The notes below the pieces were generated by a model, which was not told the origin of the DNA, did no database searches, and was given only the letters and a program-made list of their open reading frames with translations. From Pyxidicoccus sp. MSG2 (GTDB lineage: Bacteria; Myxococcota; Myxococcia; Myxococcales; Myxococcaceae): 64,000 bases of DNA. Below are positions 1 through 64,000 of the stretch, piece after piece; the stretch's first letter is position 1, and every line of letters starts with the position of its first letter. The stretch is taken from contig NZ_JAPNKC010000001.1 of assembly GCF_026626705.1 (NCBI RefSeq), positions 7,396,001 through 7,460,000 of the forward strand, written 5' to 3'. The position numbers were made by a program, and so were the translations under genes.

Positions 1-1
1 C

Positions 2-658
2 GCCGCACAGCAGGACAAGGTGCGGCTGGTGACGTCCGGGGTGATTGCCGCCGCGCTGCAGGCCGCGAGCCTGGTGACGGGCCCCGCCAGCACCACGGGC
101 CGCTTCTGGGATGAGTTGCTGTCGCCGACGGAGCAGGCTCGCTCCATCGTCCAGCGCTCCATCCAGCTCGTGGGTGAGCGCAACCTCGGCCGCGTCAGCC
201 GGAGCGTGCCCAATGACTGCTCCGGCTTCGTGCGGCTCGCGTACCTCGCGGCGGGCATCGACCTGGTGGCCCACGGCTTCCTCGCCGGGGAGAACGCCGT
301 GTCCGCCATCTTCCGCCGCGCCCTGGACGTGGGCACCGTCCACCACCAGGCGCCGCGCCCGGGCGACCTCGTCTTCTTCCGCGAGACGTATGACCGCAAC
401 CGCGATGGCCGCCGCAACGACGGGATGACCCACATCGGCGTCGTCGAGGCCGTGGACGCGGACGGCACCGTCACCTTCATCCACCGGGGTGGCAAGGGCG
501 TGGCGCGCGGGCGGCTCAACCTGGCCGCTCCCGCGAAGCACCAGCTCGCCCAGGGCGGGCCGGTGTTGAATGACTACATCCGCCCCGCCGCCAAGGGCAC
601 TCGTGCCTACCTCGCAGGAGAGCTGTTCGCCGCGTTCGCTTCCCCTGAGGGACTGTAA
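2..658 (+). CDS. NlpC/P60-like cell-wall peptidase, 5' end missing
   Basis: The frame is open from the left edge, so the gene very probably begins outside the window; the GTG at 20 is only the first in-window start codon. The C-terminal half carries the papain-like NlpC/P60 signature: a Cys in NDCSGFVRLAY, then a PGDLVFF segment and a His in MTHIGVVE, with a further polar segment TFIHRGG. Members of this family cleave peptide cross-bridges of peptidoglycan outside the cytoplasm. A short acidic/basic loop (DRNRDGRRNDG) sits between the PGDLVFF strand and the His. No signal peptide is visible, as expected if the N terminus is missing. The fold and catalytic pair are well supported; the exact substrate is not known. 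Confidence 0.75.
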   Translation, partial: AAQQDKVRLVTSGVIAAALQAASLVTGPASTTGRFWDELLSPTEQARSIVQRSIQLVGERNLGRVSRSVPNDCSGFVRLAYLAAGIDLVAHGFLAGENAVSAIFRRALDVGTVHHQAPRPGDLVFFRETYDRNRDGRRNDGMTHIGVVEAVDADGTVTFIHRGGKGVARGRLNLAAPAKHQLAQGGPVLNDYIRPAAKGTRAYLAGELFAAFASPEGL

Positions 659-726
659 CCTTCCAGTGGCGCGCCCACACCCGGCGTGGCTTTGAAGAGA
701 AGCCGCGCTGGGGCGTCATACGCGGC

Positions 727-1164
727 ATGCGAATCGCCCTGCTGCTCATTGGGGGTCTGCTCCTGACCCCGGGCTGTGTCCTCCATACGCGGCCGCTGCC
801 ACGTCCCGCGCCGCGCCCGCAGCCGCCTCCTCCGCCCCCACCGCCGCGTCCCTCGGCCATGTCCTACAACGAGGCCGTGGACCTGGGCTTCGGCCAGTGC
901 CGCTCGCGCGGCTACGAGTGCAAGCTGAAGGAGGCCCACCGCACCGGAAACGACGTGTGGAAGGTGAAGTTCGCCGCCTTCACCTCCGGCGCGAAGGGTC
1001 ACCTCCACCTGGACTACGACGCGTACTCGCGCAACCTCCTCAAGGTGGACGAGAAGGTGAAGGGCCGTCGCGACGACTGGGACGATGACGACGACTGGGA
1101 CGACGACCACGGTCATGGCAAGGGCAAGGGCAAGAAGAAGGGCCACGCCCACCGCGACGACTGA
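727..1164 (+). CDS. small proline-rich lipoprotein with Asp-rich tail
   Basis: 145 residues. It opens with a short hydrophobic signal ending in the lipobox LTPGC, so it should be lipid-anchored in the cell envelope. A polyproline stretch follows (residues about 25-42), then a compact central region of about 60 residues containing two Cys (QCRSRGYECK), and a tail of runs of Asp followed by His/Gly/Lys. The tail could bind divalent metal, but that is inference from composition only. It stands alone between an NlpC/P60 gene and the ECF sigma cassette. No family recognised. Confidence 0.7.
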   Translation: MRIALLLIGGLLLTPGCVLHTRPLPRPAPRPQPPPPPPPPRPSAMSYNEAVDLGFGQCRSRGYECKLKEAHRTGNDVWKVKFAAFTSGAKGHLHLDYDAYSRNLLKVDEKVKGRRDDWDDDDDWDDDHGHGKGKGKKKGHAHRDD

Positions 1165-1290
1165 GTCCCTCTTCCCGCCCTGGCGTCCGTCAGTGGGTTG
1201 CCAGCCCACATGGCCCGGGCGCCGGGCGGCGCTGTTTTCGTTCATGGGTGACCGCGGATTCGCGCCCGGGTGTCTCCAGGGGGCGGCGCC

Positions 1291-1806
1291 ATGACTCCCA
1301 CGTCCCAGGTCGACATCTCCTCGCTCTACCGGCGCCACGTGGCGCTGGTGCGCGGCTGTGCGCTTCGCATCCTCGGCGAGCCCGCCGCCGCCGAGGACGT
1401 GGCCCAGGAGGCCTTCATCCGCTTCCTGCAGCACCGCGAGCGCAGCGGCAGCGAGCAGGACACGGCCGCCTTCCTCTACCGCACGAGCACCAACCTCGCC
1501 CTCAACCGGCTGCGCGACGCGCGCCGGCGCAAGGGACTGCACGACGCGCACCTGCCGGACGCGGAGCCTCACAGCCCGCACTCGCCCGAGGACGGACTGG
1601 CGCTGCGCAAGGTGCTGGCCGAGGCGGACCCGGAGCAGGCGCAGATTGCCGCCTGCTACTTCATCCACGGCATGGAGCACGAGGAAATCGCCGGGCTGCT
1701 CGGCGTCCCGCGCCGCACCGTGGGCCGTCGGCTGGAGAAGTTCCGCGCCCACGCCGAGCACATGCTGCATGGCGAGCGCAGAAAGGAAGCAGGCCATGGT
1801 GGCTGA
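1291..1806 (+). CDS. ECF-type RNA polymerase sigma factor
   Basis: 171 residues from the ATG at 1291, chosen because a G-rich Shine-Dalgarno (AGGGGG) lies just upstream; a GTG at 1270 would add seven residues. Sigma region 2 is visible at about residues 10-55 (LYRRHVALVRGCALRIL followed by AEDVAQEAFIRFL), and region 4 near the C terminus has a helix-turn-helix (HEEIAGLLGVPRRTVGRRL). There is no sigma 1.1 or region 3, the pattern of group 4 (ECF) sigma factors that respond to envelope signals. The next gene, overlapping by 11 bp, encodes its likely anti-sigma factor, and the third gene is a secreted caspase-like protein, so these are the obvious candidate targets. Confidence 0.9.
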   Translation: MTPTSQVDISSLYRRHVALVRGCALRILGEPAAAEDVAQEAFIRFLQHRERSGSEQDTAAFLYRTSTNLALNRLRDARRRKGLHDAHLPDAEPHSPHSPEDGLALRKVLAEADPEQAQIAACYFIHGMEHEEIAGLLGVPRRTVGRRLEKFRAHAEHMLHGERRKEAGHGG

Positions 1807-2509
1807 GCCGTTCCCCAGGTCCAAGGTGTCCGCGGACTGTCTGTCCGGGTGGCGCGTCTCGCAGGTGGTGCTCGGGCTGCTGTCCCCCGAGGAGCGCGCG
1901 CCCGCCGAGGCGCACCTCGCCACCTGCGCGTCCTGCAAGCAGCGCGTGGACACGGAGCATGCGCAGGCGCGTGCGGCGGCGTTCGAGCAGGTGCCGGAGG
2001 CGCTGCTTGCCGCCGTGCCTTCGCGGCCCGCGCGCCAGCGGTGGTTGCCGTGGCGGTGGGTGCCTGCCCTGGCCGCCGTGCCCGTGCTGGCGGTGGGGGT
2101 GTTCCTCGCGGTGCGGTCTCCCCCGCCGGTGACGCGCCCCGGGGGGACGCTGAAGGGGGGTGCGTCGCTGGACGTGGCCGTTGCGCGCGAGGGGGCGCTC
2201 GTGGTCAACGGCATCCCCGCCGAAGAGGTGGCGGGGCTGAGGGCGGGAGACCGGCTGCGCCTGCGCGTGCAGGGCGCGGCGCCGTCCGCGTGGCTCATCC
2301 TCCAGGGAGACGAGGAAGGACAATGGACCCCGTACTTCGAGGGGCTCGCGCCCCAGGGCGGCTGGCTGCCCATGGGCATCACCGTCACGCCGGAGGGGCG
2401 CACGCGGATGCGCCTGCTGACATGCGCGGAGAAGCCTCCGCGCGGCGTGCCGCCCGAGGAAGTCTGCCGGGTGCGCGTCTACGACTGGGGCATGGCCGGC
2501 ACGCCGTGA
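1796..2509 (+). CDS. membrane anti-sigma factor with zinc-finger motif
   Basis: 237 residues. The ATG at 1796 lies inside the sigma-factor gene, with GAAAGGAAG upstream, which suggests translational coupling. The N-terminal cytoplasmic part carries HxxxCxxC (HLATCASC, about residues 40-47), the signature of zinc-binding anti-sigma domains. One transmembrane helix follows (about residues 82-103, rich in Val/Ala/Leu). The C-terminal periplasmic part of about 130 residues resembles the DUF4384-type domains that accompany such regulators (WLILQGDEEGQWTPYF). The expected role is to hold the upstream sigma factor at the membrane until a periplasmic signal releases it. Zinc binding and partner are inferred from motif and position. 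Confidence 0.82.
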   Translation: MVAEPFPRSKVSADCLSGWRVSQVVLGLLSPEERAPAEAHLATCASCKQRVDTEHAQARAAAFEQVPEALLAAVPSRPARQRWLPWRWVPALAAVPVLAVGVFLAVRSPPPVTRPGGTLKGGASLDVAVAREGALVVNGIPAEEVAGLRAGDRLRLRVQGAAPSAWLILQGDEEGQWTPYFEGLAPQGGWLPMGITVTPEGRTRMRLLTCAEKPPRGVPPEEVCRVRVYDWGMAGTP

Positions 2510-2544
2510 GCCTCGCGCTGGCGCCGGGGCAGGGCTGGAACGCC

Positions 2545-4113
2545 GTGAGCCGTGTGGCATCGCTGGCGTTGGGCGTGCTGCTGGCCCTGGTGCCCGTGGC
2601 CGCCCACGCGAGCGAGGCGCGCTATGCGCTGCTGGTGGGCGCGCACAAGGGCAACGCGGACGAGCCCCGGCTCTACTTCGCCGGACGCGACACGGAGCGG
2701 CTGCACGAGGTGCTCGTCACCCTGGGGGACTTTCCGCAGGAGAACGTCACCGTCCTCACCGACCCCAATGCGGACCGCGTTCGCACCGCGCTGTCCCGGA
2801 TGAACGCGCGCATCCGCGAGGAGGTGGCGCATGACCGCTCCAGCGTGCTGCTCGTCTTCTATTCGGGCCACGCTGACGCGGAGTCACTGCACCTGGGCGG
2901 CACGCTGCTGCCGTGGGAGGAGCTGCGCAACCTCACGTCCGGCTCGGCCGCGGCGGCGCGGTTGCTGGTGGTGGACGCGTGCCGCTCCGGGCAGGCCACG
3001 CGCGTGAAGGGCACGAAGCTGGCGGCGCCCTTCGCGCTGCCTCCGGACGTGGAGTCGCACGGGCTGCCGGAGGGCTTCGCGATTCTGTCCTCCTCCGCGG
3101 CGGGGGAGAGCGCGCAGGAGTCGGACTCGCTGCAGGGCTCCTTCTTCACGCACCACCTGGTGGCCGCGCTGCGCGGCGTGGCGGACACCAGCGCGGACGG
3201 GCTCGTCAGCCTCGCGGAGGCGTACCAGTACGCCGCGGACCGCACGGTGGCGAGCACCGTGGCCACGGTGGGCGGCGTGCAGCACCCCACGTACCTGTAT
3301 GAGCTGAAGGGGCGCTCGGAGCTGGTGCTCACGCGGCCGGGGCGCAACCAGGGGCTGGCGGCGGTGCGACTGGAGGGCGCGGGGCAGTACTTCTTCCGGC
3401 AGGGCGGGCGTGACGGCCCGGTGGTGCTGGAGGCCGGTATCTCCCACGAGGCGCGCACGGCGCGGCTGGTGCCCGGGACGTACTTCGTGCAGCACCGCCT
3501 GCCGGACCGGCTGCGCGAGGCGCGCGTCGTCGCGGAGGAGGGACAGCCGCTGGAGCTGGTGAAGGCGTCGTGGAGCGTGGTGGAGCTGGACCAGCTCGTG
3601 CGCAAGGGCGGGAGCGGTGGGCGCACGTGGACGGTGGGCCTGTGGAGCCGGGGAACGGCGAGCCTGCTGGAGGACTTCCCCTTCTTTCCGTCTGGCGCGG
3701 TCCAGGTGTCGCTCGACACGTCGGCACTGACGTTGGACGCGGAGGTGGAAGGCGCGCACTCGGGTTACACCGACGACGCGAGCCTCAAGCGGCGGCTCAC
3801 GCTCGGGGCGCTCCGGGTGGGGGCTCGGAAGGTGTTCGACGTGGGGCCCTTCTCCCTGTCGGGCGGTGCGAGGCTGGGCGCCGCGTACGTGGACCAGCGT
3901 TTCTTCGGCCGGCTGGCGCCGAGGCGCTGGCAGGTGGTGCCGCAGTTGGACACGCTGCTGCGCGCGGACCTGCACCTGCCCCGGGGCTTCTTCATGGGCG
4001 CGGAGGCGGGCGTGCGGGCGTCGTGGATGCGCGTGCTTCCCGGGGTGGGACCGGAGGAGGTGCGCACGCCAGTGAAGCCGATGTTCGCGGCGGGCCTGGG
4101 GCTGCGGTGGTGA
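2545..4113 (+). CDS. secreted caspase-fold (C14) protease with beta-barrel-like C-terminal domain
   Basis: 522 residues from the GTG at 2545, which gives a good signal peptide (about residues 1-22, ending AAHA). A GTG at 2506 overlapping the anti-sigma stop codon would add 13 residues. The caspase domain spans about residues 24-250, with the catalytic His in FYSGHAD (H109) and the catalytic Cys in VVDACRSG (C146). This is the His/Cys dyad of clan CD caspases. After about residue 250 the protein changes: a middle beta-rich region, then about 170 residues of alternating hydrophobic/polar strands ending in LGLRW. A terminal aromatic residue of this kind is typical of outer-membrane barrels. It is third in the sigma/anti-sigma cassette, so envelope-stress control is likely. 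Substrate unknown. Confidence 0.8.
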   Translation: MSRVASLALGVLLALVPVAAHASEARYALLVGAHKGNADEPRLYFAGRDTERLHEVLVTLGDFPQENVTVLTDPNADRVRTALSRMNARIREEVAHDRSSVLLVFYSGHADAESLHLGGTLLPWEELRNLTSGSAAAARLLVVDACRSGQATRVKGTKLAAPFALPPDVESHGLPEGFAILSSSAAGESAQESDSLQGSFFTHHLVAALRGVADTSADGLVSLAEAYQYAADRTVASTVATVGGVQHPTYLYELKGRSELVLTRPGRNQGLAAVRLEGAGQYFFRQGGRDGPVVLEAGISHEARTARLVPGTYFVQHRLPDRLREARVVAEEGQPLELVKASWSVVELDQLVRKGGSGGRTWTVGLWSRGTASLLEDFPFFPSGAVQVSLDTSALTLDAEVEGAHSGYTDDASLKRRLTLGALRVGARKVFDVGPFSLSGGARLGAAYVDQRFFGRLAPRRWQVVPQLDTLLRADLHLPRGFFMGAEAGVRASWMRVLPGVGPEEVRTPVKPMFAAGLGLRW

Positions 4114-4204
4114 GGCTGACCGCCGCGCGAGGGCCGGGGGTCTCTCGTGCGTCCGCCGCGCACGTGGGCCGTGCCGCGCGCGCTTCGCGGGAGGGAGTCC
4201 TGTC

Positions 4205-4858
4205 ATGACATGGAGTCGGTTCGTGAAGTCGCTGTGCCTGATGCTCGCGCTCGGGAGCACCGTTGGGTGTGGAGAGGCCTTGAGGGACAGCACCTACGTG
4301 GGCGAGGCCCGCTACGTGGTGCAGGGCGAGGTGAAGTCGCTGGCGCCCGCCACGAAGCAGGGGACGACGCGCGTCACCCTGGCCTGGGACAACTGGGCTC
4401 GCGAGGGAGACGTCATCTCGTACCAGAGCGTGGAGCTGACGAGTCAGAATCCTCCGTTCGACTACCAATTGCGCGTCGTCGACACCCCGGAGGAGATGGT
4501 GCTCAATGACTTCCAGGGGGGCCTCATCGGCTTCGCCTACCTCCTCGTCTACGAGGACGGGGATGGGGATGGCAATCCCGACGGGGACGAGGCCCGCCAC
4601 TGGAACACCCTGCGCGGCATGGCGCGCAACCACGTGGTCATCTACGTGCCCCGGCTCTCCCCGGGCTTCGTGGAGGGGCTGCGGGAGTGGGGCGGCTTCC
4701 TCAACGTGGATGACCTGAAGCCGGGCTTCAACCTGGCGCGCGGAGTCTGCACGGGGACGGACTCTTCGTTCGACACGCTGGAAATCGTCCCCGATGAGCC
4801 CGTGCTCGTGGCGGACCCGGGCGACAAGAGCGTCACGTCCTGCATCAACTACCACTGA
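4205..4858 (+). CDS. lipoprotein of unknown function with acidic metal-loop-like segment
   Basis: 217 residues. The signal peptide ends with the lipobox STVGC at about residue 22. The mature protein looks like a single beta-rich domain; a calcium-loop-like acidic stretch (EDGDGDGNPDGDE) sits near residues 118-130, and three further Cys lie near the C terminus. It starts 91 bp downstream of the caspase gene on the same strand and could be the last member of that transcript, although the gap is larger than between the first three genes. No family recognised. Confidence 0.7.
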   Translation: MTWSRFVKSLCLMLALGSTVGCGEALRDSTYVGEARYVVQGEVKSLAPATKQGTTRVTLAWDNWAREGDVISYQSVELTSQNPPFDYQLRVVDTPEEMVLNDFQGGLIGFAYLLVYEDGDGDGNPDGDEARHWNTLRGMARNHVVIYVPRLSPGFVEGLREWGGFLNVDDLKPGFNLARGVCTGTDSSFDTLEIVPDEPVLVADPGDKSVTSCINYH

Positions 4859-5027
4859 GCGCGCGGTAGACTGTCTCTGGATTCCTGGCGCATGGGCAGC
4901 TACCCACACAGGGTGTGGCAGTGAATGGGAGTTGAATCTTGACATGCAATGGCTGTCAGGGGTCTCATGCGCTCGCTGTGAAGGCTCAGACGGTGGCCGG
5001 TGAGCCCTTCAGGTTTCAGAGCTCGCT

Positions 5028-5411
5028 GTGCACATCTTCAAGCGCGTGAGCGCAGGCCTGTTCTGGGTCTGCCTCGGCCTCGTAGGGGAACTGGCCTGTA
5101 CCGAGCCGCCCCTCGACACTCCTCCTGATGCCCCGTCCGTGCTCTCGGAGCACCGTACGACGTTGGCGTCCGCTCCCTCGAAGGAGCTGGGCGAGGCGTG
5201 CACCGCGCACGGTGCTTCCGAGTGCCGCTCCGGTATGTGCCTGCACACCGGCGCGGACCCGGCCGAGGGCTACTTCTGCAGTACGACATGTCAGACGCAG
5301 GCGCAGTGCCCGTCGCAGTGGGGGTGCACGCAGGTGCATCCCGGCGCCCAGGCACGTGTCTGCATTCCTCCCGCGGAGTGGCAGGCCCACGCGGTGACAC
5401 CGCGCGGCTGA
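5028..5411 (+). CDS. small Cys-rich secreted protein or lipoprotein
   Basis: 127 residues from a GTG. A hydrophobic leader (about residues 8-24) ends in GELAC, a plausible lipobox. The rest holds about nine Cys arranged as in extracellular disulphide-rich modules (GEACTAHGASECRSGMC, then CSTTCQTQAQCPSQWGC). Cys-rich modules of this kind are common in secreted myxobacterial proteins. It precedes the RHS gene by about 50 bp on the same strand and may be cotranscribed with it. Function unknown. Confidence 0.65.
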   Translation: MHIFKRVSAGLFWVCLGLVGELACTEPPLDTPPDAPSVLSEHRTTLASAPSKELGEACTAHGASECRSGMCLHTGADPAEGYFCSTTCQTQAQCPSQWGCTQVHPGAQARVCIPPAEWQAHAVTPRG

Positions 5412-5460
5412 GCTTCGCTTTCCTCCAAATCCTTTCAGTCTGCAACGTCGGGAGACGTCT

Positions 5461-8400
5461 GTGTCCTTCCTTGCCCGAATCGTGACATGTCTTTTTTTGC
5501 TGGCGCCCCTCGGGGTCGCCCAGGCGACTCCTTTCTGTAGCCCGGGGACGTCGACGAGCTGCTCCACCCTCGGCGGTTGCGGTGGAACGCAGTACTGCGT
5601 GGGGGACCCGGGGGATCCGCGCAGTGGGGAGTGGAGTGACTGCTTCCCCCACAACCAGCCCCAGTCATGCACCGAGTGCGGCGGGGGCGGCACCGCCGTC
5701 TGCGTGGACGGAGAGAACCTGGGCCCCTGCCGGCCCTCCACGGCGCAGCCCATCGACGTCTGCAACAACGGCTGCGACGAGGACCGCGATGGCGAGGCAG
5801 ACGAGAACTGCGCCGGTGGCAGCACCTTCGACTACTGCGAGCGCAACCCGTCCGGCAGTGGCTACACGCGCTGGACGTGCGGTTGCGGGGATGGGCTCAA
5901 CGTCGGCTACTGCCTGGGCTCGGGGGACTCGCAGGCGTCATGCAGCGGCGGCTCGGGCTGCCTGAAGGCTCCGGCCTTCGGCACCAGCGGCGCTTCCCAG
6001 GCGGGCGGCAACTTCCAGTGCTGCGTCTCCAGCAAGCCCTGCTACGCGGAGGGTTATGACACCACGGCGCTGCACTGCGCCGCGTGGAACACGCCCAACT
6101 TCGAGTGCACGCCGGGCTCCTCGTGCGACGACAGCAACGCGTGCGGCAATACGTGCGCCGGCATCGCCCCGCAGGTGGACCGCACGACGGGCACGCGCGT
6201 GGGCAGCGGCGCGTACTGCGCGGCCGGGCCCGTGTGCAGCCAGGCGCAGGGTGGCTTCGGCACGCCCGGCAACGGCGTGCGCGCCATGCTGGACAGCTAC
6301 ATCGAGGTCTGCGGGCTCGTCGAGTACGAGTTCGGCGCGTCCTATACCTGCACCGAGGTCCCCTACCGGCCGGCGCCCGTGGAGTCGCTGCCTCCGAGAG
6401 ATGGTCCGGGGGGGAGTCCGGGAGGCGGAGGTGGCAACGACGGTGACGATGGCAGTGACGAGGGAGACCCGGACGCGAAGGACCCCGAGCCGAAGACGTG
6501 CGGACCCGCCACGGAGGGCTCCGAGGTGGTGGGGGCGGCCGTTTCGGCGATGTCCGTCCCTCGCGTGCAGCTGAATGACTTCACCACGCGCCACACCGAG
6601 GCGGACCTGGGCCTGCACGGAGAGCTGGGCGGCTTCAACTTCGTGCGCAAGTACGTCTCCACCGACACCTTCTGGTCCTACCAGTCCATGCTGGGCGCCA
6701 GCGGCGAGCCCTTCGTGCCCAAGCCCTTCGGCTCCAGCCCGAGCCGGCAGACGTCCATGCGCTGGTGGCACACCCTCTACAGCTTCGTGCACCAGCAGGG
6801 CCTCACCGCCGGCGTGAGCACCTGGACGGTGCGCGACACGGATGGCGAGGTGCTGGAGTTCTTCGCGTGCAAGAACACCGGCTCGGGCTGTTTCGCCACG
6901 CCCCGCAAGACGAGCCGCTGGTCCAACGCCAGCCTCTTCTTCGCGGGCGGCTCCTACGTGCTCATCAAGCCCGGCGTTGGACGCTACGTCTACGCGTCCG
7001 GGTGGGCCGCCAGCGGCGCGCCCATCAAGCGCTACTTCCTGACGCGCATCGAGGAGGACCGGCTGACGGGGACGCCGCGCGTGCGCCTCAGCCTGGACTA
7101 CGCGCCGCAGACGCTGGTGAACCCGTATGGACAGACGGTGGTCTGCCCGGGGCAGAGCACCCTGGGCAACGGCGTGCCCTACCTGGCGACGGTGACGACG
7201 GAAGAGGGCTCGAAGCTGCGGCTGTACTACCGCGTCATCAACAGCCGGCATTCCTCGCCCGCCACGGAGTGCGTGCTCGACAGGCTGGCCATGCGCAAGA
7301 ACCCCAACTCCACCGACTCCGCGCTCAGCCAGGAGGAGGTCACCGTCGCGCAGTACCGCTACCCGGTGCCCTCGGGCTTCGGCTTCCAGGCCGCCGGGTT
7401 GCTTTCCAGCGTCGAGTACCCGGAGACGGGCGACGTCGTCACCTACGGCGACAGCACCACCACGACGTCGACGGCCACGGAGTGGAACGTCTCCGTCAAC
7501 CAGTCCTCCGTCGCGGCGCACCAGTACGTCTCCGGCAAGGTGGCGTCGCTGAGCACCGGTACCACGGCGGCCACGGCCATGACCTCGGGCTCCGGCGACT
7601 GCAGCGGGCCCGACCCCATGTCCGGCGGCTCCACGTGCGTGCCCCCCGCCGCCGAGCCGGCGTCGGGCAGCGCGGGCGACTCGGCGGGCAGCACGGTGAA
7701 GTACCGCCGCACGCTCTTCCCGACGAACATGTCCTACTCGCCGCACAGCGTGCTCGGCTCATACCGGGACGAGTGCCTGGCGAGCACCGGAAACTGCACC
7801 AGCTTCTCTCCGGGCTGGGTCCACTACGGGTACGAGGAGCCGGCGAGCGGCTCGCTCTTCCTTCGCTACATGAGCAACAAGGCGGGGCGCTTCGACTTCC
7901 ACAACAAGACCTTCGCCGCCGCGGGCACGGCTTCCGTGCCCGGCGTCGTCAGCCCGATGCAGGGAGAAACGCGCGGGTATGGCCAGGACTACTACGGCGC
8001 GGGCGGCGTCGTGGGCACGGCCACCGACTACATCTACGCCAGCATCCCCTCGGGCGCGGTGGCCCAGCCGTGGAAGCCGGTGAAGCAGACCGTCAACTCG
8101 ATTGCGTCCGTCCTCCAGTCCGGTGGACAGGCGCTGATGCGCACGACGTACGACGAGGCCTCTCGCTTCACGAAGTCCGTCATCCGCTCGGGCTATACCC
8201 AGACGTTCGACGCGGCCAGCGGCGCGTGGAGCGGCTCGGTACTCCGGCACGTGGGCACCTTCTACTTCAACCACCACCGGTGCTCGGGCGGCACGGATGT
8301 GGGCGGCACGGTGGTGAAGGAGGTGCATGGCCCCTGCACCGTCAGCGGGCCGGAGGCGACGGACTGCTCGGGCAATGACTACCCGATTACCCAGTACCAC

Positions 8401-11400
8401 TACTACGGCCCGCCGAGCGTCGAGCGCAGCAACCGCGCCAACCGCCTGATGAAGGTCTCCCGCTACACGTACCATGCGGGAACCCAGGGCTGTGCGCCGT
8501 ACCCACCCCTCGAGACGGTGTATGGGGAGTACGACTCCCGAGGAAATCCCACGCAGGTCACCACGCCGCAGGGCGGCGTCACCACCTTCGTGTACAGGGG
8601 CGGCCGGCTGGAGAGCATGACGAGCCAGGGGCTCACGAGCACCCTGCTGTATGACGGCGCGCAGCTGCGGGCGGCGCGCCGGCCGGCGGGCGACTACACC
8701 GTCTATTGCTACCGCACGGGCACGACGGCCGGGCAGGGGTGCACGGGGGGGACGAAGACGTCGCTGCTCCAGTGGGTGGCCACCGCCAGCGACGAGAACG
8801 GCGCCGACTGGAGCGAGATGACCGTCAAGACGTACTGGCCGGACGGCTCGCTGAAGACGGAGGAGGCGCGCTCGCGCCGCAGCGGGGTGGAGGAGAGCCG
8901 GCGGGTGACGGAGTACCATCCGGACCCGCACCGGCGGCCCGCCTATACCCGGCAGGGTTCGGGCCCGGGCAGCTTCGCCTCGGTGACGGCGTTCGACCTG
9001 AACGGCAACACGGTGGGGTTGGGCCAGCCCTTCGACGGCGCTCCGGACTTCTGCCGCAACCCGGACCAGTCCCTCTCCGCGCTGTGCACGTCGCTGGGCT
9101 ACGACTCCGCGGACCGACTCAATCGCATGTCCGAGACGTTCCCCAGCGGCACCCAGCAGCACACCACCTTCGCGTACGACGCCCAGGGGAACGTGAATGC
9201 CGTGCGCGCGGGCTGCTCAAGCCCGACGGCGGGCTGCGGCACGCTCGCCTCGTACCAGTACGACGACTTCGGCAACCTCGTGCAGGTGAAGCTGCCCCAT
9301 GCGACGGGGCCGGTCCGCCAGGCGTACGACGCGTTGGGGCACCTGCGCGTGAAGCAGTCGGAGGCGATGCGCCAGGGAGGCGAGTGGCTGGAGTATGACT
9401 TCGACCTGCTGGGCCGGCTGACGACGGCAGCGCGCCGCAAGGGTGGATCCAGCCCCATCAACGAGCTCCTCTTCCGCTTCGCCTATGATGTGGACGGGGC
9501 GGTGCCGTCGTACTGCGGGAGCGATGAGCTGTACTCGGTGGGCCTGCTGCGCTTCCGGGACGACTCCTTCGGGCGGACCTGGTACCGCTATGACTTGAAC
9601 GGGCGCCTGGTGGCCGAGCTGCGGCAGCGGCAGGGTGACCCGGGCTGCACGCCGGAACTGGAGACGCGCTACACGTATGACGGCGTCGGCCGGCTGTCAG
9701 GGATGCTCTACCCGTATGGCCGCACCGTCTCGTACGTCTACGGGACGGGCGCCAACGCCCACCGCGTGTCCGCCATCGATGTGAATCTATTCACGGCGAC
9801 GGGCGCCGAGTCGCGGCGGCTGGTGAGCAACATCACCTGGGAACCCTTTGGCGGGCTGCGCGGCTACCAGCTCAATCCGCCCTCGGGCACGGCGCGCGCG
9901 GTGGAGTACGCGCTGGGTGATAACGGCACCCTGGCTCCGGCCAACTGCGCCGTGGGCTTCCCGTCGGCGCTGGACTCCGACAGGACGGGCCGCACGCGCT
10001 CGCTGCGCGTGTCCTCGGGGGCCTTCACCCCGGGCAGCGGCAGCGGCGACATCTACAAGCGCACGTACACGTGGAAGGCGGACCAGGTGGCGCGCACCGA
10101 CACGTGCCTGCTGGGCGCCACCACGCCGCGCACCGAGCTGTTCGACTACGACCAGACGCTGCGCCTCGCCTCCGCGACCCGGCCCACGGGCAATGACGAC
10201 GCCACCGGCGGCGCCTTCTACTCGCAGACCTTCGGCTATGACCGGAGGAGCAACCGCACCTCGTTCCTGCAGTCGGGTGGCTACAACGTGACCCACCTGA
10301 CGTATGACACGGGGGACACCGTGGACCGGCTGCTGTCGGCCACGCCACAGCATGACGCCTTCCAGCGGGTGGCCTTCCTGTACGACGCGGACGGGCGGGC
10401 GGTGCGCAAGGAGTCCGGCCGCTACACGTCGGGCGCGGCGGCCAACGTGCTGGAGCTGGGCTACGGGCCCTTCGACGCCAGCGGGCAGGGCTCGGCGCGG
10501 GAGTCGGTGTTCCGCGCGGTGCGCGTCAACGGCGCGACGTACAACTACTACTACGACGCGCTGGGACGGCGGCGCGCGAAGGTGAACCCCTTCGGCCAGC
10601 GTGACGAGTACTTCCATGGTGTCGGCAATGCGTTGCTGGTGGACCAGGGCTGGAACCAGGTCATCCAGGCGGGCTTCCGCGTGGTGGATGACTACGTGTT
10701 GCTGGGGGGCCTGCCGGTGGTGATGCTGCGGGGGCGGCTGGATGCGAGCCTGCCGGTGCGCCAGCCGGATACGACGGCGGACTGCCAGCGCAACGGCGAG
10801 GCGACCGCCTGCGGCGCGTACTTCCCGGTGATGGACCCGGCGGGCAAGCCGGTGCTGATGCTCGACGGCGCGGGCCGGGTGGCGGGCGCAGCGGACTACC
10901 AGCCCTTCGGCCACGTCAACCGCGTCCAAAGGGGCGACCTCACCGCGCACCCGTACGCGGATGACGACAGCGAGAGCATCTCCGGCTTCTCGCAGCCGCC
11001 GGAGAACGCGCAGGTGAAGGTGCGCATGCGCGGCATCTTCCAGCTGGTGGACACCCAGGACGACCAGAACGGCGTGGACGACGTGACGCTGCTGGACTCG
11101 GACACCGGCGCGCTGCTGGCCCGGCTCAAGGGCGCGGAGCAGGGCCGGAGGGTGACGCCCTGGATGCAGCCGTCTGCGGGCCACGTCGTGGTGAACTTCA
11201 CCGCGGGCCCCGAAGGTGACGCGCCCAACACGTACACGGGCGTGGTGGTGGAGGCCTACGAGTACCAGCGCTACCAGACGGGCGCGCAGCCCTTCTGGAC
11301 GCCGCTGCGCCTCCCTGGCCAGTACCACGACGAAGAGACGGACCTCTTCGAGAACTGGAACCGGTACTACGACGCGAGCGCCGGCCGGTACCTCCAGCCC

Positions 11401-11925
11401 GAGCCGCTGCTATCGACGGGAGCGTTCGTGCGGCCTGCCTATGCCTATGCCGGCAACAATCCCCTGCACTACGCGGACCCGGATGGGCGAGACCTGATCA
11501 TCCCGTGGCAGACGCGGCTGCTGTATCCGGAGAGGGTGCCCATGCTCCAGGAGGCCATCGACAAGCTCGCGCATCCCGCCTGCCAGTGTGCAGTGGCGGC
11601 GGGCTCCGACAGCGGGAAGGCGCCCTGGGAGGACCGGGACATCCGCCTGTTCCTCGACCCCACGCTCGACTACATGCCGGGAGGCGGCGCCAATGGCTTC
11701 ACCTGGGGAGGCCTGTCTCCCATCGGTGCCATCTATCTGAACCCGGCGCTCGACAGCGCATCCGCGATGGCGGGGACCATCGCGCATGAGGCTGGACATT
11801 TCGCCTGGCCCTACCTGGGGCATAAAACCAATGGAGAGAAGCGGTTCGAGAATCCCACCACTGTCTGTGGAGGGATGTGGCCGGGAGGGCGAGACGCCTA
11901 TTTCAAGGACCACTGCGGCTGCTGA
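5461..11925 (+). CDS. secreted RHS/YD-repeat protein with C-terminal HExxH metallopeptidase-like tip
   Basis: 2154 residues, GTG start followed by a signal peptide (residues 1-22, ending VAQA). Residues about 23-300 are Cys-rich and include an acidic CNNGCDEDRDGEADENC motif seen in myxobacterial surface proteins. A Gly/Asp-rich linker follows (about 305-345), then some 1600 residues of RHS/YD repeats (for example YDSADRLNRM, YDDFGNLVQVKL). The RHS core ends at about residue 2000 with NNPLHYADPDG, the usual point where variable toxin tips begin. The tip of about 150 residues contains IAHEAGHFAW: H2109-E-x-x-H2113 fits a zincin metallopeptidase site. RHS proteins encapsulate and deliver such tips. 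Substrate and delivery route are unknown; signal-peptide export suggests Sec-dependent secretion rather than a type VI route. Confidence 0.85.
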   Translation: MSFLARIVTCLFLLAPLGVAQATPFCSPGTSTSCSTLGGCGGTQYCVGDPGDPRSGEWSDCFPHNQPQSCTECGGGGTAVCVDGENLGPCRPSTAQPIDVCNNGCDEDRDGEADENCAGGSTFDYCERNPSGSGYTRWTCGCGDGLNVGYCLGSGDSQASCSGGSGCLKAPAFGTSGASQAGGNFQCCVSSKPCYAEGYDTTALHCAAWNTPNFECTPGSSCDDSNACGNTCAGIAPQVDRTTGTRVGSGAYCAAGPVCSQAQGGFGTPGNGVRAMLDSYIEVCGLVEYEFGASYTCTEVPYRPAPVESLPPRDGPGGSPGGGGGNDGDDGSDEGDPDAKDPEPKTCGPATEGSEVVGAAVSAMSVPRVQLNDFTTRHTEADLGLHGELGGFNFVRKYVSTDTFWSYQSMLGASGEPFVPKPFGSSPSRQTSMRWWHTLYSFVHQQGLTAGVSTWTVRDTDGEVLEFFACKNTGSGCFATPRKTSRWSNASLFFAGGSYVLIKPGVGRYVYASGWAASGAPIKRYFLTRIEEDRLTGTPRVRLSLDYAPQTLVNPYGQTVVCPGQSTLGNGVPYLATVTTEEGSKLRLYYRVINSRHSSPATECVLDRLAMRKNPNSTDSALSQEEVTVAQYRYPVPSGFGFQAAGLLSSVEYPETGDVVTYGDSTTTTSTATEWNVSVNQSSVAAHQYVSGKVASLSTGTTAATAMTSGSGDCSGPDPMSGGSTCVPPAAEPASGSAGDSAGSTVKYRRTLFPTNMSYSPHSVLGSYRDECLASTGNCTSFSPGWVHYGYEEPASGSLFLRYMSNKAGRFDFHNKTFAAAGTASVPGVVSPMQGETRGYGQDYYGAGGVVGTATDYIYASIPSGAVAQPWKPVKQTVNSIASVLQSGGQALMRTTYDEASRFTKSVIRSGYTQTFDAASGAWSGSVLRHVGTFYFNHHRCSGGTDVGGTVVKEVHGPCTVSGPEATDCSGNDYPITQYHYYGPPSVERSNRANRLMKVSRYTYHAGTQGCAPYPPLETVYGEYDSRGNPTQVTTPQGGVTTFVYRGGRLESMTSQGLTSTLLYDGAQLRAARRPAGDYTVYCYRTGTTAGQGCTGGTKTSLLQWVATASDENGADWSEMTVKTYWPDGSLKTEEARSRRSGVEESRRVTEYHPDPHRRPAYTRQGSGPGSFASVTAFDLNGNTVGLGQPFDGAPDFCRNPDQSLSALCTSLGYDSADRLNRMSETFPSGTQQHTTFAYDAQGNVNAVRAGCSSPTAGCGTLASYQYDDFGNLVQVKLPHATGPVRQAYDALGHLRVKQSEAMRQGGEWLEYDFDLLGRLTTAARRKGGSSPINELLFRFAYDVDGAVPSYCGSDELYSVGLLRFRDDSFGRTWYRYDLNGRLVAELRQRQGDPGCTPELETRYTYDGVGRLSGMLYPYGRTVSYVYGTGANAHRVSAIDVNLFTATGAESRRLVSNITWEPFGGLRGYQLNPPSGTARAVEYALGDNGTLAPANCAVGFPSALDSDRTGRTRSLRVSSGAFTPGSGSGDIYKRTYTWKADQVARTDTCLLGATTPRTELFDYDQTLRLASATRPTGNDDATGGAFYSQTFGYDRRSNRTSFLQSGGYNVTHLTYDTGDTVDRLLSATPQHDAFQRVAFLYDADGRAVRKESGRYTSGAAANVLELGYGPFDASGQGSARESVFRAVRVNGATYNYYYDALGRRRAKVNPFGQRDEYFHGVGNALLVDQGWNQVIQAGFRVVDDYVLLGGLPVVMLRGRLDASLPVRQPDTTADCQRNGEATACGAYFPVMDPAGKPVLMLDGAGRVAGAADYQPFGHVNRVQRGDLTAHPYADDDSESISGFSQPPENAQVKVRMRGIFQLVDTQDDQNGVDDVTLLDSDTGALLARLKGAEQGRRVTPWMQPSAGHVVVNFTAGPEGDAPNTYTGVVVEAYEYQRYQTGAQPFWTPLRLPGQYHDEETDLFENWNRYYDASAGRYLQPEPLLSTGAFVRPAYAYAGNNPLHYADPDGRDLIIPWQTRLLYPERVPMLQEAIDKLAHPACQCAVAAGSDSGKAPWEDRDIRLFLDPTLDYMPGGGANGFTWGGLSPIGAIYLNPALDSASAMAGTIAHEAGHFAWPYLGHKTNGEKRFENPTTVCGGMWPGGRDAYFKDHCGC

Positions 11926-11937
11926 GGTGGAGGCGGA

Positions 11938-12186
11938 ATGGGTCGCAAGACACGTGGAGTCGGAGTGTTCCTGGGAATCGCAGCCCTCTTCCTGCTGGGG
12001 TGGGTGTGGATGTATTTCAACGCCGACCGGCACGATGCCTGCGTGTGTGACGATGGCACGCAGGTGCAGGGCTTTACGTATGCCTACGTCAAGCCCGAGG
12101 CACATTGCCGGGAGCTGTGTGTCCGGGGCGGTGGCGGCCGCCGGATTGGCGATTGGTTGGACTCTGGGGATGCCGGCGACAGGTAG
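11938..12186 (+). CDS. small single-pass membrane protein, candidate immunity protein for the RHS tip
   Basis: 82 residues, starting 12 bp after the RHS stop codon with GGAGG upstream of the ATG. It has one N-terminal transmembrane helix (about residues 8-27), then about 50 extracytoplasmic residues with four Cys in two pairs (ACVCDDG and HCRELC). No family recognised. Position immediately behind an RHS toxin tip, same strand and small size are what is expected of a cognate immunity protein. A membrane-anchored periplasmic inhibitor would suit a secreted metallopeptidase. This role is inference from position. Confidence 0.6.
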   Translation: MGRKTRGVGVFLGIAALFLLGWVWMYFNADRHDACVCDDGTQVQGFTYAYVKPEAHCRELCVRGGGGRRIGDWLDSGDAGDR

Positions 12187-12226
12187 TCCGGCCGTTGCTC
12201 AGTCATGCTTCATGGGATTGAGGCTC

Positions 12227-13315
12227 ATGCTCCGTTACGCACTCGCTCTTTCTGCGCTCCTGCTGCTCACGGCGGGATGCGGCCATTCACGGTCCAACCT
12301 GCCGACGCTGCCCGCCAGCCATGGGCGCCTTTCCAAGGCCCTGGAGCTGTACGTGAAGCGATTCCCGGACGCCGCGGGTGACTTCGTGCCCGAGGCAGGG
12401 AGCCTGAGAGAGCCCAAGCTGGTGGTGGAGCCCGCGCAGGCTCCGGCGGTCCATGCCGAGGCCGTCAAGGTCCTGCGCGGAAGGCCTGGTCCGCAGGAGG
12501 TCCGTGATGCGGAGGACGACCTCCGCGCCGCGTGCCGGGCCGACCTGGAGGAGGCGTGCCGCTTCCTGCGCGAGCAGTTCGGGCCTCCGGTGAACATCAC
12601 CGGCACCCAGCCGCAGATGACGAACGCGGCCATGGCGAATGGGACCTTTGCCACGGTCGTCGTCCGCTGCGAGCTGGGCGCGGACGGCCGGGTCCGGGGC
12701 TGCCAGGTGCTGGAGAGCGCGCCGGATGGGCTCACGGAGTCGGTGCTCGCGTACGCCGCCATCGCGAGGTTCCAGCCCGCGACGCTGGCGGGACATCCCA
12801 TCCCGATTCCCTACACCTTCACCATCAACTTCATACCCGGTCGGGTGGACCTCACGCTGGCGCAGCGAATCCAGCTGGCGAAGTCGCGGACGGCGCGGTT
12901 CCCCAAGAGCCCACCGGCGTGGGCCCACCTGGCGAATCTGCTTTCGAAGCTTGCCCCTGACGACCCCGCGTTCGTGAAGTCCCTGAGCGCGCTCGATGAG
13001 CTCGTGCCGTCCTATTGGTGGCCGGCCAACGAGCTGGCGTGGCTTCATGTGCAGGAGAAGCGTCATGCCGAGGCCGCGCCGCTGGTGAAGCGGGCGATGA
13101 GCTGGGAGCCCGACAACTCCTATGTACTCGAGACCTCCGCGGCGGTGCATGCCGCCACCGGGCAGTGTGAGCAGGCGCTGACCGAGCAGCGCCGCGCCGT
13201 GGAGAAGCTTCCCGCTGAGTGGCCCGCTCCGGAGCGGGAGCGCTTCACGCGCACGCTGGAGGCGTACCAGCGCCAGTGCGCCGGGGCGACCGCGGCACCT
13301 CCGCGGGATTCCTAA
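12227..13315 (+). CDS. lipoprotein with TonB C-terminal-like domain and TPR-like tail
   Basis: 362 residues from the ATG at 12227 (GAGG upstream; an ATG at 12212 would add five residues). The signal peptide ends with lipobox LLTAGC. The middle region (about residues 125-205) has the pattern of TonB C-terminal domains: an ATVVVRCELGADGRVRGC strand, a helix, then RFQPATLAGHPIPIPYTF. The last 130 residues are helical with TPR-like spacing (WPANELAWLHVQEKRHAEA, YVLETSAAVHAATGQCEQA). In myxobacteria this combination occurs in envelope lipoproteins without a clear role. Its stop codon overlaps the stop of the convergent kinase gene by 3 bp. Confidence 0.72.
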   Translation: MLRYALALSALLLLTAGCGHSRSNLPTLPASHGRLSKALELYVKRFPDAAGDFVPEAGSLREPKLVVEPAQAPAVHAEAVKVLRGRPGPQEVRDAEDDLRAACRADLEEACRFLREQFGPPVNITGTQPQMTNAAMANGTFATVVVRCELGADGRVRGCQVLESAPDGLTESVLAYAAIARFQPATLAGHPIPIPYTFTINFIPGRVDLTLAQRIQLAKSRTARFPKSPPAWAHLANLLSKLAPDDPAFVKSLSALDELVPSYWWPANELAWLHVQEKRHAEAAPLVKRAMSWEPDNSYVLETSAAVHAATGQCEQALTEQRRAVEKLPAEWPAPERERFTRTLEAYQRQCAGATAAPPRDS

Positions 13316-15888
13316 TCGCGCTTCTTCGACAGCTTCTTGATGGCGGCCGCGGCCTCGTCATGGCCGCAGTTGCCGCTGGACAGGAACTTCTTCTCGCGGG
13401 GCTGCTCGGTGACGCGCGTCAGGGCGGGGATGGCGTCCGAATCCCCGAGCCCGGCCAGCCGCTCCGCCGCGCGCGCGCGGGTGCCGCAGTCCTTCGACTC
13501 CAGCGCGGTGGTGTACGCATCCACCAGGTCCACGCCGTCCGTGGCCTTGGCGAACTCCAGGTAGCGCAGCGCGCCCCACTGCTTCGGCGAGGACGTCGCC
13601 TCCGCCAGGTCCTCGAAGTGGCCGAGGACCCGATTCTTCGGAAGGCTGCCCAGCACCTTGCGCAGGCTCGCGTCCGTCTCGTCGTTGCCGAAGTCCTCTG
13701 CCAGCCCGTCGAGGACCGTGTCCTCCACGTCCGCGCGCCCTTCGTCGTCCAGCCCGTTGAGCTGCGTGTATTCCTTGTCGTGCTCCCCGTACGCATGGAG
13801 CACCGCCGCGCGGGCCCGCCGGATGGAAGGCTCTTTCACCTCGTCGTCGGGGACCTTCTTCAGCCGCGCCAGCGCTTCGTCCTTCCTGCCCTCGTCCAGC
13901 AGCGCCAGGATTCGCACGGCCGGGTCGTTCTGGTGCACCGCCCACGCCACGCCCGCGCCCACCAGCACCAGCGCGCCCACGAGCATCGCCAGCAGGCGCG
14001 GGTTCTTCCGCAGCGCCGTGACTCCGGCGACCAGCCGCTCCTTCGCGAGCCGCGAGCCCGCACCCAGCCGCTCCTTCACGGGCAGGGCCGTCACGCGTGA
14101 GCCGAGCGAGGAGAGCGCCCCCTTCATCCGGTCCATTCCGCTCGACGGGCTGAAGCGCTCTCCGAAGGGCGGGCCCTCCGCCGCGCGCTGGCAGCGGTAG
14201 AGCTGGAGTTGCTCCTCCCGGCCGGGGAGGGTGACGGTGCCGCACGGCTCGGCGGTGGCCTCGGCGCGGTTGCGCGCCAGGTTCACCGCCTCGGTGAAGG
14301 TGACTTCGTCGGCGGCGGCCACGTGCTCCACCGACTCCACCACCTCCATGGGCTCGCCCAGCACCGTGTCGGCGGTGACGAGCACCTCGCCCGCGTGCAG
14401 GCACACCCGCACGTGGAGCTGCGCCTCCGGCGGCACCGTCTGGTTGTGCCGCCACAGCCGGTCCTGCATGGCCATGCCGCACAGCACGCCCGCCGTGGGG
14501 GAGCGGAACACCACCAGCAGTGCGTCGCCGCGCTTCTGGATGAGGCGGCCCTCGTGCTCTTTCACCAGGGGCATCAGCAGCCGGTCGTGCGTCTCCAGCA
14601 TCCGCGCGTTCTCTTCGTGCGTCTGCCGGCTGGTGCGCTCGGTGAAGCCCTGGATGTCGGTGAGCATCACCGTCAGGTTCTGCGGCTTCACCACCGACGC
14701 GCTGCCCGACACCGAGGGCACGCTGCCGGACGGCCGCGTCCCGAAGGCCGCCGTCCCCGTGCGCATTGCCACGGGGGCCATGGAGGGCATGGGCGTGGAC
14801 TGGCCCGTGCCGAAGGCCGAGGTGCCGCTGCCCTGGGGGGCCGCGGGCCCACCTCCCGCGAAGACGGCCGTGCCGCTCGGGCCCGAGGAGGCCGCCGCTT
14901 CTCCTCCGCCAAACACCGCCGTGCCGGAGGACGGCGTGGCACCCTGGGGCGCATGGACGGGAGTGCCCAGCCCGGGCGTGAAGGCGGAGAGGGCGGAGTA
15001 CGCCGCGGCCAGCGCGTCCGCCAGCTCGTGCGCGCTCTGCGGCCGCTTCATCGGGTCCTTCTCCAACAGGCGCATCACCAGCGACAGCAGGCCGATGTAG
15101 CGCGACAGCGACGGCGCGGCCCTGTCCAGCGGCCGCGGCGCGTGCGAGGCATGCTGCGCGAGGAAGTGACGCGGCGACGGCCCGTCGAAGGGCAGCCGGC
15201 CGGCCAGCACGCGGTACATCAACACGCCGAAGGAGTAGAGGTCGCTGCGCGTGTCCACCTTCGCGCCCACGGCCTGCTCGGGGGAGAGGTACTCCGGCGT
15301 GCCCAGCACCACGCCCACCTGGCTGACGGCGCTGCCTGCCTCCGGCTCCACCAGCCGGGCGATGCCGAAGTCCAGGAGCCGCGCCTGCTCCCCGCGCGCA
15401 CCGGGGGAGATGAAGACGTTCTCCGGCTTCAAGTCCCGGTGGATGATGCCCTTGTCGTGGATGGCGGCCAGCCCCTCCGCGAGCTGATGGAGCAGCGGCA
15501 GCGCGCGGCCCGGGGGCATGGGGCCGGGGAGGAGGACGTCATAGAGGCTCTGGCCCTCGACGAATTCCATGACGAGGCAGGCGTGGTCCCCGGACTCGCC
15601 GAAGTCGACGATGTGCACCACCGCCGGGTGCTCCACGGCGGACAGGAGGCGGGCCTCGCGCTTGAAGCGCTCGGCCATTCCGGCCTGGGCGTGCAGGTCC
15701 TGGTGGAGGACCTTGATGGCCACCTTGCGTCCCAGGGACACCTGCTCACCCAGGTACACCTCGCCCATCCCACCCGAGCCCAGGGGTCGGAGGACCCGGA
15801 AGCGACCTTCGAGGACGAGGGAGTCAGGGGCCAACACGTGGGACGCATATAGTCCGACTTCTGGCCGGGGTGCATGTCGTTCCTGCAC
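13312..15888 (-). CDS. Ser/Thr protein kinase fused to a nucleotide-cyclase-like domain and membrane anchor
   Basis: 858 residues from a GTG at 15888; a GTG at 15837 (17 residues in) is an alternative. The N-terminal Hanks-type kinase has the Gly loop GSGGMGEV, Lys59, HRDLKPEN (D152), DFG (D173) and a GTPEYLSPE activation segment, so it looks active. A Gly/Ala/Ser/Pro linker with repeated GTAVF/GTSAF units (about 310-400) leads into a class III nucleotide-cyclase-like domain (about 404-570), with both metal-site Asp positions present (D411 in TDIQGFT, D455 in KRGDALL). One transmembrane helix follows (about 632-652), then a helical C-terminal region ending in a HEAT-like unit (AERLAGLGDSDAIPALTRV). 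Cyclase activity is not certain. It is divergent from the giant TPR gene. Confidence 0.88.
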   Translation of the reverse strand: MQERHAPRPEVGLYASHVLAPDSLVLEGRFRVLRPLGSGGMGEVYLGEQVSLGRKVAIKVLHQDLHAQAGMAERFKREARLLSAVEHPAVVHIVDFGESGDHACLVMEFVEGQSLYDVLLPGPMPPGRALPLLHQLAEGLAAIHDKGIIHRDLKPENVFISPGARGEQARLLDFGIARLVEPEAGSAVSQVGVVLGTPEYLSPEQAVGAKVDTRSDLYSFGVLMYRVLAGRLPFDGPSPRHFLAQHASHAPRPLDRAAPSLSRYIGLLSLVMRLLEKDPMKRPQSAHELADALAAAYSALSAFTPGLGTPVHAPQGATPSSGTAVFGGGEAAASSGPSGTAVFAGGGPAAPQGSGTSAFGTGQSTPMPSMAPVAMRTGTAAFGTRPSGSVPSVSGSASVVKPQNLTVMLTDIQGFTERTSRQTHEENARMLETHDRLLMPLVKEHEGRLIQKRGDALLVVFRSPTAGVLCGMAMQDRLWRHNQTVPPEAQLHVRVCLHAGEVLVTADTVLGEPMEVVESVEHVAAADEVTFTEAVNLARNRAEATAEPCGTVTLPGREEQLQLYRCQRAAEGPPFGERFSPSSGMDRMKGALSSLGSRVTALPVKERLGAGSRLAKERLVAGVTALRKNPRLLAMLVGALVLVGAGVAWAVHQNDPAVRILALLDEGRKDEALARLKKVPDDEVKEPSIRRARAAVLHAYGEHDKEYTQLNGLDDEGRADVEDTVLDGLAEDFGNDETDASLRKVLGSLPKNRVLGHFEDLAEATSSPKQWGALRYLEFAKATDGVDLVDAYTTALESKDCGTRARAAERLAGLGDSDAIPALTRVTEQPREKKFLSSGNCGHDEAAAAIKKLSKKRD

Positions 15889-15992
15889 AGTGCGCCAAGG
15901 TGTCCATCACGCCTCGTTGCCTGCTCCACAAGCGGGGGGATTGTCAGAAATTTCGAGGGCTTGGAGGGCGTGGTAGCGTTCCAGTCCCCGCG
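15889..15992. promoter_or_regulatory. divergent promoter region between kinase and giant TPR gene
   Basis: Only about 100 bp separate the two divergent starts, so both promoters must lie here or inside the 5' ends of the genes. The stretch is less GC-rich than its surroundings (GTCAGAAATTTCGAGGGC around 15935-15960). No confident -35/-10 or -24/-12 pair was found. Confidence 0.4.
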
Positions 15993-18900
15993 ATGGCCAA
16001 CGATAGCGACTCCACCAAGCCCGCCGCGGCGCAGGAAGCGCGCGCCGCCGCCCCCGAGCTGCGCCTGCTGGACCGCAGGGCGTTCGTGGGCTTCCCGGCA
16101 TTGGAGGTGCTGCCGGGCCTGCGCATCTCCGACTTCGCGCTGCAGATTCCCGACGTCAGCTTCCCGTTCAACGTCAGCGCCGGTGCCACGCGCTACCAGC
16201 GCAAGAAGCTGCTCTTCGGTTTCCTGGAGCTGTCCGTCGACGCGGACCTGGTGACGCGCCGGGTGGCGGAGCTGGCCGGACGGCTCGCCGGCATCGAAGA
16301 GCTGCGGCTTCACTTCCGCCCCGGCTACCTCGAAGGCCAGGGCCGGCTGCCCGCCCCGGAGCGCACGCCCTTCACGTTCAAGGTGGCGTTCGACGCGGAC
16401 GGGGAGAAGCTCGCCGTCTACCTCTACGACGTGCGCCTGTACGGCTTCTCGTCCACGCCCTCCGTGCAGGTGCCCGGCATCCTGGCCACCGCGGTGGGCG
16501 CGCTGGCGCTGGTGCCGGATGTGGAAGTGCGAGGGGCCACCGGCTTCTCCACGCGCGTGTTGCCCGCGCTGTGCCAGCTCGCGGCGGTGAGCCGTGGCTA
16601 CAAGATGCCCGCGCTGGACACCGCGCGCCTGTCCGCCGCGGAAGTGTCGAGCACCGGCCTGCGCCTGCGCTTCGCCGCCGGTGGACTGCCGCCGCCCGCC
16701 GCGCCGGACGAGGAGTTGATGCTCGCGCTGGAGGGCGCTCGCGCCTTCGCGGACGCGGAAGGGCTCATCGCCCAGGGGCGTCTGGCCGAGGCGCGCCAGG
16801 CGTACCTCCAGGCCGGAGACGCGCAGGACGCGCACCCCTTCGCCGCCGAGCGGCTCCTGTCGCTCATGGTGGCGGACCCGCAGGCGCACGACCTGGCGCT
16901 GGATGTCGCGGCCACCTTGCAGCGCCGGAGGGACCGCAGCCCCGCCGCCCTCTGGGGCGAGGCCGTGGTGCGCGAGCGTCGCGGCGAAGGTGCCCGCGCG
17001 GCCGAGCGCTACCTGGCCCTCTGCGCGCTGGCCCGCCGCACGTCGGAGGAGGCCGCGGCCTTCTTCGCCGCCGAGGCCGCCGCCCGCTGCTCGCGCGACA
17101 CCGCGCCGCAGGTGGCGGTGAAGGCGCTGCACGAGCTGCTGGGCCTCAAGCCGGACCACCTGCCTTCGCTCAAGGCGCTGGCGCGCGCCTCCGACCAGGC
17201 TCGCGACAGGGCCGGGGCGGTGCGGGCGTACCGCCGGCTCGCGGCGCTCGCGAGAGACCCGGCCGAGGCCGCCGACGCGCACGTCCACCTCGCGCGGCTG
17301 TGCGCGCAGACGGAGGACGACGTCGCCGGGGCCCGGCTGCACTGCGAGGCCGCGCTGCGGCTGGCGCCGGACCATCCGGATGCGCTGTTGCTCCTCGGTG
17401 AGCTGTGCCACCGGGGCGGTGAGCACCTGCGCGCGCTGAAGGCGCTGGACCGGCTGCGCGAAGTGGCCATGGCCCGGCACGAGCTGGACCGCGTGGGCCA
17501 TGCGGACCTGCTCGCCGGCCGCGTATGGGACGAGGGACTGAAGCAGCCGGACAACGCGCTCCTGCGCTTCCGCGAGGCGGTGTCGCTGCTGCCCGGCGAG
17601 CCGGAGCCGCTGTTCGCCGCCGCGCGCGTGGCGGAAGGGCTGGGGCGCTTGCAGGAGGCGCTCTCCGGCTACCAGCAGGCGCTGGAGCTGGCGGGGCCGG
17701 CGCCGCGCTCGGAAGGGGTGCGCCATGCCGCGCACGCCAGCCACCACGCGCTGGCGCGGCTGTACCGCACGCGGCTGGGAGACCCGGCGCGCGCCCGCGA
17801 GCACCTGGAGTCCGCGCTGTCGCTGGACCCGCGCGACGCGGTGGCGCTCGAGGAGCTGATTCCGTACTTCCGCGCCACCGGCCGCTCGCAGGAGCTGGCC
17901 GAGGCGGTGGAGAAGGCCGCCGCACTCCAGGCGGAGTCCGGCAAGCGCGCCGCGCTGTGGGCCGAGGCCGGTGAGCTGTACCGCGGCAAGCTCCAGCAGC
18001 CGGAGAAGGCCGAGCGCCTCCTCCTGCTGGCGCTCGAAGCGGATGGAGACCACCGGGCCGCGCTGGAGTCGCTGTTGGCGCTGGCCGAGGCGCGGCGTGA
18101 CGGCGCGCTGCTGACGCGGTGCCTGTCCTCGCTGGCGCGGCTGTCCACGGACCTGAAGGACCGCGCGCAGAAGTACCGCCGCCTCGCGGTGGCCGCGCGC
18201 GACCTGGCTTTCGACCTCGACCTCGCGGTGCATGCCCTCCAGGAGGTGCTGCGCGCGGAGCCGGATGACCTGCCCGCGCTGGGCGAGCTGTGCGCCCTGC
18301 AGCGCAAGCGCGCGGACATGGCGGGGCTGGCCTCGGCGCTGGAAGTGCGCGCGCGCGTGGCGGAGACGCAGGGCGACAAGCGGCTCGCGGCCGCGGCGCT
18401 GCGCGAGCTGGCCGGAGTGCTGGAGGCCCGCCTGGGCCGCGTGGGCGACGCGCTGGTGGCGCTGGAGAAGGCCGCGCGCCTGGCGCCGGACGCCGCCGTG
18501 CTGCTGGACCTCGCCGACCTGTCGCTGCGCTGCGAGCGGCCCGAGCACGCCCGCCGCGCGCTGGAGACGCTGCTGTCCACGCTGCCCCGCACGGCGGCAC
18601 CGGAGAAGCTGGCCGACGTGCGCTCCCGCCTGGGCCGCGCGTGCGAGATGCTGGGGGACCGCGACGGCGCCATCGCCGCCTACGCGCAGGCCTTCCCGCT
18701 GCGCCGCCTGGACGACGCGCTGGCCGCGCGCCTGGAGTCCCTCTACACGGAGGCCGGCGAGACGCAGGCCCTGGCCGAGCTGTGGGCCAGCCGCGCCCAG
18801 GCGCTGATGGGCGCCGACCGCGCGGAAGAAGCCACGCCCCTCTTCCTCCAGAGCGCCCGCGCGCTGCTGGAGCGTGGAGAGAAGGCCGCCGCGCTGCTGC

Positions 18901-21900
18901 GCCTGACGGCCGCGCTGGAGGCGAGCCCGCAGGGGCCGCTGGCCGCCGAAGTCCTCGAATCGCTGGCCGAGCTGGAGCTGGAGCGCGGCGAGAAGCTGGA
19001 GGCCGCCCGGCTGTACGCGCGCCGCGCGGCGCTGGTGCCGGACGCGCGCGCGGGGGCGAAGCTGCTCTTCCGCGCCTCGCTGCTCGCCGCGGGCACCAGC
19101 CGCGAGGAGGCCTTCCTCGCCGAGGCGCTGGAGCGCGACGCCTCCTTCGCCCCCGCCCGTCAGCGCCGGGGCGAGCTGCGCCTGCCCACGGACGCTCGCG
19201 CCGCGCTGGAGGACTTCGAGGCCGTGCTGGCGCTGCCGCCGGTGGACGCCGACGCCCCGCGCGAGGCGGAGCGTGTCGCCCTCACGCGCAAGGCCGCCAC
19301 CGCCGCGGTGCGCGCGGGCCGCACGGACGCCGCGCGCCGGCTGCTGGCCGAGTACTGCGCCCGCGCGCCCGAAGACCTGGACGCCCGCACGGAGCTGGCC
19401 GCGCTGCACCGCAAGGCCGGCGCCCGCGAGGCGCTGGCGGACCTGCTGGTGGAGCTGTGGCCGCGCCTGTCCGGCGACCCCCGCCGCGCCGCCCGCCGTG
19501 AGCTGGCGGAGCTGTCGCTGGGCCTGGGCCGCGCCAATGCGGCGGTGGACTCGCTGCGCAGCCTGCGGCTGGAGGAGCCGCACGACACCTGGGCCGCGCA
19601 GGCCCTGTTGGACCTGCTGCCCCCGCCGGGCACGGGCACCACGGAGGAGGAGGCCGAGCGGCTGGAGCTGCTGGGCACCCTCGTGGCCGCCGCGTCGGGC
19701 GAGGCCCGGGCGGAGCTGCTCGCCCGCCGCGCCGTGCTCCACCGCGCCGCCGGCCGCATGGCCTCCGCGCGCGACGACTTCTCCGAGGCCGCGAAGCTCT
19801 CCCGCCGTCCCGCGCCGCTGCTGCTCGCGCTGGCCGAGCTGGCGCGCGAGTCGGGTGACGAGTCCGCCGAGCTGGAGGTCTGGCGCAGCGCCGTGGTCGC
19901 CGACGCGAGCCTCTCCACGCGCGCGCGGGAGCGCCTGCTGGCGCTGGCCGCCGTGCTGGTGGAGAAGGACGCGCGCGTGCCCGCTCGCGACGCCCTGCGC
20001 GCCGCGATTGCGCTGGAGCCGCCCGCCGCCGAGCGCTGTGACGCCTTCTTCTCCCTCGCCGAGCTGGCCCACCGCGACGGGCAGCCGGACGACGAGGCCG
20101 CCGCGCTTGCCGAGGCCGCCCGCCAGGGGCCGACGCCTCGCCGCGTGGAGGCGCTGCTCGCGCGCGCCGCGCTGCTCGAAGCTCGCGGACACATCAAGGA
20201 CGCGGGGCAGAGCCTGGAGTCCGCGCTCGCCCTGGCGCCGCGCCACACGCAGGCCACCGCCGCCCTCCAGCGCGTGCTGCGCGCCCAGGAGAACTGGGCC
20301 GCCCTGGCCGAGCTGCTCGCCGCCGAGGCGCCGCACACGCCGCCCGCCGAGGCCACCGCGATGTACGCGGAGCTGGCGGACCTCTATCTCGACCGCCTGG
20401 ACCAGCCCGTGCCCGCCGAAGCGGCGCTGCGTCAGGCCCTGCGCCTGTCTCCCGCCGACGCGGCCGTGCGCCGCCGGCTGGTGTCGCTGGTGGCGGGCCG
20501 GGGCGAGCTGCGTGAAGCCGCCGCGCTGCTGGAGACGGCCGCCGAGAGCGCCTCCGCCTCCGAGGCCGCCGTGCTGCTGCGCGAGGGCGCAGGCTACGCC
20601 CGGAGCGCGCAGGACCTGGACCGCGCGCTGAAGCTGGCGCGCAAGGCCCACTCGCTGGTGCCCGCGCAGGGCGCGGAGCTGGCCTCGCTGGCGGAGCTGC
20701 TCTACCTGCGCGGCGCGGTGCTGGAAGCGCTGCCCTTGCAGGACATGCTCGCCACGGGCGCGGACTTCCGCACGGCACCCGAGGCCGCCGAGTCCACGTG
20801 GCTGCGGTTGGGCGAGCTGGCCGAGCAGGCCGGTGAGACGAAGCGCGCGGTGGCCGCGTACCGGAAGCTGCTCGCCGAGCGGCCCCTGTGCGAGCCCGCG
20901 GTGCAGCGGCTCGCCGCGCTGCTGGAGAAGGATGACCCGCGCGGCGCCTTCGATGTGCTCGTCGCGCATGCCCGCGCCCTGGCGCCTTCCGAGGACACGG
21001 TGCGCCGGCTCGTCGCGCTGTCGGAGCGGGCTCGCGCGGCGCTGGCGGATGCGGGTGTCGCCGCGTCGCTGCTGGCTCGTGCGGCGGAGCTGTCGAAGGA
21101 GCCGCTGCCGCTGCGGCGCCAGCTCGCCAACCTCTACCGCGAGACGGGACGCCCGCTGGAGCTGCTCACCGAGCTGCGCCAGGTGGCCACGCTCAGCCTC
21201 GAGGCCGGCGACGTGGCCGCGGCGCTGTCCGCGTACACGGAAGAGGCCCGGCTCGCCGAGGACACCGGCCGCGCGGACGACGCGCTGCGGGCGCTGGCGG
21301 ATGCGCGCGACGTGCTGGAGTCGAAGGGGCAGGTCGCCGAGGCCGCCGCCTGCGAGCGTCGGCGCGCGGAGCTGCTGCGCGACGTGAAGCTGGACCCCGC
21401 CGCCGCCGAGGCCGCGCTGGAGCGGGCCTTCGCGCTGGCGGGGGACCTGGGCACGGCGCGGCTGGGCGCGGCGCTGGCCGAGCGGCGGGACGACTCGGAG
21501 GCCGAGGCGCGCTGGCTGGAGCGCGCGCTGCCGCTGCTGAAGGACGCGAGGGAGACGGCGGCACTGCGGCTTCGCCTGGCGCGGCTGCACCTGGGCGTGC
21601 TGTCCGACGTGGAGAAGGCGGAGGCCTTCCTGCGCGAGGCGCTGCGCGCGGACCGCTCGCTGGCCGAGGCCGAGGCGCTGCTGGCGAAGCTGCTGGAGAG
21701 CGACGGGCGCCTCGCGGAGCTGGCCGCCTGGTACGAGGAGTGCGCCGAGAGCGAGTCGGAGGCCGAGCGCCGCGCGGAGCTGCTCCAGCGCGCCGCCGTG
21801 CTGTACCGCGACAGGGCAGGGCGCCCGGAGGCCGCCGCCGCCGCGTTCATCGCCGCGCGCGCCGCGCGCCCGGACGACCTGGAGCTGACGGCCCAGGCCG

Positions 21901-24900
21901 CGGAATTGCTGCACGAGGTGAAGCGCCACGCGGACGCCGCCGAGTTCGACGCGGTGCTGCTGGAAGCGGACCCGTTCCGCGAGCCCATCTTCACCCGTCA
22001 CCTGGCCTTCCTGGAGGAGACGGAGGACCACCAGGCGCTAGCCGAGCTGATGCTGCGCCGGGCCCAGCGCCAGGAGGCCGCCGACGCCGCGGAGAGCTAC
22101 CTCGCCGCCGCCCGGGCCTTCCGCGCGGAAGGTGCCCGGGAGCGTGCGCTGCTCTGCGAGGACCAGGCCTTCGAGCTGAGCCCCGCGAGTGACGAGGCCT
22201 TCGAGCACGTGCGCGAGCGCGCGGCCGGAGATGTGCGCCGGCTGGCGGAGTTGCTGGCCCAGCGCGCCGCGGCCCTTCCCGCGCCCCAGGCCCTGCCGCT
22301 GCTGCGCGAGCGCGCCAATGGCCTGCTGGAGGCGGGCGAGGCGCTGCTGGCCGCCGAGGCCTTCGACGAGTACCTCTCCCGTGCCGGAGATGACGTGGAG
22401 GCGCTGTCCGCGCGCGCCGAGCTGGCCGCGAAGGGTGGCGGGCCCATCGCCGCGCGGCCGTATGACCGCCGCCTGTTGTCCGCGGGTGGCGACTCGCTGC
22501 CGGTGCCGGTGCGCGCGCGCACGTGGCTGCGGCTGGGGCACGCCTCGCTGGGCGCGGGCGCGTACCACGACGCGGCGGATGCCTTCGAGTCCGTGGTGAC
22601 GCTGGAGCCCGAGGGCGAGCGCGGCCGCGAGGCGCTGTCGCTGCTGGCCGAGGTCCACTCGCGCACGGGCAACGGGCCGGGCCTGTACCGGGCCTCGCTC
22701 CAGCTCGCGCGCCGCGCGGACGACACCGCCACGGCCGAGGTGCTCTACCGCCGCGCGGCGGACCTCTTCGACGACCCGAAGGACGCCATCGACGCGCTGC
22801 TGCCCCTGGCGCGGCTGAGGCCCGCCGACGCGGCCGTCATCGACCGGGCGGTGGCGGGCCTGCGCGCCCTCGGCCGTCATGGTGATTTGCTGGAGGTGTA
22901 CGCGTCCGGCGCCGAGGCCGCGGGCGGTAGACGCGCCGCCGAGTTGCTGCTGGCCGCAGCCTCCGTCGCCGCCGAGTCGCTCGCGGACGAGGACGCGGCC
23001 TGGGCCCTCACCCAGCGCGCCGCCGAGGCCGCCCCCGAGGACCTGACGGCGCTGCGCGCGCTGGTGGAGGGACTGCGCAAGCGCGGTGAGTCCACGCGCC
23101 TGCTGGATGCGCTGGAGCAACTGGTGCCGCGCGTGGAGGACGCGGACGAGGCGTCCGTGCTCCGCCTGGAACTGGCCTCGCTCGCCCGCGCCGCCGCCCG
23201 CGAGGACGCGGCCCGCGACGCGCTGGAGGCGGTGGTGGTGCGCGGTGCCTCGGGCGCCGGCTACGCGGACGCGCTGGAGTCGCTGGAGAAGCTGCTGGGC
23301 GACGTGCCCGCGCGCCGGGCCGAGGTGCAGGTGGCTCGCGCGGAGCTGGTGTCCGGCCGTGAGCGCCAGGTGCTGCTGATGGCGGCGGCGCGGGCCTTCG
23401 AGTCCGCCGGCCGGCTGCCAGACGCGCTGAAGGCGGCGAAGGCCGCGGCGGCGGTGGAGCCGGACGTGGATGCGGCCCTGCGCGTGGCCCACCTGTACCG
23501 GACGTCTGGAGACGCGCCGAGCGCGGCTCGGGCGCTGATGCAGGCGGCCCGGCTCGCGGCGCCGGAGGAGCGTCCGCCGTTGCTGCTGGAGGCGGTGGGG
23601 CTGTGGGAGAAGGCCGGTGAGCACGCCGAGGCGCTGGAGGTCATCGAGCGCATCGCCACCGAGGCGCCGGACATGCTGCCTCCGTCGGAGCTGGCGGAGC
23701 GCTTCGGTCGCCTGGGCGCCTTCACGCGCGCCCTGGACGTGGGCTTCGCGCCCGCCATGGCCGCGGGCGACTACACGGACGCGCTGGCCATGGCCGCGCA
23801 GGCCGGAGACGCGGCCCGCACGCGCGATGCGCTGTGGGCCCTGACCGGGCTGCCGGACGCGGACCCCACGCATGCCTCCGCCCTGGCGGAGGAGCTGCGC
23901 GCCGAAGGTGAGACGGAAGGGCTGCTGGAGCTGGCGGGAGTGTCCGCCGACCGTGACGCGGCCTTCGCGGTGGCGCTGCGCGAAGAGGTGCTCCGCTCGG
24001 CGGAGGCGCCCGTGCGGGCCCGGCTGCGCGCGCTGGAGGAGCTGTCCTCCGATGCGAGCTTCGCGGCCCGCCTCACGCTGCTGCTGCCCATGCTGGAGAA
24101 GCTGCCGGAGGCGCTGGCCGAGGCGGTGCTGGCCCGGGTGCGCGCCCAGCCCGAGCACGCCCGCGTGGAAGCGCTGGCCATGGCGGCGGACGGCTGGCCC
24201 GCCCGGCGCAAGGCGCTGCTGCGCGAGCGCCACGGCCTGGAGTTCGAGCTGGGCCGCTTCGACGCCGCGGCGCAGACGCTGGCGCGCCTCATCGACGCCG
24301 AGGAGGACGCGCACGCCCGCGCCGCCCTGTACCAGGAGCGCGGCGAGCTGCTGCTGAGCCCGCTCGACAAGCCCGCCGAGGCGCGCGAGGCCTTCGAGAA
24401 GGCGCTGGCCGACGATGGCTCGCACCGGCCCGCGCTGAGGAACCTGCTGGCCCTGGTGGACGTGGCCGCCGAGCCCTCCGTCTTCGTCTCGCTGGCGCAG
24501 CGCCTGTCCGTGGAGGAGGGCCCCGACGCGAGCGCTCCGTACCGCGAGCGGCTGGCCGACGCCTACGAGGCGCTGGGCATGGTGGCGGACGCCGCCGCGC
24601 AGCTCGAGGCCCTGCCCGAGACGGAGGAGCGGCTGGCCCGCCGTGCGCGGCTGGCGGAGGAGCGCGGTCTCGTCGGCGAGGCCCTGCGCCTGCGCGAGCG
24701 GCTCACCGACGAGCCCGCGGTGCTGGAGTCCATCCTCCGCGGCTACCTGGACGCGCAGCTCGTGTCTCCCGCGGCCCGGCTCGCCGAGCGGCTCTTCGAG
24801 TCGGGCGTGCTGTCCCCGGAAGTCACCCGCATGTCGGCCGAGCGGCTCTCTCCCTCGCCCGAGGGTGCGACGCTCGCGGCCCGCATCTGGCCGGAGCTGC

Positions 24901-25541
24901 TGCGCGCGCAGCCGCTGGACGTGGACGGGTGGACGCTCTACGCGGAGGCCCTGCGCGGGCTGGGCCGCGTGGAGGCCGCGGAGCGCGCGGACGGCATCGG
25001 CGCGGCACTGGATTCCAGCAGCGCGGCGGCGCGCATGGCGCCCATGACCGTGCTGCCGCTGCCCTCCGGCTTCCAGCACCCGGTGCCGCCCAACGCGGTG
25101 CCGGTGACGTCCGAGCGCTTCCCCCGCCTGGCTGCCGCGCTGCGCCCGCTGCTGTCCTCGCTGGGCGCGGGCGGGCTGCGCGTGTCCGTGGACCCGGTGG
25201 GCGGCGTGGAGGCGTACCTCGCCAGCGCCGAGGAGCTGGTGCTGGGCGCGGGCGCGCTGTCCTGCTTCGGCGCCACGGAGCTGGGCTACCTGTGCGCGCT
25301 GGCACTGGCGCTGGGCGAGTCCGGCGTGAAGCTGGCGCGGCCCGGCGAGGTGCCCGGCCTGGCGCAGGCGGCGGTGGCGGCCTTCCGCGCGATGCCGGCC
25401 TCACTGGCGGCGGGGCGGGTGCTGGCGCTGCTCGATTCCGAGGTGCGTGGAACGGACCCGGCGAAGGTGGAGGTGGGCCTCGTGCTCGCTCGGGGCTCGC
25501 TCTTCCGGGCAGTGGCCCTTTCCGTGCTCGAAGGCACATAG
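15993..25541 (+). CDS. giant tetratricopeptide-repeat protein (about 3180 residues)
   Basis: 3182 residues from the ATG at 15993. The first about 230 residues form a distinct N-terminal domain (LRLLDRRAFVGFPALEVLPG, then beta-rich PFTFKVAFDADG). From about 235 to 2950 it is a continuous series of helix pairs with TPR spacing and many Ala/Leu/Glu/Arg residues; units such as PDHPDALLLLGELCHRGGEH and EPLFAAARVAEGLGRLQEAL are clear. The last about 170 residues form a separate domain (GGLRVSVDPVGGVEAYLASA). There is no signal peptide or transmembrane segment, so it is probably a cytoplasmic scaffold. Strong GC bias makes opposite-strand frames open for up to 2200 codons. It is divergent from a protein kinase that may be functionally linked. 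Function unknown. Confidence 0.88.
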   Translation: MANDSDSTKPAAAQEARAAAPELRLLDRRAFVGFPALEVLPGLRISDFALQIPDVSFPFNVSAGATRYQRKKLLFGFLELSVDADLVTRRVAELAGRLAGIEELRLHFRPGYLEGQGRLPAPERTPFTFKVAFDADGEKLAVYLYDVRLYGFSSTPSVQVPGILATAVGALALVPDVEVRGATGFSTRVLPALCQLAAVSRGYKMPALDTARLSAAEVSSTGLRLRFAAGGLPPPAAPDEELMLALEGARAFADAEGLIAQGRLAEARQAYLQAGDAQDAHPFAAERLLSLMVADPQAHDLALDVAATLQRRRDRSPAALWGEAVVRERRGEGARAAERYLALCALARRTSEEAAAFFAAEAAARCSRDTAPQVAVKALHELLGLKPDHLPSLKALARASDQARDRAGAVRAYRRLAALARDPAEAADAHVHLARLCAQTEDDVAGARLHCEAALRLAPDHPDALLLLGELCHRGGEHLRALKALDRLREVAMARHELDRVGHADLLAGRVWDEGLKQPDNALLRFREAVSLLPGEPEPLFAAARVAEGLGRLQEALSGYQQALELAGPAPRSEGVRHAAHASHHALARLYRTRLGDPARAREHLESALSLDPRDAVALEELIPYFRATGRSQELAEAVEKAAALQAESGKRAALWAEAGELYRGKLQQPEKAERLLLLALEADGDHRAALESLLALAEARRDGALLTRCLSSLARLSTDLKDRAQKYRRLAVAARDLAFDLDLAVHALQEVLRAEPDDLPALGELCALQRKRADMAGLASALEVRARVAETQGDKRLAAAALRELAGVLEARLGRVGDALVALEKAARLAPDAAVLLDLADLSLRCERPEHARRALETLLSTLPRTAAPEKLADVRSRLGRACEMLGDRDGAIAAYAQAFPLRRLDDALAARLESLYTEAGETQALAELWASRAQALMGADRAEEATPLFLQSARALLERGEKAAALLRLTAALEASPQGPLAAEVLESLAELELERGEKLEAARLYARRAALVPDARAGAKLLFRASLLAAGTSREEAFLAEALERDASFAPARQRRGELRLPTDARAALEDFEAVLALPPVDADAPREAERVALTRKAATAAVRAGRTDAARRLLAEYCARAPEDLDARTELAALHRKAGAREALADLLVELWPRLSGDPRRAARRELAELSLGLGRANAAVDSLRSLRLEEPHDTWAAQALLDLLPPPGTGTTEEEAERLELLGTLVAAASGEARAELLARRAVLHRAAGRMASARDDFSEAAKLSRRPAPLLLALAELARESGDESAELEVWRSAVVADASLSTRARERLLALAAVLVEKDARVPARDALRAAIALEPPAAERCDAFFSLAELAHRDGQPDDEAAALAEAARQGPTPRRVEALLARAALLEARGHIKDAGQSLESALALAPRHTQATAALQRVLRAQENWAALAELLAAEAPHTPPAEATAMYAELADLYLDRLDQPVPAEAALRQALRLSPADAAVRRRLVSLVAGRGELREAAALLETAAESASASEAAVLLREGAGYARSAQDLDRALKLARKAHSLVPAQGAELASLAELLYLRGAVLEALPLQDMLATGADFRTAPEAAESTWLRLGELAEQAGETKRAVAAYRKLLAERPLCEPAVQRLAALLEKDDPRGAFDVLVAHARALAPSEDTVRRLVALSERARAALADAGVAASLLARAAELSKEPLPLRRQLANLYRETGRPLELLTELRQVATLSLEAGDVAAALSAYTEEARLAEDTGRADDALRALADARDVLESKGQVAEAAACERRRAELLRDVKLDPAAAEAALERAFALAGDLGTARLGAALAERRDDSEAEARWLERALPLLKDARETAALRLRLARLHLGVLSDVEKAEAFLREALRADRSLAEAEALLAKLLESDGRLAELAAWYEECAESESEAERRAELLQRAAVLYRDRAGRPEAAAAAFIAARAARPDDLELTAQAAELLHEVKRHADAAEFDAVLLEADPFREPIFTRHLAFLEETEDHQALAELMLRRAQRQEAADAAESYLAAARAFRAEGARERALLCEDQAFELSPASDEAFEHVRERAAGDVRRLAELLAQRAAALPAPQALPLLRERANGLLEAGEALLAAEAFDEYLSRAGDDVEALSARAELAAKGGGPIAARPYDRRLLSAGGDSLPVPVRARTWLRLGHASLGAGAYHDAADAFESVVTLEPEGERGREALSLLAEVHSRTGNGPGLYRASLQLARRADDTATAEVLYRRAADLFDDPKDAIDALLPLARLRPADAAVIDRAVAGLRALGRHGDLLEVYASGAEAAGGRRAAELLLAAASVAAESLADEDAAWALTQRAAEAAPEDLTALRALVEGLRKRGESTRLLDALEQLVPRVEDADEASVLRLELASLARAAAREDAARDALEAVVVRGASGAGYADALESLEKLLGDVPARRAEVQVARAELVSGRERQVLLMAAARAFESAGRLPDALKAAKAAAAVEPDVDAALRVAHLYRTSGDAPSAARALMQAARLAAPEERPPLLLEAVGLWEKAGEHAEALEVIERIATEAPDMLPPSELAERFGRLGAFTRALDVGFAPAMAAGDYTDALAMAAQAGDAARTRDALWALTGLPDADPTHASALAEELRAEGETEGLLELAGVSADRDAAFAVALREEVLRSAEAPVRARLRALEELSSDASFAARLTLLLPMLEKLPEALAEAVLARVRAQPEHARVEALAMAADGWPARRKALLRERHGLEFELGRFDAAAQTLARLIDAEEDAHARAALYQERGELLLSPLDKPAEAREAFEKALADDGSHRPALRNLLALVDVAAEPSVFVSLAQRLSVEEGPDASAPYRERLADAYEALGMVADAAAQLEALPETEERLARRARLAEERGLVGEALRLRERLTDEPAVLESILRGYLDAQLVSPAARLAERLFESGVLSPEVTRMSAERLSPSPEGATLAARIWPELLRAQPLDVDGWTLYAEALRGLGRVEAAERADGIGAALDSSSAAARMAPMTVLPLPSGFQHPVPPNAVPVTSERFPRLAAALRPLLSSLGAGGLRVSVDPVGGVEAYLASAEELVLGAGALSCFGATELGYLCALALALGESGVKLARPGEVPGLAQAAVAAFRAMPASLAAGRVLALLDSEVRGTDPAKVEVGLVLARGSLFRAVALSVLEGT

Positions 25542-25561
25542 CCGTGTAGCCTTCCTGGCGC

Positions 25562-26167
25562 ATGCACCTGAAGCGCCTTGCCCTTGCCGTCCTCCCCGCC
25601 GCGGTCGTCGCCGCGGCAATGGCCTGTTATTCGGACCCGGAGTACCCGGGCAACCAGGTGCTCGGCACCTTCCGCTTCGAGGCGAGACTGGACCCCGCGC
25701 GGACCACGTGCGACGCGTCCGTGCGCGACTTCGCGCAGGTCGACGACGCGGGCGTGTTCCGCTTCGAGGGCACCTTCTCGCGCGACACGGACGCGGGCAC
25801 CGGCTACTTCACCGTGCAGGGCTTCTCGCGCGACGCCGGCTACGTCGAGCAGCAGGCCACCTCCACGCTGAGGGCCAACGCGCCGCGGGCCACGTGTGGC
25901 ACGGGCTGCGAGGACTCGGCGATTGAAGAGACGCTGAAGGTGACGCTCTTCAGCGACAGCCAGGCGCGCACGCTCAACCGCGACTGCAAGCTGCACGACG
26001 GCGGCATTCCCGCGGGCACCGTGCCGGGCCCGACGGAGAACGGCTACGACGTGTCGCTGGCGTGCGGCACGCTGACGGACTTGTTCCTGCCGGGCACTCG
26101 CAACTGCAACTGCCAGCCGGCCACCTGCACCACGGCGTACATCGTCCAGGGCGAGCGGAGGGACTGA
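25562..26167 (+). CDS. lipoprotein, unknown function
   Basis: 201 residues, starting 20 bp after the giant TPR gene. The signal peptide ends with lipobox AAMAC at about residue 22. The mature part is beta-rich ([23 protein letters not shown]) with about eight Cys, including CGTGCEDS and CNCQPATC near the end, suggesting disulphide-stabilised structure in the periplasm. Its stop overlaps the start of queC (TGATG), so it is probably cotranscribed with queC and the dipeptidase. No family recognised. Confidence 0.7.
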
Positions 26168-26859
26168 TGGCGCGGCGCGCGGTGGTGTTGATTTCGGGCG
26201 GGCTGGACTCGACGACGTGTCTGGCCATGGCGAAGGCGAAGGGCTTCGAGCCGGTGTGCCTCGCGGTGGCCTACGGCCAGCGGCACGCGGTGGAACTGGA
26301 GCAGGCACGCAAGGTGGCCTCGGCCATGGGCGTGAAGGACTTCCGCGTCGTGAGCATCGACCTGCGGCAGGTCGGCGGCTCGGCGCTCACCGCGGACATC
26401 GAGGTGCCCAAGGACCGGCCCGCGGACGAGATGAGCCACGGCATTCCGGTGACGTACGTGCCGGCGCGCAATGCGCTGTTCCTCTCGCTGGCGCTGGGTC
26501 TGGCGGAGGTGGTGGGCTCCACGGACATCTACATCGGCGTCAACGCGGTGGACTACAGCGGCTATCCGGACTGCCGGCCGGAGTTCATCCGCTCGTTCGA
26601 GACGATGGCGAACCTGGCCACCAAGGCCGGCGTGGAGGGCGCGCGCTTCACGGTGCACGCGCCGCTGTCCGGCATGACGAAGGCGGACATCATCCGCGAG
26701 GGCGTGAAGCTGGGCGTGGACTACGGGCTGACGCACTCCTGCTACGACCCGGACCCTCAGGGCCGCGCGTGCGGACGCTGTGACAGTTGCGTGCTGCGCA
26801 GGAAGGGCTTCGAGGAAGCCGGCGTACCGGACCCGACGCGCTACGTGGAGGGCGCATGA
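26167..26859 (+). CDS. queC: 7-cyano-7-deazaguanine synthase QueC
   Basis: 230 residues, ATG overlapping the previous stop. QueC converts 7-carboxy-7-deazaguanine to preQ0 with ATP and ammonia in queuosine biosynthesis. Visible hallmarks are the PP-loop SGGLDST near the N terminus, the conserved YGQRH segment, [13 protein letters not shown], and the C-terminal zinc site in [17 protein letters not shown]. Length and motif order match the family. No other queuosine gene is nearby; it sits between a lipoprotein and a dipeptidase gene, joined by 1-bp and 4-bp overlaps. Confidence 0.95.
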
Positions 26860-27533
26860 CGACGCGGACCTGGATGGTGGCGGCGGTGGGGCTGGGGCTC
26901 ACGGTGAGTGGCCTGGGGCTCGCGCAGGATGCTGGCACGCCGAAGCCCGTTGCCAAGGCGAAGGCGTCGAAGGACGCGGGCAAGCTGGTGACGGCCACCA
27001 CGGTGGTGACGGACCTGGTGGAGGACCTGCGCTACGCGACGGCGGACAACTTCCTGAAGAAGAAGGTGTACCCGGACACGGCACGGTGCCTGCTGTTGCC
27101 CGAGTCGGCGGAGCGGCTGAAGAAGGCGGCGGACGTGCTGCGGCCGAAGGGGTACCGGCTGAAGGTGTACGACTGCTACCGGCCGCGTGCGGTGCAGTAC
27201 GAGATGTGGAAGATCATGCCGGTGCCCGGCTACGTGGCGGACCCGGTGAAGGGCTCCAACCACAACCGGGGTGGAGCGGTGGACCTGACGCTCGTGACGG
27301 TGGACGGGAAGGACGTGGAGATGCCCACGCCCTTCGACTCCTTCACCCCCGCCGCGCACCACGGCTACGCGGGCGGCACCGAGGCGTCGCGCCAGCATCG
27401 CGAAATCCTGCGCGAGGCGATGGAGGGCGCGGGCTTCACGCCCAACCGCATGGAGTGGTGGCACTACGACTTGCCGGACGCGAAGACGCGGCCCGTGCTG
27501 GACGTGCCGTTCGACGCGCCCAAGGCTCCATGA
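26856..27533 (+). CDS. secreted D-alanyl-D-alanine dipeptidase (VanX/DdpX type)
   Basis: 225 residues, ATG overlapping the queC stop (ATGA). A signal peptide (about residues 1-23) is followed by an Ala/Lys-rich spacer and the M15D peptidase domain. The zinc ligands and catalytic residues are recognisable: [13 protein letters not shown] supplies His and Asp, and EWWHYD supplies Glu and His; the conserved YDCYRP segment is also present. The family hydrolyses D-Ala-D-Ala. Because this one is exported, a role in recycling or degrading cell-wall peptides is more likely than vancomycin resistance, since no vanH or vanA partner is present. Confidence 0.9.
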
Positions 27534-27603
27534 CGGAACCGTGATGGAGAACGGAGGCTCGCGTGCGACGGGGCGCGGGCCGGCCGGGGAACATGGCGAC
27601 ACC

Positions 27604-27705
27604 ATGAGCCCACTCCTTCGCAGCGCCCTGCTCTGTACGCTCCTGATTTCCACGGTCACCACCGCCGAAGAGGCGGCACGCTGGAGCCCGGACTTCGGGG
27701 GTTGA
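27604..27705 (+). pseudogene. 33-residue signal-peptide-like ORF, probable truncated secreted-protein gene
   Basis: ATG at 27604 encodes a typical Sec signal (Arg, then ALLCTLLISTVTTAEEAA), but translation stops after 33 residues, just beyond the predicted cleavage site (RWSPDFGG). The 300 bp between the dipeptidase and the next gene hold nothing else recognisable. Either this is the 5' scrap of a lost secreted protein or a short leader peptide; the former is favoured because no attenuator-like structure was seen. Confidence 0.35.
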
Positions 27706-27833
27706 GATGCCCGCTTGCCAGGCAGGCGTCCCCCCGGAACCCCGTGCCATGATGAAACCGTGATGATTGGCCACCCCACCTGCGGCACGCTGTGGGGCCC
27801 TCTCAAGGACAGCCGCACCGCGCTGGCCCACCC

Positions 27834-29309
27834 ATGAAGCCCGCCTTCTTCAAAGCCCTGTGTGGCGCCTTCCTGCTCCTTGCCGCGCCCGCGCTGGCGC
27901 AGAGCGGTACGTTCCACGGCACCGTGGTGGCCCGCGTGGACCTGCGGCCCCTCGCGGACGTGCGCGTCACCGCCTCCTCGCCCGCGCTGAAGGCGGAGCA
28001 GGTCGCGGTGACCGACGCCCAGGGCAACTACCGGCTCCCCCAGCTCCCTCCCGGTGTCTACACCCTCCGCTTCGAGAAGGAGGCCTTCCTCCCCGTCACC
28101 CGCAAGGACCTCTCGCTGAATCCCGGTGCAACCGTGCGCGTGAACCTGGAGCTGACCTCCGCCGCGCACCCCGACGAGCCCCGGGCCTCGAGTCCCTTTC
28201 CGAGCATCGACAAGGGCTCGCCGCCCATCTCCGTCGAGCGCCCTGGCAACCCGCAGGACCCGGCCCGCGCCTTCCAGTCCGTGGCCCCGCTGGCCCCGCC
28301 GCTGCGCACGGAAGCCGAGGGCGTGGCCCGCTACCTTCCTCCCTACGTCGGCGCGGGCGCCCGCGAGGAAACCCCGGCCTGGGCGATACAGCACCTGACG
28401 TCGCTGCCGGACGGTGCCACCCAGTACCTCTACCGTGACTCGGACGACTCCGCGCGCAGCCGCTCCAGCCCGGGGAGCAACGGGGTGAACCCCACCATCG
28501 ACACGGAGGAGGAACGCTTCTCCGTCTTCTTCATCGGCGTGGACACGAGCCCCTACGCCGTGGCGCGCGACTACCTGCAGCGTGACGTCCTCCCCGACGA
28601 GCGCAACGTCTGGGCCGAGGCGTTCATCAACGCCTTCGACTACGGCGACGCGGGCGACGCCCATGGCCCCTTCGTCATCGACACGGAAGGCTTCCCGTCG
28701 CCCGGCCGCAAGGGCTACCACGTGGTGCGCATCACCGTGAAGGCGCGCGAGACACTGCCCGACGTGGACGCGCAGGTGGAGTTCGACCGGCAGGCGGTGG
28801 CCCGCTACCGCCTGGTGGGCTACGAGCGCGCCGTGCCCGCCCCCGAGTCGCTCGACGAGGACGACGAGCCGAAGACGCCGCTCGCCGCGGGCCAGGCCGT
28901 CACCGCCATCTACGAGGTGAAGCTGCGCGGCCCCGCCATCGCCTTCGGCACGCTGCGCATCCACTACGACGTCACGGGCGGCGGCTGGCGCCGCGTGCAG
29001 AAGCTGCTGCCCTCCAGCCTCCTGCGCGCGTCCTATGCCCGCGCCGCGCCCGCCACGCGCCTCGCCTATGTGGCCTCCGCCTTCGCGGAGAAGCTGCGCG
29101 GCTCCTACTGGACGCGCACGCTCGACTGGACGCGCCTGTCCGCCCTCTGTGACGACGTGGGCGAGCCGCTGCACGGCCGGCCGGACGTGGTGGAGTTGGG
29201 CGCGCTCATCCGCAAGGCGCAGGCGCTGGACAAGCGCAAGGACCGCTTCGAGCGCGTCGCGCCGCTGAGCACCATGGACTACGACCGCGCCCCGGATACG
29301 GGAGACTAG
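27834..29309 (+). CDS. secreted YfbK-like protein lacking the VWA domain, with N-terminal CarboxypepD_reg-like domain
   Basis: 491 residues from the ATG at 27834, with a signal peptide (residues 1-22, ALAQ). Residues about 25-105 form a carboxypeptidase-regulatory-like beta-sandwich (DAQGNYRLPQLPPGVYTLRF). After a Pro/Ser linker, residues about 220-280 match the N-terminal flanking domain of YfbK-type VWA proteins (ERFSVFFIGVDTSPYAVARD, WAEAFINAFDYGD). They run straight into the C-terminal flanking domain, DUF3520-like (VEFDRQAVARYRLVGYERA, AGQAVTAIYEV). The VWA domain with its MIDAS site, normally between them, is absent. It is 9 bp upstream of a histidine kinase and response regulator, so it may be a periplasmic partner of that sensor (inference). 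Confidence 0.75.
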   Translation: MKPAFFKALCGAFLLLAAPALAQSGTFHGTVVARVDLRPLADVRVTASSPALKAEQVAVTDAQGNYRLPQLPPGVYTLRFEKEAFLPVTRKDLSLNPGATVRVNLELTSAAHPDEPRASSPFPSIDKGSPPISVERPGNPQDPARAFQSVAPLAPPLRTEAEGVARYLPPYVGAGAREETPAWAIQHLTSLPDGATQYLYRDSDDSARSRSSPGSNGVNPTIDTEEERFSVFFIGVDTSPYAVARDYLQRDVLPDERNVWAEAFINAFDYGDAGDAHGPFVIDTEGFPSPGRKGYHVVRITVKARETLPDVDAQVEFDRQAVARYRLVGYERAVPAPESLDEDDEPKTPLAAGQAVTAIYEVKLRGPAIAFGTLRIHYDVTGGGWRRVQKLLPSSLLRASYARAAPATRLAYVASAFAEKLRGSYWTRTLDWTRLSALCDDVGEPLHGRPDVVELGALIRKAQALDKRKDRFERVAPLSTMDYDRAPDTGD

Positions 29310-29318
29310 TCCGCGACG

Positions 29319-31145
29319 ATGCTCCGCCGACTGCTGCCCACCGTCGTCGCCCTCGTGCTCGGCCTTGTCGGGCTCGGCTGGGGGCTGGGCTACCTCCAGC
29401 GCATCTTCGCCACCGAGCGCGACGACGCCCAGGCCTCGCTCGACTCGCGGCGCACGGCGCTGGAGCAGTACGCCCGCGCCTCGCTGGCGCAGTCGCTGCG
29501 GGACAGGCTGGAAGCGGCGCGGCCCGCGCTGGAGGCCGCGGCAGTGGACCCGCTGGTGCCCGCCACCGGCCTCTACCTGCGCGAGCGCGGCGACCAGCTC
29601 CTGCCGCGCATGGCCCTCCATGACACCGGGGACGACGCCCCCGCGAAGGAGCGCTACGCCCGGCTGCGCGCGGGCACGGAGCGTGCTGACGAGGAAGAGG
29701 AGGACCCGTGGGCGGAGCGGCTCGCGCTGGTGCGCGCGGTGGAGGGCGCCCTGGCCCGGGGAGACCGTCGCGCTTCCACGGTGGCGCTGATGGCGCTGCT
29801 CCAGCACCGCGCCCAGTACGTGCTCGCCTCCACGCGCGACGTGCCGGGCCTGCTGGTGGTGCTCGAATCCCTGGCCGAGCGCGGAGACCCGGTGCCGCAG
29901 CTCATGCACGCGCTGGTGCGCGATGGGCTGGCGGACGGCAGGGGCGGGCGGCTCGAAGGACTCCAGCGACTGCTGCTCCTGCGCCGCTCGCGCTTCACCC
30001 CCGTGGACTTCGCCTTCCTGCGCGAGCGTGTGGCTGCCCTCTCCGCGAAGGTGGGCGCCCCGGTGGCGGACTTCGAGTCGCGCGCGGGCGAGCTGGCCAC
30101 CGAGCCACTCCCGCTGCCTCGCACGCTCCCCGGCCCGGTGCTGGTGCGCGCCGGCTGGTACCTGGAGCCACGCGGCGGCAGCCAGGTGCGTGGCGTGGCG
30201 GTGGACCCGGCCGCGTTGCTGGAGTCGCTCACCCGCGAGATGCGCGAGCGCGGGCTGCTCGAGTCGGACGGGCAGGTGCGCCTCCTGGGGGCCGCGGAGG
30301 TGCTGTCGCTGGACGCGCTGCCTCTCTCGGTGGACACGCCCGAGTGGGCGCGCGCGCAGGGGGCGCTGGAGCGGCGCTACCGGCTGAAGACGGGCATGGT
30401 GGCGCTGTGCGGCGTGCTGGCGGTGGCCATCTTCGCGCTGGCCTTCGTGGCGCAGCAGCGCAAGTTCCGCTTCCTGGAGCTGAAGAGCGACTTCGTGGCC
30501 ACCGTGTCGCACGAGCTGCGCACGCCGCTGGCCTCCATCCGCCTGCTGGCGGAGACGCTGGAGTGGCGCCTCGCGGAAGGCACGGACGCGCGTGACTACC
30601 CCGCGCGCATCGTCCGCGAGGCGGACGGGCTGGGCTTCCTCGTGGAGAACCTCCTGTCCTTCAACCGCATCGACAAGGGCCGCTGGGTGCCGAGGCTGGA
30701 GCCCGTGCGCCTGGACGAGCTGGTGTCGCTGCTGCGCCGCGACCTGGAGGCCTGGTCGAAGGTGCCGGTGGAGCTGGAGGCGCAGGTCGGCGACATGGCC
30801 TTCCGGGCGGACGCCCAGCTCCTCCGCCTGCTCCTGTCCAACCTCGCGCGCAACGCCTGTGCCTACAACACGCGCAGCCCGGTGCGCCTGCGCGTGGAGG
30901 CGCTCCCGGGAGGCCGGGTGCGCTTCTCGGACAACGGCATCGGCATCCCCCAGGCGCAGTGGGAGACCGCCTTCGAGGAGTTCGTCCGCCTGCCGGGCCA
31001 GGGGCGGGACGTTCCCGGCAGCGGCCTGGGTCTGGCACTCTGCCGCCGCATCATGCGCCTGCACGGGGGGAGCCTGCGCGTCGCGGCCTCCAGCCCCGAG
31101 GGCACCACCTTCGAGCTCACGTTTCCCCCCCCGGTGACGACATGA
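29319..31145 (+). CDS. membrane sensor histidine kinase
   Basis: 608 residues. A transmembrane helix at about 7-27 and a second at about 360-380 bracket a helical periplasmic sensor region of more than 300 residues that matches no family recognised here. The dimerisation/phosphoacceptor domain has H398 in ATVSHELRTPLASIRL. The ATPase domain shows NLARNACAYN (N box), DNGIGIP (G1) and GSGLGLALC (G2). The gene ends in an ATGA overlap with its response regulator, so the two form a classical pair. Confidence 0.93.
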   Translation: MLRRLLPTVVALVLGLVGLGWGLGYLQRIFATERDDAQASLDSRRTALEQYARASLAQSLRDRLEAARPALEAAAVDPLVPATGLYLRERGDQLLPRMALHDTGDDAPAKERYARLRAGTERADEEEEDPWAERLALVRAVEGALARGDRRASTVALMALLQHRAQYVLASTRDVPGLLVVLESLAERGDPVPQLMHALVRDGLADGRGGRLEGLQRLLLLRRSRFTPVDFAFLRERVAALSAKVGAPVADFESRAGELATEPLPLPRTLPGPVLVRAGWYLEPRGGSQVRGVAVDPAALLESLTREMRERGLLESDGQVRLLGAAEVLSLDALPLSVDTPEWARAQGALERRYRLKTGMVALCGVLAVAIFALAFVAQQRKFRFLELKSDFVATVSHELRTPLASIRLLAETLEWRLAEGTDARDYPARIVREADGLGFLVENLLSFNRIDKGRWVPRLEPVRLDELVSLLRRDLEAWSKVPVELEAQVGDMAFRADAQLLRLLLSNLARNACAYNTRSPVRLRVEALPGGRVRFSDNGIGIPQAQWETAFEEFVRLPGQGRDVPGSGLGLALCRRIMRLHGGSLRVAASSPEGTTFELTFPPPVTT

Positions 31146-31843
31146 CCTCTTCCCAGCCTGGCATCCTCGTCGTGGAGGACGACACCAACCTGCGGCTCGC
31201 GCTGCGCGACAACCTGGAGAACCAGGGTGGCTACGCGGTGGAGGAAGCCACCAACGTGCGCGAGGCGCGCGAGCACCTCGCGAAGCGCCAGTTCCAGCTC
31301 ATCCTGCTGGACGTGATGCTGCCGGACGGCGACGGCTACACGCTGTGCCGCGCGCTGCGGGAAGAGGGCGTGACGACGCCGGTGCTGATGCTCACCGCGC
31401 GCACGCTGGAGGACGACGTGGTGCGCGGCTTCGAGGCGGGCGCGCAGGACTACCTCGGCAAGCCCTACCGGCTGCGCGAGTTGCTGGCCCGCGTGGGCGC
31501 GCTGGTGAAGCGCTCCGGCGGCGCGGCGACGAAGCAGGTGCGCTTCGCCGGCTACAAGATGGACCTGGACCGCCGCAAGCTGGAGTCGCCCGACGGCGCG
31601 GCGGTGGAGCTGACGCGCACGGAGTTCGACCTGCTGGCCTTCCTCGTGCGCGAGAAGGAGCGCGTGCTGCGCCGCGACGACATCCTGGACGCGGTGTGGG
31701 GCCGCGACGTCGTCGTGGACCCGCACACCGTGGACAACTTCGTCTCCAGCCTGAAGAAGAAGCTCGGCTGGAACAGCGCCTCGCGCTTCGCCATCCAGAC
31801 GGTGCGCGGCGTGGGCTACCGCATGGAAATCGAGGCGCTCTGA
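31142..31843 (+). CDS. OmpR/PhoB-family response regulator
   Basis: 233 residues. The receiver domain has the acidic pair (VVEDD), phosphoacceptor D57 in LLDVMLPDGDG and the conserved Lys in LGKPYR. The C-terminal winged helix (about residues 130-230) carries LTRTEFDLLAFLV and the recognition-helix region VDPHTVDNFVSSLKKKL, ending RGVGYRME. It should be phosphorylated by the kinase encoded immediately upstream and bind direct-repeat DNA. Targets are unknown; the adjacent YfbK-like gene is a candidate. Confidence 0.94.
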   Translation: MTSSQPGILVVEDDTNLRLALRDNLENQGGYAVEEATNVREAREHLAKRQFQLILLDVMLPDGDGYTLCRALREEGVTTPVLMLTARTLEDDVVRGFEAGAQDYLGKPYRLRELLARVGALVKRSGGAATKQVRFAGYKMDLDRRKLESPDGAAVELTRTEFDLLAFLVREKERVLRRDDILDAVWGRDVVVDPHTVDNFVSSLKKKLGWNSASRFAIQTVRGVGYRMEIEAL

Positions 31844-31847
31844 GGCT

Positions 31848-32792
31848 TCAGCGCAGCGGGTTGTTCTTCAGCCGCTCGGCCAGGGCGTCCAGCGCGGCCA
31901 GTTCCGACTCGTCCGCGTGGAGCCGGGCCTCGTTGATGAGCGAGGCCGTCTCCGGCGCGTCCACCCGCAGCACGGCGTTGGACAGGGCCTGCCGTACATC
32001 CCCCGTGTAGTGCGAATACGCGCGCACCAGCGCCTCCGCCGCCAGGCGCCGCATGGGGCCTTCCTCGGAGCGGGCGCTCACCCCGGACGTCTTCCACGCC
32101 CAGGCGGAGCCGGCGTCCCCGAGCGCTCGCGCCAGCCGCCGCGCCTCCTCGGGCCCGGGCCGGGCCGCCAGCGCGTCGACGAGCGCGCGCACGGCCACCA
32201 GCCGGCGGCACTCGCCCAGCTTCTCCTGCGCGGCCTCGCCCCGCGGGCCTCCCTGGCGTGAGAGAGCAATGAGCGTCTGCGCCGCGTCCAGCGTCTGCAT
32301 CCGCGCCAGCGCGCCCGCCGCCGCGCGCAGCACGGGCGCCCGCGTGTCCGCGCCCGTCTCCAGGAGCTCCGTCCATAGCGGCACCAGGCGCGCGTCGCGC
32401 AACTCGCCCGCAGCCTCCATCAGCCCCACCGTCAGCGCGAGCCGTGCCGAGTCCTGCTCCAGCCCCTGTGCCTGCTCCTGCGCCCGCGCGGACGGGAAGG
32501 CGAGCCGCTCCACCATGGGCCACAGCGCCTCCGGGCCCAGCTCCCGGAAGAGGGGCGAGGTGGAGGCCAGCGTGCCCCGCTTCCTCGAGTCCAGCAGGCG
32601 AACCCGCGACACGGCCGAGTCCATTCGCGCGAAGGCCTCGGGCCGCTCCTTCCGGGCGCGGGCAATCTGCTCCAGCAGCACCGCCCGCCAGTCGCCCGCG
32701 AGCGACGTCGTGCCCGGCGCGTCCTCCGCCCCGGCCGTCAGCGCGATGAGCAGGAGGGCGGCCCCCAGGCTCCGGTACACGCCACGCTTCAT
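31848..32792 (-). CDS. secreted HEAT-repeat-like protein
   Basis: 314 residues from the ATG at 32792, which overlaps the stop codon of the upstream deiminase gene (ATGA). A signal peptide (residues about 1-22, LTAGA) is followed by an all-helical, Ala/Leu/Arg-rich protein with degenerate HEAT-like units (APVLRAAAGALARMQTLDAA, PMRRLAAEALVRAYSHYTGD). Tight coupling to the deiminase suggests the two exported products act together. No enzyme motif seen. Confidence 0.7.
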   Translation of the reverse strand: MKRGVYRSLGAALLLIALTAGAEDAPGTTSLAGDWRAVLLEQIARARKERPEAFARMDSAVSRVRLLDSRKRGTLASTSPLFRELGPEALWPMVERLAFPSARAQEQAQGLEQDSARLALTVGLMEAAGELRDARLVPLWTELLETGADTRAPVLRAAAGALARMQTLDAAQTLIALSRQGGPRGEAAQEKLGECRRLVAVRALVDALAARPGPEEARRLARALGDAGSAWAWKTSGVSARSEEGPMRRLAAEALVRAYSHYTGDVRQALSNAVLRVDAPETASLINEARLHADESELAALDALAERLKNNPLR

Positions 32793-34657
32793 CGTCCGCC
32801 CTCCCACCACTTCGTCGCGGGGATTGCACGCGCGCTGTTGGTGGCGCAGTGCACCTGGCCACCGTTGATGTGGTACGGGCTCCAGACGTCACTCCAGTGC
32901 ACGCGGATGCCGTACGCGGCGAGCGCCTCCTCGAAGTACGTCTTGAAGGGGTCCTTCCCGTCGATGAGCGGCCCGTGGGGCTCCGGGGCAATGACTTGCG
33001 TGGAGGACACGGCCAGCAGGTTGAGCATCGCGGGCTGGAGTGCACCCAGGCCCCCCGTCACCTCCTGGAAGAGGAAGGGCACGCGGATGATTTCCGCGTC
33101 GGTGAGGCCCGTCTCCTCTTGGAGGATGGACCGCTGCGTGTCGATTTCCAGCGTGGCCAGCGCGCTCGCGTCCATGAAGCCGGCGTGGTCGAGCACCTCG
33201 GAGACCGTCAGCTCCGCGGGCCTGTCGAAACCCCACGTCAGGCCGGTGAAGAGCTTCGCGTCGCCGTGCCCCCGGGCCCGCAGGTCCAGGAGCATCCGCC
33301 GCGCCAGGGCCGGGTCGGCCATCAGCACCACCCACCCGCGCGGCGTGTTCGCGGGCAGGAAGCTGAACGTCTCATCCACGTGGCTCACGTTGAGCCACGT
33401 GGTGTCCACGTACACGGGCGGCTGCACCCGCTGCGCCTCCAGGAGGCGCGTGAAGCTGGGGTCCGGCTGGAGGTCTGGCCGCGTGTCCGGGCCCCGGCCG
33501 CGGAAGAGGCGGCCCAGCGGATACTTCACCCCGTCCTTCTCGTACGGGGGGATGACCTCGGTGTTGCCGAACGAGTTGAGCGTCTGCGACTCCTCCGACA
33601 TGCCCGGCTGATACTGCTGCACGGCGGCCTGGTCGTAGCCCCGCAGCCCGAAGGCCATGCGGCCCGCGAGGCGCAGCGCGGCGTTCTTCTCCGGGGCGAT
33701 GACGAAGGGGGCGCGGTAGTTCACCTGGATGGAGTGCTGCATGCCGCCGGGGGCGGGCATCGACATGTAGGCCGGCTCGAGGAAGTCCTGCGTCCAGAGG
33801 TCTTCCACCTGGAGCTCGACCAGCGTCACGGGCCGCTCGAAGCCCGTCAGGGTGGCGCGCAAGTCCTTCCGGAATCGCGCCGCCGCGTCGACGTTGCCCT
33901 CGAGGCTGGAGACGAAGACGCTCTCGGCGGGCGTCAGGTGGTGGAACATCACCACCGGCGCCACGCGCATGCGGACGGTGTCCTGGAACCGGGTGTCCGG
34001 GATGCGGCCCTGGCCGATGGTGAGCTGCACGTCGGCGAAGCCGTCCCACTTGCTCGGGTCCCTCACGATGTCGTTGGCCTCGATGGCCAGCCTCACCCCC
34101 CGACGCAGCTGCGCCGCGGTGAGGGATATCTGGGAGGGGTTGAGCTGCGAGGTATAGGTGTCTCCGGACCTCTCGAACAGCCGCACCCGCTTCGCCGCCG
34201 GCCCGAGGACCGTGACGTAGCCGACGGCATAGTCGGGCGCGTCCGGCCACGGTGCGACGCGCAGGCGCGCGAGGTCCTCCAGGTCCTCCTCGCCATTCAC
34301 CACCGAGTCCCAGGCGTCATTGCACCCGGGCAGCTGGTCGTCGCCCAGCGTCCGGGGGGACAGCGAGAAGGGGCAGGCGCCCTCGTCGTCGTCGATGTTG
34401 GCGAGGAAGATGGCGCCCCGCTCGGCGGTCCAGCTGTCCTCGCCCTCGTCGTCCGTCGGGTCCGTCAGGTCCACCACCCCGTCGCGATTCACGTCCGCGC
34501 GCAGGTCCACGATGGGGGTGAAGGGGCCCGTGAGGCGCTCGGGCCTGGGGAGGGGGAAGCCCTCGGGCTGCTGGACGGGCTCACAGCCGCCGGCCAACAG
34601 CAGGGGAAGGAGCAGGAAGGTGAGGTGGCGTGCGCGTACACGCGGGGTTGCCCACAT
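32789..34657 (-). CDS. protein-arginine deiminase (PAD-type) lipoprotein
   Basis: 622 residues from the ATG at 34657. The signal peptide ends with lipobox LLAGGC, so the protein is predicted to be lipid-anchored and exported. An EF-hand-like acidic loop (DVNRDGVVDLTDPTDDEGED, about residues 50-70) follows. The second half matches the catalytic domain of animal peptidylarginine deiminases, which convert peptidyl-arginine to citrulline in a calcium-dependent way. D291 lies in LWTQDFLE, H426 and D428 in NVSHVDETFSF, and C604 in QVHCATNSAR, all in the expected order. Bacterial PAD-domain proteins are known but sparse. The downstream HEAT-like gene is translationally coupled. Substrates unknown; prey or matrix proteins are possible. 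Confidence 0.88.
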   Translation of the reverse strand: MWATPRVRARHLTFLLLPLLLAGGCEPVQQPEGFPLPRPERLTGPFTPIVDLRADVNRDGVVDLTDPTDDEGEDSWTAERGAIFLANIDDDEGACPFSLSPRTLGDDQLPGCNDAWDSVVNGEEDLEDLARLRVAPWPDAPDYAVGYVTVLGPAAKRVRLFERSGDTYTSQLNPSQISLTAAQLRRGVRLAIEANDIVRDPSKWDGFADVQLTIGQGRIPDTRFQDTVRMRVAPVVMFHHLTPAESVFVSSLEGNVDAAARFRKDLRATLTGFERPVTLVELQVEDLWTQDFLEPAYMSMPAPGGMQHSIQVNYRAPFVIAPEKNAALRLAGRMAFGLRGYDQAAVQQYQPGMSEESQTLNSFGNTEVIPPYEKDGVKYPLGRLFRGRGPDTRPDLQPDPSFTRLLEAQRVQPPVYVDTTWLNVSHVDETFSFLPANTPRGWVVLMADPALARRMLLDLRARGHGDAKLFTGLTWGFDRPAELTVSEVLDHAGFMDASALATLEIDTQRSILQEETGLTDAEIIRVPFLFQEVTGGLGALQPAMLNLLAVSSTQVIAPEPHGPLIDGKDPFKTYFEEALAAYGIRVHWSDVWSPYHINGGQVHCATNSARAIPATKWWEGGR

Positions 34658-34860
34658 GAGGAAGGCGCTCTCGGTATACGGACGACCGGCCCGGCGCCGA
34701 AGGGCGCCCGTCCATCTGCTTGGGGCGCATACGAATGGCAACCGGCGCCGGGGTCAAGTGACGATGCGTGGGGTTGGCATTCACCTCCAGGCGGAAACCA
34801 CTTTTTGACAAGGCAGGTAGGGTTGAGTGTTCGGTGGGGGGCTCGTTATGCAGGCGAGCC

Positions 34861-36099
34861 ATGACGGACACGGTTCGCTACGCCCTGGATGCCACGGTGC
34901 TCTCGCAGAAGTCCCCGGGCGAGGCCCCGCCAGCGCCCGCCGCGGCGACGCGCCGCAACACGGTGCTGCCGCGAGTGGAGTGGAAGGGTGACAGGGCGGA
35001 CCTCGTCCCCCCCGAGCGCGAGCGCTTCGAGGAGATGCGCCCGCTGGGACAGGGCGGCATGGGCGAGGTGGTGCTGCTGAAGGACCACGACATCGAGCGG
35101 TTGGTGGCGCTCAAGCGGCTGCCGGAGGGCGCGGACCTGGACCGGGTGCTGCGCTTCGTGGAGGAGATTCGCACCGTCGGGCAGTTGGACCACCCGAACA
35201 TCGTCCCGGTGCACGACGTGGGCATCGACGAGCGCGGCCGGTACTTCTTCGTGATGAAGCACCTGCACGGCGACACGCTGGAGTCCATCATCGCGAAGCT
35301 GCGGCGAGGGGATAGGGCCACGCACGAGCGCTTCAGCTTCCGGGCGCGGGTTCAAATCTGTCTCGGGGTGCTCAACGCCGTCGCGTACGCGCACCGCAAG
35401 GGCATCATCCACCGCGACTTGAAGCCCGCGAACATCATGGTGGGCCCCTTCGGCGAAGTGACGGTGATGGACTGGGGCCTGGCCCGGCCGGTGCGGACGC
35501 AGGCCCAGGCGCCGACGCCGGACAGCCAGGGCGTCGCGATGCGCATCCACCCGGTGCCCGCGGTGAGTCCGCGGGAGGCCGTCTCGCTGCGCACGCAGGT
35601 GGGCTCCGTCATCGGCACGCCGCTCTACATGTCCCCGGAGCAGGCGCGCGGTGAGGACACGCTGGACGCGCGCAGCGACGTGTACAGCCTCGCCGTGCTG
35701 TTCCACGAGTTGCTCTTCCTGCGGCACTACCTGGAGGGGCGCGAGTCGCTCGCGGACATCCTGGCTGGAGTGCAGAAGGTGACGCCCGCGGTGGACGCGC
35801 TCCAGTCGAACCCGCACCAGTCGCACGTGCCCGCGGAGCTGTCGTGGTTCGTTTCGAAGGGCGTCCAGAAGGACGTGGCGAAGCGCTACCAGTCGGTGGA
35901 GGAGATGATTGAAGCGCTCCAGTCCCTGATGGAGGGCCACATCGTGGTGCAGTGCCAGCGCACGATGCTCAAGCGCGGCCTCCACGAGGTGCTGCGCTTC
36001 GTGGACCGCAACCCGGTGGCGGTCATCGTCGGGAGCACCTTCGGTACGCTGGCCGTGCTGGGCTCACTCGCCTACACAGTGATGTCCCTGCTGGGCTGA
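34861..36099 (+). CDS. Ser/Thr protein kinase with C-terminal membrane anchor
   Basis: 412 residues from the ATG at 34861. The kinase domain spans about residues 58-360: Gly loop GQGGMGEV (63-70), Lys86 in VALKRL, HRDLKPAN (catalytic D186), and DWG in place of DFG (D204 in VMDWGLARP), a common variant in bacterial kinases. After the activation segment (GTPLYMSPEQ) and helical lobe, one transmembrane helix occupies about residues 384-411, with essentially no extracytoplasmic domain. It is a cytoplasm-facing, membrane-tethered kinase. Substrates unknown; its neighbours are the deiminase (divergent) and a PilT-like ATPase. Confidence 0.92.
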   Translation: MTDTVRYALDATVLSQKSPGEAPPAPAAATRRNTVLPRVEWKGDRADLVPPERERFEEMRPLGQGGMGEVVLLKDHDIERLVALKRLPEGADLDRVLRFVEEIRTVGQLDHPNIVPVHDVGIDERGRYFFVMKHLHGDTLESIIAKLRRGDRATHERFSFRARVQICLGVLNAVAYAHRKGIIHRDLKPANIMVGPFGEVTVMDWGLARPVRTQAQAPTPDSQGVAMRIHPVPAVSPREAVSLRTQVGSVIGTPLYMSPEQARGEDTLDARSDVYSLAVLFHELLFLRHYLEGRESLADILAGVQKVTPAVDALQSNPHQSHVPAELSWFVSKGVQKDVAKRYQSVEEMIEALQSLMEGHIVVQCQRTMLKRGLHEVLRFVDRNPVAVIVGSTFGTLAVLGSLAYTVMSLLG

Positions 36100-36225
36100 G
36101 CGCGCGCGCGGCGACCGGGCAGGCGAGCTTCGCGGGGACAAAGTGTCCCGGACCGTCTGCCGTCGCCCCGACAATCCGGCAGGGCGGCCGTCGCGTGCCC
36201 TCACGGAGCACGCCCGCGGGCCTGT

Positions 36226-36241
36226 CGGCACGTGCATTGCT
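36226..36241 (+). promoter_or_regulatory. sigma-54 (-24/-12) promoter for the PilT-like gene
   Basis: CGGCACGTGCATTGCT matches the sigma-54 consensus TGGCACG-N4-TTGCW at all but the first base. GG (36227-36228) and GC (36239-36240) have the exact 12-bp spacing. Transcription would start near 36252, followed by AAGGAGG (36263-36269) and the ATG at 36274. Upstream, an inverted repeat GGGACA-AAG-TGTCCC (36135-36149), about 90 bp before the -24 element, is a possible activator site. Confidence 0.75.
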
Positions 36242-36273
36242 CCGCACGTGGCGGGTCAGACAAGGAGGCCCGC

Positions 36274-37509
36274 ATGCAGCTCGCAGCCATCATCCGTCGC
36301 GCCCGGGAGCAGGGGGCCAGCGACGTCCACCTGGAGGGCGGCATGCCCATGGCGCTGCGCGTGCGAGGCGCGCTGCGACTGGTGGGCGAGCCACTGTCCG
36401 CTTCCAACCTCACCGTGCTGGCCCGTGAGGTGGTGGGCGAGGACGGCTGGCCCGAGTTCCTGGAGCGCTGCTCGTACGACGTGTCGCGCACGCTGGAGGG
36501 GCAGCGCATCCGCATCAACGTGCTGCGCAGCGCGCGGGGTGTGGGCTTCGCCATCCGGCTGCTGTCCACGTCCCAGGCGACGCTGAAGCGGCTGAACCTG
36601 CACCCGGACCTGCGCCGGCTCGTGGAGCCCACGCATGGGCTGGTGCTGGTGAGCGGGCCCACGGGCTCGGGCAAGACGTCCACGCAGGCGGCGCTGCTCC
36701 AGGAGCTGAACCTGGCGGAGTCGCGCCACATCATCACCGTGGAGAGCCCCATCGAGTACGCGCTGGTGCCCCGGCTGTCCTTCATCCGCCAGCGCGAGGT
36801 GGGACGGGACACGCCGTCCTTCGAGCAGGCGCTCATCGACGCGATGCGGGAGGACCCGGACGTGCTGATGGTGGGGGAGATGCGCGAGCCGGAGGTGATG
36901 CGCCTGACGCTGAACGCGGCGGAGACGGGGCACCTGGTGCTGGCCACGGTGCACTCGGCCAGCGCGAGCGAGGCACTCTCGCGGCTGGTGTCGGCGTTTC
37001 CCCCGGAGATGCAGGCGGCGGTGTGCGCGCAGCTCGCGGATTGCCTCGTGGGCGTGGTGTGCCAGCGGCTGCGCTACCGGCCGGAGGTGGGCCTGCGCGT
37101 GCCGGAATGCGAGGTGCTCATGGGCAGCACGCCGGTGAAGAGCATCGTGAGGCAGGGGCACTTCTACAAGATTCCCTCGGCCATCGAGACCGGTGCCGCC
37201 GACGGCTGCTGGTCCTTCCCGCGCTACGCGGAGTGGCTGTCGCGCAAGACGGACTGGAGCCAGCCCTCCACCGCGTCCGAGGAGACTCCCTCGGCCACCC
37301 CCATGCCCGAGCCCTCGCCCGAGCCGCTCCCTCCCGCCGCCAGGTCCCGGCCCGTCGCCGTCACGCGACTGCCCGCGAGGACGCGGCGGAGTGCGTCTCC
37401 CGCGAAGACCACGGAGTCTCGTGCCGCCGAGGAGGGCGTCTTCGTCATCCCAGGCGAGCAGGACGACCTGGTGTCCATCATCCGCGAGCTGGAAGGGGAC
37501 GAAGGCTGA
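36274..37509 (+). CDS. PilT/PilU-type ATPase with C-terminal extension
   Basis: 411 residues; the ATG follows an ideal Shine-Dalgarno. Residues about 1-330 are the secretion/retraction ATPase: Walker A GPTGSGKTST (K134), Walker B region DVLMVGEMRE, and His box TGHLVLATVHS, the PilT rather than PilB pattern. Such ATPases power type IV pilus retraction or regulate it from the cytoplasmic face. Unlike canonical PilT (about 340-370 residues), it has a tail of about 80 residues, Pro/Ser/Arg-rich and ending in an acidic helix (DDLVSIIRELEGDEG). A sigma-54 promoter precedes it, as for pilin genes in myxobacteria. Most likely a PilT paralogue rather than the main retraction motor. Confidence 0.9.
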   Translation: MQLAAIIRRAREQGASDVHLEGGMPMALRVRGALRLVGEPLSASNLTVLAREVVGEDGWPEFLERCSYDVSRTLEGQRIRINVLRSARGVGFAIRLLSTSQATLKRLNLHPDLRRLVEPTHGLVLVSGPTGSGKTSTQAALLQELNLAESRHIITVESPIEYALVPRLSFIRQREVGRDTPSFEQALIDAMREDPDVLMVGEMREPEVMRLTLNAAETGHLVLATVHSASASEALSRLVSAFPPEMQAAVCAQLADCLVGVVCQRLRYRPEVGLRVPECEVLMGSTPVKSIVRQGHFYKIPSAIETGAADGCWSFPRYAEWLSRKTDWSQPSTASEETPSATPMPEPSPEPLPPAARSRPVAVTRLPARTRRSASPAKTTESRAAEEGVFVIPGEQDDLVSIIRELEGDEG

Positions 37510-37523
37510 GTATCCTGGAGGGG

Positions 37524-38609
37524 ATGACGACCCCGAACGCACAGCCTCGAATCGAGTCCCTGAAGGTCCCCACGTCCCGCCTCCGGGAGCAGCACCTGCT
37601 GGCGAGCGGCGCACCGGGCGGGGTGCCGGTGGTCTTCATCCACGGCAACGTGTCCTCCTGCCGCTTCTACGAGGAGACGCTCGCGGCGATGCCCGCGTCC
37701 TTCCGGTGTCTCGCGCCAGACCTGCGGGGCTTCGGTGAGACGGAGCGCGCGCCCATCGACGCGACGCGCGGCGCGGGCGACTTCGCAGATGACCTTCACG
37801 CACTGTTGGCACTGCCGGACCTGGTGCCCGCGGGGAAGAAGGTGCACCTGGTGGGCTGGTCCGCGGGCGCGGGTGTGGTGATGCGCTTCGCGCTGGACCA
37901 TCCGGAGCGGGTGGCCTCGCTGGTGCTGCTCGCGCCCATCTCCCCGGCGGGCTACGGCGGCACGAAGGGCGACGCGGCGGCGGCACCGTGCTGGCCGGAC
38001 TTCGCTGGCTCGGGAGGCGGCACGGTGAACCCGGAGTTCGTCCGGCGCCTCATCGCGAAGGACGCGACGGACGAGAACGACGCCTCGCCGCGCACGGTGA
38101 TGAACCGGTACTACTTCAAGCCGCCCTTCCGGCTGGAGCGCTCGCGTGAGGACGCGCTCGTGGCGGAGATGTTGAAGATGGCCGTGGGCGATGACTTCTA
38201 CCCGGGCGACCGCATGCCGTCCTCGAACTGGCCGGGCGTGGCACCGGGGAAGCGGGGCATGAACAACTCCATCTCCGGCAAGCACTTCGACGTGCGCGGC
38301 TTCCCGTCCATCTCAACGAAGCCCCCGGTGCTGTGGGTGCGCGGCGCGGACGACCAGATTGTCTCGGATACGTCGCTGTTCGACTTCGGCTTCCTGGGAC
38401 AGCTCGGCGCGGTGCCGGGCTGGCCGGGCGCCACGGTGTACCCGCCCCAGCCGATGGTGAAGCAGATGCGGGCCATGCTCGACGAGTACCGGAGCCGGGG
38501 TGGCCACGCGCGCGAGGAGGTGCTGCCGGGCGTCGGACACTCGCCGCACCTGGAGGCGCCGGAGGTCTTCCACAAGTTGCTCCTCGGCTTCCTCTCGGAA
38601 GGGCGCTGA
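37524..38609 (+). CDS. alpha/beta hydrolase
   Basis: 361 residues; GGAGGGG precedes the ATG. The fold is shown by the oxyanion strand VVFIHGNVSS, the nucleophile elbow GWSAGAG (Ser), an Asp-containing strand (LWVRGADDQIV) and the late His (LPGVGHSPH). There is no signal peptide. A cap of about 150 residues lies between the nucleophile and the acid. It begins 14 bp after the PilT-like gene, so it is probably in the same sigma-54 transcript. Substrate unknown. Confidence 0.85.
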   Translation: MTTPNAQPRIESLKVPTSRLREQHLLASGAPGGVPVVFIHGNVSSCRFYEETLAAMPASFRCLAPDLRGFGETERAPIDATRGAGDFADDLHALLALPDLVPAGKKVHLVGWSAGAGVVMRFALDHPERVASLVLLAPISPAGYGGTKGDAAAAPCWPDFAGSGGGTVNPEFVRRLIAKDATDENDASPRTVMNRYYFKPPFRLERSREDALVAEMLKMAVGDDFYPGDRMPSSNWPGVAPGKRGMNNSISGKHFDVRGFPSISTKPPVLWVRGADDQIVSDTSLFDFGFLGQLGAVPGWPGATVYPPQPMVKQMRAMLDEYRSRGGHAREEVLPGVGHSPHLEAPEVFHKLLLGFLSEGR

Positions 38610-38706
38610 TTCAAGAGGCGAGCGGGGGCTGCATGATGGGAACGCACCTGCGCTGGAGCTCGGTGGCAGGAGCCCTCCACGCCACGTTCAGCGACCGCTT
38701 TTCACT

Positions 38707-38828
38707 CGCTCATCGATAGAAGCGGGCCTGCGCAGGCCATGCATGCAGGGCGAGCAGTTGCACACCGTGCGTGCTCGCGCTCGTCGAGAGGACCGGGCCT
38801 GCGAAGACCATGCATGCAGGGCGAGCAG
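38707..38828 (+). repeat. two imperfect 51-bp direct repeats (71-bp period) in a gene-free stretch
   Basis: The 550 bp between the hydrolase and tetR hold no gene that can be supported. Two copies (about 38707-38757 and 38778-38828) share CGCT, then a diverged 12-mer, GGGCCTGCG, and a 20-bp block CATGCATGCAGGGCGAGCAG that is identical in both. The repeated block contains the palindrome CATGCATG. Spacing between copies is 20 bp. They may be regulator sites or a dispersed myxobacterial repeat. Confidence 0.7.
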
Positions 38829-39099
38829 CGCCGGCGCGATGGCTCGAGCCCGCGAAGGTGTCCCAGTCCTGGCGAGGGGCACCGCGCAACGGACCGCACT
38901 CGCGAAACGTGCGGGGCTCGGAACGGTTCGGCCCTGGGCGCGTGGTGAGGCGGGAGAAAGCGGGCCCGAGCACCGGCAGCCGGGGGCTCAGCCAGATCGG
39001 AGAAGCGGGAGAGGTAGGGCCATGCCACGGGTGCCTACCCGCCGGGGATGGCAGGTGCTCCCTACCAGCCATGTCAGCCCCCTCCGGTAGAAGGGAATG

Positions 39100-39121
39100 G
39101 TGGAAGGAACATTCCTTCCAC
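39100..39121. promoter_or_regulatory. palindrome upstream of tetR, probable TetR operator
   Basis: Two 10-bp arms, GTGGAAGGAA and TTCCTTCCAC, are perfectly inverted around a 2-bp centre (CA), 40 bp upstream of the regulator's ATG. Size and symmetry suit a TetR-family dimer and would give autoregulation. A related sequence with the same right-hand flank (CGGCCGCC..GGAAGGGG) occurs three times at 51226-51360. Confidence 0.55.
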
Positions 39122-39161
39122 GGGACGGCCGCCCCGGAAGGGGGGCAGGAGGGGGTAGGGG

Positions 39162-40643
39162 ATGGGGTTCGCGGAGCATTACCTCTCGGGGATGATGCAG
39201 AGCTCGGCGGAGGTGCTGGGCCGGCATGGCTACGAGCACGTGAAGGCCGAGGAGCTGGCCCGGTCCGTGGGCATGTCGGTGGGCAGCTTGTACCGGCGCT
39301 ACGGCAGCAAGCAGCACTTCGCCCAGACGGTGCGGAGCTTCCACGAGGACACCTTCTGCCGGGAGGTGGACTGGGCCTTCTTCTGCAAGCATGGGGCGGA
39401 CGGCGTCAGCTTCCGAGAGGCCTTCTTCACCTTCTGGAATGCGCTGACGCACTGGGCTCTGGGGCTGCCCGGCCCTTTCGCCTTCGCCTTCCTGCACAGG
39501 CACCCGGAAGTCGAAGGGCAGCCGGCGCCTGGCAGTGCGGCGCGGGCCATGGTGCGAGAGGTGCTCCTGAAGGGAGAGCAGGAGGGGGCGCTGGTGCCCG
39601 GCTGCGCCCGGGTGGGCGAAGCGCTGGTGTGGGGCACGCTGGCGGAGTGGGTGCGCGTGCTGACGGAGAGGAACAAGGAGGTGTACCGGGAGGACGTCCT
39701 CGAATCGGCGGAGGCCCTCTGGCGCGCGTTGGCGAAGGTGGACGACTCCGGCGGCTCGCGCCGAGACGGCACTCCTCCTGGTGCCACTCAGCCCGAGTCA
39801 CAGGCGGCTGTGGTCGACTCCGGCGGCTCCCCTGGGGACGGCACTCCTCCTGGTGCCGCTCAACCAGAGTCACCGACGACGGAGGACGACTCCGACGAGC
39901 CACGTGATGGCGGCATCTCTCCTGGTGTCGAGCAGCAGGTGCCAGTGGAGGATTCCAACAGGCTTCGTGGGAGCGGTGCTTTGCGTGGCGTCGCACGGCC
40001 AGCGCCACGGACGTCGGTGGAGTGCTCTGCCGTCTCCCACGAGGAGGGCACTCCTCTTCCTGGCGCACCCGGTTCGAACCCTCGGTGCCGCCAACGCGCC
40101 CGGCAACCCCAGCTTCGTGCCGTGGGAATGGTCAGCAACCGTCTTCCCCGGCATCCGAGTCCACGGAGGCCCGCGCACAAGCGCCCAGCCTGGATGGCGA
40201 TTGGCGAATCGAGGCGGACCCTTCCTTCGCCCGGAGTGGGCCACGGCAGGCGCTTCGTCTGCATGGGCCTGGACGGACGTGCGCCGTTTTCTCCCGTGTC
40301 TCGAATGAGCCCGGCCTTTCGGAAGGCGCCACGTAACTTCCGGCCGCCTCCCGGGTTGAACCCCCTGCCATGCGTTTTCTGCCCCTCTGGTCCGTGGTGG
40401 CCGTCCTGCTCTCGTGTGCGGGCAATTCCCACCCGCCGGTCGCGTCTCCCTCCGAGCCGCCGCCCTTTGACGAGGCGCGCGCGGTACATGTCCTCCGCCG
40501 CCTGGCCTTCGGACCTTCCGCCAGGGATATGGGCGAGGTGCGGCGGTTGGGCGTGGAGGGCTGGGTGGAGGCGCAGCTCGCCCGCTCGGACGGGAAGCCA
40601 CCGCCGGAACTGGAGGCGAAGCTCCAGGCGCTCCCCACGCTGA
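39162..40643 (+). CDS. TetR/AcrR-family regulator with unusual in-frame repeat tail
   Basis: 493 residues if read to the first stop; a typical TetR protein is about 200. Residues 1-60 hold the HTH (AEELARSVGMSVGSLYRRYGSKQHF), and residues 60-192 form the helical ligand domain (FREAFFTFWNALTHWAL). From about residue 193 the frame continues through imperfect 24-residue repeats (DSGGSxxDGTPPGAxQPES) and then a Pro/Arg/Ser-rich stretch. It overlaps the first 274 bp of the next gene in another frame. AGGAGGGGG precedes the ATG. The regulator part is certain; whether the tail after about residue 310 is made as protein is doubtful. Confidence 0.8.
   Translation: MGFAEHYLSGMMQSSAEVLGRHGYEHVKAEELARSVGMSVGSLYRRYGSKQHFAQTVRSFHEDTFCREVDWAFFCKHGADGVSFREAFFTFWNALTHWALGLPGPFAFAFLHRHPEVEGQPAPGSAARAMVREVLLKGEQEGALVPGCARVGEALVWGTLAEWVRVLTERNKEVYREDVLESAEALWRALAKVDDSGGSRRDGTPPGATQPESQAAVVDSGGSPGDGTPPGAAQPESPTTEDDSDEPRDGGISPGVEQQVPVEDSNRLRGSGALRGVARPAPRTSVECSAVSHEEGTPLPGAPGSNPRCRQRARQPQLRAVGMVSNRLPRHPSPRRPAHKRPAWMAIGESRRTLPSPGVGHGRRFVCMGLDGRAPFSPVSRMSPAFRKAPRNFRPPPGLNPLPCVFCPSGPWWPSCSRVRAIPTRRSRLPPSRRPLTRRARYMSSAAWPSDLPPGIWARCGGWAWRAGWRRSSPARTGSHRRNWRRSSRRSPR
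39738..40088 (+). repeat. degenerate 72-bp tandem repeat inside the tetR tail
   Basis: Units begin near 39738, 39810, 39882, 39945 and 40017 (spacings 72, 72, 63, 72, all multiples of three). The first two are most alike, sharing GACTCCGGCGGCTC and GACGGCACTCCTCCTGGTGCC; later ones are increasingly diverged. The conserved triplet periodicity means all units stay in the regulator's reading frame. Confidence 0.75.
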
Positions 40644-41995
40644 CGATGTCGATGGCCGACCTCGCGCGCGACTTCCCGGCGAAGAAGCAGCGGGAACAGG
40701 CGCTGCTGGACGGGCGCGAGCTGCAGCGTCCCGCGCTCATCGTCTACGACCTGTCCGCCGCCAAGGTGCTGCGCGCGGTGGAGAGTCCGAACCAGCTCGA
40801 AGAGGTGCTGGTGGACTTCTGGTTCAACCACTTCAACGTGTCGGCGGAGAAGGGCGCGGCGCGGTGGATGGTGACGTCCTACGAGCGCGACGCCATCCGC
40901 CCACACGTCTTCGGCCGCTTCCGAGAGTTGCTCGGAGCGACGGCCCGCCACCCGGCGATGCTCTTCTACCTGGACAACTGGCGGAGCACCCGCGACGGCA
41001 TGCCGAGGCTCCTGCGCCGGGACGCGCGGCCCGCGGACCTGTCCGGGGACGACGCCATGGCGGAGCCGGACGAAGAGGAGGAGCCCCGGCCCGGCCTCAA
41101 CGAGAACTACGCGCGCGAGCTGCTCGAGCTGCACACGCTGGGCGTGGACGGCGGCTACACGCAGCAGGACGTTCGCGAGGTGGCGCGCTGCTTCACCGGC
41201 TGGAGCATCCGTCGGCCACGCCGCGAGCCCGAGTTCGTCTTCCGCCGCAGGGCGCATGACCCGGACGAGAAGCGCGTGCTCGGGCAGCGCATTGCCTCGG
41301 GAGGGAACCTGGAGGATGGCGAGCGGGTGCTGGACCTGCTCGCGCGTCACCCCGCCACCGCGCGGCACCTCGCGACGAAGCTGGCGCAGCGGTTCGTCTC
41401 GGACACGCCGCCGCCCGCGCTGGTGGAGCGGGTGGCGAAGGCGTTTCTCGACTCGGATGGAGATTTGCGCACGGTGTACCGCGCGCTCTTCCAGGCGCCG
41501 GAGTTCTGGGCGTCCGAGGCGCGAGGGGCCAAGGTGAAGACGCCCTTCGAGTTCGTGGTGTCGGCGCTGCGGGCCACGGGGGCGGAGGTGACGGTGCGGC
41601 CGAGGCTCGTGCAGTCCCTGGCCCGGATGGGCGAGCCGCTCTACCGCGCGCCCGCGCCCACGGGCTTCCCGGAAGTCTCGGGGCCCTGGGTGAACAGCGG
41701 CGCGCTGGTGGCCCGGCTCAACTTCAGCCTGGAACTGGTCTCCGGACGGCTGCCCGGGACGCGCGTGACGTTGGGGGCACGGGCCACGCCGGCTACCCGC
41801 ACCGCGGAAGACACAGTGGATGCGCTCGGCCACGCGCTGATGGGAGCACCGCCCTCGGCGGAGACACGGGCCACCATCCTCGCCGCGCTGTCGAAGCGGG
41901 CAGAGGCAGCCAGCGCCGAGGGCGAGCAGGGCCCCGTGGACATTCCCCTCATCGCCGGGCTGCTGCTCGGCTCGCCGGAGTTCCAGAAGCAATGA
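40370..41995 (+). CDS. DUF1800 family secreted protein
   Basis: 541 residues. A short signal with a possible lipobox (LLSCAG) starts the protein. The DUF1800 body is clear: HVLRRLAFGPS near residue 40, DFWFNHFNVSAEKG, RDAIRPHVFGRF, the signature ENYARELLELHTLGVDGGYTQ, and FVSALRATGA-like and APTGFPEVSGPWVNSG segments toward the end. Function of the family is unresolved, but it is regularly encoded beside DUF1501 proteins, as here. Its 5' 274 bp overlap the open tail of tetR. The C terminus (IAGLLLGSPEF) is echoed by three downstream mini-ORFs. Confidence 0.9.
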   Translation: MRFLPLWSVVAVLLSCAGNSHPPVASPSEPPPFDEARAVHVLRRLAFGPSARDMGEVRRLGVEGWVEAQLARSDGKPPPELEAKLQALPTLTMSMADLARDFPAKKQREQALLDGRELQRPALIVYDLSAAKVLRAVESPNQLEEVLVDFWFNHFNVSAEKGAARWMVTSYERDAIRPHVFGRFRELLGATARHPAMLFYLDNWRSTRDGMPRLLRRDARPADLSGDDAMAEPDEEEEPRPGLNENYARELLELHTLGVDGGYTQQDVREVARCFTGWSIRRPRREPEFVFRRRAHDPDEKRVLGQRIASGGNLEDGERVLDLLARHPATARHLATKLAQRFVSDTPPPALVERVAKAFLDSDGDLRTVYRALFQAPEFWASEARGAKVKTPFEFVVSALRATGAEVTVRPRLVQSLARMGEPLYRAPAPTGFPEVSGPWVNSGALVARLNFSLELVSGRLPGTRVTLGARATPATRTAEDTVDALGHALMGAPPSAETRATILAALSKRAEAASAEGEQGPVDIPLIAGLLLGSPEFQKQ

Positions 41996-42063
41996 GCCCG
42001 CGACGCGCCTTCCGCCCCTTCGCCGGGCTGTTGCTCCGTGTGCCGGAGGTCACGAACCCATGA
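41992..42063 (+). CDS. mini-ORF 1 of three coupled copies (23 residues)
   Basis: The ATG overlaps the DUF1800 stop (ATGA). The peptide MSPRRAFRPFAGLLLRVPEV plus TNP resembles the DUF1800 C terminus (IAGLLLGSPEF). Its own stop overlaps the next mini-ORF's ATG, with GGAGGT about 10 bp upstream of that ATG. Whether the peptide matters or only carries ribosomes across the junction is unknown. Confidence 0.45.
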   Translation: MSPRRAFRPFAGLLLRVPEVTNP

Positions 42064-42122
42064 GCGTCTTCCGCCCCTTCGCCGGGCTGTTGCTCCGTGT
42101 GCCGGAGGTCACGAACCCATGA
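42060..42122 (+). CDS. mini-ORF 2 of three coupled copies (20 residues)
   Basis: Encodes MSVFRPFAGLLLRVPEVTNP. Start and stop are each embedded in ATGA overlaps with the neighbouring mini-ORFs. Sequence is identical to mini-ORF 3. Confidence 0.45.
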   Translation: MSVFRPFAGLLLRVPEVTNP

Positions 42123-42181
42123 GCGTCTTCCGCCCCTTCGCCGGGCTGTTGCTCCGTGTGCCGGAGGTCACGAACCCATGA
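42119..42181 (+). CDS. mini-ORF 3 of three coupled copies (20 residues)
   Basis: Same 20-residue peptide as mini-ORF 2. Its stop overlaps the ATG of the DUF1501 gene at 42178, whose Shine-Dalgarno (GGAGGT) lies inside this mini-ORF. Confidence 0.45.
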   Translation: MSVFRPFAGLLLRVPEVTNP

Positions 42182-43422
42182 GCGCCTCGCTCTCCCGCCG
42201 CCACCTGCTGCGCGTCCTGGGACTCTCGGGCGCGGGCCTCGTCCTCGCTCCGGGCTTCCTGGGCCGCGCGCTGGCCGCCAGTGCCAACAGCCCCGCTCGC
42301 CGCGCACTCGTCACCGTCTTCCTGCGCGGCGGCGTGGACGGCCTGTCCCTGGTGCCACCAGTGGAAGACTCGGCGTACCACCGTGCGCGTCCCACGCTGG
42401 CGCTGAAGTCGCCGGGCAGCGGCCCGGACGCCGCGCTGAAGCTGGACGGGCGCTTCGGCCTGCACCCGAAGCTGGAGCCCCTGCTCCCGCTGTGGAACGA
42501 GGGCCGGCTGGCGGTGCTGCACGGCGTGGGGCTGCCGGAGCCGGTGCGCTCGCACTTCGATGCGCAGGACTTCGTGGAGTCGGGCACGCCCGGGCGCAAG
42601 TCCACGCCGGACGGGTGGCTCAACCGCGCGCTGGAGGACGAGGAGGGAAGCGCCGCGCTGCGAGCGGTGGCACTCCAGCCCACGCTGCCCCGGGCGTTGT
42701 TCGGAAGCTCGGGCGCGCTGGCCATGGGACGCCTGGAGGAGTTCCGGCTCCGCGGAGGAAGGCGCGGCGAGGAGGCCGCCAGTGGCTTCAGCGCGCTCTA
42801 CGCGGGCGCGGTGGATGAAGCCCTGCGCACCACCGGGCAGGGCGCCTTCGAGGCGCTGTCGCGGCTGGACGAGGAGCGCCTGTCACGGCTGGCCCCGGCC
42901 TCGACGGTGGAGTACCCCAGGGGCCCGCTGGGACAGCGACTGCGGGACATCGCGAGGCTCCTCCGGGGCGACGTGGGGGTGGAGGTCGCGGCCACGGAGA
43001 TGGGCGGCTGGGACACGCACGCGGCGCAGGGCGCGGCGGCGGGCGTCTTCGCCAACCGGTGCCAGGAACTGGCGGGCGCGCTGTCGGCCTTCGCCGCGGA
43101 CCTGGGGCCGAAGCTGGAGCAGGTGACAGTGGTGGTGCTGACGGAGTTCGGCCGCACGGTGCGGGAGAATGGCAGCCGGGGCACGGACCACGGCGTGGGC
43201 AGTGCCATGCTGGTGCTCGGCGGAGGCGTGCGGGGCCGGAAGGTGTACGGCCGCTTCGACTCGCTGGCACCGGAGCACCTTCAGGACGGGCGCGACGTGC
43301 CCTCGTGGACGGACGTGCGCGCGCCGCTCGCGGAGGCGCTGCGCGCGTGCCGCCCTGGAGTGGACCTGGCGAAGGTGTTCCCGGGCTTCACTCCGCCAGC
43401 GCCACTGGGGCTGTTCGCGTAG
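42178..43422 (+). CDS. DUF1501 family Tat-exported protein
   Basis: 414 residues. The N terminus has a twin-arginine signal (SRRHLLRVLGLSGAGLVLAP). DUF1501 features follow: VFLRGGVDGLSLVPP, HYAxRP-like YHRARPTLAL, LHPKLEPLLPLWNEGRLAVLHGVG, SHFDAQDFVESGTPG, EMGGWDTHAAQG and TEFGRTVRENGSRGTDHGVG, which place it in the alkaline-phosphatase-like superfamily. It is the usual partner of DUF1800 proteins, and the pair is presumably exported to act together. Three coupled mini-ORFs lie between the two genes, an unusual arrangement. Enzymatic role unknown. Confidence 0.92.
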   Translation: MSASLSRRHLLRVLGLSGAGLVLAPGFLGRALAASANSPARRALVTVFLRGGVDGLSLVPPVEDSAYHRARPTLALKSPGSGPDAALKLDGRFGLHPKLEPLLPLWNEGRLAVLHGVGLPEPVRSHFDAQDFVESGTPGRKSTPDGWLNRALEDEEGSAALRAVALQPTLPRALFGSSGALAMGRLEEFRLRGGRRGEEAASGFSALYAGAVDEALRTTGQGAFEALSRLDEERLSRLAPASTVEYPRGPLGQRLRDIARLLRGDVGVEVAATEMGGWDTHAAQGAAAGVFANRCQELAGALSAFAADLGPKLEQVTVVVLTEFGRTVRENGSRGTDHGVGSAMLVLGGGVRGRKVYGRFDSLAPEHLQDGRDVPSWTDVRAPLAEALRACRPGVDLAKVFPGFTPPAPLGLFA

Positions 43423-43464
43423 CCCAGGCATTCGGGGGCGAGCCTGAGGCAGACTGGGGCCTTC

Positions 43465-44274
43465 ATGCTCCGGCTCCGCCGCATGCTCACCCTCCTTCTC
43501 TCCCTCGTCGCGATTCTCTACGTGGTGCTGTGCGTGGCCGCCTTCGCGCTCCAGCGCCCCATGCTCTTCCCCGCGCCCAGGGCGGCCATCGACCTCCCGA
43601 AGAGCCAGGGGTTCGACCGCCTGCCGCTGGGGGGAGACCTGTACGTGGACACGTACTACCTGCCCGCGCCTCCTGGAGCGCCGACGGTGGTGCACTTCCA
43701 TGGCAACGGCGAACAGCTCCTGGACCAGTTGGACATCGGCGCCAGGATGCACACGTGGGGCCTGGGCTTCCTCGCCGTCGAGTACCCCGGCTATGGCGCC
43801 TCGCCCGGCAGCCCCTCCGAGGACGGCATCTATGCCGCCGCGGACGCGGCGCTCGCCTGGCTGCGGGCGCGGGGCGTGCCGCCGGAGCGCACGGTGCTCA
43901 GCGGCCGAAGCCTCGGCACCGGCGTGGCGGTGGAGATGGCGCGGCGTGGATACGGCTCGCGGATGATGCTCGTGTCGCCCTACACCTCCATCCCGGCCAT
44001 GGCGGGCCTGAGCTTTCCCTTCCTGCCCACCCGGCTGCTGGTGAGGGACCGCTTCGACACCTTCTCCAAGGCGCCCGAGCTGAAGCTGCCGGTGCTCATC
44101 ATCCACGGCGAAGAGGACACGCTCATCCCGGTGGCGATGGGGCGCGAGCTCGGGACGCGCTTCCCCCATGTCACGGTGGAGACGGTGGCGGGGGCCGGGC
44201 ACAACGACGTCCTGGAGCGCTCCGGCCCGGCGCGCGTGGACCGCATGGCCGCCTTCGCGCTCGGCGGTCCGTGA
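43465..44274 (+). CDS. membrane-anchored alpha/beta hydrolase (ABHD/BEM46-like)
   Basis: 269 residues. An N-terminal transmembrane or uncleaved signal helix (about residues 8-28) is followed by a hydrolase domain: oxyanion strand VVHFHGNGEQ, nucleophile elbow SGRSLGTG, Asp in HGEEDTLIP and His in VAGAGHND. This layout matches the BEM46/ABHD17 group of serine hydrolases anchored by one N-terminal helix. Starts 42 bp after the DUF1501 gene. Substrate unknown. Confidence 0.85.
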   Translation: MLRLRRMLTLLLSLVAILYVVLCVAAFALQRPMLFPAPRAAIDLPKSQGFDRLPLGGDLYVDTYYLPAPPGAPTVVHFHGNGEQLLDQLDIGARMHTWGLGFLAVEYPGYGASPGSPSEDGIYAAADAALAWLRARGVPPERTVLSGRSLGTGVAVEMARRGYGSRMMLVSPYTSIPAMAGLSFPFLPTRLLVRDRFDTFSKAPELKLPVLIIHGEEDTLIPVAMGRELGTRFPHVTVETVAGAGHNDVLERSGPARVDRMAAFALGGP

Positions 44275-44333
44275 GCGGCACGGCCAGCTCGCGAGGGCCC
44301 GAGTCCTCCCGCGAAGTCCGTGCCTCGGCGTCT

Positions 44334-44774
44334 TCAGTGAAGCATCGACGGCGTTCTCGTGTGCGAGGAGACCTCGCGCACCAGCTCGGCGGTGTCCTCG
44401 GCCTCCATGTGCTGGGCGAGGTCCGCCTGGGACACCATGCCGCAGACGGTGCCGTCATCGTCGATGACAATCATCCGGCGGACCTGGTTCTCCTCCATCA
44501 AGTCGCGGCAGTCCTCCAGGCTCGTGTCCCTGTACACGGTGGCCGTGGAGTGCGTCATCGCGTCATCCACGTGCAGGGAGTAGGGGTCCTTCCCGTTCGC
44601 GATGATGCGGCAGGTGATGTCCCTGTCGGTGATGACGCCCAGCGGCTTGTTGTCGATGTCGATGACGGGCAGGGCGCCGCAATCACCATCGACCATCCAG
44701 CGGGCCGCCTGCTGGAGGCTCGTGTCCGGCATGCAGGTGACCGGGTTCTCGGTCATGACCTCTTCGACCTTCAT
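44334..44774 (-). CDS. tandem CBS-domain protein
   Basis: 146 residues from the ATG at 44774 (GGAGAAGG upstream). Two CBS motifs fill the protein: VEEVMTENPVTCMPDTSLQQ with GALPVIDIDNKPLGVITDRD, and VDDAMTHSTATVYRDTSLED with VRRMIVIDDDGTVCGMVSQAD. Stand-alone CBS pairs bind adenine nucleotides and act as energy or signal sensors. No enzyme domain is attached and no obvious partner gene is adjacent. Confidence 0.93.
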   Translation of the reverse strand: MKVEEVMTENPVTCMPDTSLQQAARWMVDGDCGALPVIDIDNKPLGVITDRDITCRIIANGKDPYSLHVDDAMTHSTATVYRDTSLEDCRDLMEENQVRRMIVIDDDGTVCGMVSQADLAQHMEAEDTAELVREVSSHTRTPSMLH

Positions 44775-45018
44775 GGGCCTTCTCCGGAAGTGAGGGGTTT
44801 GCCCATTCAAGGTGATGCGCCCGCGCGAAGACGGCAGAGGCCGTCCCAGGGGTCCGCCACCCGGGCGACCCGGCGCTCACGGACGCGGTGGCCCGCTCGG
44901 ATGCCTGGGCGAACCGGAGGCTCGCACGATGGGCGCGCGGCCGGGCGTGGAGGCGCCTTCCGGCGCGCCGGGGCAGGGTCCGGAATCCGCTCGGCGGGAG
45001 GCCGTGCCGTGCGCCGGC

Positions 45019-46280
45019 TCAGCGCGACCTTTCCAGCCGCAACGAGCCGAGCATCCGGTCGAGCGTCCTGGCGTCCTCCTGCACCGCCGTGCCCACCAGC
45101 CTCCCGTCGGCGGACAGCACCGCCTCGTAGCGCACCTCGCCCGGGAGGTTTCCGCTGAACGGGGCGGTGAAGCGCAGCGTTCCTTCCGGGGAGCGCTCCG
45201 CTCGCATGTCGAAGGGGCCCTCGCCGCGTCCGTCCGCGAAGGTGATGCGAAGCACGCCGTCGTACCGCTCCCCGTCGGGGGACAGCTCCAGCCGCATCAT
45301 GGCGGGCGAGTGGCCCATCTCCTCGGAATAGAAGCGCAGCTCGCCCTTCCAGGTGCCGGGGAGCGCGTCCCAGCGCATGCTCGTGCCCTTCGGGAGCGAC
45401 GGAAGCGTTCTCGGCGGGAGTGGCTCGACGGCGTCGACCCGGGCCTTCAGCGCTTCGACACTCCGCCAGGCGGTCTGCTGGAGCAGCCTCGCGGTGGGCT
45501 CGGGAAGTGACACGAGGGTGGTCTCCCCTCCACGAGGCTCCCCGTCGGGCGTGGGGACTCCGCGCACGGTGGAGGTCAGTCCCTCCGGTGAGCGTCCGAA
45601 CAGCGCCGCGTACAGCGTGCATGCCGCCAGGTAGGTGCCGGTGGGGTTGGGGTGGCTTCCGTCGGCGAGGTACAGGGCGAGGTCGGGGTGCTGCTCGCGC
45701 ACGGTCAGCCACGCGGGCCCCATGGGGACGACGGTGGCCTTCAATTCGCGGCCCAGGGACAGGAACGCGTGGTTCAGCAGGGCCTGGGCCTCCGGGGCCC
45801 GCCGTCGGGACCACGTGAGCGAGAGGACGGTCCGCGCGCCGCGCTTCTGCGCCTCCGCGTGGAACCTGCGCGCGTAGGGGAAGAAGACGCGCTCGGGGTC
45901 ATTGATTTCGTTCCGCCCGTCCACCCGCAGCTCGCCCAGCGTGCTCTGCTCCTGGAGGATGACGTAGTCCCAGCCGCCCTCGCGCAGGGCCTTCACCGCG
46001 TCCTCGTCGTCCCAGTGGGTCTTCAGCCGCGCGCCTCCCACCGTCACCGCGTGCGTCTCCAACGGGATGGGCGGGGACGCGGAGGCGGCCAGGGCCTCCA
46101 GCATCCGGGGCAGGTTGTTGTAGTAGGTGTAGCTGTTGCCAATGAAGAGCACGCGCGTCGCGCGCGGCCCCGCCGGTGTGTCCCCGCCGGCTTGCACGCG
46201 GCGAGCACCGAGAAGCCGACCGCCAGCGCGAGGAGGAACGTGCGCCGCGTACGAGAAGCTCTTGCCATGATGTCGCTCAT
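45019..46280 (-). pseudogene. SGNH/GDSL-hydrolase lipoprotein gene with a one-base frameshift
   Basis: The start (ATG at 46280 or 46268) encodes a lipoprotein signal: RTFLLALAVGFSVLAAC. After about 38 codons this frame leaves the conserved protein; the rest continues in a different frame from TPAGPRATRVLFIGNSYTYY. The switch point is a run of four C (46182-46185, plus strand); one more base would join the frames. The body has SGNH hydrolase blocks: catalytic Ser in FIGNSYT, the GG..LxxH segment, and Asp-His in DGSHPNPTG, then a beta-rich C-terminal domain of about 150 residues. Either a real lesion or a sequencing error in a homopolymer; the intact mature region argues for a recent or artefactual change. 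Confidence 0.75.
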
Positions 46281-46381
46281 CCCTTCCGATTCTCCTCGAG
46301 TGGGACGAGCTGGCCGTCGCGCACGTCGAAGTGGACGAGCCTGCCGGGGACGTCGAAGTCGGAGAGCCAGACGGAGGCCAT
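46277..46381 (-). CDS. possible 34-residue ORF coupled to the SGNH lipoprotein
   Basis: An ATG at 46381 opens a 34-codon frame (starting MASVWLSDFDVPGRLVHFDV) whose stop overlaps the ATG at 46280 of the lipoprotein as ATGA. There is no good Shine-Dalgarno for it. It may be a remnant of a longer upstream gene. Confidence 0.3.
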   Translation of the reverse strand: MASVWLSDFDVPGRLVHFDVRDGQLVPLEENRKG

Positions 46382-46624
46382 GGGCGCGGAGGATAGCCCG
46401 GCGGGTTCTCGAAGCCGCGGGACCCGGCGGAGCAGGTCCGGAGCGCCCACCCACGCGCAGTGTATCCGTTACCCACCCGGTAGCCCGGTGGGGAGTGCCC
46501 GCGCCCACGAGGCCGGCTCCCTCCGTGGCCTCGCTTGCGTGGGGTGGGGCCCGGCCCATACGCTCGGACTCCTCGGAAACCTCCCCCCGCTCCCGTCTTC
46601 CGGGGAGCCCCCAAGAGAGTACGG

Positions 46625-47266
46625 ATGAGTGCCCCGGCAGTCGCTTCCACCCCCACCTCCACCACGCTGGCGGATGCCGCGCGGGAAATCGTCGAGGTGG
46701 GCCGCTTCCTCAGCGTCCGTCATTTCGTCCCCGCCACCAGCGGCAACTTCTCGCGGCGCCTGGACGCCCGCACCGCCGCCGTCACGCGCTCGGGCGTGGA
46801 CAAGGGCGAGCTGACCGAGACCGACATCTGGGCGCTGGACATCCACGCCCCGCCTCCGCCCGGCTCCTCCGCGGAGACGCACCTGCACCTGCACCTCTAC
46901 CGAGATCGCCCGCACGTGCAGGCCGTGCTGCACACGCACTCCATGGTCTCCGCGCTGCTGTCCAACCTGCGCAAGGCCGAGGGCGAGCTGCCCCTGAGCG
47001 ACTACGAGTTGCTCAAGGCCCTGGGCGACACCCGCACCCACGAGACGACGGTCTCCATCCCCATCTTCCCCAATGACCAGGACGTGCCCCGGCTCGCCGC
47101 GCGCGCGTCGGAGCTGCTGGCGAAGCGCCCGGAGTGCGTGGCCTACCTCATCGCCGGCCACGGCCTCTACACCTGGGGCCGCTCCATGGCCGAGGCCCGC
47201 CGCCACACCGTGGCCCTGGAACACCTGCTGACGTACGAGCTCGAAACGATGAAGGTGCGACGATGA
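46625..47266 (+). CDS. mtnB: methylthioribulose-1-phosphate dehydratase
   Basis: 213 residues. MtnB is a zinc enzyme of the class II aldolase fold that dehydrates 5-methylthioribulose-1-phosphate to 2,3-diketo-5-methylthiopentyl-1-phosphate. Family features are SGNFSRRL, the zinc-ligand region HLHLHLYRDRP and VLHTHS, and AGHGLYTWG near the C terminus. It is the first gene of a six-gene salvage cluster; its stop overlaps the mtnD start (ATGA). Confidence 0.93.
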   Translation: MSAPAVASTPTSTTLADAAREIVEVGRFLSVRHFVPATSGNFSRRLDARTAAVTRSGVDKGELTETDIWALDIHAPPPPGSSAETHLHLHLYRDRPHVQAVLHTHSMVSALLSNLRKAEGELPLSDYELLKALGDTRTHETTVSIPIFPNDQDVPRLAARASELLAKRPECVAYLIAGHGLYTWGRSMAEARRHTVALEHLLTYELETMKVRR

Positions 47267-47808
47267 GCCAGCTGACCATCTACCCCGACGCCCACCCCGA
47301 GTCCCCCGTGGGCACGTACACCGAAGTCGACTCCATCCGCCGCGAGCTCAACGCCATTGGCGTGCGCTTCGAGCGCGTGGACGCCTCCATTCCCCTGCCG
47401 GACGGCGCCGGTCAGGACGACGTGCTCGCCGCGTACAAGCACGTGGTGGACGCGGAGAAGGCGAAGCACGGCTACAACACCGTGGACGTCGCGCGAATCA
47501 AGCCGGACGCCCCCAACGCCGCGCAGGCCCGCCAGAAGTTCCTCTCCGAGCACACCCACACCGAGGACGAGTCCCGCGTCATGGTGGAGGGCAGCGGCTG
47601 CTTCTACCTGCGCACGCAGGGCAAGGTGTTCCAGATTGTCTGCACGCGCGGAGACCTCATCAGCGTGCCCGAGGGCATGCGCCATTGGTTCGACATGGGC
47701 CCCCGCCCCGAGTTCGCCGCCATCCGCTTCTTCATCCGTCCGGACGGCTGGGTGGGCAACTTCACCGGTGACGCCATCGCCGACAGCTTCCCCCGCTACG
47801 AGACATGA
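47263..47808 (+). CDS. mtnD: acireductone dioxygenase
   Basis: 181 residues. This cupin enzyme oxidises 1,2-dihydroxy-3-keto-5-methylthiopentene. With Fe(II) it gives the keto acid precursor of methionine plus formate; with Ni(II) it takes an off-pathway route. The metal-ligand cluster is visible as EHTHTEDESR, with the last His in GMRHWFDMG. ATGA overlaps join it to mtnB upstream and mtnC downstream. Confidence 0.94.
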   Translation: MSQLTIYPDAHPESPVGTYTEVDSIRRELNAIGVRFERVDASIPLPDGAGQDDVLAAYKHVVDAEKAKHGYNTVDVARIKPDAPNAAQARQKFLSEHTHTEDESRVMVEGSGCFYLRTQGKVFQIVCTRGDLISVPEGMRHWFDMGPRPEFAAIRFFIRPDGWVGNFTGDAIADSFPRYET

Positions 47809-48500
47809 GCGGCATTCGCGCCATCGTCACCGACATCGAGGGCACCACCAGCTCCATCTCCTTCGTGAAGGACGTGCTGTTCCCCTTCGCGAAGCGCAAC
47901 CTGGAGGCCTTCGTCACCGCCCACGCCCACGAGCCCCGGGTGCGCGAGTGCCTGGACGGCGCTCGCTCGCTCGCGGGCACCCCCGGCCTGTCCGACGCGG
48001 ACACCGTGGCCCTGCTGCGCCAGTGGATTGACGAGGACAAGAAGGCCACGCCCCTCAAGTCGCTCCAGGGCCTCATCTGGGGGCAGGCGTACACGAGCGG
48101 CGAGGTCCAGGGCCACGTGTACCCCGACGCGGTGGACGGCCTGCGCGCCTGGCACGGGCGGGGCTTTCGCCTGTACGTCTACTCGTCGGGCTCCATCGCG
48201 GCGCAGAAGCTCATCTTCGGCCACACGGCCTCGGGTGATTTGACGCCGCTGTTCTCCGGCTACTTCGACACCACCACCGGCCCCAAGGTGGAGAGCCCTT
48301 CCTACGCGAAGATTGCGCAGGTCATCGGCCTGCCTCCGGCGGAGGTGCTCTTCCTGTCGGACAGCGTCGCGGAGCTGGATGCCGCCCGCTCGGCCGGTAT
48401 GCACACGGCCTGTCTGGACAGGGGGGAAGCCATCATCCCCGCCGGGCATGGCCACCCCACGTTTCACGGTTTCGCCACGCTGGACCCGTCCGCCCTCTAA
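47805..48500 (+). CDS. mtnC: enolase-phosphatase E1
   Basis: 231 residues of the HAD superfamily. It catalyses enolisation and dephosphorylation of the diketo-phosphate to the acireductone. Motif I is IVTDIEGTTSS with its nucleophilic Asp, motif II YSSGS, the conserved Lys region GPKVESPSYAKIA, and motif III FLSDSVAELDAA. Overlaps mtnD by 4 bp. Confidence 0.94.
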   Translation: MSGIRAIVTDIEGTTSSISFVKDVLFPFAKRNLEAFVTAHAHEPRVRECLDGARSLAGTPGLSDADTVALLRQWIDEDKKATPLKSLQGLIWGQAYTSGEVQGHVYPDAVDGLRAWHGRGFRLYVYSSGSIAAQKLIFGHTASGDLTPLFSGYFDTTTGPKVESPSYAKIAQVIGLPPAEVLFLSDSVAELDAARSAGMHTACLDRGEAIIPAGHGHPTFHGFATLDPSAL

Positions 48501-48524
48501 ACCCCCGAGCCGGGAGTCCCCACC

Positions 48525-49405
<881 letters not shown>

Positions 49406-49409
<4 letters not shown>

Positions 49410-50512
49410 AGGTCCACGGCAAGCCGATGCGCTCCATCTGGGTCGAGCCCGACGGCACCGCCGCCGGCGTCATCGACCAGACGCGCCTGCCGCACGCCTT
49501 CGTCACGGTGCGGCTGTCCACGCTCGACGAGGCGGCGCACGCCATCCGCAGCATGCTGGTGCGGGGTGCTCCGCTCATCGGCGCCACCGCGGCCTATGGC
49601 GTGTGGCTGGCCCTGCGCGCGGACGCGTCCGACGGGGCGCTGGAGAAGGCCCTCACGGTGCTGCGCGGCACGCGGCCCACCGCCGTCAACCTGCACTGGG
49701 CGCTGGATGAGATGCGCCGCGCCCTGGCCCCGCTGCCTCCGGGCCAGCGCGTGGCCGCCGCCCTGCGCCGCGCTGGCGAAATCTGCGACGAGGACGTGGC
49801 CATCAACCGCTCCATCGGCGAGCACGCGCTGAAGCTCTTCGAGGCGGCGTGGGAGAAGAAGGGCCGCAAGGGGCGGCTCAACGTCCTCACCCACTGCAAC
49901 GCGGGCTGGCTGGCCACGGTGGACTGGGGCACGGCGCTGGCGCCCATGTACCTGGCGCACGACGCGGGCCTGCCCATCCACGTCTGGGTGGACGAGACGC
50001 GCCCGCGCAACCAGGGCGCGGTGCTGACAGCGTGGGAGCTGGGACAGCACGGCGTCCCGCACACCGTCATCGCCGACAACGTGGGCGGCCACCTCATGCA
50101 GCACGGCGAGGTGGACCTGTGCATCGTCGGCACGGACCGCACCACCTCGCACGGTGACGTGGCGAACAAGATTGGCACGTACCTCAAGGCGCTGGCCGCG
50201 AAGGACAACGGCGTGCCCTTCTACGTGGCACTGCCGTCGCCCACCATCGACTGGACGCTGAAGGACGGGGTGAAGGAAATCCCGATTGAGCAGCGCGAGG
50301 GCACGGAGCTCAGCGACGTCACCGGGCGCCTGCGCTCGGGGGAAATCGCCACGGTGCGGATTACGCCCGATGGAAGTCCCGCGGCCAACTACGCCTTCGA
50401 CGTGACGCCCGCGCGGCTGGTGACGGCGCTCGTCACGGAGCGCGGCGTGTGTCCGGCCACCGAGGAGGGCCTCTTGTCCCTCTTCCCGGAGCGGCGGGGG
50501 AAGGCGGCGTGA
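49406..50512 (+). CDS. mtnA: methylthioribose-1-phosphate isomerase
   Basis: 368 residues from a GTG overlapping the mtnP stop (GTGA); an ATG at 49427 is the alternative. It isomerises 5-methylthioribose-1-phosphate to the ribulose form. The active-site Cys is in THCNAGWLAT (C164) and the Asp in GTDRTTSHGDVANKIGTY (D244); RGAPLIGATAAYG near residue 50 is also diagnostic. Overlaps the following aldolase gene by 4 bp. Confidence 0.95.
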
Positions 50513-51177
50513 GCGTGGAGCACCGGGCGCTGCGCGAGGCGATGATTGCCACCGCCCGGAGGATGAACACGGCGGGGCTCAACCAGGGGACCTCCGGCAA
50601 CCTGAGCGTCCGGGTGGAGGGCGGCTTCCTGCTGACCCCCACCGGCATGGAGTACGACGCGCTGGTGCCGGAGGACCTGGTCCTCATGCGCTTCGACGGG
50701 AGCCACGAGGGGCGGCGCCGGCCGTCCTCGGAGTGGCAGCTCCACCGGGACATCCTGGCCGCGCGGCCGGAGGCGGGGGCGATTCTGCACGCGCACTCCA
50801 TGTTCAGCACCACGCTGGCGTGCCTGCGCCGGGGCATCCCCGCCTTCCACTACATGATTTCGGCGGCGGGGGGCTCGGACGTGCGCTGCGCGCCCTACGC
50901 CACCTTCGGCACTCCGGAGTTGGCGAAGAGCGCGCTGGATGCGCTGGAGGGGCGCAAGGCGTGCCTGCTGGCCAACCACGGCATGCTCGCGCTGGGGAAG
51001 GACCTGGCGGGCGCCTTCAAGCTGGCAGTGGAGGTGGAGACGCTCGCGGCCATGTACTGGCGCGCGCTCCAGGTGGGCGAGCCCGTGCTCCTCGATGGCG
51101 CGGAGATGGAGCGCGTCATCGACAAGTTCAAGACGTACGGGCAGCAGCCCGGCCCCGGCGGCGGCGAGCCGCGATAG
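50509..51177 (+). CDS. class II aldolase (fuculose-phosphate-aldolase-like), probably acting on methylthioribulose-1-phosphate
   Basis: 222 residues from a GTG overlapping the mtnA stop. Motifs of the L-fuculose-1-phosphate aldolase family are present: GTSGNLSVR, the phosphate/substrate loop LTPTGMEYD, the catalytic Glu in SSEWQLHRDI, zinc ligands in LHAHS and the later His in LANHGMLALG. In other bacteria an aldolase of this type next to mtnP/mtnA performs the DHAP shunt, splitting 5-methylthioribulose- or 5-deoxyribulose-1-phosphate to DHAP and an aldehyde. That role is inferred here from cluster position. Confidence 0.85.
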   Translation: MSVEHRALREAMIATARRMNTAGLNQGTSGNLSVRVEGGFLLTPTGMEYDALVPEDLVLMRFDGSHEGRRRPSSEWQLHRDILAARPEAGAILHAHSMFSTTLACLRRGIPAFHYMISAAGGSDVRCAPYATFGTPELAKSALDALEGRKACLLANHGMLALGKDLAGAFKLAVEVETLAAMYWRALQVGEPVLLDGAEMERVIDKFKTYGQQPGPGGGEPR

Positions 51178-51225
51178 GGCTCACGGAAGGGTCTGCCCGG
51201 GCCCCGCGGCCGACAGCCGGCGGAC

Positions 51226-51360
51226 GTGGAAGGAAGGTTCATTCCACGAGCCGGCCGCCCGGAGGGGGACATGGAAGGAAGGTTCATTCCACGAGCCGGC
51301 CGCCCGGAAGGGGACGGGGAAGGAACGTTCATTCCACCTGAGCCGGCCGCCCGGAAGGAG
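51226..51360. repeat. three 45-bp repeats between convergent genes
   Basis: Copies start at 51226, 51271 and 51316. Each has a 22-bp head of the type GTGGAAGGAAGGTTCATTCC plus AC (6-bp inverted ends in copy 1), then GAGCCGGCCGCCCGGAAGGGG. Copy 3 contains the symmetric core GAACGTTC. They lie in the 213 bp between the 3' ends of the aldolase and metallophosphoesterase genes, where they could fold into hairpins acting as a two-way terminator. The same head and flank occur once before tetR (39100). Confidence 0.85.
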
Positions 51361-51390
51361 GCACGGTGCGGCGTCTTCTCGCGCCGCGAG

Positions 51391-52581
51391 TCAGGCCGCT
51401 CGCAGGGTGAGAATCGTCACCTCGGTGGGCACGCCCAGGCGGAAGGGCATCCAGTGTCCCGTGCCGCCGGACACGTAGAGCTGGTGGTCGCCCTGCCGGT
51501 AGCGGCCGAGCATGTACTTGAAGGCGAACCAGAAGGCCGGCACGCCGAGGAAGGCCACCTGTCCTCCGTGCGTGTGCCCGGCCAGCGTGAGCCGTGCGCC
51601 ACGCTCCGCCGCGTGCGGGAAGAAGTCCGGGTGGTGCGAGAGGCACAGCAGCACCTCCTCCGGCGAGGCGTCGCGGAAGGACTGCTCCGCGGACTGCTGC
51701 ATCCGCTCGGCCTTCACGCGGTGGCTGCGGCCGGACATGGGGTAGTCCACGCCCACCACGCGCACGCGCTGGCCCTCGTGTTCGAAGCGGTGGGACGCGT
51801 CCACCAGCAGGCGCACCGGGCCGCCACGTGCCTCCAGGTCCGCATAGGCGCGGCGGATGGGGCCCAGCCCGCGCCAGTGCTCGTGGTTGCCGAGCACGGC
51901 CAGCATGCCGTGGCGGGCCTTGCACGCGGACAGCGCGGCCATGGTGCCGTCGAGCTGGTCCAGGTCGTCGATGAGGTCGCCCGTCATCACCTGGAGGTCC
52001 ACCTGCGCGTCGTTCATCGCCTGCACCGCGGCGTGCAGGTACTCGGTGTCGATGAAGGTGCCCACATGGACGTCGGTAATCTGTCCGATGCGGAAGCCGT
52101 CCAGCGCCTTGGGCAGGCCGGGCAGCCGCACCTCCACCGGGCGCACCGTGAAGCCGGACACGCCGCTGGCGAGCCCCGCCGAGCTCGTCGTCGCCGCCAG
52201 CACCGGCACCGCGCGGCCCACGTTCGTCAGCAGGCTGCGGCGGCTCAGGTTCACCCCCTGCGCGGGGGCGCTCGGAGAGGCGGCGCGTCTGGCGCTCCGG
52301 CGCTCCGCCCACGCACGCACCAGTGCGACGGGTGTGCCGAACAGGACCACCATGATGGCGGTGAGCGTCCACCCCGCCGCGAGGACGCGGAAGAGGGCAT
52401 TTCCCACGGGCAGCTCTGCCTGGTGTCCCGCCAGCATCGGGAAGGCCAGGATGGTGAGTGACAGGAGCGTCCCCGCGACGAAGAGGCCCAGCCGCCACCT
52501 CCGCAGCAGTCCGGGCCAGAGCGAGCGCAGGACGGCCCAGGCGGCCACGTTGACCCCGAGGAAAAGCAGCAGCCTGACCAT
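51391..52581 (-). CDS. membrane-anchored metallophosphoesterase
   Basis: 396 residues. Several transmembrane helices occupy the first about 90 residues, followed by a twin-Arg-containing stretch (SRRSLLTNVG) and another hydrophobic segment. The calcineurin-like domain (about 150-396) has all dinuclear-metal motifs: ITDVHVG, TGDLIDD, LGNHEHW, LSHHPD and AGHTHGGQ. This is the YkuE/YkoQ-type membrane phosphoesterase architecture, whose members act on phospholipids or other phosphoesters at the membrane. Substrate here unknown. Confidence 0.9.
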   Translation of the reverse strand: MVRLLLFLGVNVAAWAVLRSLWPGLLRRWRLGLFVAGTLLSLTILAFPMLAGHQAELPVGNALFRVLAAGWTLTAIMVVLFGTPVALVRAWAERRSARRAASPSAPAQGVNLSRRSLLTNVGRAVPVLAATTSSAGLASGVSGFTVRPVEVRLPGLPKALDGFRIGQITDVHVGTFIDTEYLHAAVQAMNDAQVDLQVMTGDLIDDLDQLDGTMAALSACKARHGMLAVLGNHEHWRGLGPIRRAYADLEARGGPVRLLVDASHRFEHEGQRVRVVGVDYPMSGRSHRVKAERMQQSAEQSFRDASPEEVLLCLSHHPDFFPHAAERGARLTLAGHTHGGQVAFLGVPAFWFAFKYMLGRYRQGDHQLYVSGGTGHWMPFRLGVPTEVTILTLRAA

Positions 52582-52772
52582 CTACGACGCTCCCTTGCGG
52601 TTGGAGGGAGCACTCATAGCGGGGCGGGAGGGCCGGTGCCGTACGAATGCAGTGAGTGGGACCCCTGGAGCCGCGAACGGGCGGAAAGCGGAATTGGCCG
52701 GTCGGAGGACCGGGCCCCCGCCCGGCCGAGGGCCTGCCCTACACGCGACGCGAGGGGCGCATTCCCCAGTCG

Positions 52773-53306
52773 TCACCCGCGACCGGGCGAGGCCATGCGC
52801 AGGTGTGCGTGCAGTGTCTCCGTGCGGAGGTAGAGGAACTGCGCGTCGCCGAAGGACAGCGCGTCGCCGTCGTTGAGCATGCGCTCCTGCTCCGGCCCCA
52901 GGGCCTGGGCGTTGACCCAGGTGCCATTCATGGAGCCCGCGTCGCGGACGGAGCAGTCATGGGCCTCCGTGTGCCAGCGCAGCGTCGCGTGGTGCTTGGA
53001 CACGGACGGGTCCGGCACCACGAGCGTGCAGCCCTCGACGCGGCCCACGGTGAAGGACTGGCCGTCGGCGTCGGGCCGGAGGAAGTGCACCTCCAGGGCG
53101 TCGAAGCCGCGCAGCATGACGAAGAGCCGGTCCACCAACCGGCTGCGGTGGGCCATGCCCACGGTGCGGGCCTCGCCCAGGCGCATCGCCACCTGCTGGA
53201 AGACGGGCTCGGGGGGCTGCTGGACGAGGACCACCGGGCCGGAGGCCTCGAGAAAGGCCTCCAGCGTTGCCAGGGCGAACGGGCGAAGTTGCTTCACGGA
53301 CGGCAT
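52773..53306 (-). CDS. FHA-domain protein
   Basis: 177 residues. The N-terminal 75 residues are helical with no recognised family. The C-terminal forkhead-associated domain (about residues 80-165) has the phosphothreonine-binding signature: FTVGR, SVSKHHATL and GSMNGTWVN, ending with LNDGDALSFGDAQFLYL. It should recognise Thr-phosphorylated partners of the abundant Ser/Thr kinases. No kinase is immediately adjacent. Confidence 0.92.
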   Translation of the reverse strand: MPSVKQLRPFALATLEAFLEASGPVVLVQQPPEPVFQQVAMRLGEARTVGMAHRSRLVDRLFVMLRGFDALEVHFLRPDADGQSFTVGRVEGCTLVVPDPSVSKHHATLRWHTEAHDCSVRDAGSMNGTWVNAQALGPEQERMLNDGDALSFGDAQFLYLRTETLHAHLRMASPGRG

Positions 53307-53376
53307 GGTGGGGTGACGTTACCCCGGAGCCCGCGGTTCTTGCCCCTCATGGTGGCCGGGCCGTAAGGAAGTCGTC

Positions 53377-54351
53377 ATGTCCCGGACTCCCACGCCCCTG
53401 CCGACGTATGCGACCCATGAGACGGGCTGGCGCCACATCCAGGCGCTACTGCCTCCGGCCCTCCGGCTCGGCGGAGCCCAGGCCCCCATGCCGGAGGAGG
53501 AGTGGCTCGACGTGGGCGCCTTCCGTGTCCACCTGGACTGCTGGCGCAGGCCGGATGCACCTGCCACGGTGGTGCTGGTGCACGGCGGTGGAGGCAACGG
53601 CCGGCTGCTCTCGCCCTTCGGGGCGATGCTCGCCGGGCTCGGGTACGAAGTCGTCGCGCCGGACCTGCCGGGCTATGGGCTGACGCGGGTGGAGCACAAG
53701 CGCGCGCTCGTCTACGACGACTGGCGGGACACCCTGGCCGCCGTGGTGGAGACGGAGGCTGGCCGCTCGCGGCGCCCGCTCGTCATGTTCGGCGCGAGCA
53801 TGGGCGGCATGCTCGCGTACGACGTGACGGCTCGCACGCGCCTCCCCGCCGGACTGGTGGCGACGTGCTTCCTCGCGCCCCGCGACCCGGTGGTGCGCCG
53901 CCGCATGGTGCGCTGGCCCTGGATGGCGGGGCTCGCGGGACCGATGCTGACGGCGCTGCCCTTCCTCACGGACCCGCTGCCGGTGCCCATGGGGCTGGCA
54001 GGCAACATGCTCGCCATCACCAACTCCGCCGAGCTGTCACGCGCCATCGCGAGGGATTCGCTGGCGGGAGGGACGTGGATGCCCGGGCGGTTCCTGCGCA
54101 CGTTCCTCGAGTCCGAGCCCCTGGTTCCGCCGGAGTCCTTCGACATGTGCCCCGTGTTGCTGACCCACCCGGCCGCGGACCGGTGGACGCCCGTCTCCGC
54201 GTCCCAGCCGTTCTTCGACCGCCTGCGCGTGCCGAAGCGGCGGGTGATGCTGGAGAACGCCGGCCACTTTCCGGTGGAGGAGCCCGGCGTGTCGCAGCTC
54301 CGCCAGGCCATGTCCGACTTCCTGCGCGAGCGGGCCGCGCATCCACGGTAG
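53377..54351 (+). CDS. alpha/beta hydrolase
   Basis: 324 residues, no signal peptide. Oxyanion strand VVLVHGGGGNG, nucleophile elbow FGASMGGML, a late Asp in THPAADRWTP and His in ENAGHFPVEE give a complete catalytic triad. A cap domain rich in Met/Pro lies at about 185-260. Typical of esterase- or lipase-like hydrolases; substrate unknown. Confidence 0.87.
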   Translation: MSRTPTPLPTYATHETGWRHIQALLPPALRLGGAQAPMPEEEWLDVGAFRVHLDCWRRPDAPATVVLVHGGGGNGRLLSPFGAMLAGLGYEVVAPDLPGYGLTRVEHKRALVYDDWRDTLAAVVETEAGRSRRPLVMFGASMGGMLAYDVTARTRLPAGLVATCFLAPRDPVVRRRMVRWPWMAGLAGPMLTALPFLTDPLPVPMGLAGNMLAITNSAELSRAIARDSLAGGTWMPGRFLRTFLESEPLVPPESFDMCPVLLTHPAADRWTPVSASQPFFDRLRVPKRRVMLENAGHFPVEEPGVSQLRQAMSDFLRERAAHPR

Positions 54352-54684
54352 GGGTGGCCCTCGCCTGAGTGCTGCTCCGCTGCTCCCGGCCACCGGGAAG
54401 CCAGTGGGCCCGTTCGTGGGAGAACGGGTGGCGGCTGTCACCGTGTGGCGCGACGCGTCGCGAGCGCGAGCCCGTGCAGGTGCTTCCCCTCTCCGGGCGC
54501 GTTCGGTTACATCCGTGTCACGCGAGTGACTCCGAAGTGTGAGCCCGAGCCGTGCGCGGGGTGAACCGGGGCCAGTCGGAGCGTCGCGAGGCCCCAGGGG
54601 CCGGGTGGGTGTCACGAGGTCCTGTGTCCGGGGGGAGGCTTCAGGAGCGCCCGCCGCCATGCCGACACAGGAGCGAGCGACAAC
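54352..54684. other. 333-bp intergenic region with hairpins
   Basis: No gene seen. A perfect 7-bp stem (CCCGTTC at 54409-54415 with GAACGGG at 54422-54428, loop GTGGGA), which can extend through GCCACC/GGTGGC, may terminate the hydrolase transcript, although no T-run follows. A second inverted repeat, GTCAC-GCGA-GTGAC (54517-54530), lies about 155 bp upstream of the next start and could be a regulator site. Confidence 0.4.
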
Positions 54685-56844
54685 ATGAGTGAGCAGAGGC
54701 GGAAGTACAGCGCGCTGGCGCTGGTGACGATGCTGCTGGTGGTGCCCGCGTGCTCGGACGACCCGGAAGAGGTGCCCCAGCAGGACGCGGGGCCCCAGGT
54801 GCGGGACGCGGGCCACGACGCGGGTACGTCCGGGGAGGACTCGGGCACGGTTGACGCGGGTGATGATGCGGGCACGTCCGGGGAAGACTCGGGTACCGCC
54901 GATGCGGGCGACGATGCAGGCTCGTCCGGGGAGGACTCGGGCACTCCGGACGCGGGTGGCGACGCGGGTACGCAGTTGCCGCCGCTGGAGGTGACGCAGG
55001 GCTGCAACCCGATTGCGGCGGAGCATGACTGCCTCCTGCCGTTCCCCTCGGACTACTTCCTCGCGGAGGACGCGACGCTGCCCTCGGGCCACCGCGTGCG
55101 CCTCACCGAGGCGGCGAAGCTGAAGATGCCGGATGGTGGCTCGTTCGACTTCACGGACCTCCACCCGGCGGATGGCTGGTCTCATGGCACGCAGGTGCTC
55201 GCGCTCTTCCCGGGCGGCGTGGATGCCACGAACCTCCCAGCGCTGGCGAGCCCGACGGCGGCGACCACGGGGAGCACGGTGCTGCTCGACGCGGAGCGGG
55301 GCGAGGGCGTGCTCCACTTCGCGGAGCTGGACCCGCGCGCTTCGAGCGACGCCCGCCGCGCGCTGTTCGTGAGGCCGCTGGCCCGGCTGCGCAATGGGGC
55401 CCGCTACATCGTCGCGCTGCGCGGGCTGAAGGCGAAGGACGGCACCCCGGTGCCCGTGCCCGAGGGCTTCCGCCGCATCCGAGACGGGCAGACAGCGGGC
55501 GACCCGCTCCTGGCGCCGATTGCGGCGCGGTACGAAGAGGACGTCTTCCCGGCACTGGCGGCCGCGGGAGTGCCGCGCGCGGAATTGCAGCTCGCGTGGG
55601 ACTTCACCACCGAGTCGGAGGAGAACGTCACCCGGGACATGCTCGACGTGCGGAGCCTGGCGATGGAGGCGCTGGCGGCCACTCCACCCGCCGTCACGGT
55701 GACGGAGGTGAAGGATGACGTGGACGCGAACGTCGCCCGCCGCATCAAGGGCACGATTCTCGTACCCCTCTTCCTGGAGAGCACCCAGCCGGGAGCGCTG
55801 CTGACGCGGGACACGCAGGGCCGCGTGCGGCGCAACGGTGAGGCGGCCGTGCCCTTCACGCTGCAGATTCCCCGGAGTGTCTGGGGGCAGGGCGTGGCGC
55901 CGGTGCGCTTCATCCAGTACGGACACGGCTTCTTCGGGAGCCAGGCCGAGGCGGATGGCTTGTTCGTGCGGCCGTTCATCCAGGCGACGCAGACGGTGGT
56001 GATGACGGTGGACTGGTGGGGCATGTCCAACGTGGACGCCCCGGGCGTGCTGCAGGCAATGGGCAGCAATCCCACCCAGACGCTGCGCTTCACCGACCGC
56101 GTGCACCAGGGCATGGCGAATCAACTCGCCGTCACCTACGCGGCGCGCACCACGCTCAAGGAAGTGCCGGAGCTGCAGGACAAGGGCGTGCTCGTATATG
56201 ACCCGGAGCAGACGTACTTCTACGGCATCAGCCAGGGGCACATCCTGGGAGGCACCTACGTGGCGCTCTCGCCGCACGTCTCGCGAGCGGTGCTGAGCGT
56301 GGGCGGGGCGGACTTCTCGCTGATGATGTTCCGGGCGAGGCCCTTCAGCCCGTTCCTCAACAGCATCGCCCAGACGGTGCCGGACGCGCTGGACCAGCAG
56401 AAGTTCGCGGCGCTGACGCAGACGGGCTTCGACCGCATCGACCCGATGACCTACGCGCGGCATGTCCTGACGGACCTGTACCCGGGAGCACCGGCGTCGC
56501 GCCGGGTGCTGGCGCAGTACGGCCTGGGAGACGCGTCCGTGCCCAACGTGGCGACGGAGCTGCACGCGCGGGCGATGGGGCTGACACAACAGCTCCCGGC
56601 GACGTGGCGCGTGCCGCTGCTGGCCGCGCAGGAGGGGGCGATTGATGGCTCCGGGCTGGTGCAGTTCGACTTCGGGCTGCCCGCGCCGCTGCCGGGGACG
56701 GAGGCAAACCTCCCGGCGCAGGACAACGCCGTGCACGAGGGCGTCCGCCGGGACGATGAAGGCCGCGAGCAGGTGAACCGCTTCCTGCGGCCGGACGGGC
56801 AGGTGGAAGTCACGTGCTCCGGCATCTGCCGGGGCGGGAACTGA
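54685..56844 (+). CDS. large lipoprotein with alpha/beta-hydrolase-like domain
   Basis: 719 residues; AGGAG precedes the ATG. The signal peptide ends with lipobox VVPAC (about residue 23). Residues about 40-105 are an Asp/Ala/Gly/Ser-rich spacer with three 16-residue repeats (GTSGEDSGTVDAGDDA type), as in many myxobacterial surface lipoproteins. The folded part has CNPIAAEHDCLLPFPSDYFL near its start and a hydrolase-like core: FIQYGHGFFG (oxyanion strand) and YGISQGHILGG (nucleophile elbow with Ser). The acid and His are less certain, so activity is not assured. Probably surface or periplasmic. Confidence 0.78.
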   Translation: MSEQRRKYSALALVTMLLVVPACSDDPEEVPQQDAGPQVRDAGHDAGTSGEDSGTVDAGDDAGTSGEDSGTADAGDDAGSSGEDSGTPDAGGDAGTQLPPLEVTQGCNPIAAEHDCLLPFPSDYFLAEDATLPSGHRVRLTEAAKLKMPDGGSFDFTDLHPADGWSHGTQVLALFPGGVDATNLPALASPTAATTGSTVLLDAERGEGVLHFAELDPRASSDARRALFVRPLARLRNGARYIVALRGLKAKDGTPVPVPEGFRRIRDGQTAGDPLLAPIAARYEEDVFPALAAAGVPRAELQLAWDFTTESEENVTRDMLDVRSLAMEALAATPPAVTVTEVKDDVDANVARRIKGTILVPLFLESTQPGALLTRDTQGRVRRNGEAAVPFTLQIPRSVWGQGVAPVRFIQYGHGFFGSQAEADGLFVRPFIQATQTVVMTVDWWGMSNVDAPGVLQAMGSNPTQTLRFTDRVHQGMANQLAVTYAARTTLKEVPELQDKGVLVYDPEQTYFYGISQGHILGGTYVALSPHVSRAVLSVGGADFSLMMFRARPFSPFLNSIAQTVPDALDQQKFAALTQTGFDRIDPMTYARHVLTDLYPGAPASRRVLAQYGLGDASVPNVATELHARAMGLTQQLPATWRVPLLAAQEGAIDGSGLVQFDFGLPAPLPGTEANLPAQDNAVHEGVRRDDEGREQVNRFLRPDGQVEVTCSGICRGGN
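54823..54966 (+). repeat. three 48-bp tandem repeats encoding the lipoprotein spacer
   Basis: Units start at 54823, 54871 and 54919, each sharing CGTCCGGGGA(G/A)GACTCGGG and differing at third positions. The in-frame period encodes 16 residues. Expansion or contraction would alter spacer length without breaking the gene. Confidence 0.9.
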
Positions 56845-56941
56845 GGGCGGGGTAGGGGGCTGACGTCGCGTGCCGGATGTCACGGGCGCGCGGCGTCACC
56901 CGGGCTCGCGGGTCCTTGCTATACGCAGGACCCGCACAGCC

Positions 56942-57820
56942 ATGATTGATTACAACCCCAAGGACTGGTTCACCTTCATCTTCCGGTTCCACCAGGCGGA
57001 CACCGTCCGGAAGCTGTTCCCGATGCTCATCGCCATCAGCGTGTACTCGGCGCTGGTGGCGTGGCTGGAGCAGGCGGTCTGGAAGCTGCCGGACGACAGC
57101 CGCGTGAAGAACATCTCAGTGCTGCACAGCCTGCTGGGGTTCGTCCTCTCGCTGCTCCTCGCCTTCCGCTCCAACAGTGCGTACGACCGGTGGTGGGAGG
57201 GACGGAAGCTGTGGGGCTCGCTGGTGAACAGCAGCCGGAACTTCGCCCTGAAGCTGCACGCCCTCCTGCCCGCGGAGGACGTGGAGAGCCGGCGGTTGTT
57301 CCGGGCGATGATTCCCAACTACGCCTTCGCCCTGAAGAACCACCTCCAGGGAAAGCACCGTCCGGAGGAGCTGGTGGCGGCAGGCGGCTTCGAGCTCCAC
57401 CAGGTGGACCCGGCGAAGCACGTGCCGAACCAACTGGCTTCCGTGCTCGTCCAGAAGACCTACGCGCTGCAGCGGCAGGGCGTGCTGACGGGGGAGCAAT
57501 TGCTGTCGGTGAACGCGGAGCTCCAGTCGTTCACGGATGTCTGTGGCGCGTGTGAGCGCATCCTCAGCACTCCGGTTCCGTTCTCGTACTCGGTGTTCCT
57601 GAAGAAGTTCATCTTCTTCTACGTGATGACGCTGCCGTTCGGCCTGGCCTTCAGCCTGGGCTATTACGTCATCCTCGCGGTGGCCTTCACGTTCTACGTC
57701 CTCGCGTCGCTGGAGCTCATCGCGGAGGAAATCGAGAACCCGTTCGGCACGGATGCCAACGACCTGCCCACCGACCGCATCAGCGCCAACATCCGCCGGC
57801 ACGTCGAGGAAATCCTCTGA
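56942..57820 (+). CDS. bestrophin/UPF0187 family membrane channel
   Basis: 292 residues from the ATG at 56942. Transmembrane helices are visible near residues 27-45, 60-77, 205-225 and 228-250. Family hallmarks are the N-terminal DWFTFIF segment, SNSAYDRWWEGRKLWG after the second helix, and the C-terminal EEIENPFGTDANDLP. Bacterial homologues form pentameric ion channels in the inner membrane. It is monocistronic by spacing. Confidence 0.93.
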   Translation: MIDYNPKDWFTFIFRFHQADTVRKLFPMLIAISVYSALVAWLEQAVWKLPDDSRVKNISVLHSLLGFVLSLLLAFRSNSAYDRWWEGRKLWGSLVNSSRNFALKLHALLPAEDVESRRLFRAMIPNYAFALKNHLQGKHRPEELVAAGGFELHQVDPAKHVPNQLASVLVQKTYALQRQGVLTGEQLLSVNAELQSFTDVCGACERILSTPVPFSYSVFLKKFIFFYVMTLPFGLAFSLGYYVILAVAFTFYVLASLELIAEEIENPFGTDANDLPTDRISANIRRHVEEIL

Positions 57821-57892
57821 GGCTTCACCTGTCCTCCGGTGTCAGGAAGTCGGAGTTGCACCGCGTCCGCGTCGCCGAGGAGGGATGACCAC

Positions 57893-58471
57893 ATGGCGGC
57901 ACCGGAGTTCGACAGGGTGGAGAGTCCGAGGCTCGTGTTGAGGCGGCTGCGCGCGGAGGACCTGGACGCGCTGGTGGCCTACCGGAGCGATTCCGAGGTG
58001 GCGCGGTACCAGAGCTGGAGCGACTACGACGCCGAGCGGGGACGGAAGCTCATCGAGTCGATGCAGGGACGCCAACCCGGTGAGCCCGGCTGGTTCCAGT
58101 TCGCGATTGCCCTGAAGGACACGGACGCGCTGATTGGCGACTGCGCGCTGCGGACGGACGAGTACGACGCTCGCCTGGGCGAGATTGGCTTCACGCTGGC
58201 CCGGGAGCACCAGGGGCGGGGACTGGGCACGGAGGCGGTGAAGGCGCTGCTGGGCTACGTGTTCGGCGCGTTGAACCTGCACCGGGTCATCGCCGTGACG
58301 GACGCGAAGAACACCGCCGCCGCCACCGTGCTGGAGCGCGTGGGGATGCGCCGCGAGGGGCACTTCATCGAGAACATCTTCTTCAAGGGCGCCTGGGGGG
58401 ATGAGTTCCTGTACGCGCTGCTCGGACGGGAGTGGGTGTGGCAGACCTCAAGAATCGCGTCCTCGAAGTAG
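57893..58471 (+). CDS. GNAT acetyltransferase (RimJ/RimL type)
   Basis: 192 residues; GAGGAGGG precedes the ATG. The N-terminal SPRLVLRRLRAEDLDALVAY is the usual RimJ/L opening. The acetyl-CoA loop appears as AREHQGRGLGTEAVKALL, with the following LNLHRVIAVTDAKNTAAATV and LERVGMRREGHF also family-typical. It transfers acetyl to an amine, possibly a protein N terminus or small molecule. Immediately followed by transposase debris. Confidence 0.92.
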   Translation: MAAPEFDRVESPRLVLRRLRAEDLDALVAYRSDSEVARYQSWSDYDAERGRKLIESMQGRQPGEPGWFQFAIALKDTDALIGDCALRTDEYDARLGEIGFTLAREHQGRGLGTEAVKALLGYVFGALNLHRVIAVTDAKNTAAATVLERVGMRREGHFIENIFFKGAWGDEFLYALLGREWVWQTSRIASSK

Positions 58472-58475
58472 TTGA

Positions 58476-58676
58476 ACGGACGCGGATGATCTGGAGGCAG
58501 AGACCATCCGAGTAGTGCTCGACAACCGCTCCACGCACAGCCCCAAGCACGCCAGTGGGTTGAACATGGTGGAGATTGAAATCGGCATGCTGAACCGCCA
58601 ATGCCCGGACAGGCGAATCGCCAACAAGGCCATCCTGAGGCGGGAGGTGGCCCGCTGGGAGCGGATGCGCAACAAA
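58476..58676 (+). pseudogene. IS630-family transposase fragment
   Basis: Translated on the plus strand, the segment reads ADDLEAETIRVVLDNRSTHS, then PKHASGLNMVEIEIGMLNRQ, then CPDRRIANKAILRREVARWE. This corresponds to the last third of IS630-type DDE transposases (second catalytic Asp in LDN.xTH, Glu in the NMVEIEIG block). About 30-35 residues normally lying between the two blocks are missing, there is no start region, and the end is lost. No inverted repeats were identified. It lies between the GNAT gene and the minus-strand protease operon. Confidence 0.75.
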
Positions 58677-58690
58677 CTCCCTGTGCCGAG

Positions 58691-59992
58691 CTACTGGTAC
58701 TCTGGGTTCTCTGGAATGTGGACCCACCTGCCGTTGAGCGCCAGGAACAGCAAGGAATCCCGCTCGCCGGCCGACTCCAGGTCCAGCTCACAGAACCAGA
58801 GGTCCTGCTTCAGGCCCAGGAGTTCGACACGGCTGATGAAGAGTTCCTGTAGGTCATGGAGTCTGGCTTTCGCGAAACGCATGGGGATCAGACCGCAGCG
58901 CGGGAGTGAAGGGACTTTCATCATCGAACGCGCCAGGGCGAGCCCCTCGCGAGCCATGGGCCCGGATTCAGTGGGCGAGGGCTCCAGATTGGCCAGACCC
59001 TCCTGGTAATTCGCCCAGAGGCTTCCGGGCACCTTCTCGACGAAGACGGCACGGAAGTCCTCCTCTGTCGCGGCGAACCGGCGCGCGAACTGCCTCTGAG
59101 GATCCATCCCAAGCGTGAGAAGCTCGGCCTGCACCGCCGCCCAGAGGCCAGGCTCCGTGCACATCAGGTCCTCGGCACGGACCTCCGCCTGGCTCTTCGT
59201 CATGAGCCGCTGGGCGGCACACCCACAGGTTGGCATGACGTTCCAGGTCAGGCTGACCTCCGTGTTCCCCTCCCCCTTCATCAGGGTGTCCTGGATTCGA
59301 TCAAATGGAATCCCCTTGGAGACGCCGTCCTTCCCCTCGCTCGCGGTGCTGATTCCAATGACGGTATTCACGTAGTCGATGATGGGGGCTCCGGAGCCCC
59401 CGCGGATGGTCCCCAGCCCCTGGAACAGGAGCCTTCCGGCCTCATCACTCCGCACCCAGCTTCCCCAGAGGGGCTCGAAGAGCGCGCGGGGCAGGCCCAG
59501 CATCATCCGGGACGCTGGCCTGAGCATGTCCGTACACCCCACCGCCACGGAGTAGGACGCCGGGGCCTCGCCGACCGGCACCACGACCATCGCGGTATCA
59601 TCCCCGGCATCGAACAGCCCGAGCGGCAGGGCCATTCTCGGACCGCCGACATCCCACTGGGAGCGCACCTGGATGCGGGCAGCGGGCTGCCCATCCGGCC
59701 GCCGCACGAGGTGGTTGGCCGTGACGACGAGCAATCCCTTCTCGATGCACGCAAGGCGGATCGCCGCTGGGCCCGAGCGAGGCTGTTCCGAATCACAGCC
59801 CTCCCCGCTGAGCTGGCCCACAATCAGGCCATGACCGTGCTCGGCTCCGCCGTCGCGATGCTGTGCGTCGATCTCCACGACGAACTCCCACCAATGCCGC
59901 ACGGGAGGCCCTTCTTCGTCCGCCCGGGCCTGGGAGGTTGGCACCAGCGCGGCGACCAACAGGATGAAGCACCTCAATCGGTCGGCAGCCAT
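58691..59992 (-). CDS. secreted trypsin-like serine protease
   Basis: 433 residues from the ATG at 59992 (GGGAGG five bases upstream). A signal peptide (about residues 1-24) leads into a chymotrypsin-fold domain with the triad apparently intact: His in VVTANHLV (H94), Asp in GDDTAMVVV (D132) and Ser in TIRGGSGAP (S200). A helical C-terminal region of about 190 residues, with a Cys pair CGCAAQ, ends in NGRWVHIPENPEY. The same C-terminal layout is found in the upstream paralogue. Fourth and last gene of the operon, overlapping the previous gene by 19 bp. Confidence 0.82.
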   Translation of the reverse strand: MAADRLRCFILLVAALVPTSQARADEEGPPVRHWWEFVVEIDAQHRDGGAEHGHGLIVGQLSGEGCDSEQPRSGPAAIRLACIEKGLLVVTANHLVRRPDGQPAARIQVRSQWDVGGPRMALPLGLFDAGDDTAMVVVPVGEAPASYSVAVGCTDMLRPASRMMLGLPRALFEPLWGSWVRSDEAGRLLFQGLGTIRGGSGAPIIDYVNTVIGISTASEGKDGVSKGIPFDRIQDTLMKGEGNTEVSLTWNVMPTCGCAAQRLMTKSQAEVRAEDLMCTEPGLWAAVQAELLTLGMDPQRQFARRFAATEEDFRAVFVEKVPGSLWANYQEGLANLEPSPTESGPMAREGLALARSMMKVPSLPRCGLIPMRFAKARLHDLQELFISRVELLGLKQDLWFCELDLESAGERDSLLFLALNGRWVHIPENPEYQ

Positions 59993-61101
59993 ATCCACCT
60001 CCCGTTCACCAGTACGAACAACGCAAGGGTGTTGTCATCGGGAAGCACGGTGACCTCGCAGGCCACCGCCTCCCGGCTCTTCTCGAAGTGATACGGAGAC
60101 TCCGGGTCGCCCGCGAGCTCGTTGAGCGAAAAGCACCAGGTCAGGACATCCATCCTACCTAGCGAAGGCCCTTCGTACCGTCCCTCCCCGACTTCGGCGA
60201 CCTTCTCGTACAGCACGGCCTTGATGGCCTGGAAGGCTTCCGGCCCGAAAAGCCAGAGCAGCTCCGCATCCGAGGGCGCGAACGCGCGATGTATCTCGCT
60301 CCAGCTCCGCCCCGGCACGAACTGCTCGGCGATGAGGGAGCGCAGCCTCCTGCTCTCGGGCTGGGGCGCGAGCCGATCCCAGAGACAGCCTGCCTGCGGC
60401 ATCATCGCGGGGGAGATTCCGTGCTTCGCCAGGAGCAGCATCAGGCCTTCAATCGAGGCCACCTGGAGGACGGGGGCCTCCCCCTCCGCGGGGAGGCCCA
60501 CGACGAGCCCGGCGATGACGTCGCCCAGGAGCACGGGCGCGCCCAGGAGCTCTCCGGCCTCGGTGGGGCGGAACGCCATGCGGAGCTGTGCACGGCCCTT
60601 CTCGAACGGACGGATGAACATGCCTGGGATTGTCTCCAGCTCGCCGGTCCGGGAGCTCCGGCGAAATACCGTCGCGCGCGCTCCGGCCTCGACCAGTTGC
60701 TCGCACCCATGAGTGGGCGGCTCCCCTCCCAGGCTGCCCTCCACGAACAGGAGGCCCAGGTTCCGGTCGTGGTCGCGGAACTCCAGCAGGCTCGCGGGCA
60801 CGGGTTCCATGAAGCCGGCCCGCGCGACGCGGAGCGAGCTCACCTCGACCTCCGGTAACTCGGAGCGCAGCAGGCTGTTCGCGCTGACGAGCAGCACGCC
60901 TCCACGATGGCTCGCACACGCAAGCGCCTGGCCCTTCCGGGTCGTGCCATCCGTCATCACGGCCTCCACCTCCACCAGATAGTCCGCCTGGAAATCGACG
61001 CTGCCCCGTGGGCTTGCCTCCTGTGCCGCCCCGGGTGCCGCCATCACACAGCACAGCGCCAAGCCCAGCGGGCCGCTCGCGCGCCTCAGCCACCGAGCCA
61101 T
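59974..61101 (-). CDS. inactive-looking paralogue of the trypsin-like protease
   Basis: 375 residues from the ATG at 61101 (GGAG upstream; starts at 61116 or 61128 are possible). It has a signal peptide (LGLALCCVMAAPGAAQ) and the same two-domain layout and ending (VNGRWIWLPTD) as the downstream protease. At the triad positions, His is replaced by Ser in LVSANSLL, the Asp strand reads HDRNLGLLFV, and the Ser motif has become GELLGAPVL, lacking Ser. It is therefore predicted to be a pseudoprotease, perhaps a partner, chaperone or regulator of the active copy. Confidence 0.75.
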   Translation of the reverse strand: MARWLRRASGPLGLALCCVMAAPGAAQEASPRGSVDFQADYLVEVEAVMTDGTTRKGQALACASHRGGVLLVSANSLLRSELPEVEVSSLRVARAGFMEPVPASLLEFRDHDRNLGLLFVEGSLGGEPPTHGCEQLVEAGARATVFRRSSRTGELETIPGMFIRPFEKGRAQLRMAFRPTEAGELLGAPVLLGDVIAGLVVGLPAEGEAPVLQVASIEGLMLLLAKHGISPAMMPQAGCLWDRLAPQPESRRLRSLIAEQFVPGRSWSEIHRAFAPSDAELLWLFGPEAFQAIKAVLYEKVAEVGEGRYEGPSLGRMDVLTWCFSLNELAGDPESPYHFEKSREAVACEVTVLPDDNTLALFVLVNGRWIWLPTD

Positions 61102-62234
61102 CGCTTCACGCTCCATAGAACCCCCCATACGAAGGCCGCCGCGCCCCAGAGGAGCTCGCGCTGTCTGGCGTTGTAGAAATACTCGAGGTACGTCGGGGTC
61201 AGCTCCTGGGCGAAGTCCTCGGGCCCTACCCAGACTCCCGAGGCCCGGCCTTCCGCGCGGAGCAGCATCGTGCCGCCAATCCGCAGCTCGCTCACGCGCC
61301 CGTTGAACTCCAGCAGCCGCAGCCGCGCCCCTTCCGGGAGCACCACCGTTTGTCCCGAGTCCGCCAGGAAGAGCTCCGCGCGCCGCACCGTGGACACGAC
61401 GGTGTGGGTCCCCGGCTCCCCGGGAACCTCTCGAACGAACGCCAGACCTTTCACCTCCAGGTCCCTGAAGACGAGCTCCGAGCCGGCGTCCAGGGAGAAG
61501 TCCAGCTGGGTGGGGTTCCGGGGGCTACCCGTGGCGGCGAGCTCGAGGGACTCGGCCAGCGGCTTGTCGATGACCTCGACACCGCCTGCACTCGCGTTCT
61601 CCTTGCAGCGCTCTCGGGACAACAGGACCGGCCCCCACAGGCCCAAGCCGAGGGTCAGGGTCGAGCGCCAGATGAACCACCTCGGGAGCCCCGCCTGATG
61701 CAGCTGGACCTCGACGCTCGAGACCGCTGGTCGTCCGTCACCCGCGTCCGCATCCGGCGCGGCGGGCACCACCTGGAGCCCCTCCAGGATGAACTGGCCC
61801 TGGCACAAGTGAAGCGTACCCGCGGAGGAGGCGCCCGCCAGGGGCAGGCCTGTTTCCGCCCGGAGTGCCTCGCTCCCGGAGACAGACAGCAGCTGGCCGG
61901 TGGCACGACCTCTCTCGGGGAGCGCATCCTTCAAGGGCGCCTTCAAGTCCATCCGCACGCCCGACACCTCGCTCGTCAAGACGATGCGGGTCGGGGTCTT
62001 CCGAATCGTCCACGCGAAGCCCGCGCCCACGATGCTGAGCATGGCGATGACCAGGGGAAGGAGCAGCCGCCGATACCAGGGCACCGGGAGCTGCTCCAGC
62101 AGCTCCCGGTAGATTTCCAGTCGCTTGTGCCGGGCCTCCAGCTCCCGTGGGTCCCCCGAGGTGGCCTCCTCCACCATGCTCTCGAGCAGGGCCTTGAAGC
62201 GCTTCTGCAGCCTGGCGCGAGCCGAACCCTTCAT
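61086..62234 (-). CDS. membrane protein with two transmembrane helices, unknown function
   Basis: 382 residues from the ATG at 62234. A charged helical N-terminal cytoplasmic part (residues 1-50) is followed by a transmembrane helix (about 55-76), a large beta-rich extracytoplasmic region (about 80-350) with a further hydrophobic stretch near residue 195, and a C-terminal hydrophobic helix (WGAAAFVWGVLWSV). No known domain. Overlaps the pseudoprotease start by about 16 bp and starts five bases after the stop of the gene before it, so it belongs to the same operon. Confidence 0.7.
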   Translation of the reverse strand: MKGSARARLQKRFKALLESMVEEATSGDPRELEARHKRLEIYRELLEQLPVPWYRRLLLPLVIAMLSIVGAGFAWTIRKTPTRIVLTSEVSGVRMDLKAPLKDALPERGRATGQLLSVSGSEALRAETGLPLAGASSAGTLHLCQGQFILEGLQVVPAAPDADAGDGRPAVSSVEVQLHQAGLPRWFIWRSTLTLGLGLWGPVLLSRERCKENASAGGVEVIDKPLAESLELAATGSPRNPTQLDFSLDAGSELVFRDLEVKGLAFVREVPGEPGTHTVVSTVRRAELFLADSGQTVVLPEGARLRLLEFNGRVSELRIGGTMLLRAEGRASGVWVGPEDFAQELTPTYLEYFYNARQRELLWGAAAFVWGVLWSVKRWLGG

Positions 62235-62239
62235 GGCGC

Positions 62240-63004
62240 TCAAAGCCGGACGTGCAGAGTGATGCGCTCCGGGATATCCCGGTCCGCCGGCTGCCCATGG
62301 ACATCCACGGTCATGACGCCTTGGAGCCCTGGTGGGATGATGAGCTCGAGAGGCTCTCCTGGCGGGAAGGTTCCGTCGAGCTCGCGCCAGCCCGCCTCGG
62401 CCGTTCCTCGAGTCATTGGAGAGTGGATTCGCCACTTCACCCACTCGAAGCGGAGGGGTGAGCGGACGACCAGGGTGAGCGGAGCGTCCTGGGCGCGCAC
62501 CGTGGGCACTTGCTGGAACACGGTCAGGGGCACGAAGACGTTCTCCCCCTCGCCGCTCACCCAGCCGAGATAGCCGAGATCCGTCATCGACAGGCCCTTC
62601 TTGTCCAGCACCGTGCCGGTGGACCAGGACACGGTGGTCGCGGACCTGCCATGGGCATCGAGTTGGTAGTAGGTCTTCTCGCGCAGCGCCCGGACCTGGA
62701 TGCGCACGTCGCTACCGGGCCCTTCGGGAATCAACGGGAGCAGGACCCCGATGCTCCCAGCCAGGTCGGAGTCCGGCTCCGGGACACGGGCGAAGGAGAG
62801 GACCTCGAAGGCCGCGCTGGTCGGTGCTTCGTAGATCCCCTCGCACAGGTCCCCGCCGCGGGGCTGATATCCGAGCTGGCCCTCAATGGGGCGCAGGCCG
62901 GGTGCGCACGGCGGGTCGGCGCGTGCCGGCGCCTGCGCCATCAAGGCAGTCAGTAATGGGAGCACTTGCATGCTGGGAAGGCACTTGAACCGGCGCGTCC
63001 TCAT
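62240..63004 (-). CDS. secreted beta-rich protein, first gene of the protease operon
   Basis: 254 residues from the ATG at 63004; an ATG at 62971 gives a tighter signal peptide (MQVLPLLTALMAQAPARA). The mature protein is beta-rich with two early Cys (PPCAPGLRP, GDLCEGIYEAP) that could form a disulphide. No enzymatic motif or family recognised. It leads a four-gene minus-strand operon with the membrane protein and the two protease-fold genes, which suggests a joint envelope function. Confidence 0.7.
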   Translation of the reverse strand: MRTRRFKCLPSMQVLPLLTALMAQAPARADPPCAPGLRPIEGQLGYQPRGGDLCEGIYEAPTSAAFEVLSFARVPEPDSDLAGSIGVLLPLIPEGPGSDVRIQVRALREKTYYQLDAHGRSATTVSWSTGTVLDKKGLSMTDLGYLGWVSGEGENVFVPLTVFQQVPTVRAQDAPLTLVVRSPLRFEWVKWRIHSPMTRGTAEAGWRELDGTFPPGEPLELIIPPGLQGVMTVDVHGQPADRDIPERITLHVRL

Positions 63005-63299
63005 GCTTCACAGGTGGCCCTCTTCATGCGTCAGGACCAGTGCTCACAGGGAGGAGCGACAGGTGTGCGGCTTCATACACCCATGTGAAGAGAGCAGCCC
63101 ATCAGGTGCCAGCACGGACGAAGGGCGGAGACCGCCTCGCCCTGGGAACGACCCGCTTGGCGAGCGGGTCTCCACGCCGGGAGCCTGCCCTCGCACGTGA
63201 TACCTCCGCGAGAAACAATTCGCCCTGCTCGGGGAGGCCACGAGGGCGAACAGCGCCCTCCCCGCCCGCGCTCATCACCCTCCTGGAGGCGAAGACACC
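63005..63299. other. 295-bp divergent intergenic region
   Basis: Separates the minus-strand protease operon from the truncated plus-strand gene and must hold the operon promoter. No convincing -35/-10 or -24/-12 element was found, and no gene. Confidence 0.4.
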
Positions 63300-63518
63300 A
63301 TGGAGATCAGGAGCACGGTGTTCCTCGCGCGGCATGAGTCCGTGGTCGCGGACTTCGGAGAGGGCGCATGGCGCTCGTTCCTGGCGGAGTACGCGAAGAC
63401 GGCCCCCGTTTTCGCGAAGCTGGTGCTGTCCGTCTGTGTCCGTCCGGTGAACGCCGTGCCGGACTGCTTGAGGACGAACGGGAGCTGTGCGCGGCGGTGG
63501 TCGCGAGCCCTGACGTGA
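63300..63518 (+). pseudogene. truncated gene, unknown family
   Basis: GGAGG lies about 12 bp upstream of the ATG. The first about 45 residues look like a genuine protein (MEIRSTVFLARHESVVADFG, then WRSFLAEYAKTAPVFAKLVL). After that the frame degenerates and stops at codon 73. A different frame continues with a protein-like stretch (AGLLEDERELCAAVVASPDV), suggesting frameshifts. Probably the 5' part of a gene broken by the neighbouring IS66 material. Confidence 0.5.
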
Positions 63519-63602
63519 GCGGGCTGATGAACTCCCGCTGCGTCTGCTCGCTCGCTTCGAACTCCTCGGCGATGCGCAGCCACTGAGGACTTCGAGCGAA
63601 GG

Positions 63603-64000
63603 ATGCCCGAGGTGGAGCGAGAGCTGGGCTGCCTGTTGCGCCGGGCCGTGGTGCGCGCGGAGAAGAAGACGGTCGGCATGGCCTGCGAGATTCTCAGGCG
63701 GGAGAAGTGCCTGCGGACGTTTGTCGACGTGCCGGGCCTGGAGCCGACGAACAACTTCGGCGAGAGGTGCCTGCGTCACGCCGTCATGTACCGCAAGACT
63801 TCCTTCGGGACGCAAGGCCCCGAGGGCAGCCGCTTCGTGGAGCGAATCCTCACGGCCGTCACCACGCTCGAGTTGCAACGGCGCTGCGTCCTGGACTTCC
63901 TGACGAACCCCCTGCACGCGCATCAGCATCGCCCTCCATCCCCCTCGCTGCTGCCGACTGCCGCGGTGATTCAAGTTGCGAACGCCGCCTGGGGGGCCGG
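63603..64000 (+). pseudogene. IS66-family transposase C-terminal remnant, running off the window
   Basis: The frame from 63603 to the right edge encodes the IS66 transposase ending: LEPTNNFGERCLRHAVMYRK, SFGTQGPEGSRFVERILTAV and PSPSLLP. The normal N-terminal and central catalytic portions are absent upstream, where only broken frames are found. The frame continues beyond the usual terminal SLLP without a stop to the window edge. Confidence 0.72.

Follow-up and report, generated by a model that had tools for sequence, protein, structure and literature searches.

The DUF1800 and DUF1501 genes of Pyxidicoccus sp. MSG2 (genome label G000), which lie in the 64,000-nucleotide window analysed here, are separated by a tandem array whose units carry their own start and stop codons, and the locus raises the question of how such an array originated and why it is tolerated between two genes of an operon. 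The array (TRF period 59, score 353, the top score among 19 TRF rows) comprises three head-to-tail units, 99% identical, with DUF1800 upstream and DUF1501 downstream (Table 1). The DUF1800 protein ends in ...IAGLLLGSPEFQKQ*, with its stop codon at 41993-41995 and an overlapping ATG at 41992. From this point, four ATGA stop/start overlaps follow in series, via peptides of 23, 20 and 20 residues up to the DUF1501 ATG, as described in a first-pass annotation and found again in the ORF list and the sequence. Its three coupled 59-bp repeats were likewise recovered by TRF, in the sequence and among the ORFs, except that the ATGA-to-ATGA steps measure 68 nt for the first and 59 nt for the other two; the GGAGGT sites that it placed at the joints are present at joints 2-4, each 9 nt upstream of the next ATG, joint 1 having only GGAG. 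Because each frame ends at an ATGA, every step is 2 mod 3 in length. Duplex energies were computed with anti-Shine-Dalgarno letters that we assumed, rather than took from the G000 genome. The DUF1501 frame can be extended to GTG 42097, but this longer version was not adopted, since direct-junction relatives begin DUF1501 at ATGA. By eye, the DUF1501 N terminus is Tat-like (SRRHLLR). The minus strand of the array carries [AGT]TGA chains, none with ATGA.

Table 1. Features of the DUF1800/DUF1501 junction (window positions).
Feature	Position	Strand	Description and basis
DUF1800 gene, upstream partner	40370..41995	+	541 aa, PF08811, Pfam E 2.3e-147; ORF list
ATGA joint 1 (DUF1800 stop / mini-ORF 1 start)	41992..41995	+	sequence; GGAG upstream, -6.1 kcal/mol
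Mini-ORF 1	41992..42063	+	23 aa, MSPRRAFRPFAGLLLRVPEVTNP; ORF list
Tandem array, 59-bp unit	42005..42184	+	TRF, 3.1 copies, 99%; repeat-family search
GGAGGT Shine-Dalgarno-like site before mini-ORF 2	42045..42050	+	sequence; duplex -10.2 kcal/mol
Mini-ORF 2	42060..42122	+	20 aa, MSVFRPFAGLLLRVPEVTNP, ATGA at both ends; ORF list
GGAGGT before mini-ORF 3	42104..42109	+	sequence; duplex -10.2 kcal/mol
Mini-ORF 3	42119..42181	+	20 aa, MSVFRPFAGLLLRVPEVTNP again, ATGA at both ends
GGAGGT before DUF1501	42163..42168	+	sequence; duplex -10.2 kcal/mol
DUF1501 gene, downstream partner	42178..43422	+	414 aa, PF07394, Pfam E 2e-32

A structured or regulatory RNA leader was not supported, as the array has no stable fold (z +1.58, 94 of 100 shuffles folding at least as well) and no Rfam match at gathering score (one at 20.1 of 70 bits). 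Neither the DUF1800 nor the DUF1501 protein matched a solved structure at E 0.01, and no myxobacterial paper on such an arrangement was found in the open-licence literature.

The unit is homologous to the 3' end of the gene that precedes it. An ungapped repeat family has four members, one of them being the tail of DUF1800 (66% over 65 nt), and the tail plus first unit aligned with two units by BLAST at 82% (E 9.5e-27), bearing out the earlier proposal that the junction itself had been copied; similarity to the local DUF1800 3' end would thus explain where the unit came from. It is confined to one locus in G000 (all 35 candidates scored) and was matched in at least 9 of 96 family genomes (at most nine candidates scored per genome), seven of the nine genome matches listed lying at or adjoining the DUF1800/DUF1501 junction, so a dispersed repeat was rejected; the short matches in G063 and G104 are on contigs other than those of their DUF1501 matches. 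The FAGLLLRVPEVTNP-type unit occurs three times in G000, once in G022 and once, diverged, in G002, and is absent from the junctions of G019, G011 and G016. The near identity of the G000 copies suggests a recent expansion. In G022, two further degenerate tail-like copies were noticed by eye ahead of the unit.

Among the 21 genomes of the genus with both genes, three have a direct junction, six carry inserts with a relay of ATGA-linked frames and 12 are uncoupled, so that coupling at this junction is dispensable over evolutionary time. The DUF1800 gene ends in ATGA in all nine coupled genomes and in TAG in all 12 uncoupled ones. At the family level, where the best 30 DUF1501 loci were read (91 genomes with matches), gap 0 was found in G016, G019 and G011 and also in L036, L038 and L039, which lie outside them on the tree, and because of this the ancestral state is most probably a direct ATGA overlap. 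Genus g31 has six direct junctions among seven genomes read, the seventh (G075) being relayed through the same 17-aa frame as Corallococcus carmarthensis (L037). The idea that the large inserts of the 12 uncoupled genomes are flanked by two copies of the DUF1800 tail was unsupported, since between 18 and 236 random segments out of 300 gave equally good alignments.

The six inserts of the genus measure 80-239 nt and that of C. carmarthensis 50 nt. Given an ATGA at the DUF1800 end, to which this count is conditional, the full ATGA-to-ATGA relay was observed in all seven inserts (G000, G022, G002, G020, G026, G021 and C. carmarthensis). Overall, 11 of the family junctions that were read have gaps of 1-299 nt, and seven of these are relayed; the four unrelayed ones (G023, 227 nt; G034, 43 nt; G090, 15 nt; Hyalangium L040, 12 nt) all lack ATGA at the DUF1800 end. 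Outside the family, for which 80 of 564 loci were covered, five loci combine this ATGA with a gap above 30 nt: L058 has a full relay, L077, L095 and L096 have broken ones, and in L074 the frame ends just beyond the DUF1501 start. Inserts of sister species differ in sequence and number, and the unbroken relay is their common feature; G020, G026, G021 and C. carmarthensis have other peptides at this position. The G021 insert shows no similarity to the DUF1800 tail, as an equally good score was reached by 250 of 300 random segments, and it may be a chance open frame. Repeat number, which the first-pass annotation proposed to compare among relatives, differs between species (one genome per species) and is thus not identical in all of them.

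To place the relay against chance expectation, 2.46 Mb of G000 (18%) were scanned with ORFs of at least 100 aa and coding-like composition, yielding 100 direct ATGA junctions and three ATGA mini-ORF chains, the one studied here being the sole chain formed by a tandem array with a gene on either side; the scan was restricted to ATGA since an earlier one permitting GTGA and TTGA joints had returned many chance-like chains. Dinucleotide shuffles in random phase produced a relay in 12-26% of cases per insert. Multiplied over seven inserts, these chances give 2.5e-6 if independent, but on the tree seven relayed inserts are not seven independent events, and counting five lineages brings the product to about 1e-4 and counting three to 3e-3, while with only the Pyxidicoccus-type clade and C. 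carmarthensis counted it is 2e-2.

The array probably arose when a translational-coupling junction was duplicated locally in tandem, and would be tolerated because the termination-reinitiation relay stays unbroken. In the ancestor, DUF1800 and DUF1501 would have shared an ATGA overlap, with GGAG encoded in the final DUF1800 codons. The DUF1800 3' end and the overlap would then have been copied in the ancestor of G000, G022 and G002 and have diverged, with a recent amplification to three near-identical copies in Pyxidicoccus sp. MSG2. As each copy forms a short cistron with ATGA at its start and end, a ribosome finishing DUF1800 is predicted to start again, read 20-23 codons and pass from one mini-ORF to the next until it arrives at DUF1501, leaving no untranslated gap. 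The mini-peptides would be by-products, and the feature retained would be the relay itself, presumably because selection favours coupling and acts against Rho-dependent polarity. Reporter work described for coupled genes found that coupling needs an overlap or a very short distance, and that the last 15 nt of the upstream gene are enough for it (PMC10666635). Copy number would be of little weight for DUF1501 output. One 59-nt unit more or less would keep DUF1501 coupled in the same way, and the varied inserts of sister species share an unbroken relay, which argues against a switch.

Compatible with a duplicated junction, but in itself unlikely, is the proposal that duplication released the ribosome-binding site of DUF1501 from having to encode DUF1800 as well, which allowed it to become stronger while the relay was maintained, as in a natural bicistronic design. 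GGAG (-6.1) is found in all six direct junctions tested, and the last site is stronger in most relayed inserts (-10.2 in G000 and G002, -10.0 in C. carmarthensis, -7.1 in G021, -6.9 in G020 and -6.5 in G022; equal, at -6.1, in G026), the DUF1800-end site of C. carmarthensis having fallen to -2.4. However, the 12 uncoupled DUF1501 genes, likewise unconstrained, all reach only -5.6 to -6.9, a value of -10 is attained by 21 of 100 ordinary ATGA junctions (median -7.5), and G000 and G002 represent one shared origin.

That the array is a neutral product of slippage without consequence, or an assembly artefact, appears quite unlikely. In GC-rich DNA open frames come cheaply, at the per-insert rates given above, and a second, intergenic array of G000 (71 bp x 5, G000:C1 3359575) also has two ATGA-to-ATGA frames without forming a junction, since they lie on the strand opposite to both flanking ORFs. 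Neutrality is nevertheless difficult to reconcile with a relay kept in every ATGA-started insert, and an artefact with an array of only 180 bp, short relative to ordinary reads, and with homologous yet different arrays at the same junction in related species.

We strongly doubt that copy number acts as a tuner, each handoff multiplying DUF1501 synthesis by the reinitiation efficiency and slippage among one, two, three or more units setting the DUF1800:DUF1501 ratio, a proposal made in the first-pass annotation that is also compatible with a duplicated junction. It would fit the differing unit number of close species and the recent expansion that near-identical copies indicate; against it, GGAGGT (-10.2 kcal/mol) at three of the four joints could offset handoff losses by fresh initiation, and the sister species keep inserts of different sequence and length.

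A very unlikely further function is that of a frame-collecting relay, in which a ribosome reaching the DUF1800 end in any frame would still be passed to DUF1501. In all three frames, the only stop codon of the 59-nt unit is the TGA of its ATGA, and the unit length is 2 mod 3, so that a ribosome in any frame would terminate at a chain ATGA, the TGAs at 41993, 42061 or 42120 catching the three frames. All three are also collected in G022 and G021, whereas at all six direct junctions an out-of-frame ribosome would stop 188 to 1418 nt beyond the DUF1501 start, and 46-52% of simulated single-base indels left the relay intact in G000, G022 and G002. Four of the seven relayed inserts (G002, G020, G026 and C. 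carmarthensis) fail to collect all frames, and four of seven tolerated no simulated indel. If true, arrays of this kind would withstand frameshifts as well as indels of their own, providing a general reason why repeats of 2 mod 3 (59 here; 77 and 53 in mycobacterial MIRU) persist at coupling sites.

Finally, a functional mini-peptide (FRPFAGLLLRVPEVTNP) amplified for dosage is highly improbable: all three changes between G000 and G022 in the last 17 codons are synonymous, but in-frame constraint is not significant (pN/pS 0.25-0.67, Fisher p 0.12-0.37), the ratio in wrong frame 1 is below that of the true frame against G002, no Pfam match was obtained, and four of the relayed junctions encode different peptides.

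The duplicated junction can be compared with known systems, among them the mycobacterial interspersed repetitive units (MIRU) known from tuberculosis bacteria, in which short repeats likewise occupy sites of translational coupling from one operon gene to the next. MIRU ORFs are coupled to their neighbours at -4 nt spacing (PMC12548453), and here too the repeat ORFs overlap the neighbouring stop and start, with ATGA at all four joints. The senX3-regX3 MIRU has three 77-bp units in H37Rv, and two of 77 and one of 53 in CDC1551 (PMC4213456), lengths that are 2 mod 3, as are 59 and 68 here. In contrast to MIRUs, described as interspersed and apparently mobile (PMC12548453), the present unit was copied from the neighbouring DUF1800 end and occupies a single locus; and while promoter activity has been reported for the senX3-regX3 MIRU region (PMC4213456), a scan limited to sigma-70-type promoters found no such site at the array, nor was a terminator found there. 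By analogy, the array would work like MIRU repeats, yet in non-dispersed form. With ATGA termination-reinitiation pairs, for which experiments in E. coli and Haloferax have quantified the dependence on distance and on the site (PMC6728339, PMC10666635), it shares the 4-nt overlap and the Shine-Dalgarno-like site within the upstream frame, but has four serial joints via duplicated mini-cistrons instead of one. Bicistronic expression designs of biotechnology, mentioned alongside MIRU in a review (PMC12548453), similarly use a short ORF to bring the ribosome to a downstream gene, as predicted here, where the arrangement is natural, lies between operon genes and comprises three such ORFs in series.

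These results suggest that MIRU-like architecture can arise via local duplication outside mycobacteria, following the same length rule. Related bacteria offer, at one junction, a natural series of direct overlap, single insert, triple copy and full uncoupling, which permits measuring the cost of serial termination-reinitiation with native parts, and likewise the evolution of ribosome-binding sites trapped in coding sequence.

The array separates two genes for domains of unknown function, DUF1800 and DUF1501, predicted to lie in one operon (excerpts of PMC5122149); neither protein has a solved-structure relative by sequence at E 0.01. Among the best 80 of 564 loci, in a search possibly without the genome carrying the window (G000; 13.34 Mb, 2 contigs), the best named matches of the DUF1800 protein were Myxococcus sp. 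RHSTA-1-4, Pyxidicoccus fallax and M. xanthus. The first-pass annotation had described tandem mini-ORFs coupled stop to start at this junction, and TRF, the sequence and the ORF list agree: the DUF1800 stop is followed by ATGA, 23 aa, ATGA, 20 aa, ATGA, 20 aa, ATGA and DUF1501. Its 59-bp steps with GGAGGT at the joints hold overall, this motif lying 9 nt upstream of each of the last three starts, with two exceptions: an initial step of 68 nt, and GGAG only at the initial joint. Directly 5' of DUF1800, and overlapping its start, is a long ORF that has a TetR_N domain at its N terminus and a 72-bp tandem repeat within it.

Features of the window around the junction and other repeats
Feature	Position	Basis
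Tandem array, 59-bp unit, 3.1 copies, 99% match	42005-42184	TRF
DUF1800 gene, 5' of array	40370-41995	Pfam domain
DUF1501 gene, 3' of array	42178-43422	Pfam domain
DUF1800 tail grouped with the units	41937-42001	Ungapped repeat search
Long ORF, N-terminal TetR_N domain	39162-40643	
72-bp tandem repeat	39733-39927	
Tandem array with imperfect palindrome copy	51222-51358	

That the junction itself was copied, also proposed at first pass, was borne out by homology between the unit and the DUF1800 tail: the repeat search placed the tail and the three units in one family (66% over 65 nt), and BLAST aligned the tail plus first unit with two units (82%, E 9.5e-27). A 133-nt array query matched at least nine of 96 family genomes (at most nine candidates scored per genome); in seven (G000, G022, G002, G016, G026, G019 and G020) the match lay at the junction or the adjoining DUF1800 end, and matches on other contigs spanned 27 nt (G063) and 34 nt (G104). 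Since most matches fall at the junction or DUF1800 end, the 59-bp unit is, on sequence comparison, a local copy and not a dispersed element.

DUF1800 was searched in 61 genomes (matches in 33) and DUF1501 in 96 (matches in 91, many distant). Of 27 genus genomes, 21 have both genes, and the junction was read in all 21; six were left uncounted, namely G008, G009, G013 and G014, where DUF1800 had no match, and G010 and G015, whose matches were weak or partial. Three show the direct ATGA overlap (G016, G019, G011), six carry short inserts, and 12 are uncoupled, all with TAG as DUF1800 stop: G023 with 227 nt, G024 with the genes on separate contigs, and ten with gaps of ~1.5-32 kb. Outside the genus, Corallococcus carmarthensis (locus L037) has a short insert with a single frame, the same being found in G075, and direct junctions occur in six genomes with the genus code of G075 (G074, G083, G085, G087, G088, G089) and in loci L036, L038 and L039. 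Large gaps mark this junction as an insertion hotspot in the M. xanthus group (L143-L150) and in G003, G004, G005, G012 and G025; nine proteins scanned from L143-L147 include a 1671-aa AMP-binding/KR/PP-binding/hydrolase protein as well as M50 peptidase, RCC1 repeats, PfpI, LysR and ankyrin repeats. A GGTGTTG-like motif, seen by eye in the G021 insert and in several uncoupled species (L120-L131), lies ~40-80 nt 5' of the DUF1501 start and is perhaps part of a promoter of DUF1501's own.

Short inserts starting with ATGA, their relay frames and the last ribosome-binding site before DUF1501
Genome	Insert (nt)	Frames (aa)	Last site (kcal/mol)
G000	186	23+20+20	-10.2
G022	175	36+23	-6.5
G002	122	41	-10.2
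G020	239	80	-6.9
G026	80	27	-6.1
G021	164	55	-7.1
C. carmarthensis	50	17	-10.0

All seven ATGA-started short inserts are filled by one or more ATGA-to-ATGA frames; by eye, both G002 and G020 have ACGA in place of ATGA at an inner boundary between units, and there the frame continues without a break. The unrelayed junctions in the family whose gap measures 1-299 nt (G023, among the 12 uncoupled; G034, 43 nt; G090, 15 nt; Hyalangium locus L040, 12 nt) all lack ATGA at the DUF1800 end, so the relay rule is conditional on that ATGA (7/7 with, 0/4 without). Outside the family, five loci among the best 80 of 564 combine ATGA at the DUF1800 end with a gap >30 nt: L058 has a full relay, the frame of L074 ends just past the DUF1501 start, and L077, L095 and L096 are broken.

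The GGAG at the DUF1800 end lies inside codons for SPEF, and copying may have freed the DUF1501 ribosome-binding site from DUF1800 codons. Against what we take to be the anti-SD sequence, the value is -6.1 kcal/mol at each of the six direct junctions tested, and the last site is stronger than this in six of the seven relayed inserts. However, values for the 12 uncoupled DUF1501 genes all lie between -5.6 and -6.9 kcal/mol, and 21 of 100 sampled direct ATGA junctions of G000 reach -10 kcal/mol, so this reading is a suggestion only.

Shuffled inserts in random phase gave a relay in 12-26% of trials per insert, the product over seven inserts being 2.5e-6 if shared history is ignored. The tree places G020 at the base, followed by the direct pair G019/G011 and then by G026, G002 and G000+G022, which is compatible with three gains in the clade, or one gain then loss and replacement, besides C. 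carmarthensis and G021. The last, whose insert did not resemble the DUF1800 tail on alignment, is the weakest relay case. The multiplied relay chance becomes ~1e-4 for five lineages, ~3e-3 for three and 2e-2 for the clade and C. carmarthensis alone. We regard a neutral slippage array without consequence, or an assembly artefact, as unlikely.

In a census covering 2.46 Mb (18%) of G000, direct ATGA junctions number 100 and ATGA mini-ORF chains three; besides the window's, these chains are single ORFs (80 and 10 aa) and not repeats. Within this sample no tandem array but the window's sits at a gene junction. A 71-bp array at 3359575 of contig C1 of G000 also has ATGA-to-ATGA frames, on the strand opposite to the flanking ORFs. 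The copies of a 47-bp x 2.1 array (C1 3269924-3270021, minus strand) resemble, by eye, the downstream gene's start region and not an ATGA junction. In the same sample the 13-mer GGAAGGAACGTTC has 36 matches on both strands (full palindromes counted twice) in two clusters and is a dispersed repeat family of G000; a palindrome like GGAAGGAACGTTCCTTCC recurs in tandem arrays in the window and at C1 ~3066010, 3097578, 3359575 and 5194176, those at 3097578 and 3359575 lying between ORFs.

The array might also collect frames, a ribosome in any frame being caught by the chain. The 59-nt unit has no stop in any frame except the TGA of ATGA, so every frame in G000 would end on a chain ATGA; the same holds in G022 and G021 but in none of the other four inserts or the six direct junctions, and at the latter an out-of-frame ribosome would terminate 188-1418 nt beyond the start of DUF1501. 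With all frames collected in just three of the seven inserts, we consider this role improbable. A structured RNA was not supported, the array folding no better than shuffles (z +1.58); scans of the array found neither a sigma-70-like promoter nor a terminator-like site, and Rfam gave no match that reached the gathering score. Comparison of synonymous and non-synonymous changes revealed no significant in-frame constraint in the homologous units of G000, G022 and G002 (p 0.12-0.37); the last 17 codons of G000 and G022 differ by three changes, all synonymous, too small a number to weigh either way.

In E. coli and Haloferax reporters reinitiation drops steeply with distance, 15 nt of upstream gene being enough (PMC10666635, in part), and SD removal substantially lowered it in four of five E. 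coli pairs (PMC6728339, in part). From this published distance dependence, a 50-240-nt insert would remove most of the coupling unless translation ran through it as far as the start of DUF1501. According to excerpts of a 2025 review of translational coupling (PMC12548453), mycobacterial interspersed repetitive units (MIRUs) integrate at start codons and bring an ORF with coupling at a spacing of -4 nt, which probably leaves expression intact; the senX3-regX3 array has three 77-bp units in H37Rv, and two of 77 and one of 53 in CDC1551 (excerpts of PMC4213456). The lengths 77 and 53 there, like 59 and 68 here, are all 2 mod 3. The window array would work like a MIRU array, yet it differs as a local copy, its unit belonging to the local junction and not behaving as a dispersed element. 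Three unrelayed short gaps lower our confidence, but local tandem duplication of the coupling junction, kept through an unbroken relay, is probably the best explanation; with the relay common to all seven ATGA-started inserts, we infer that such inserts would persist through preserved coupling.
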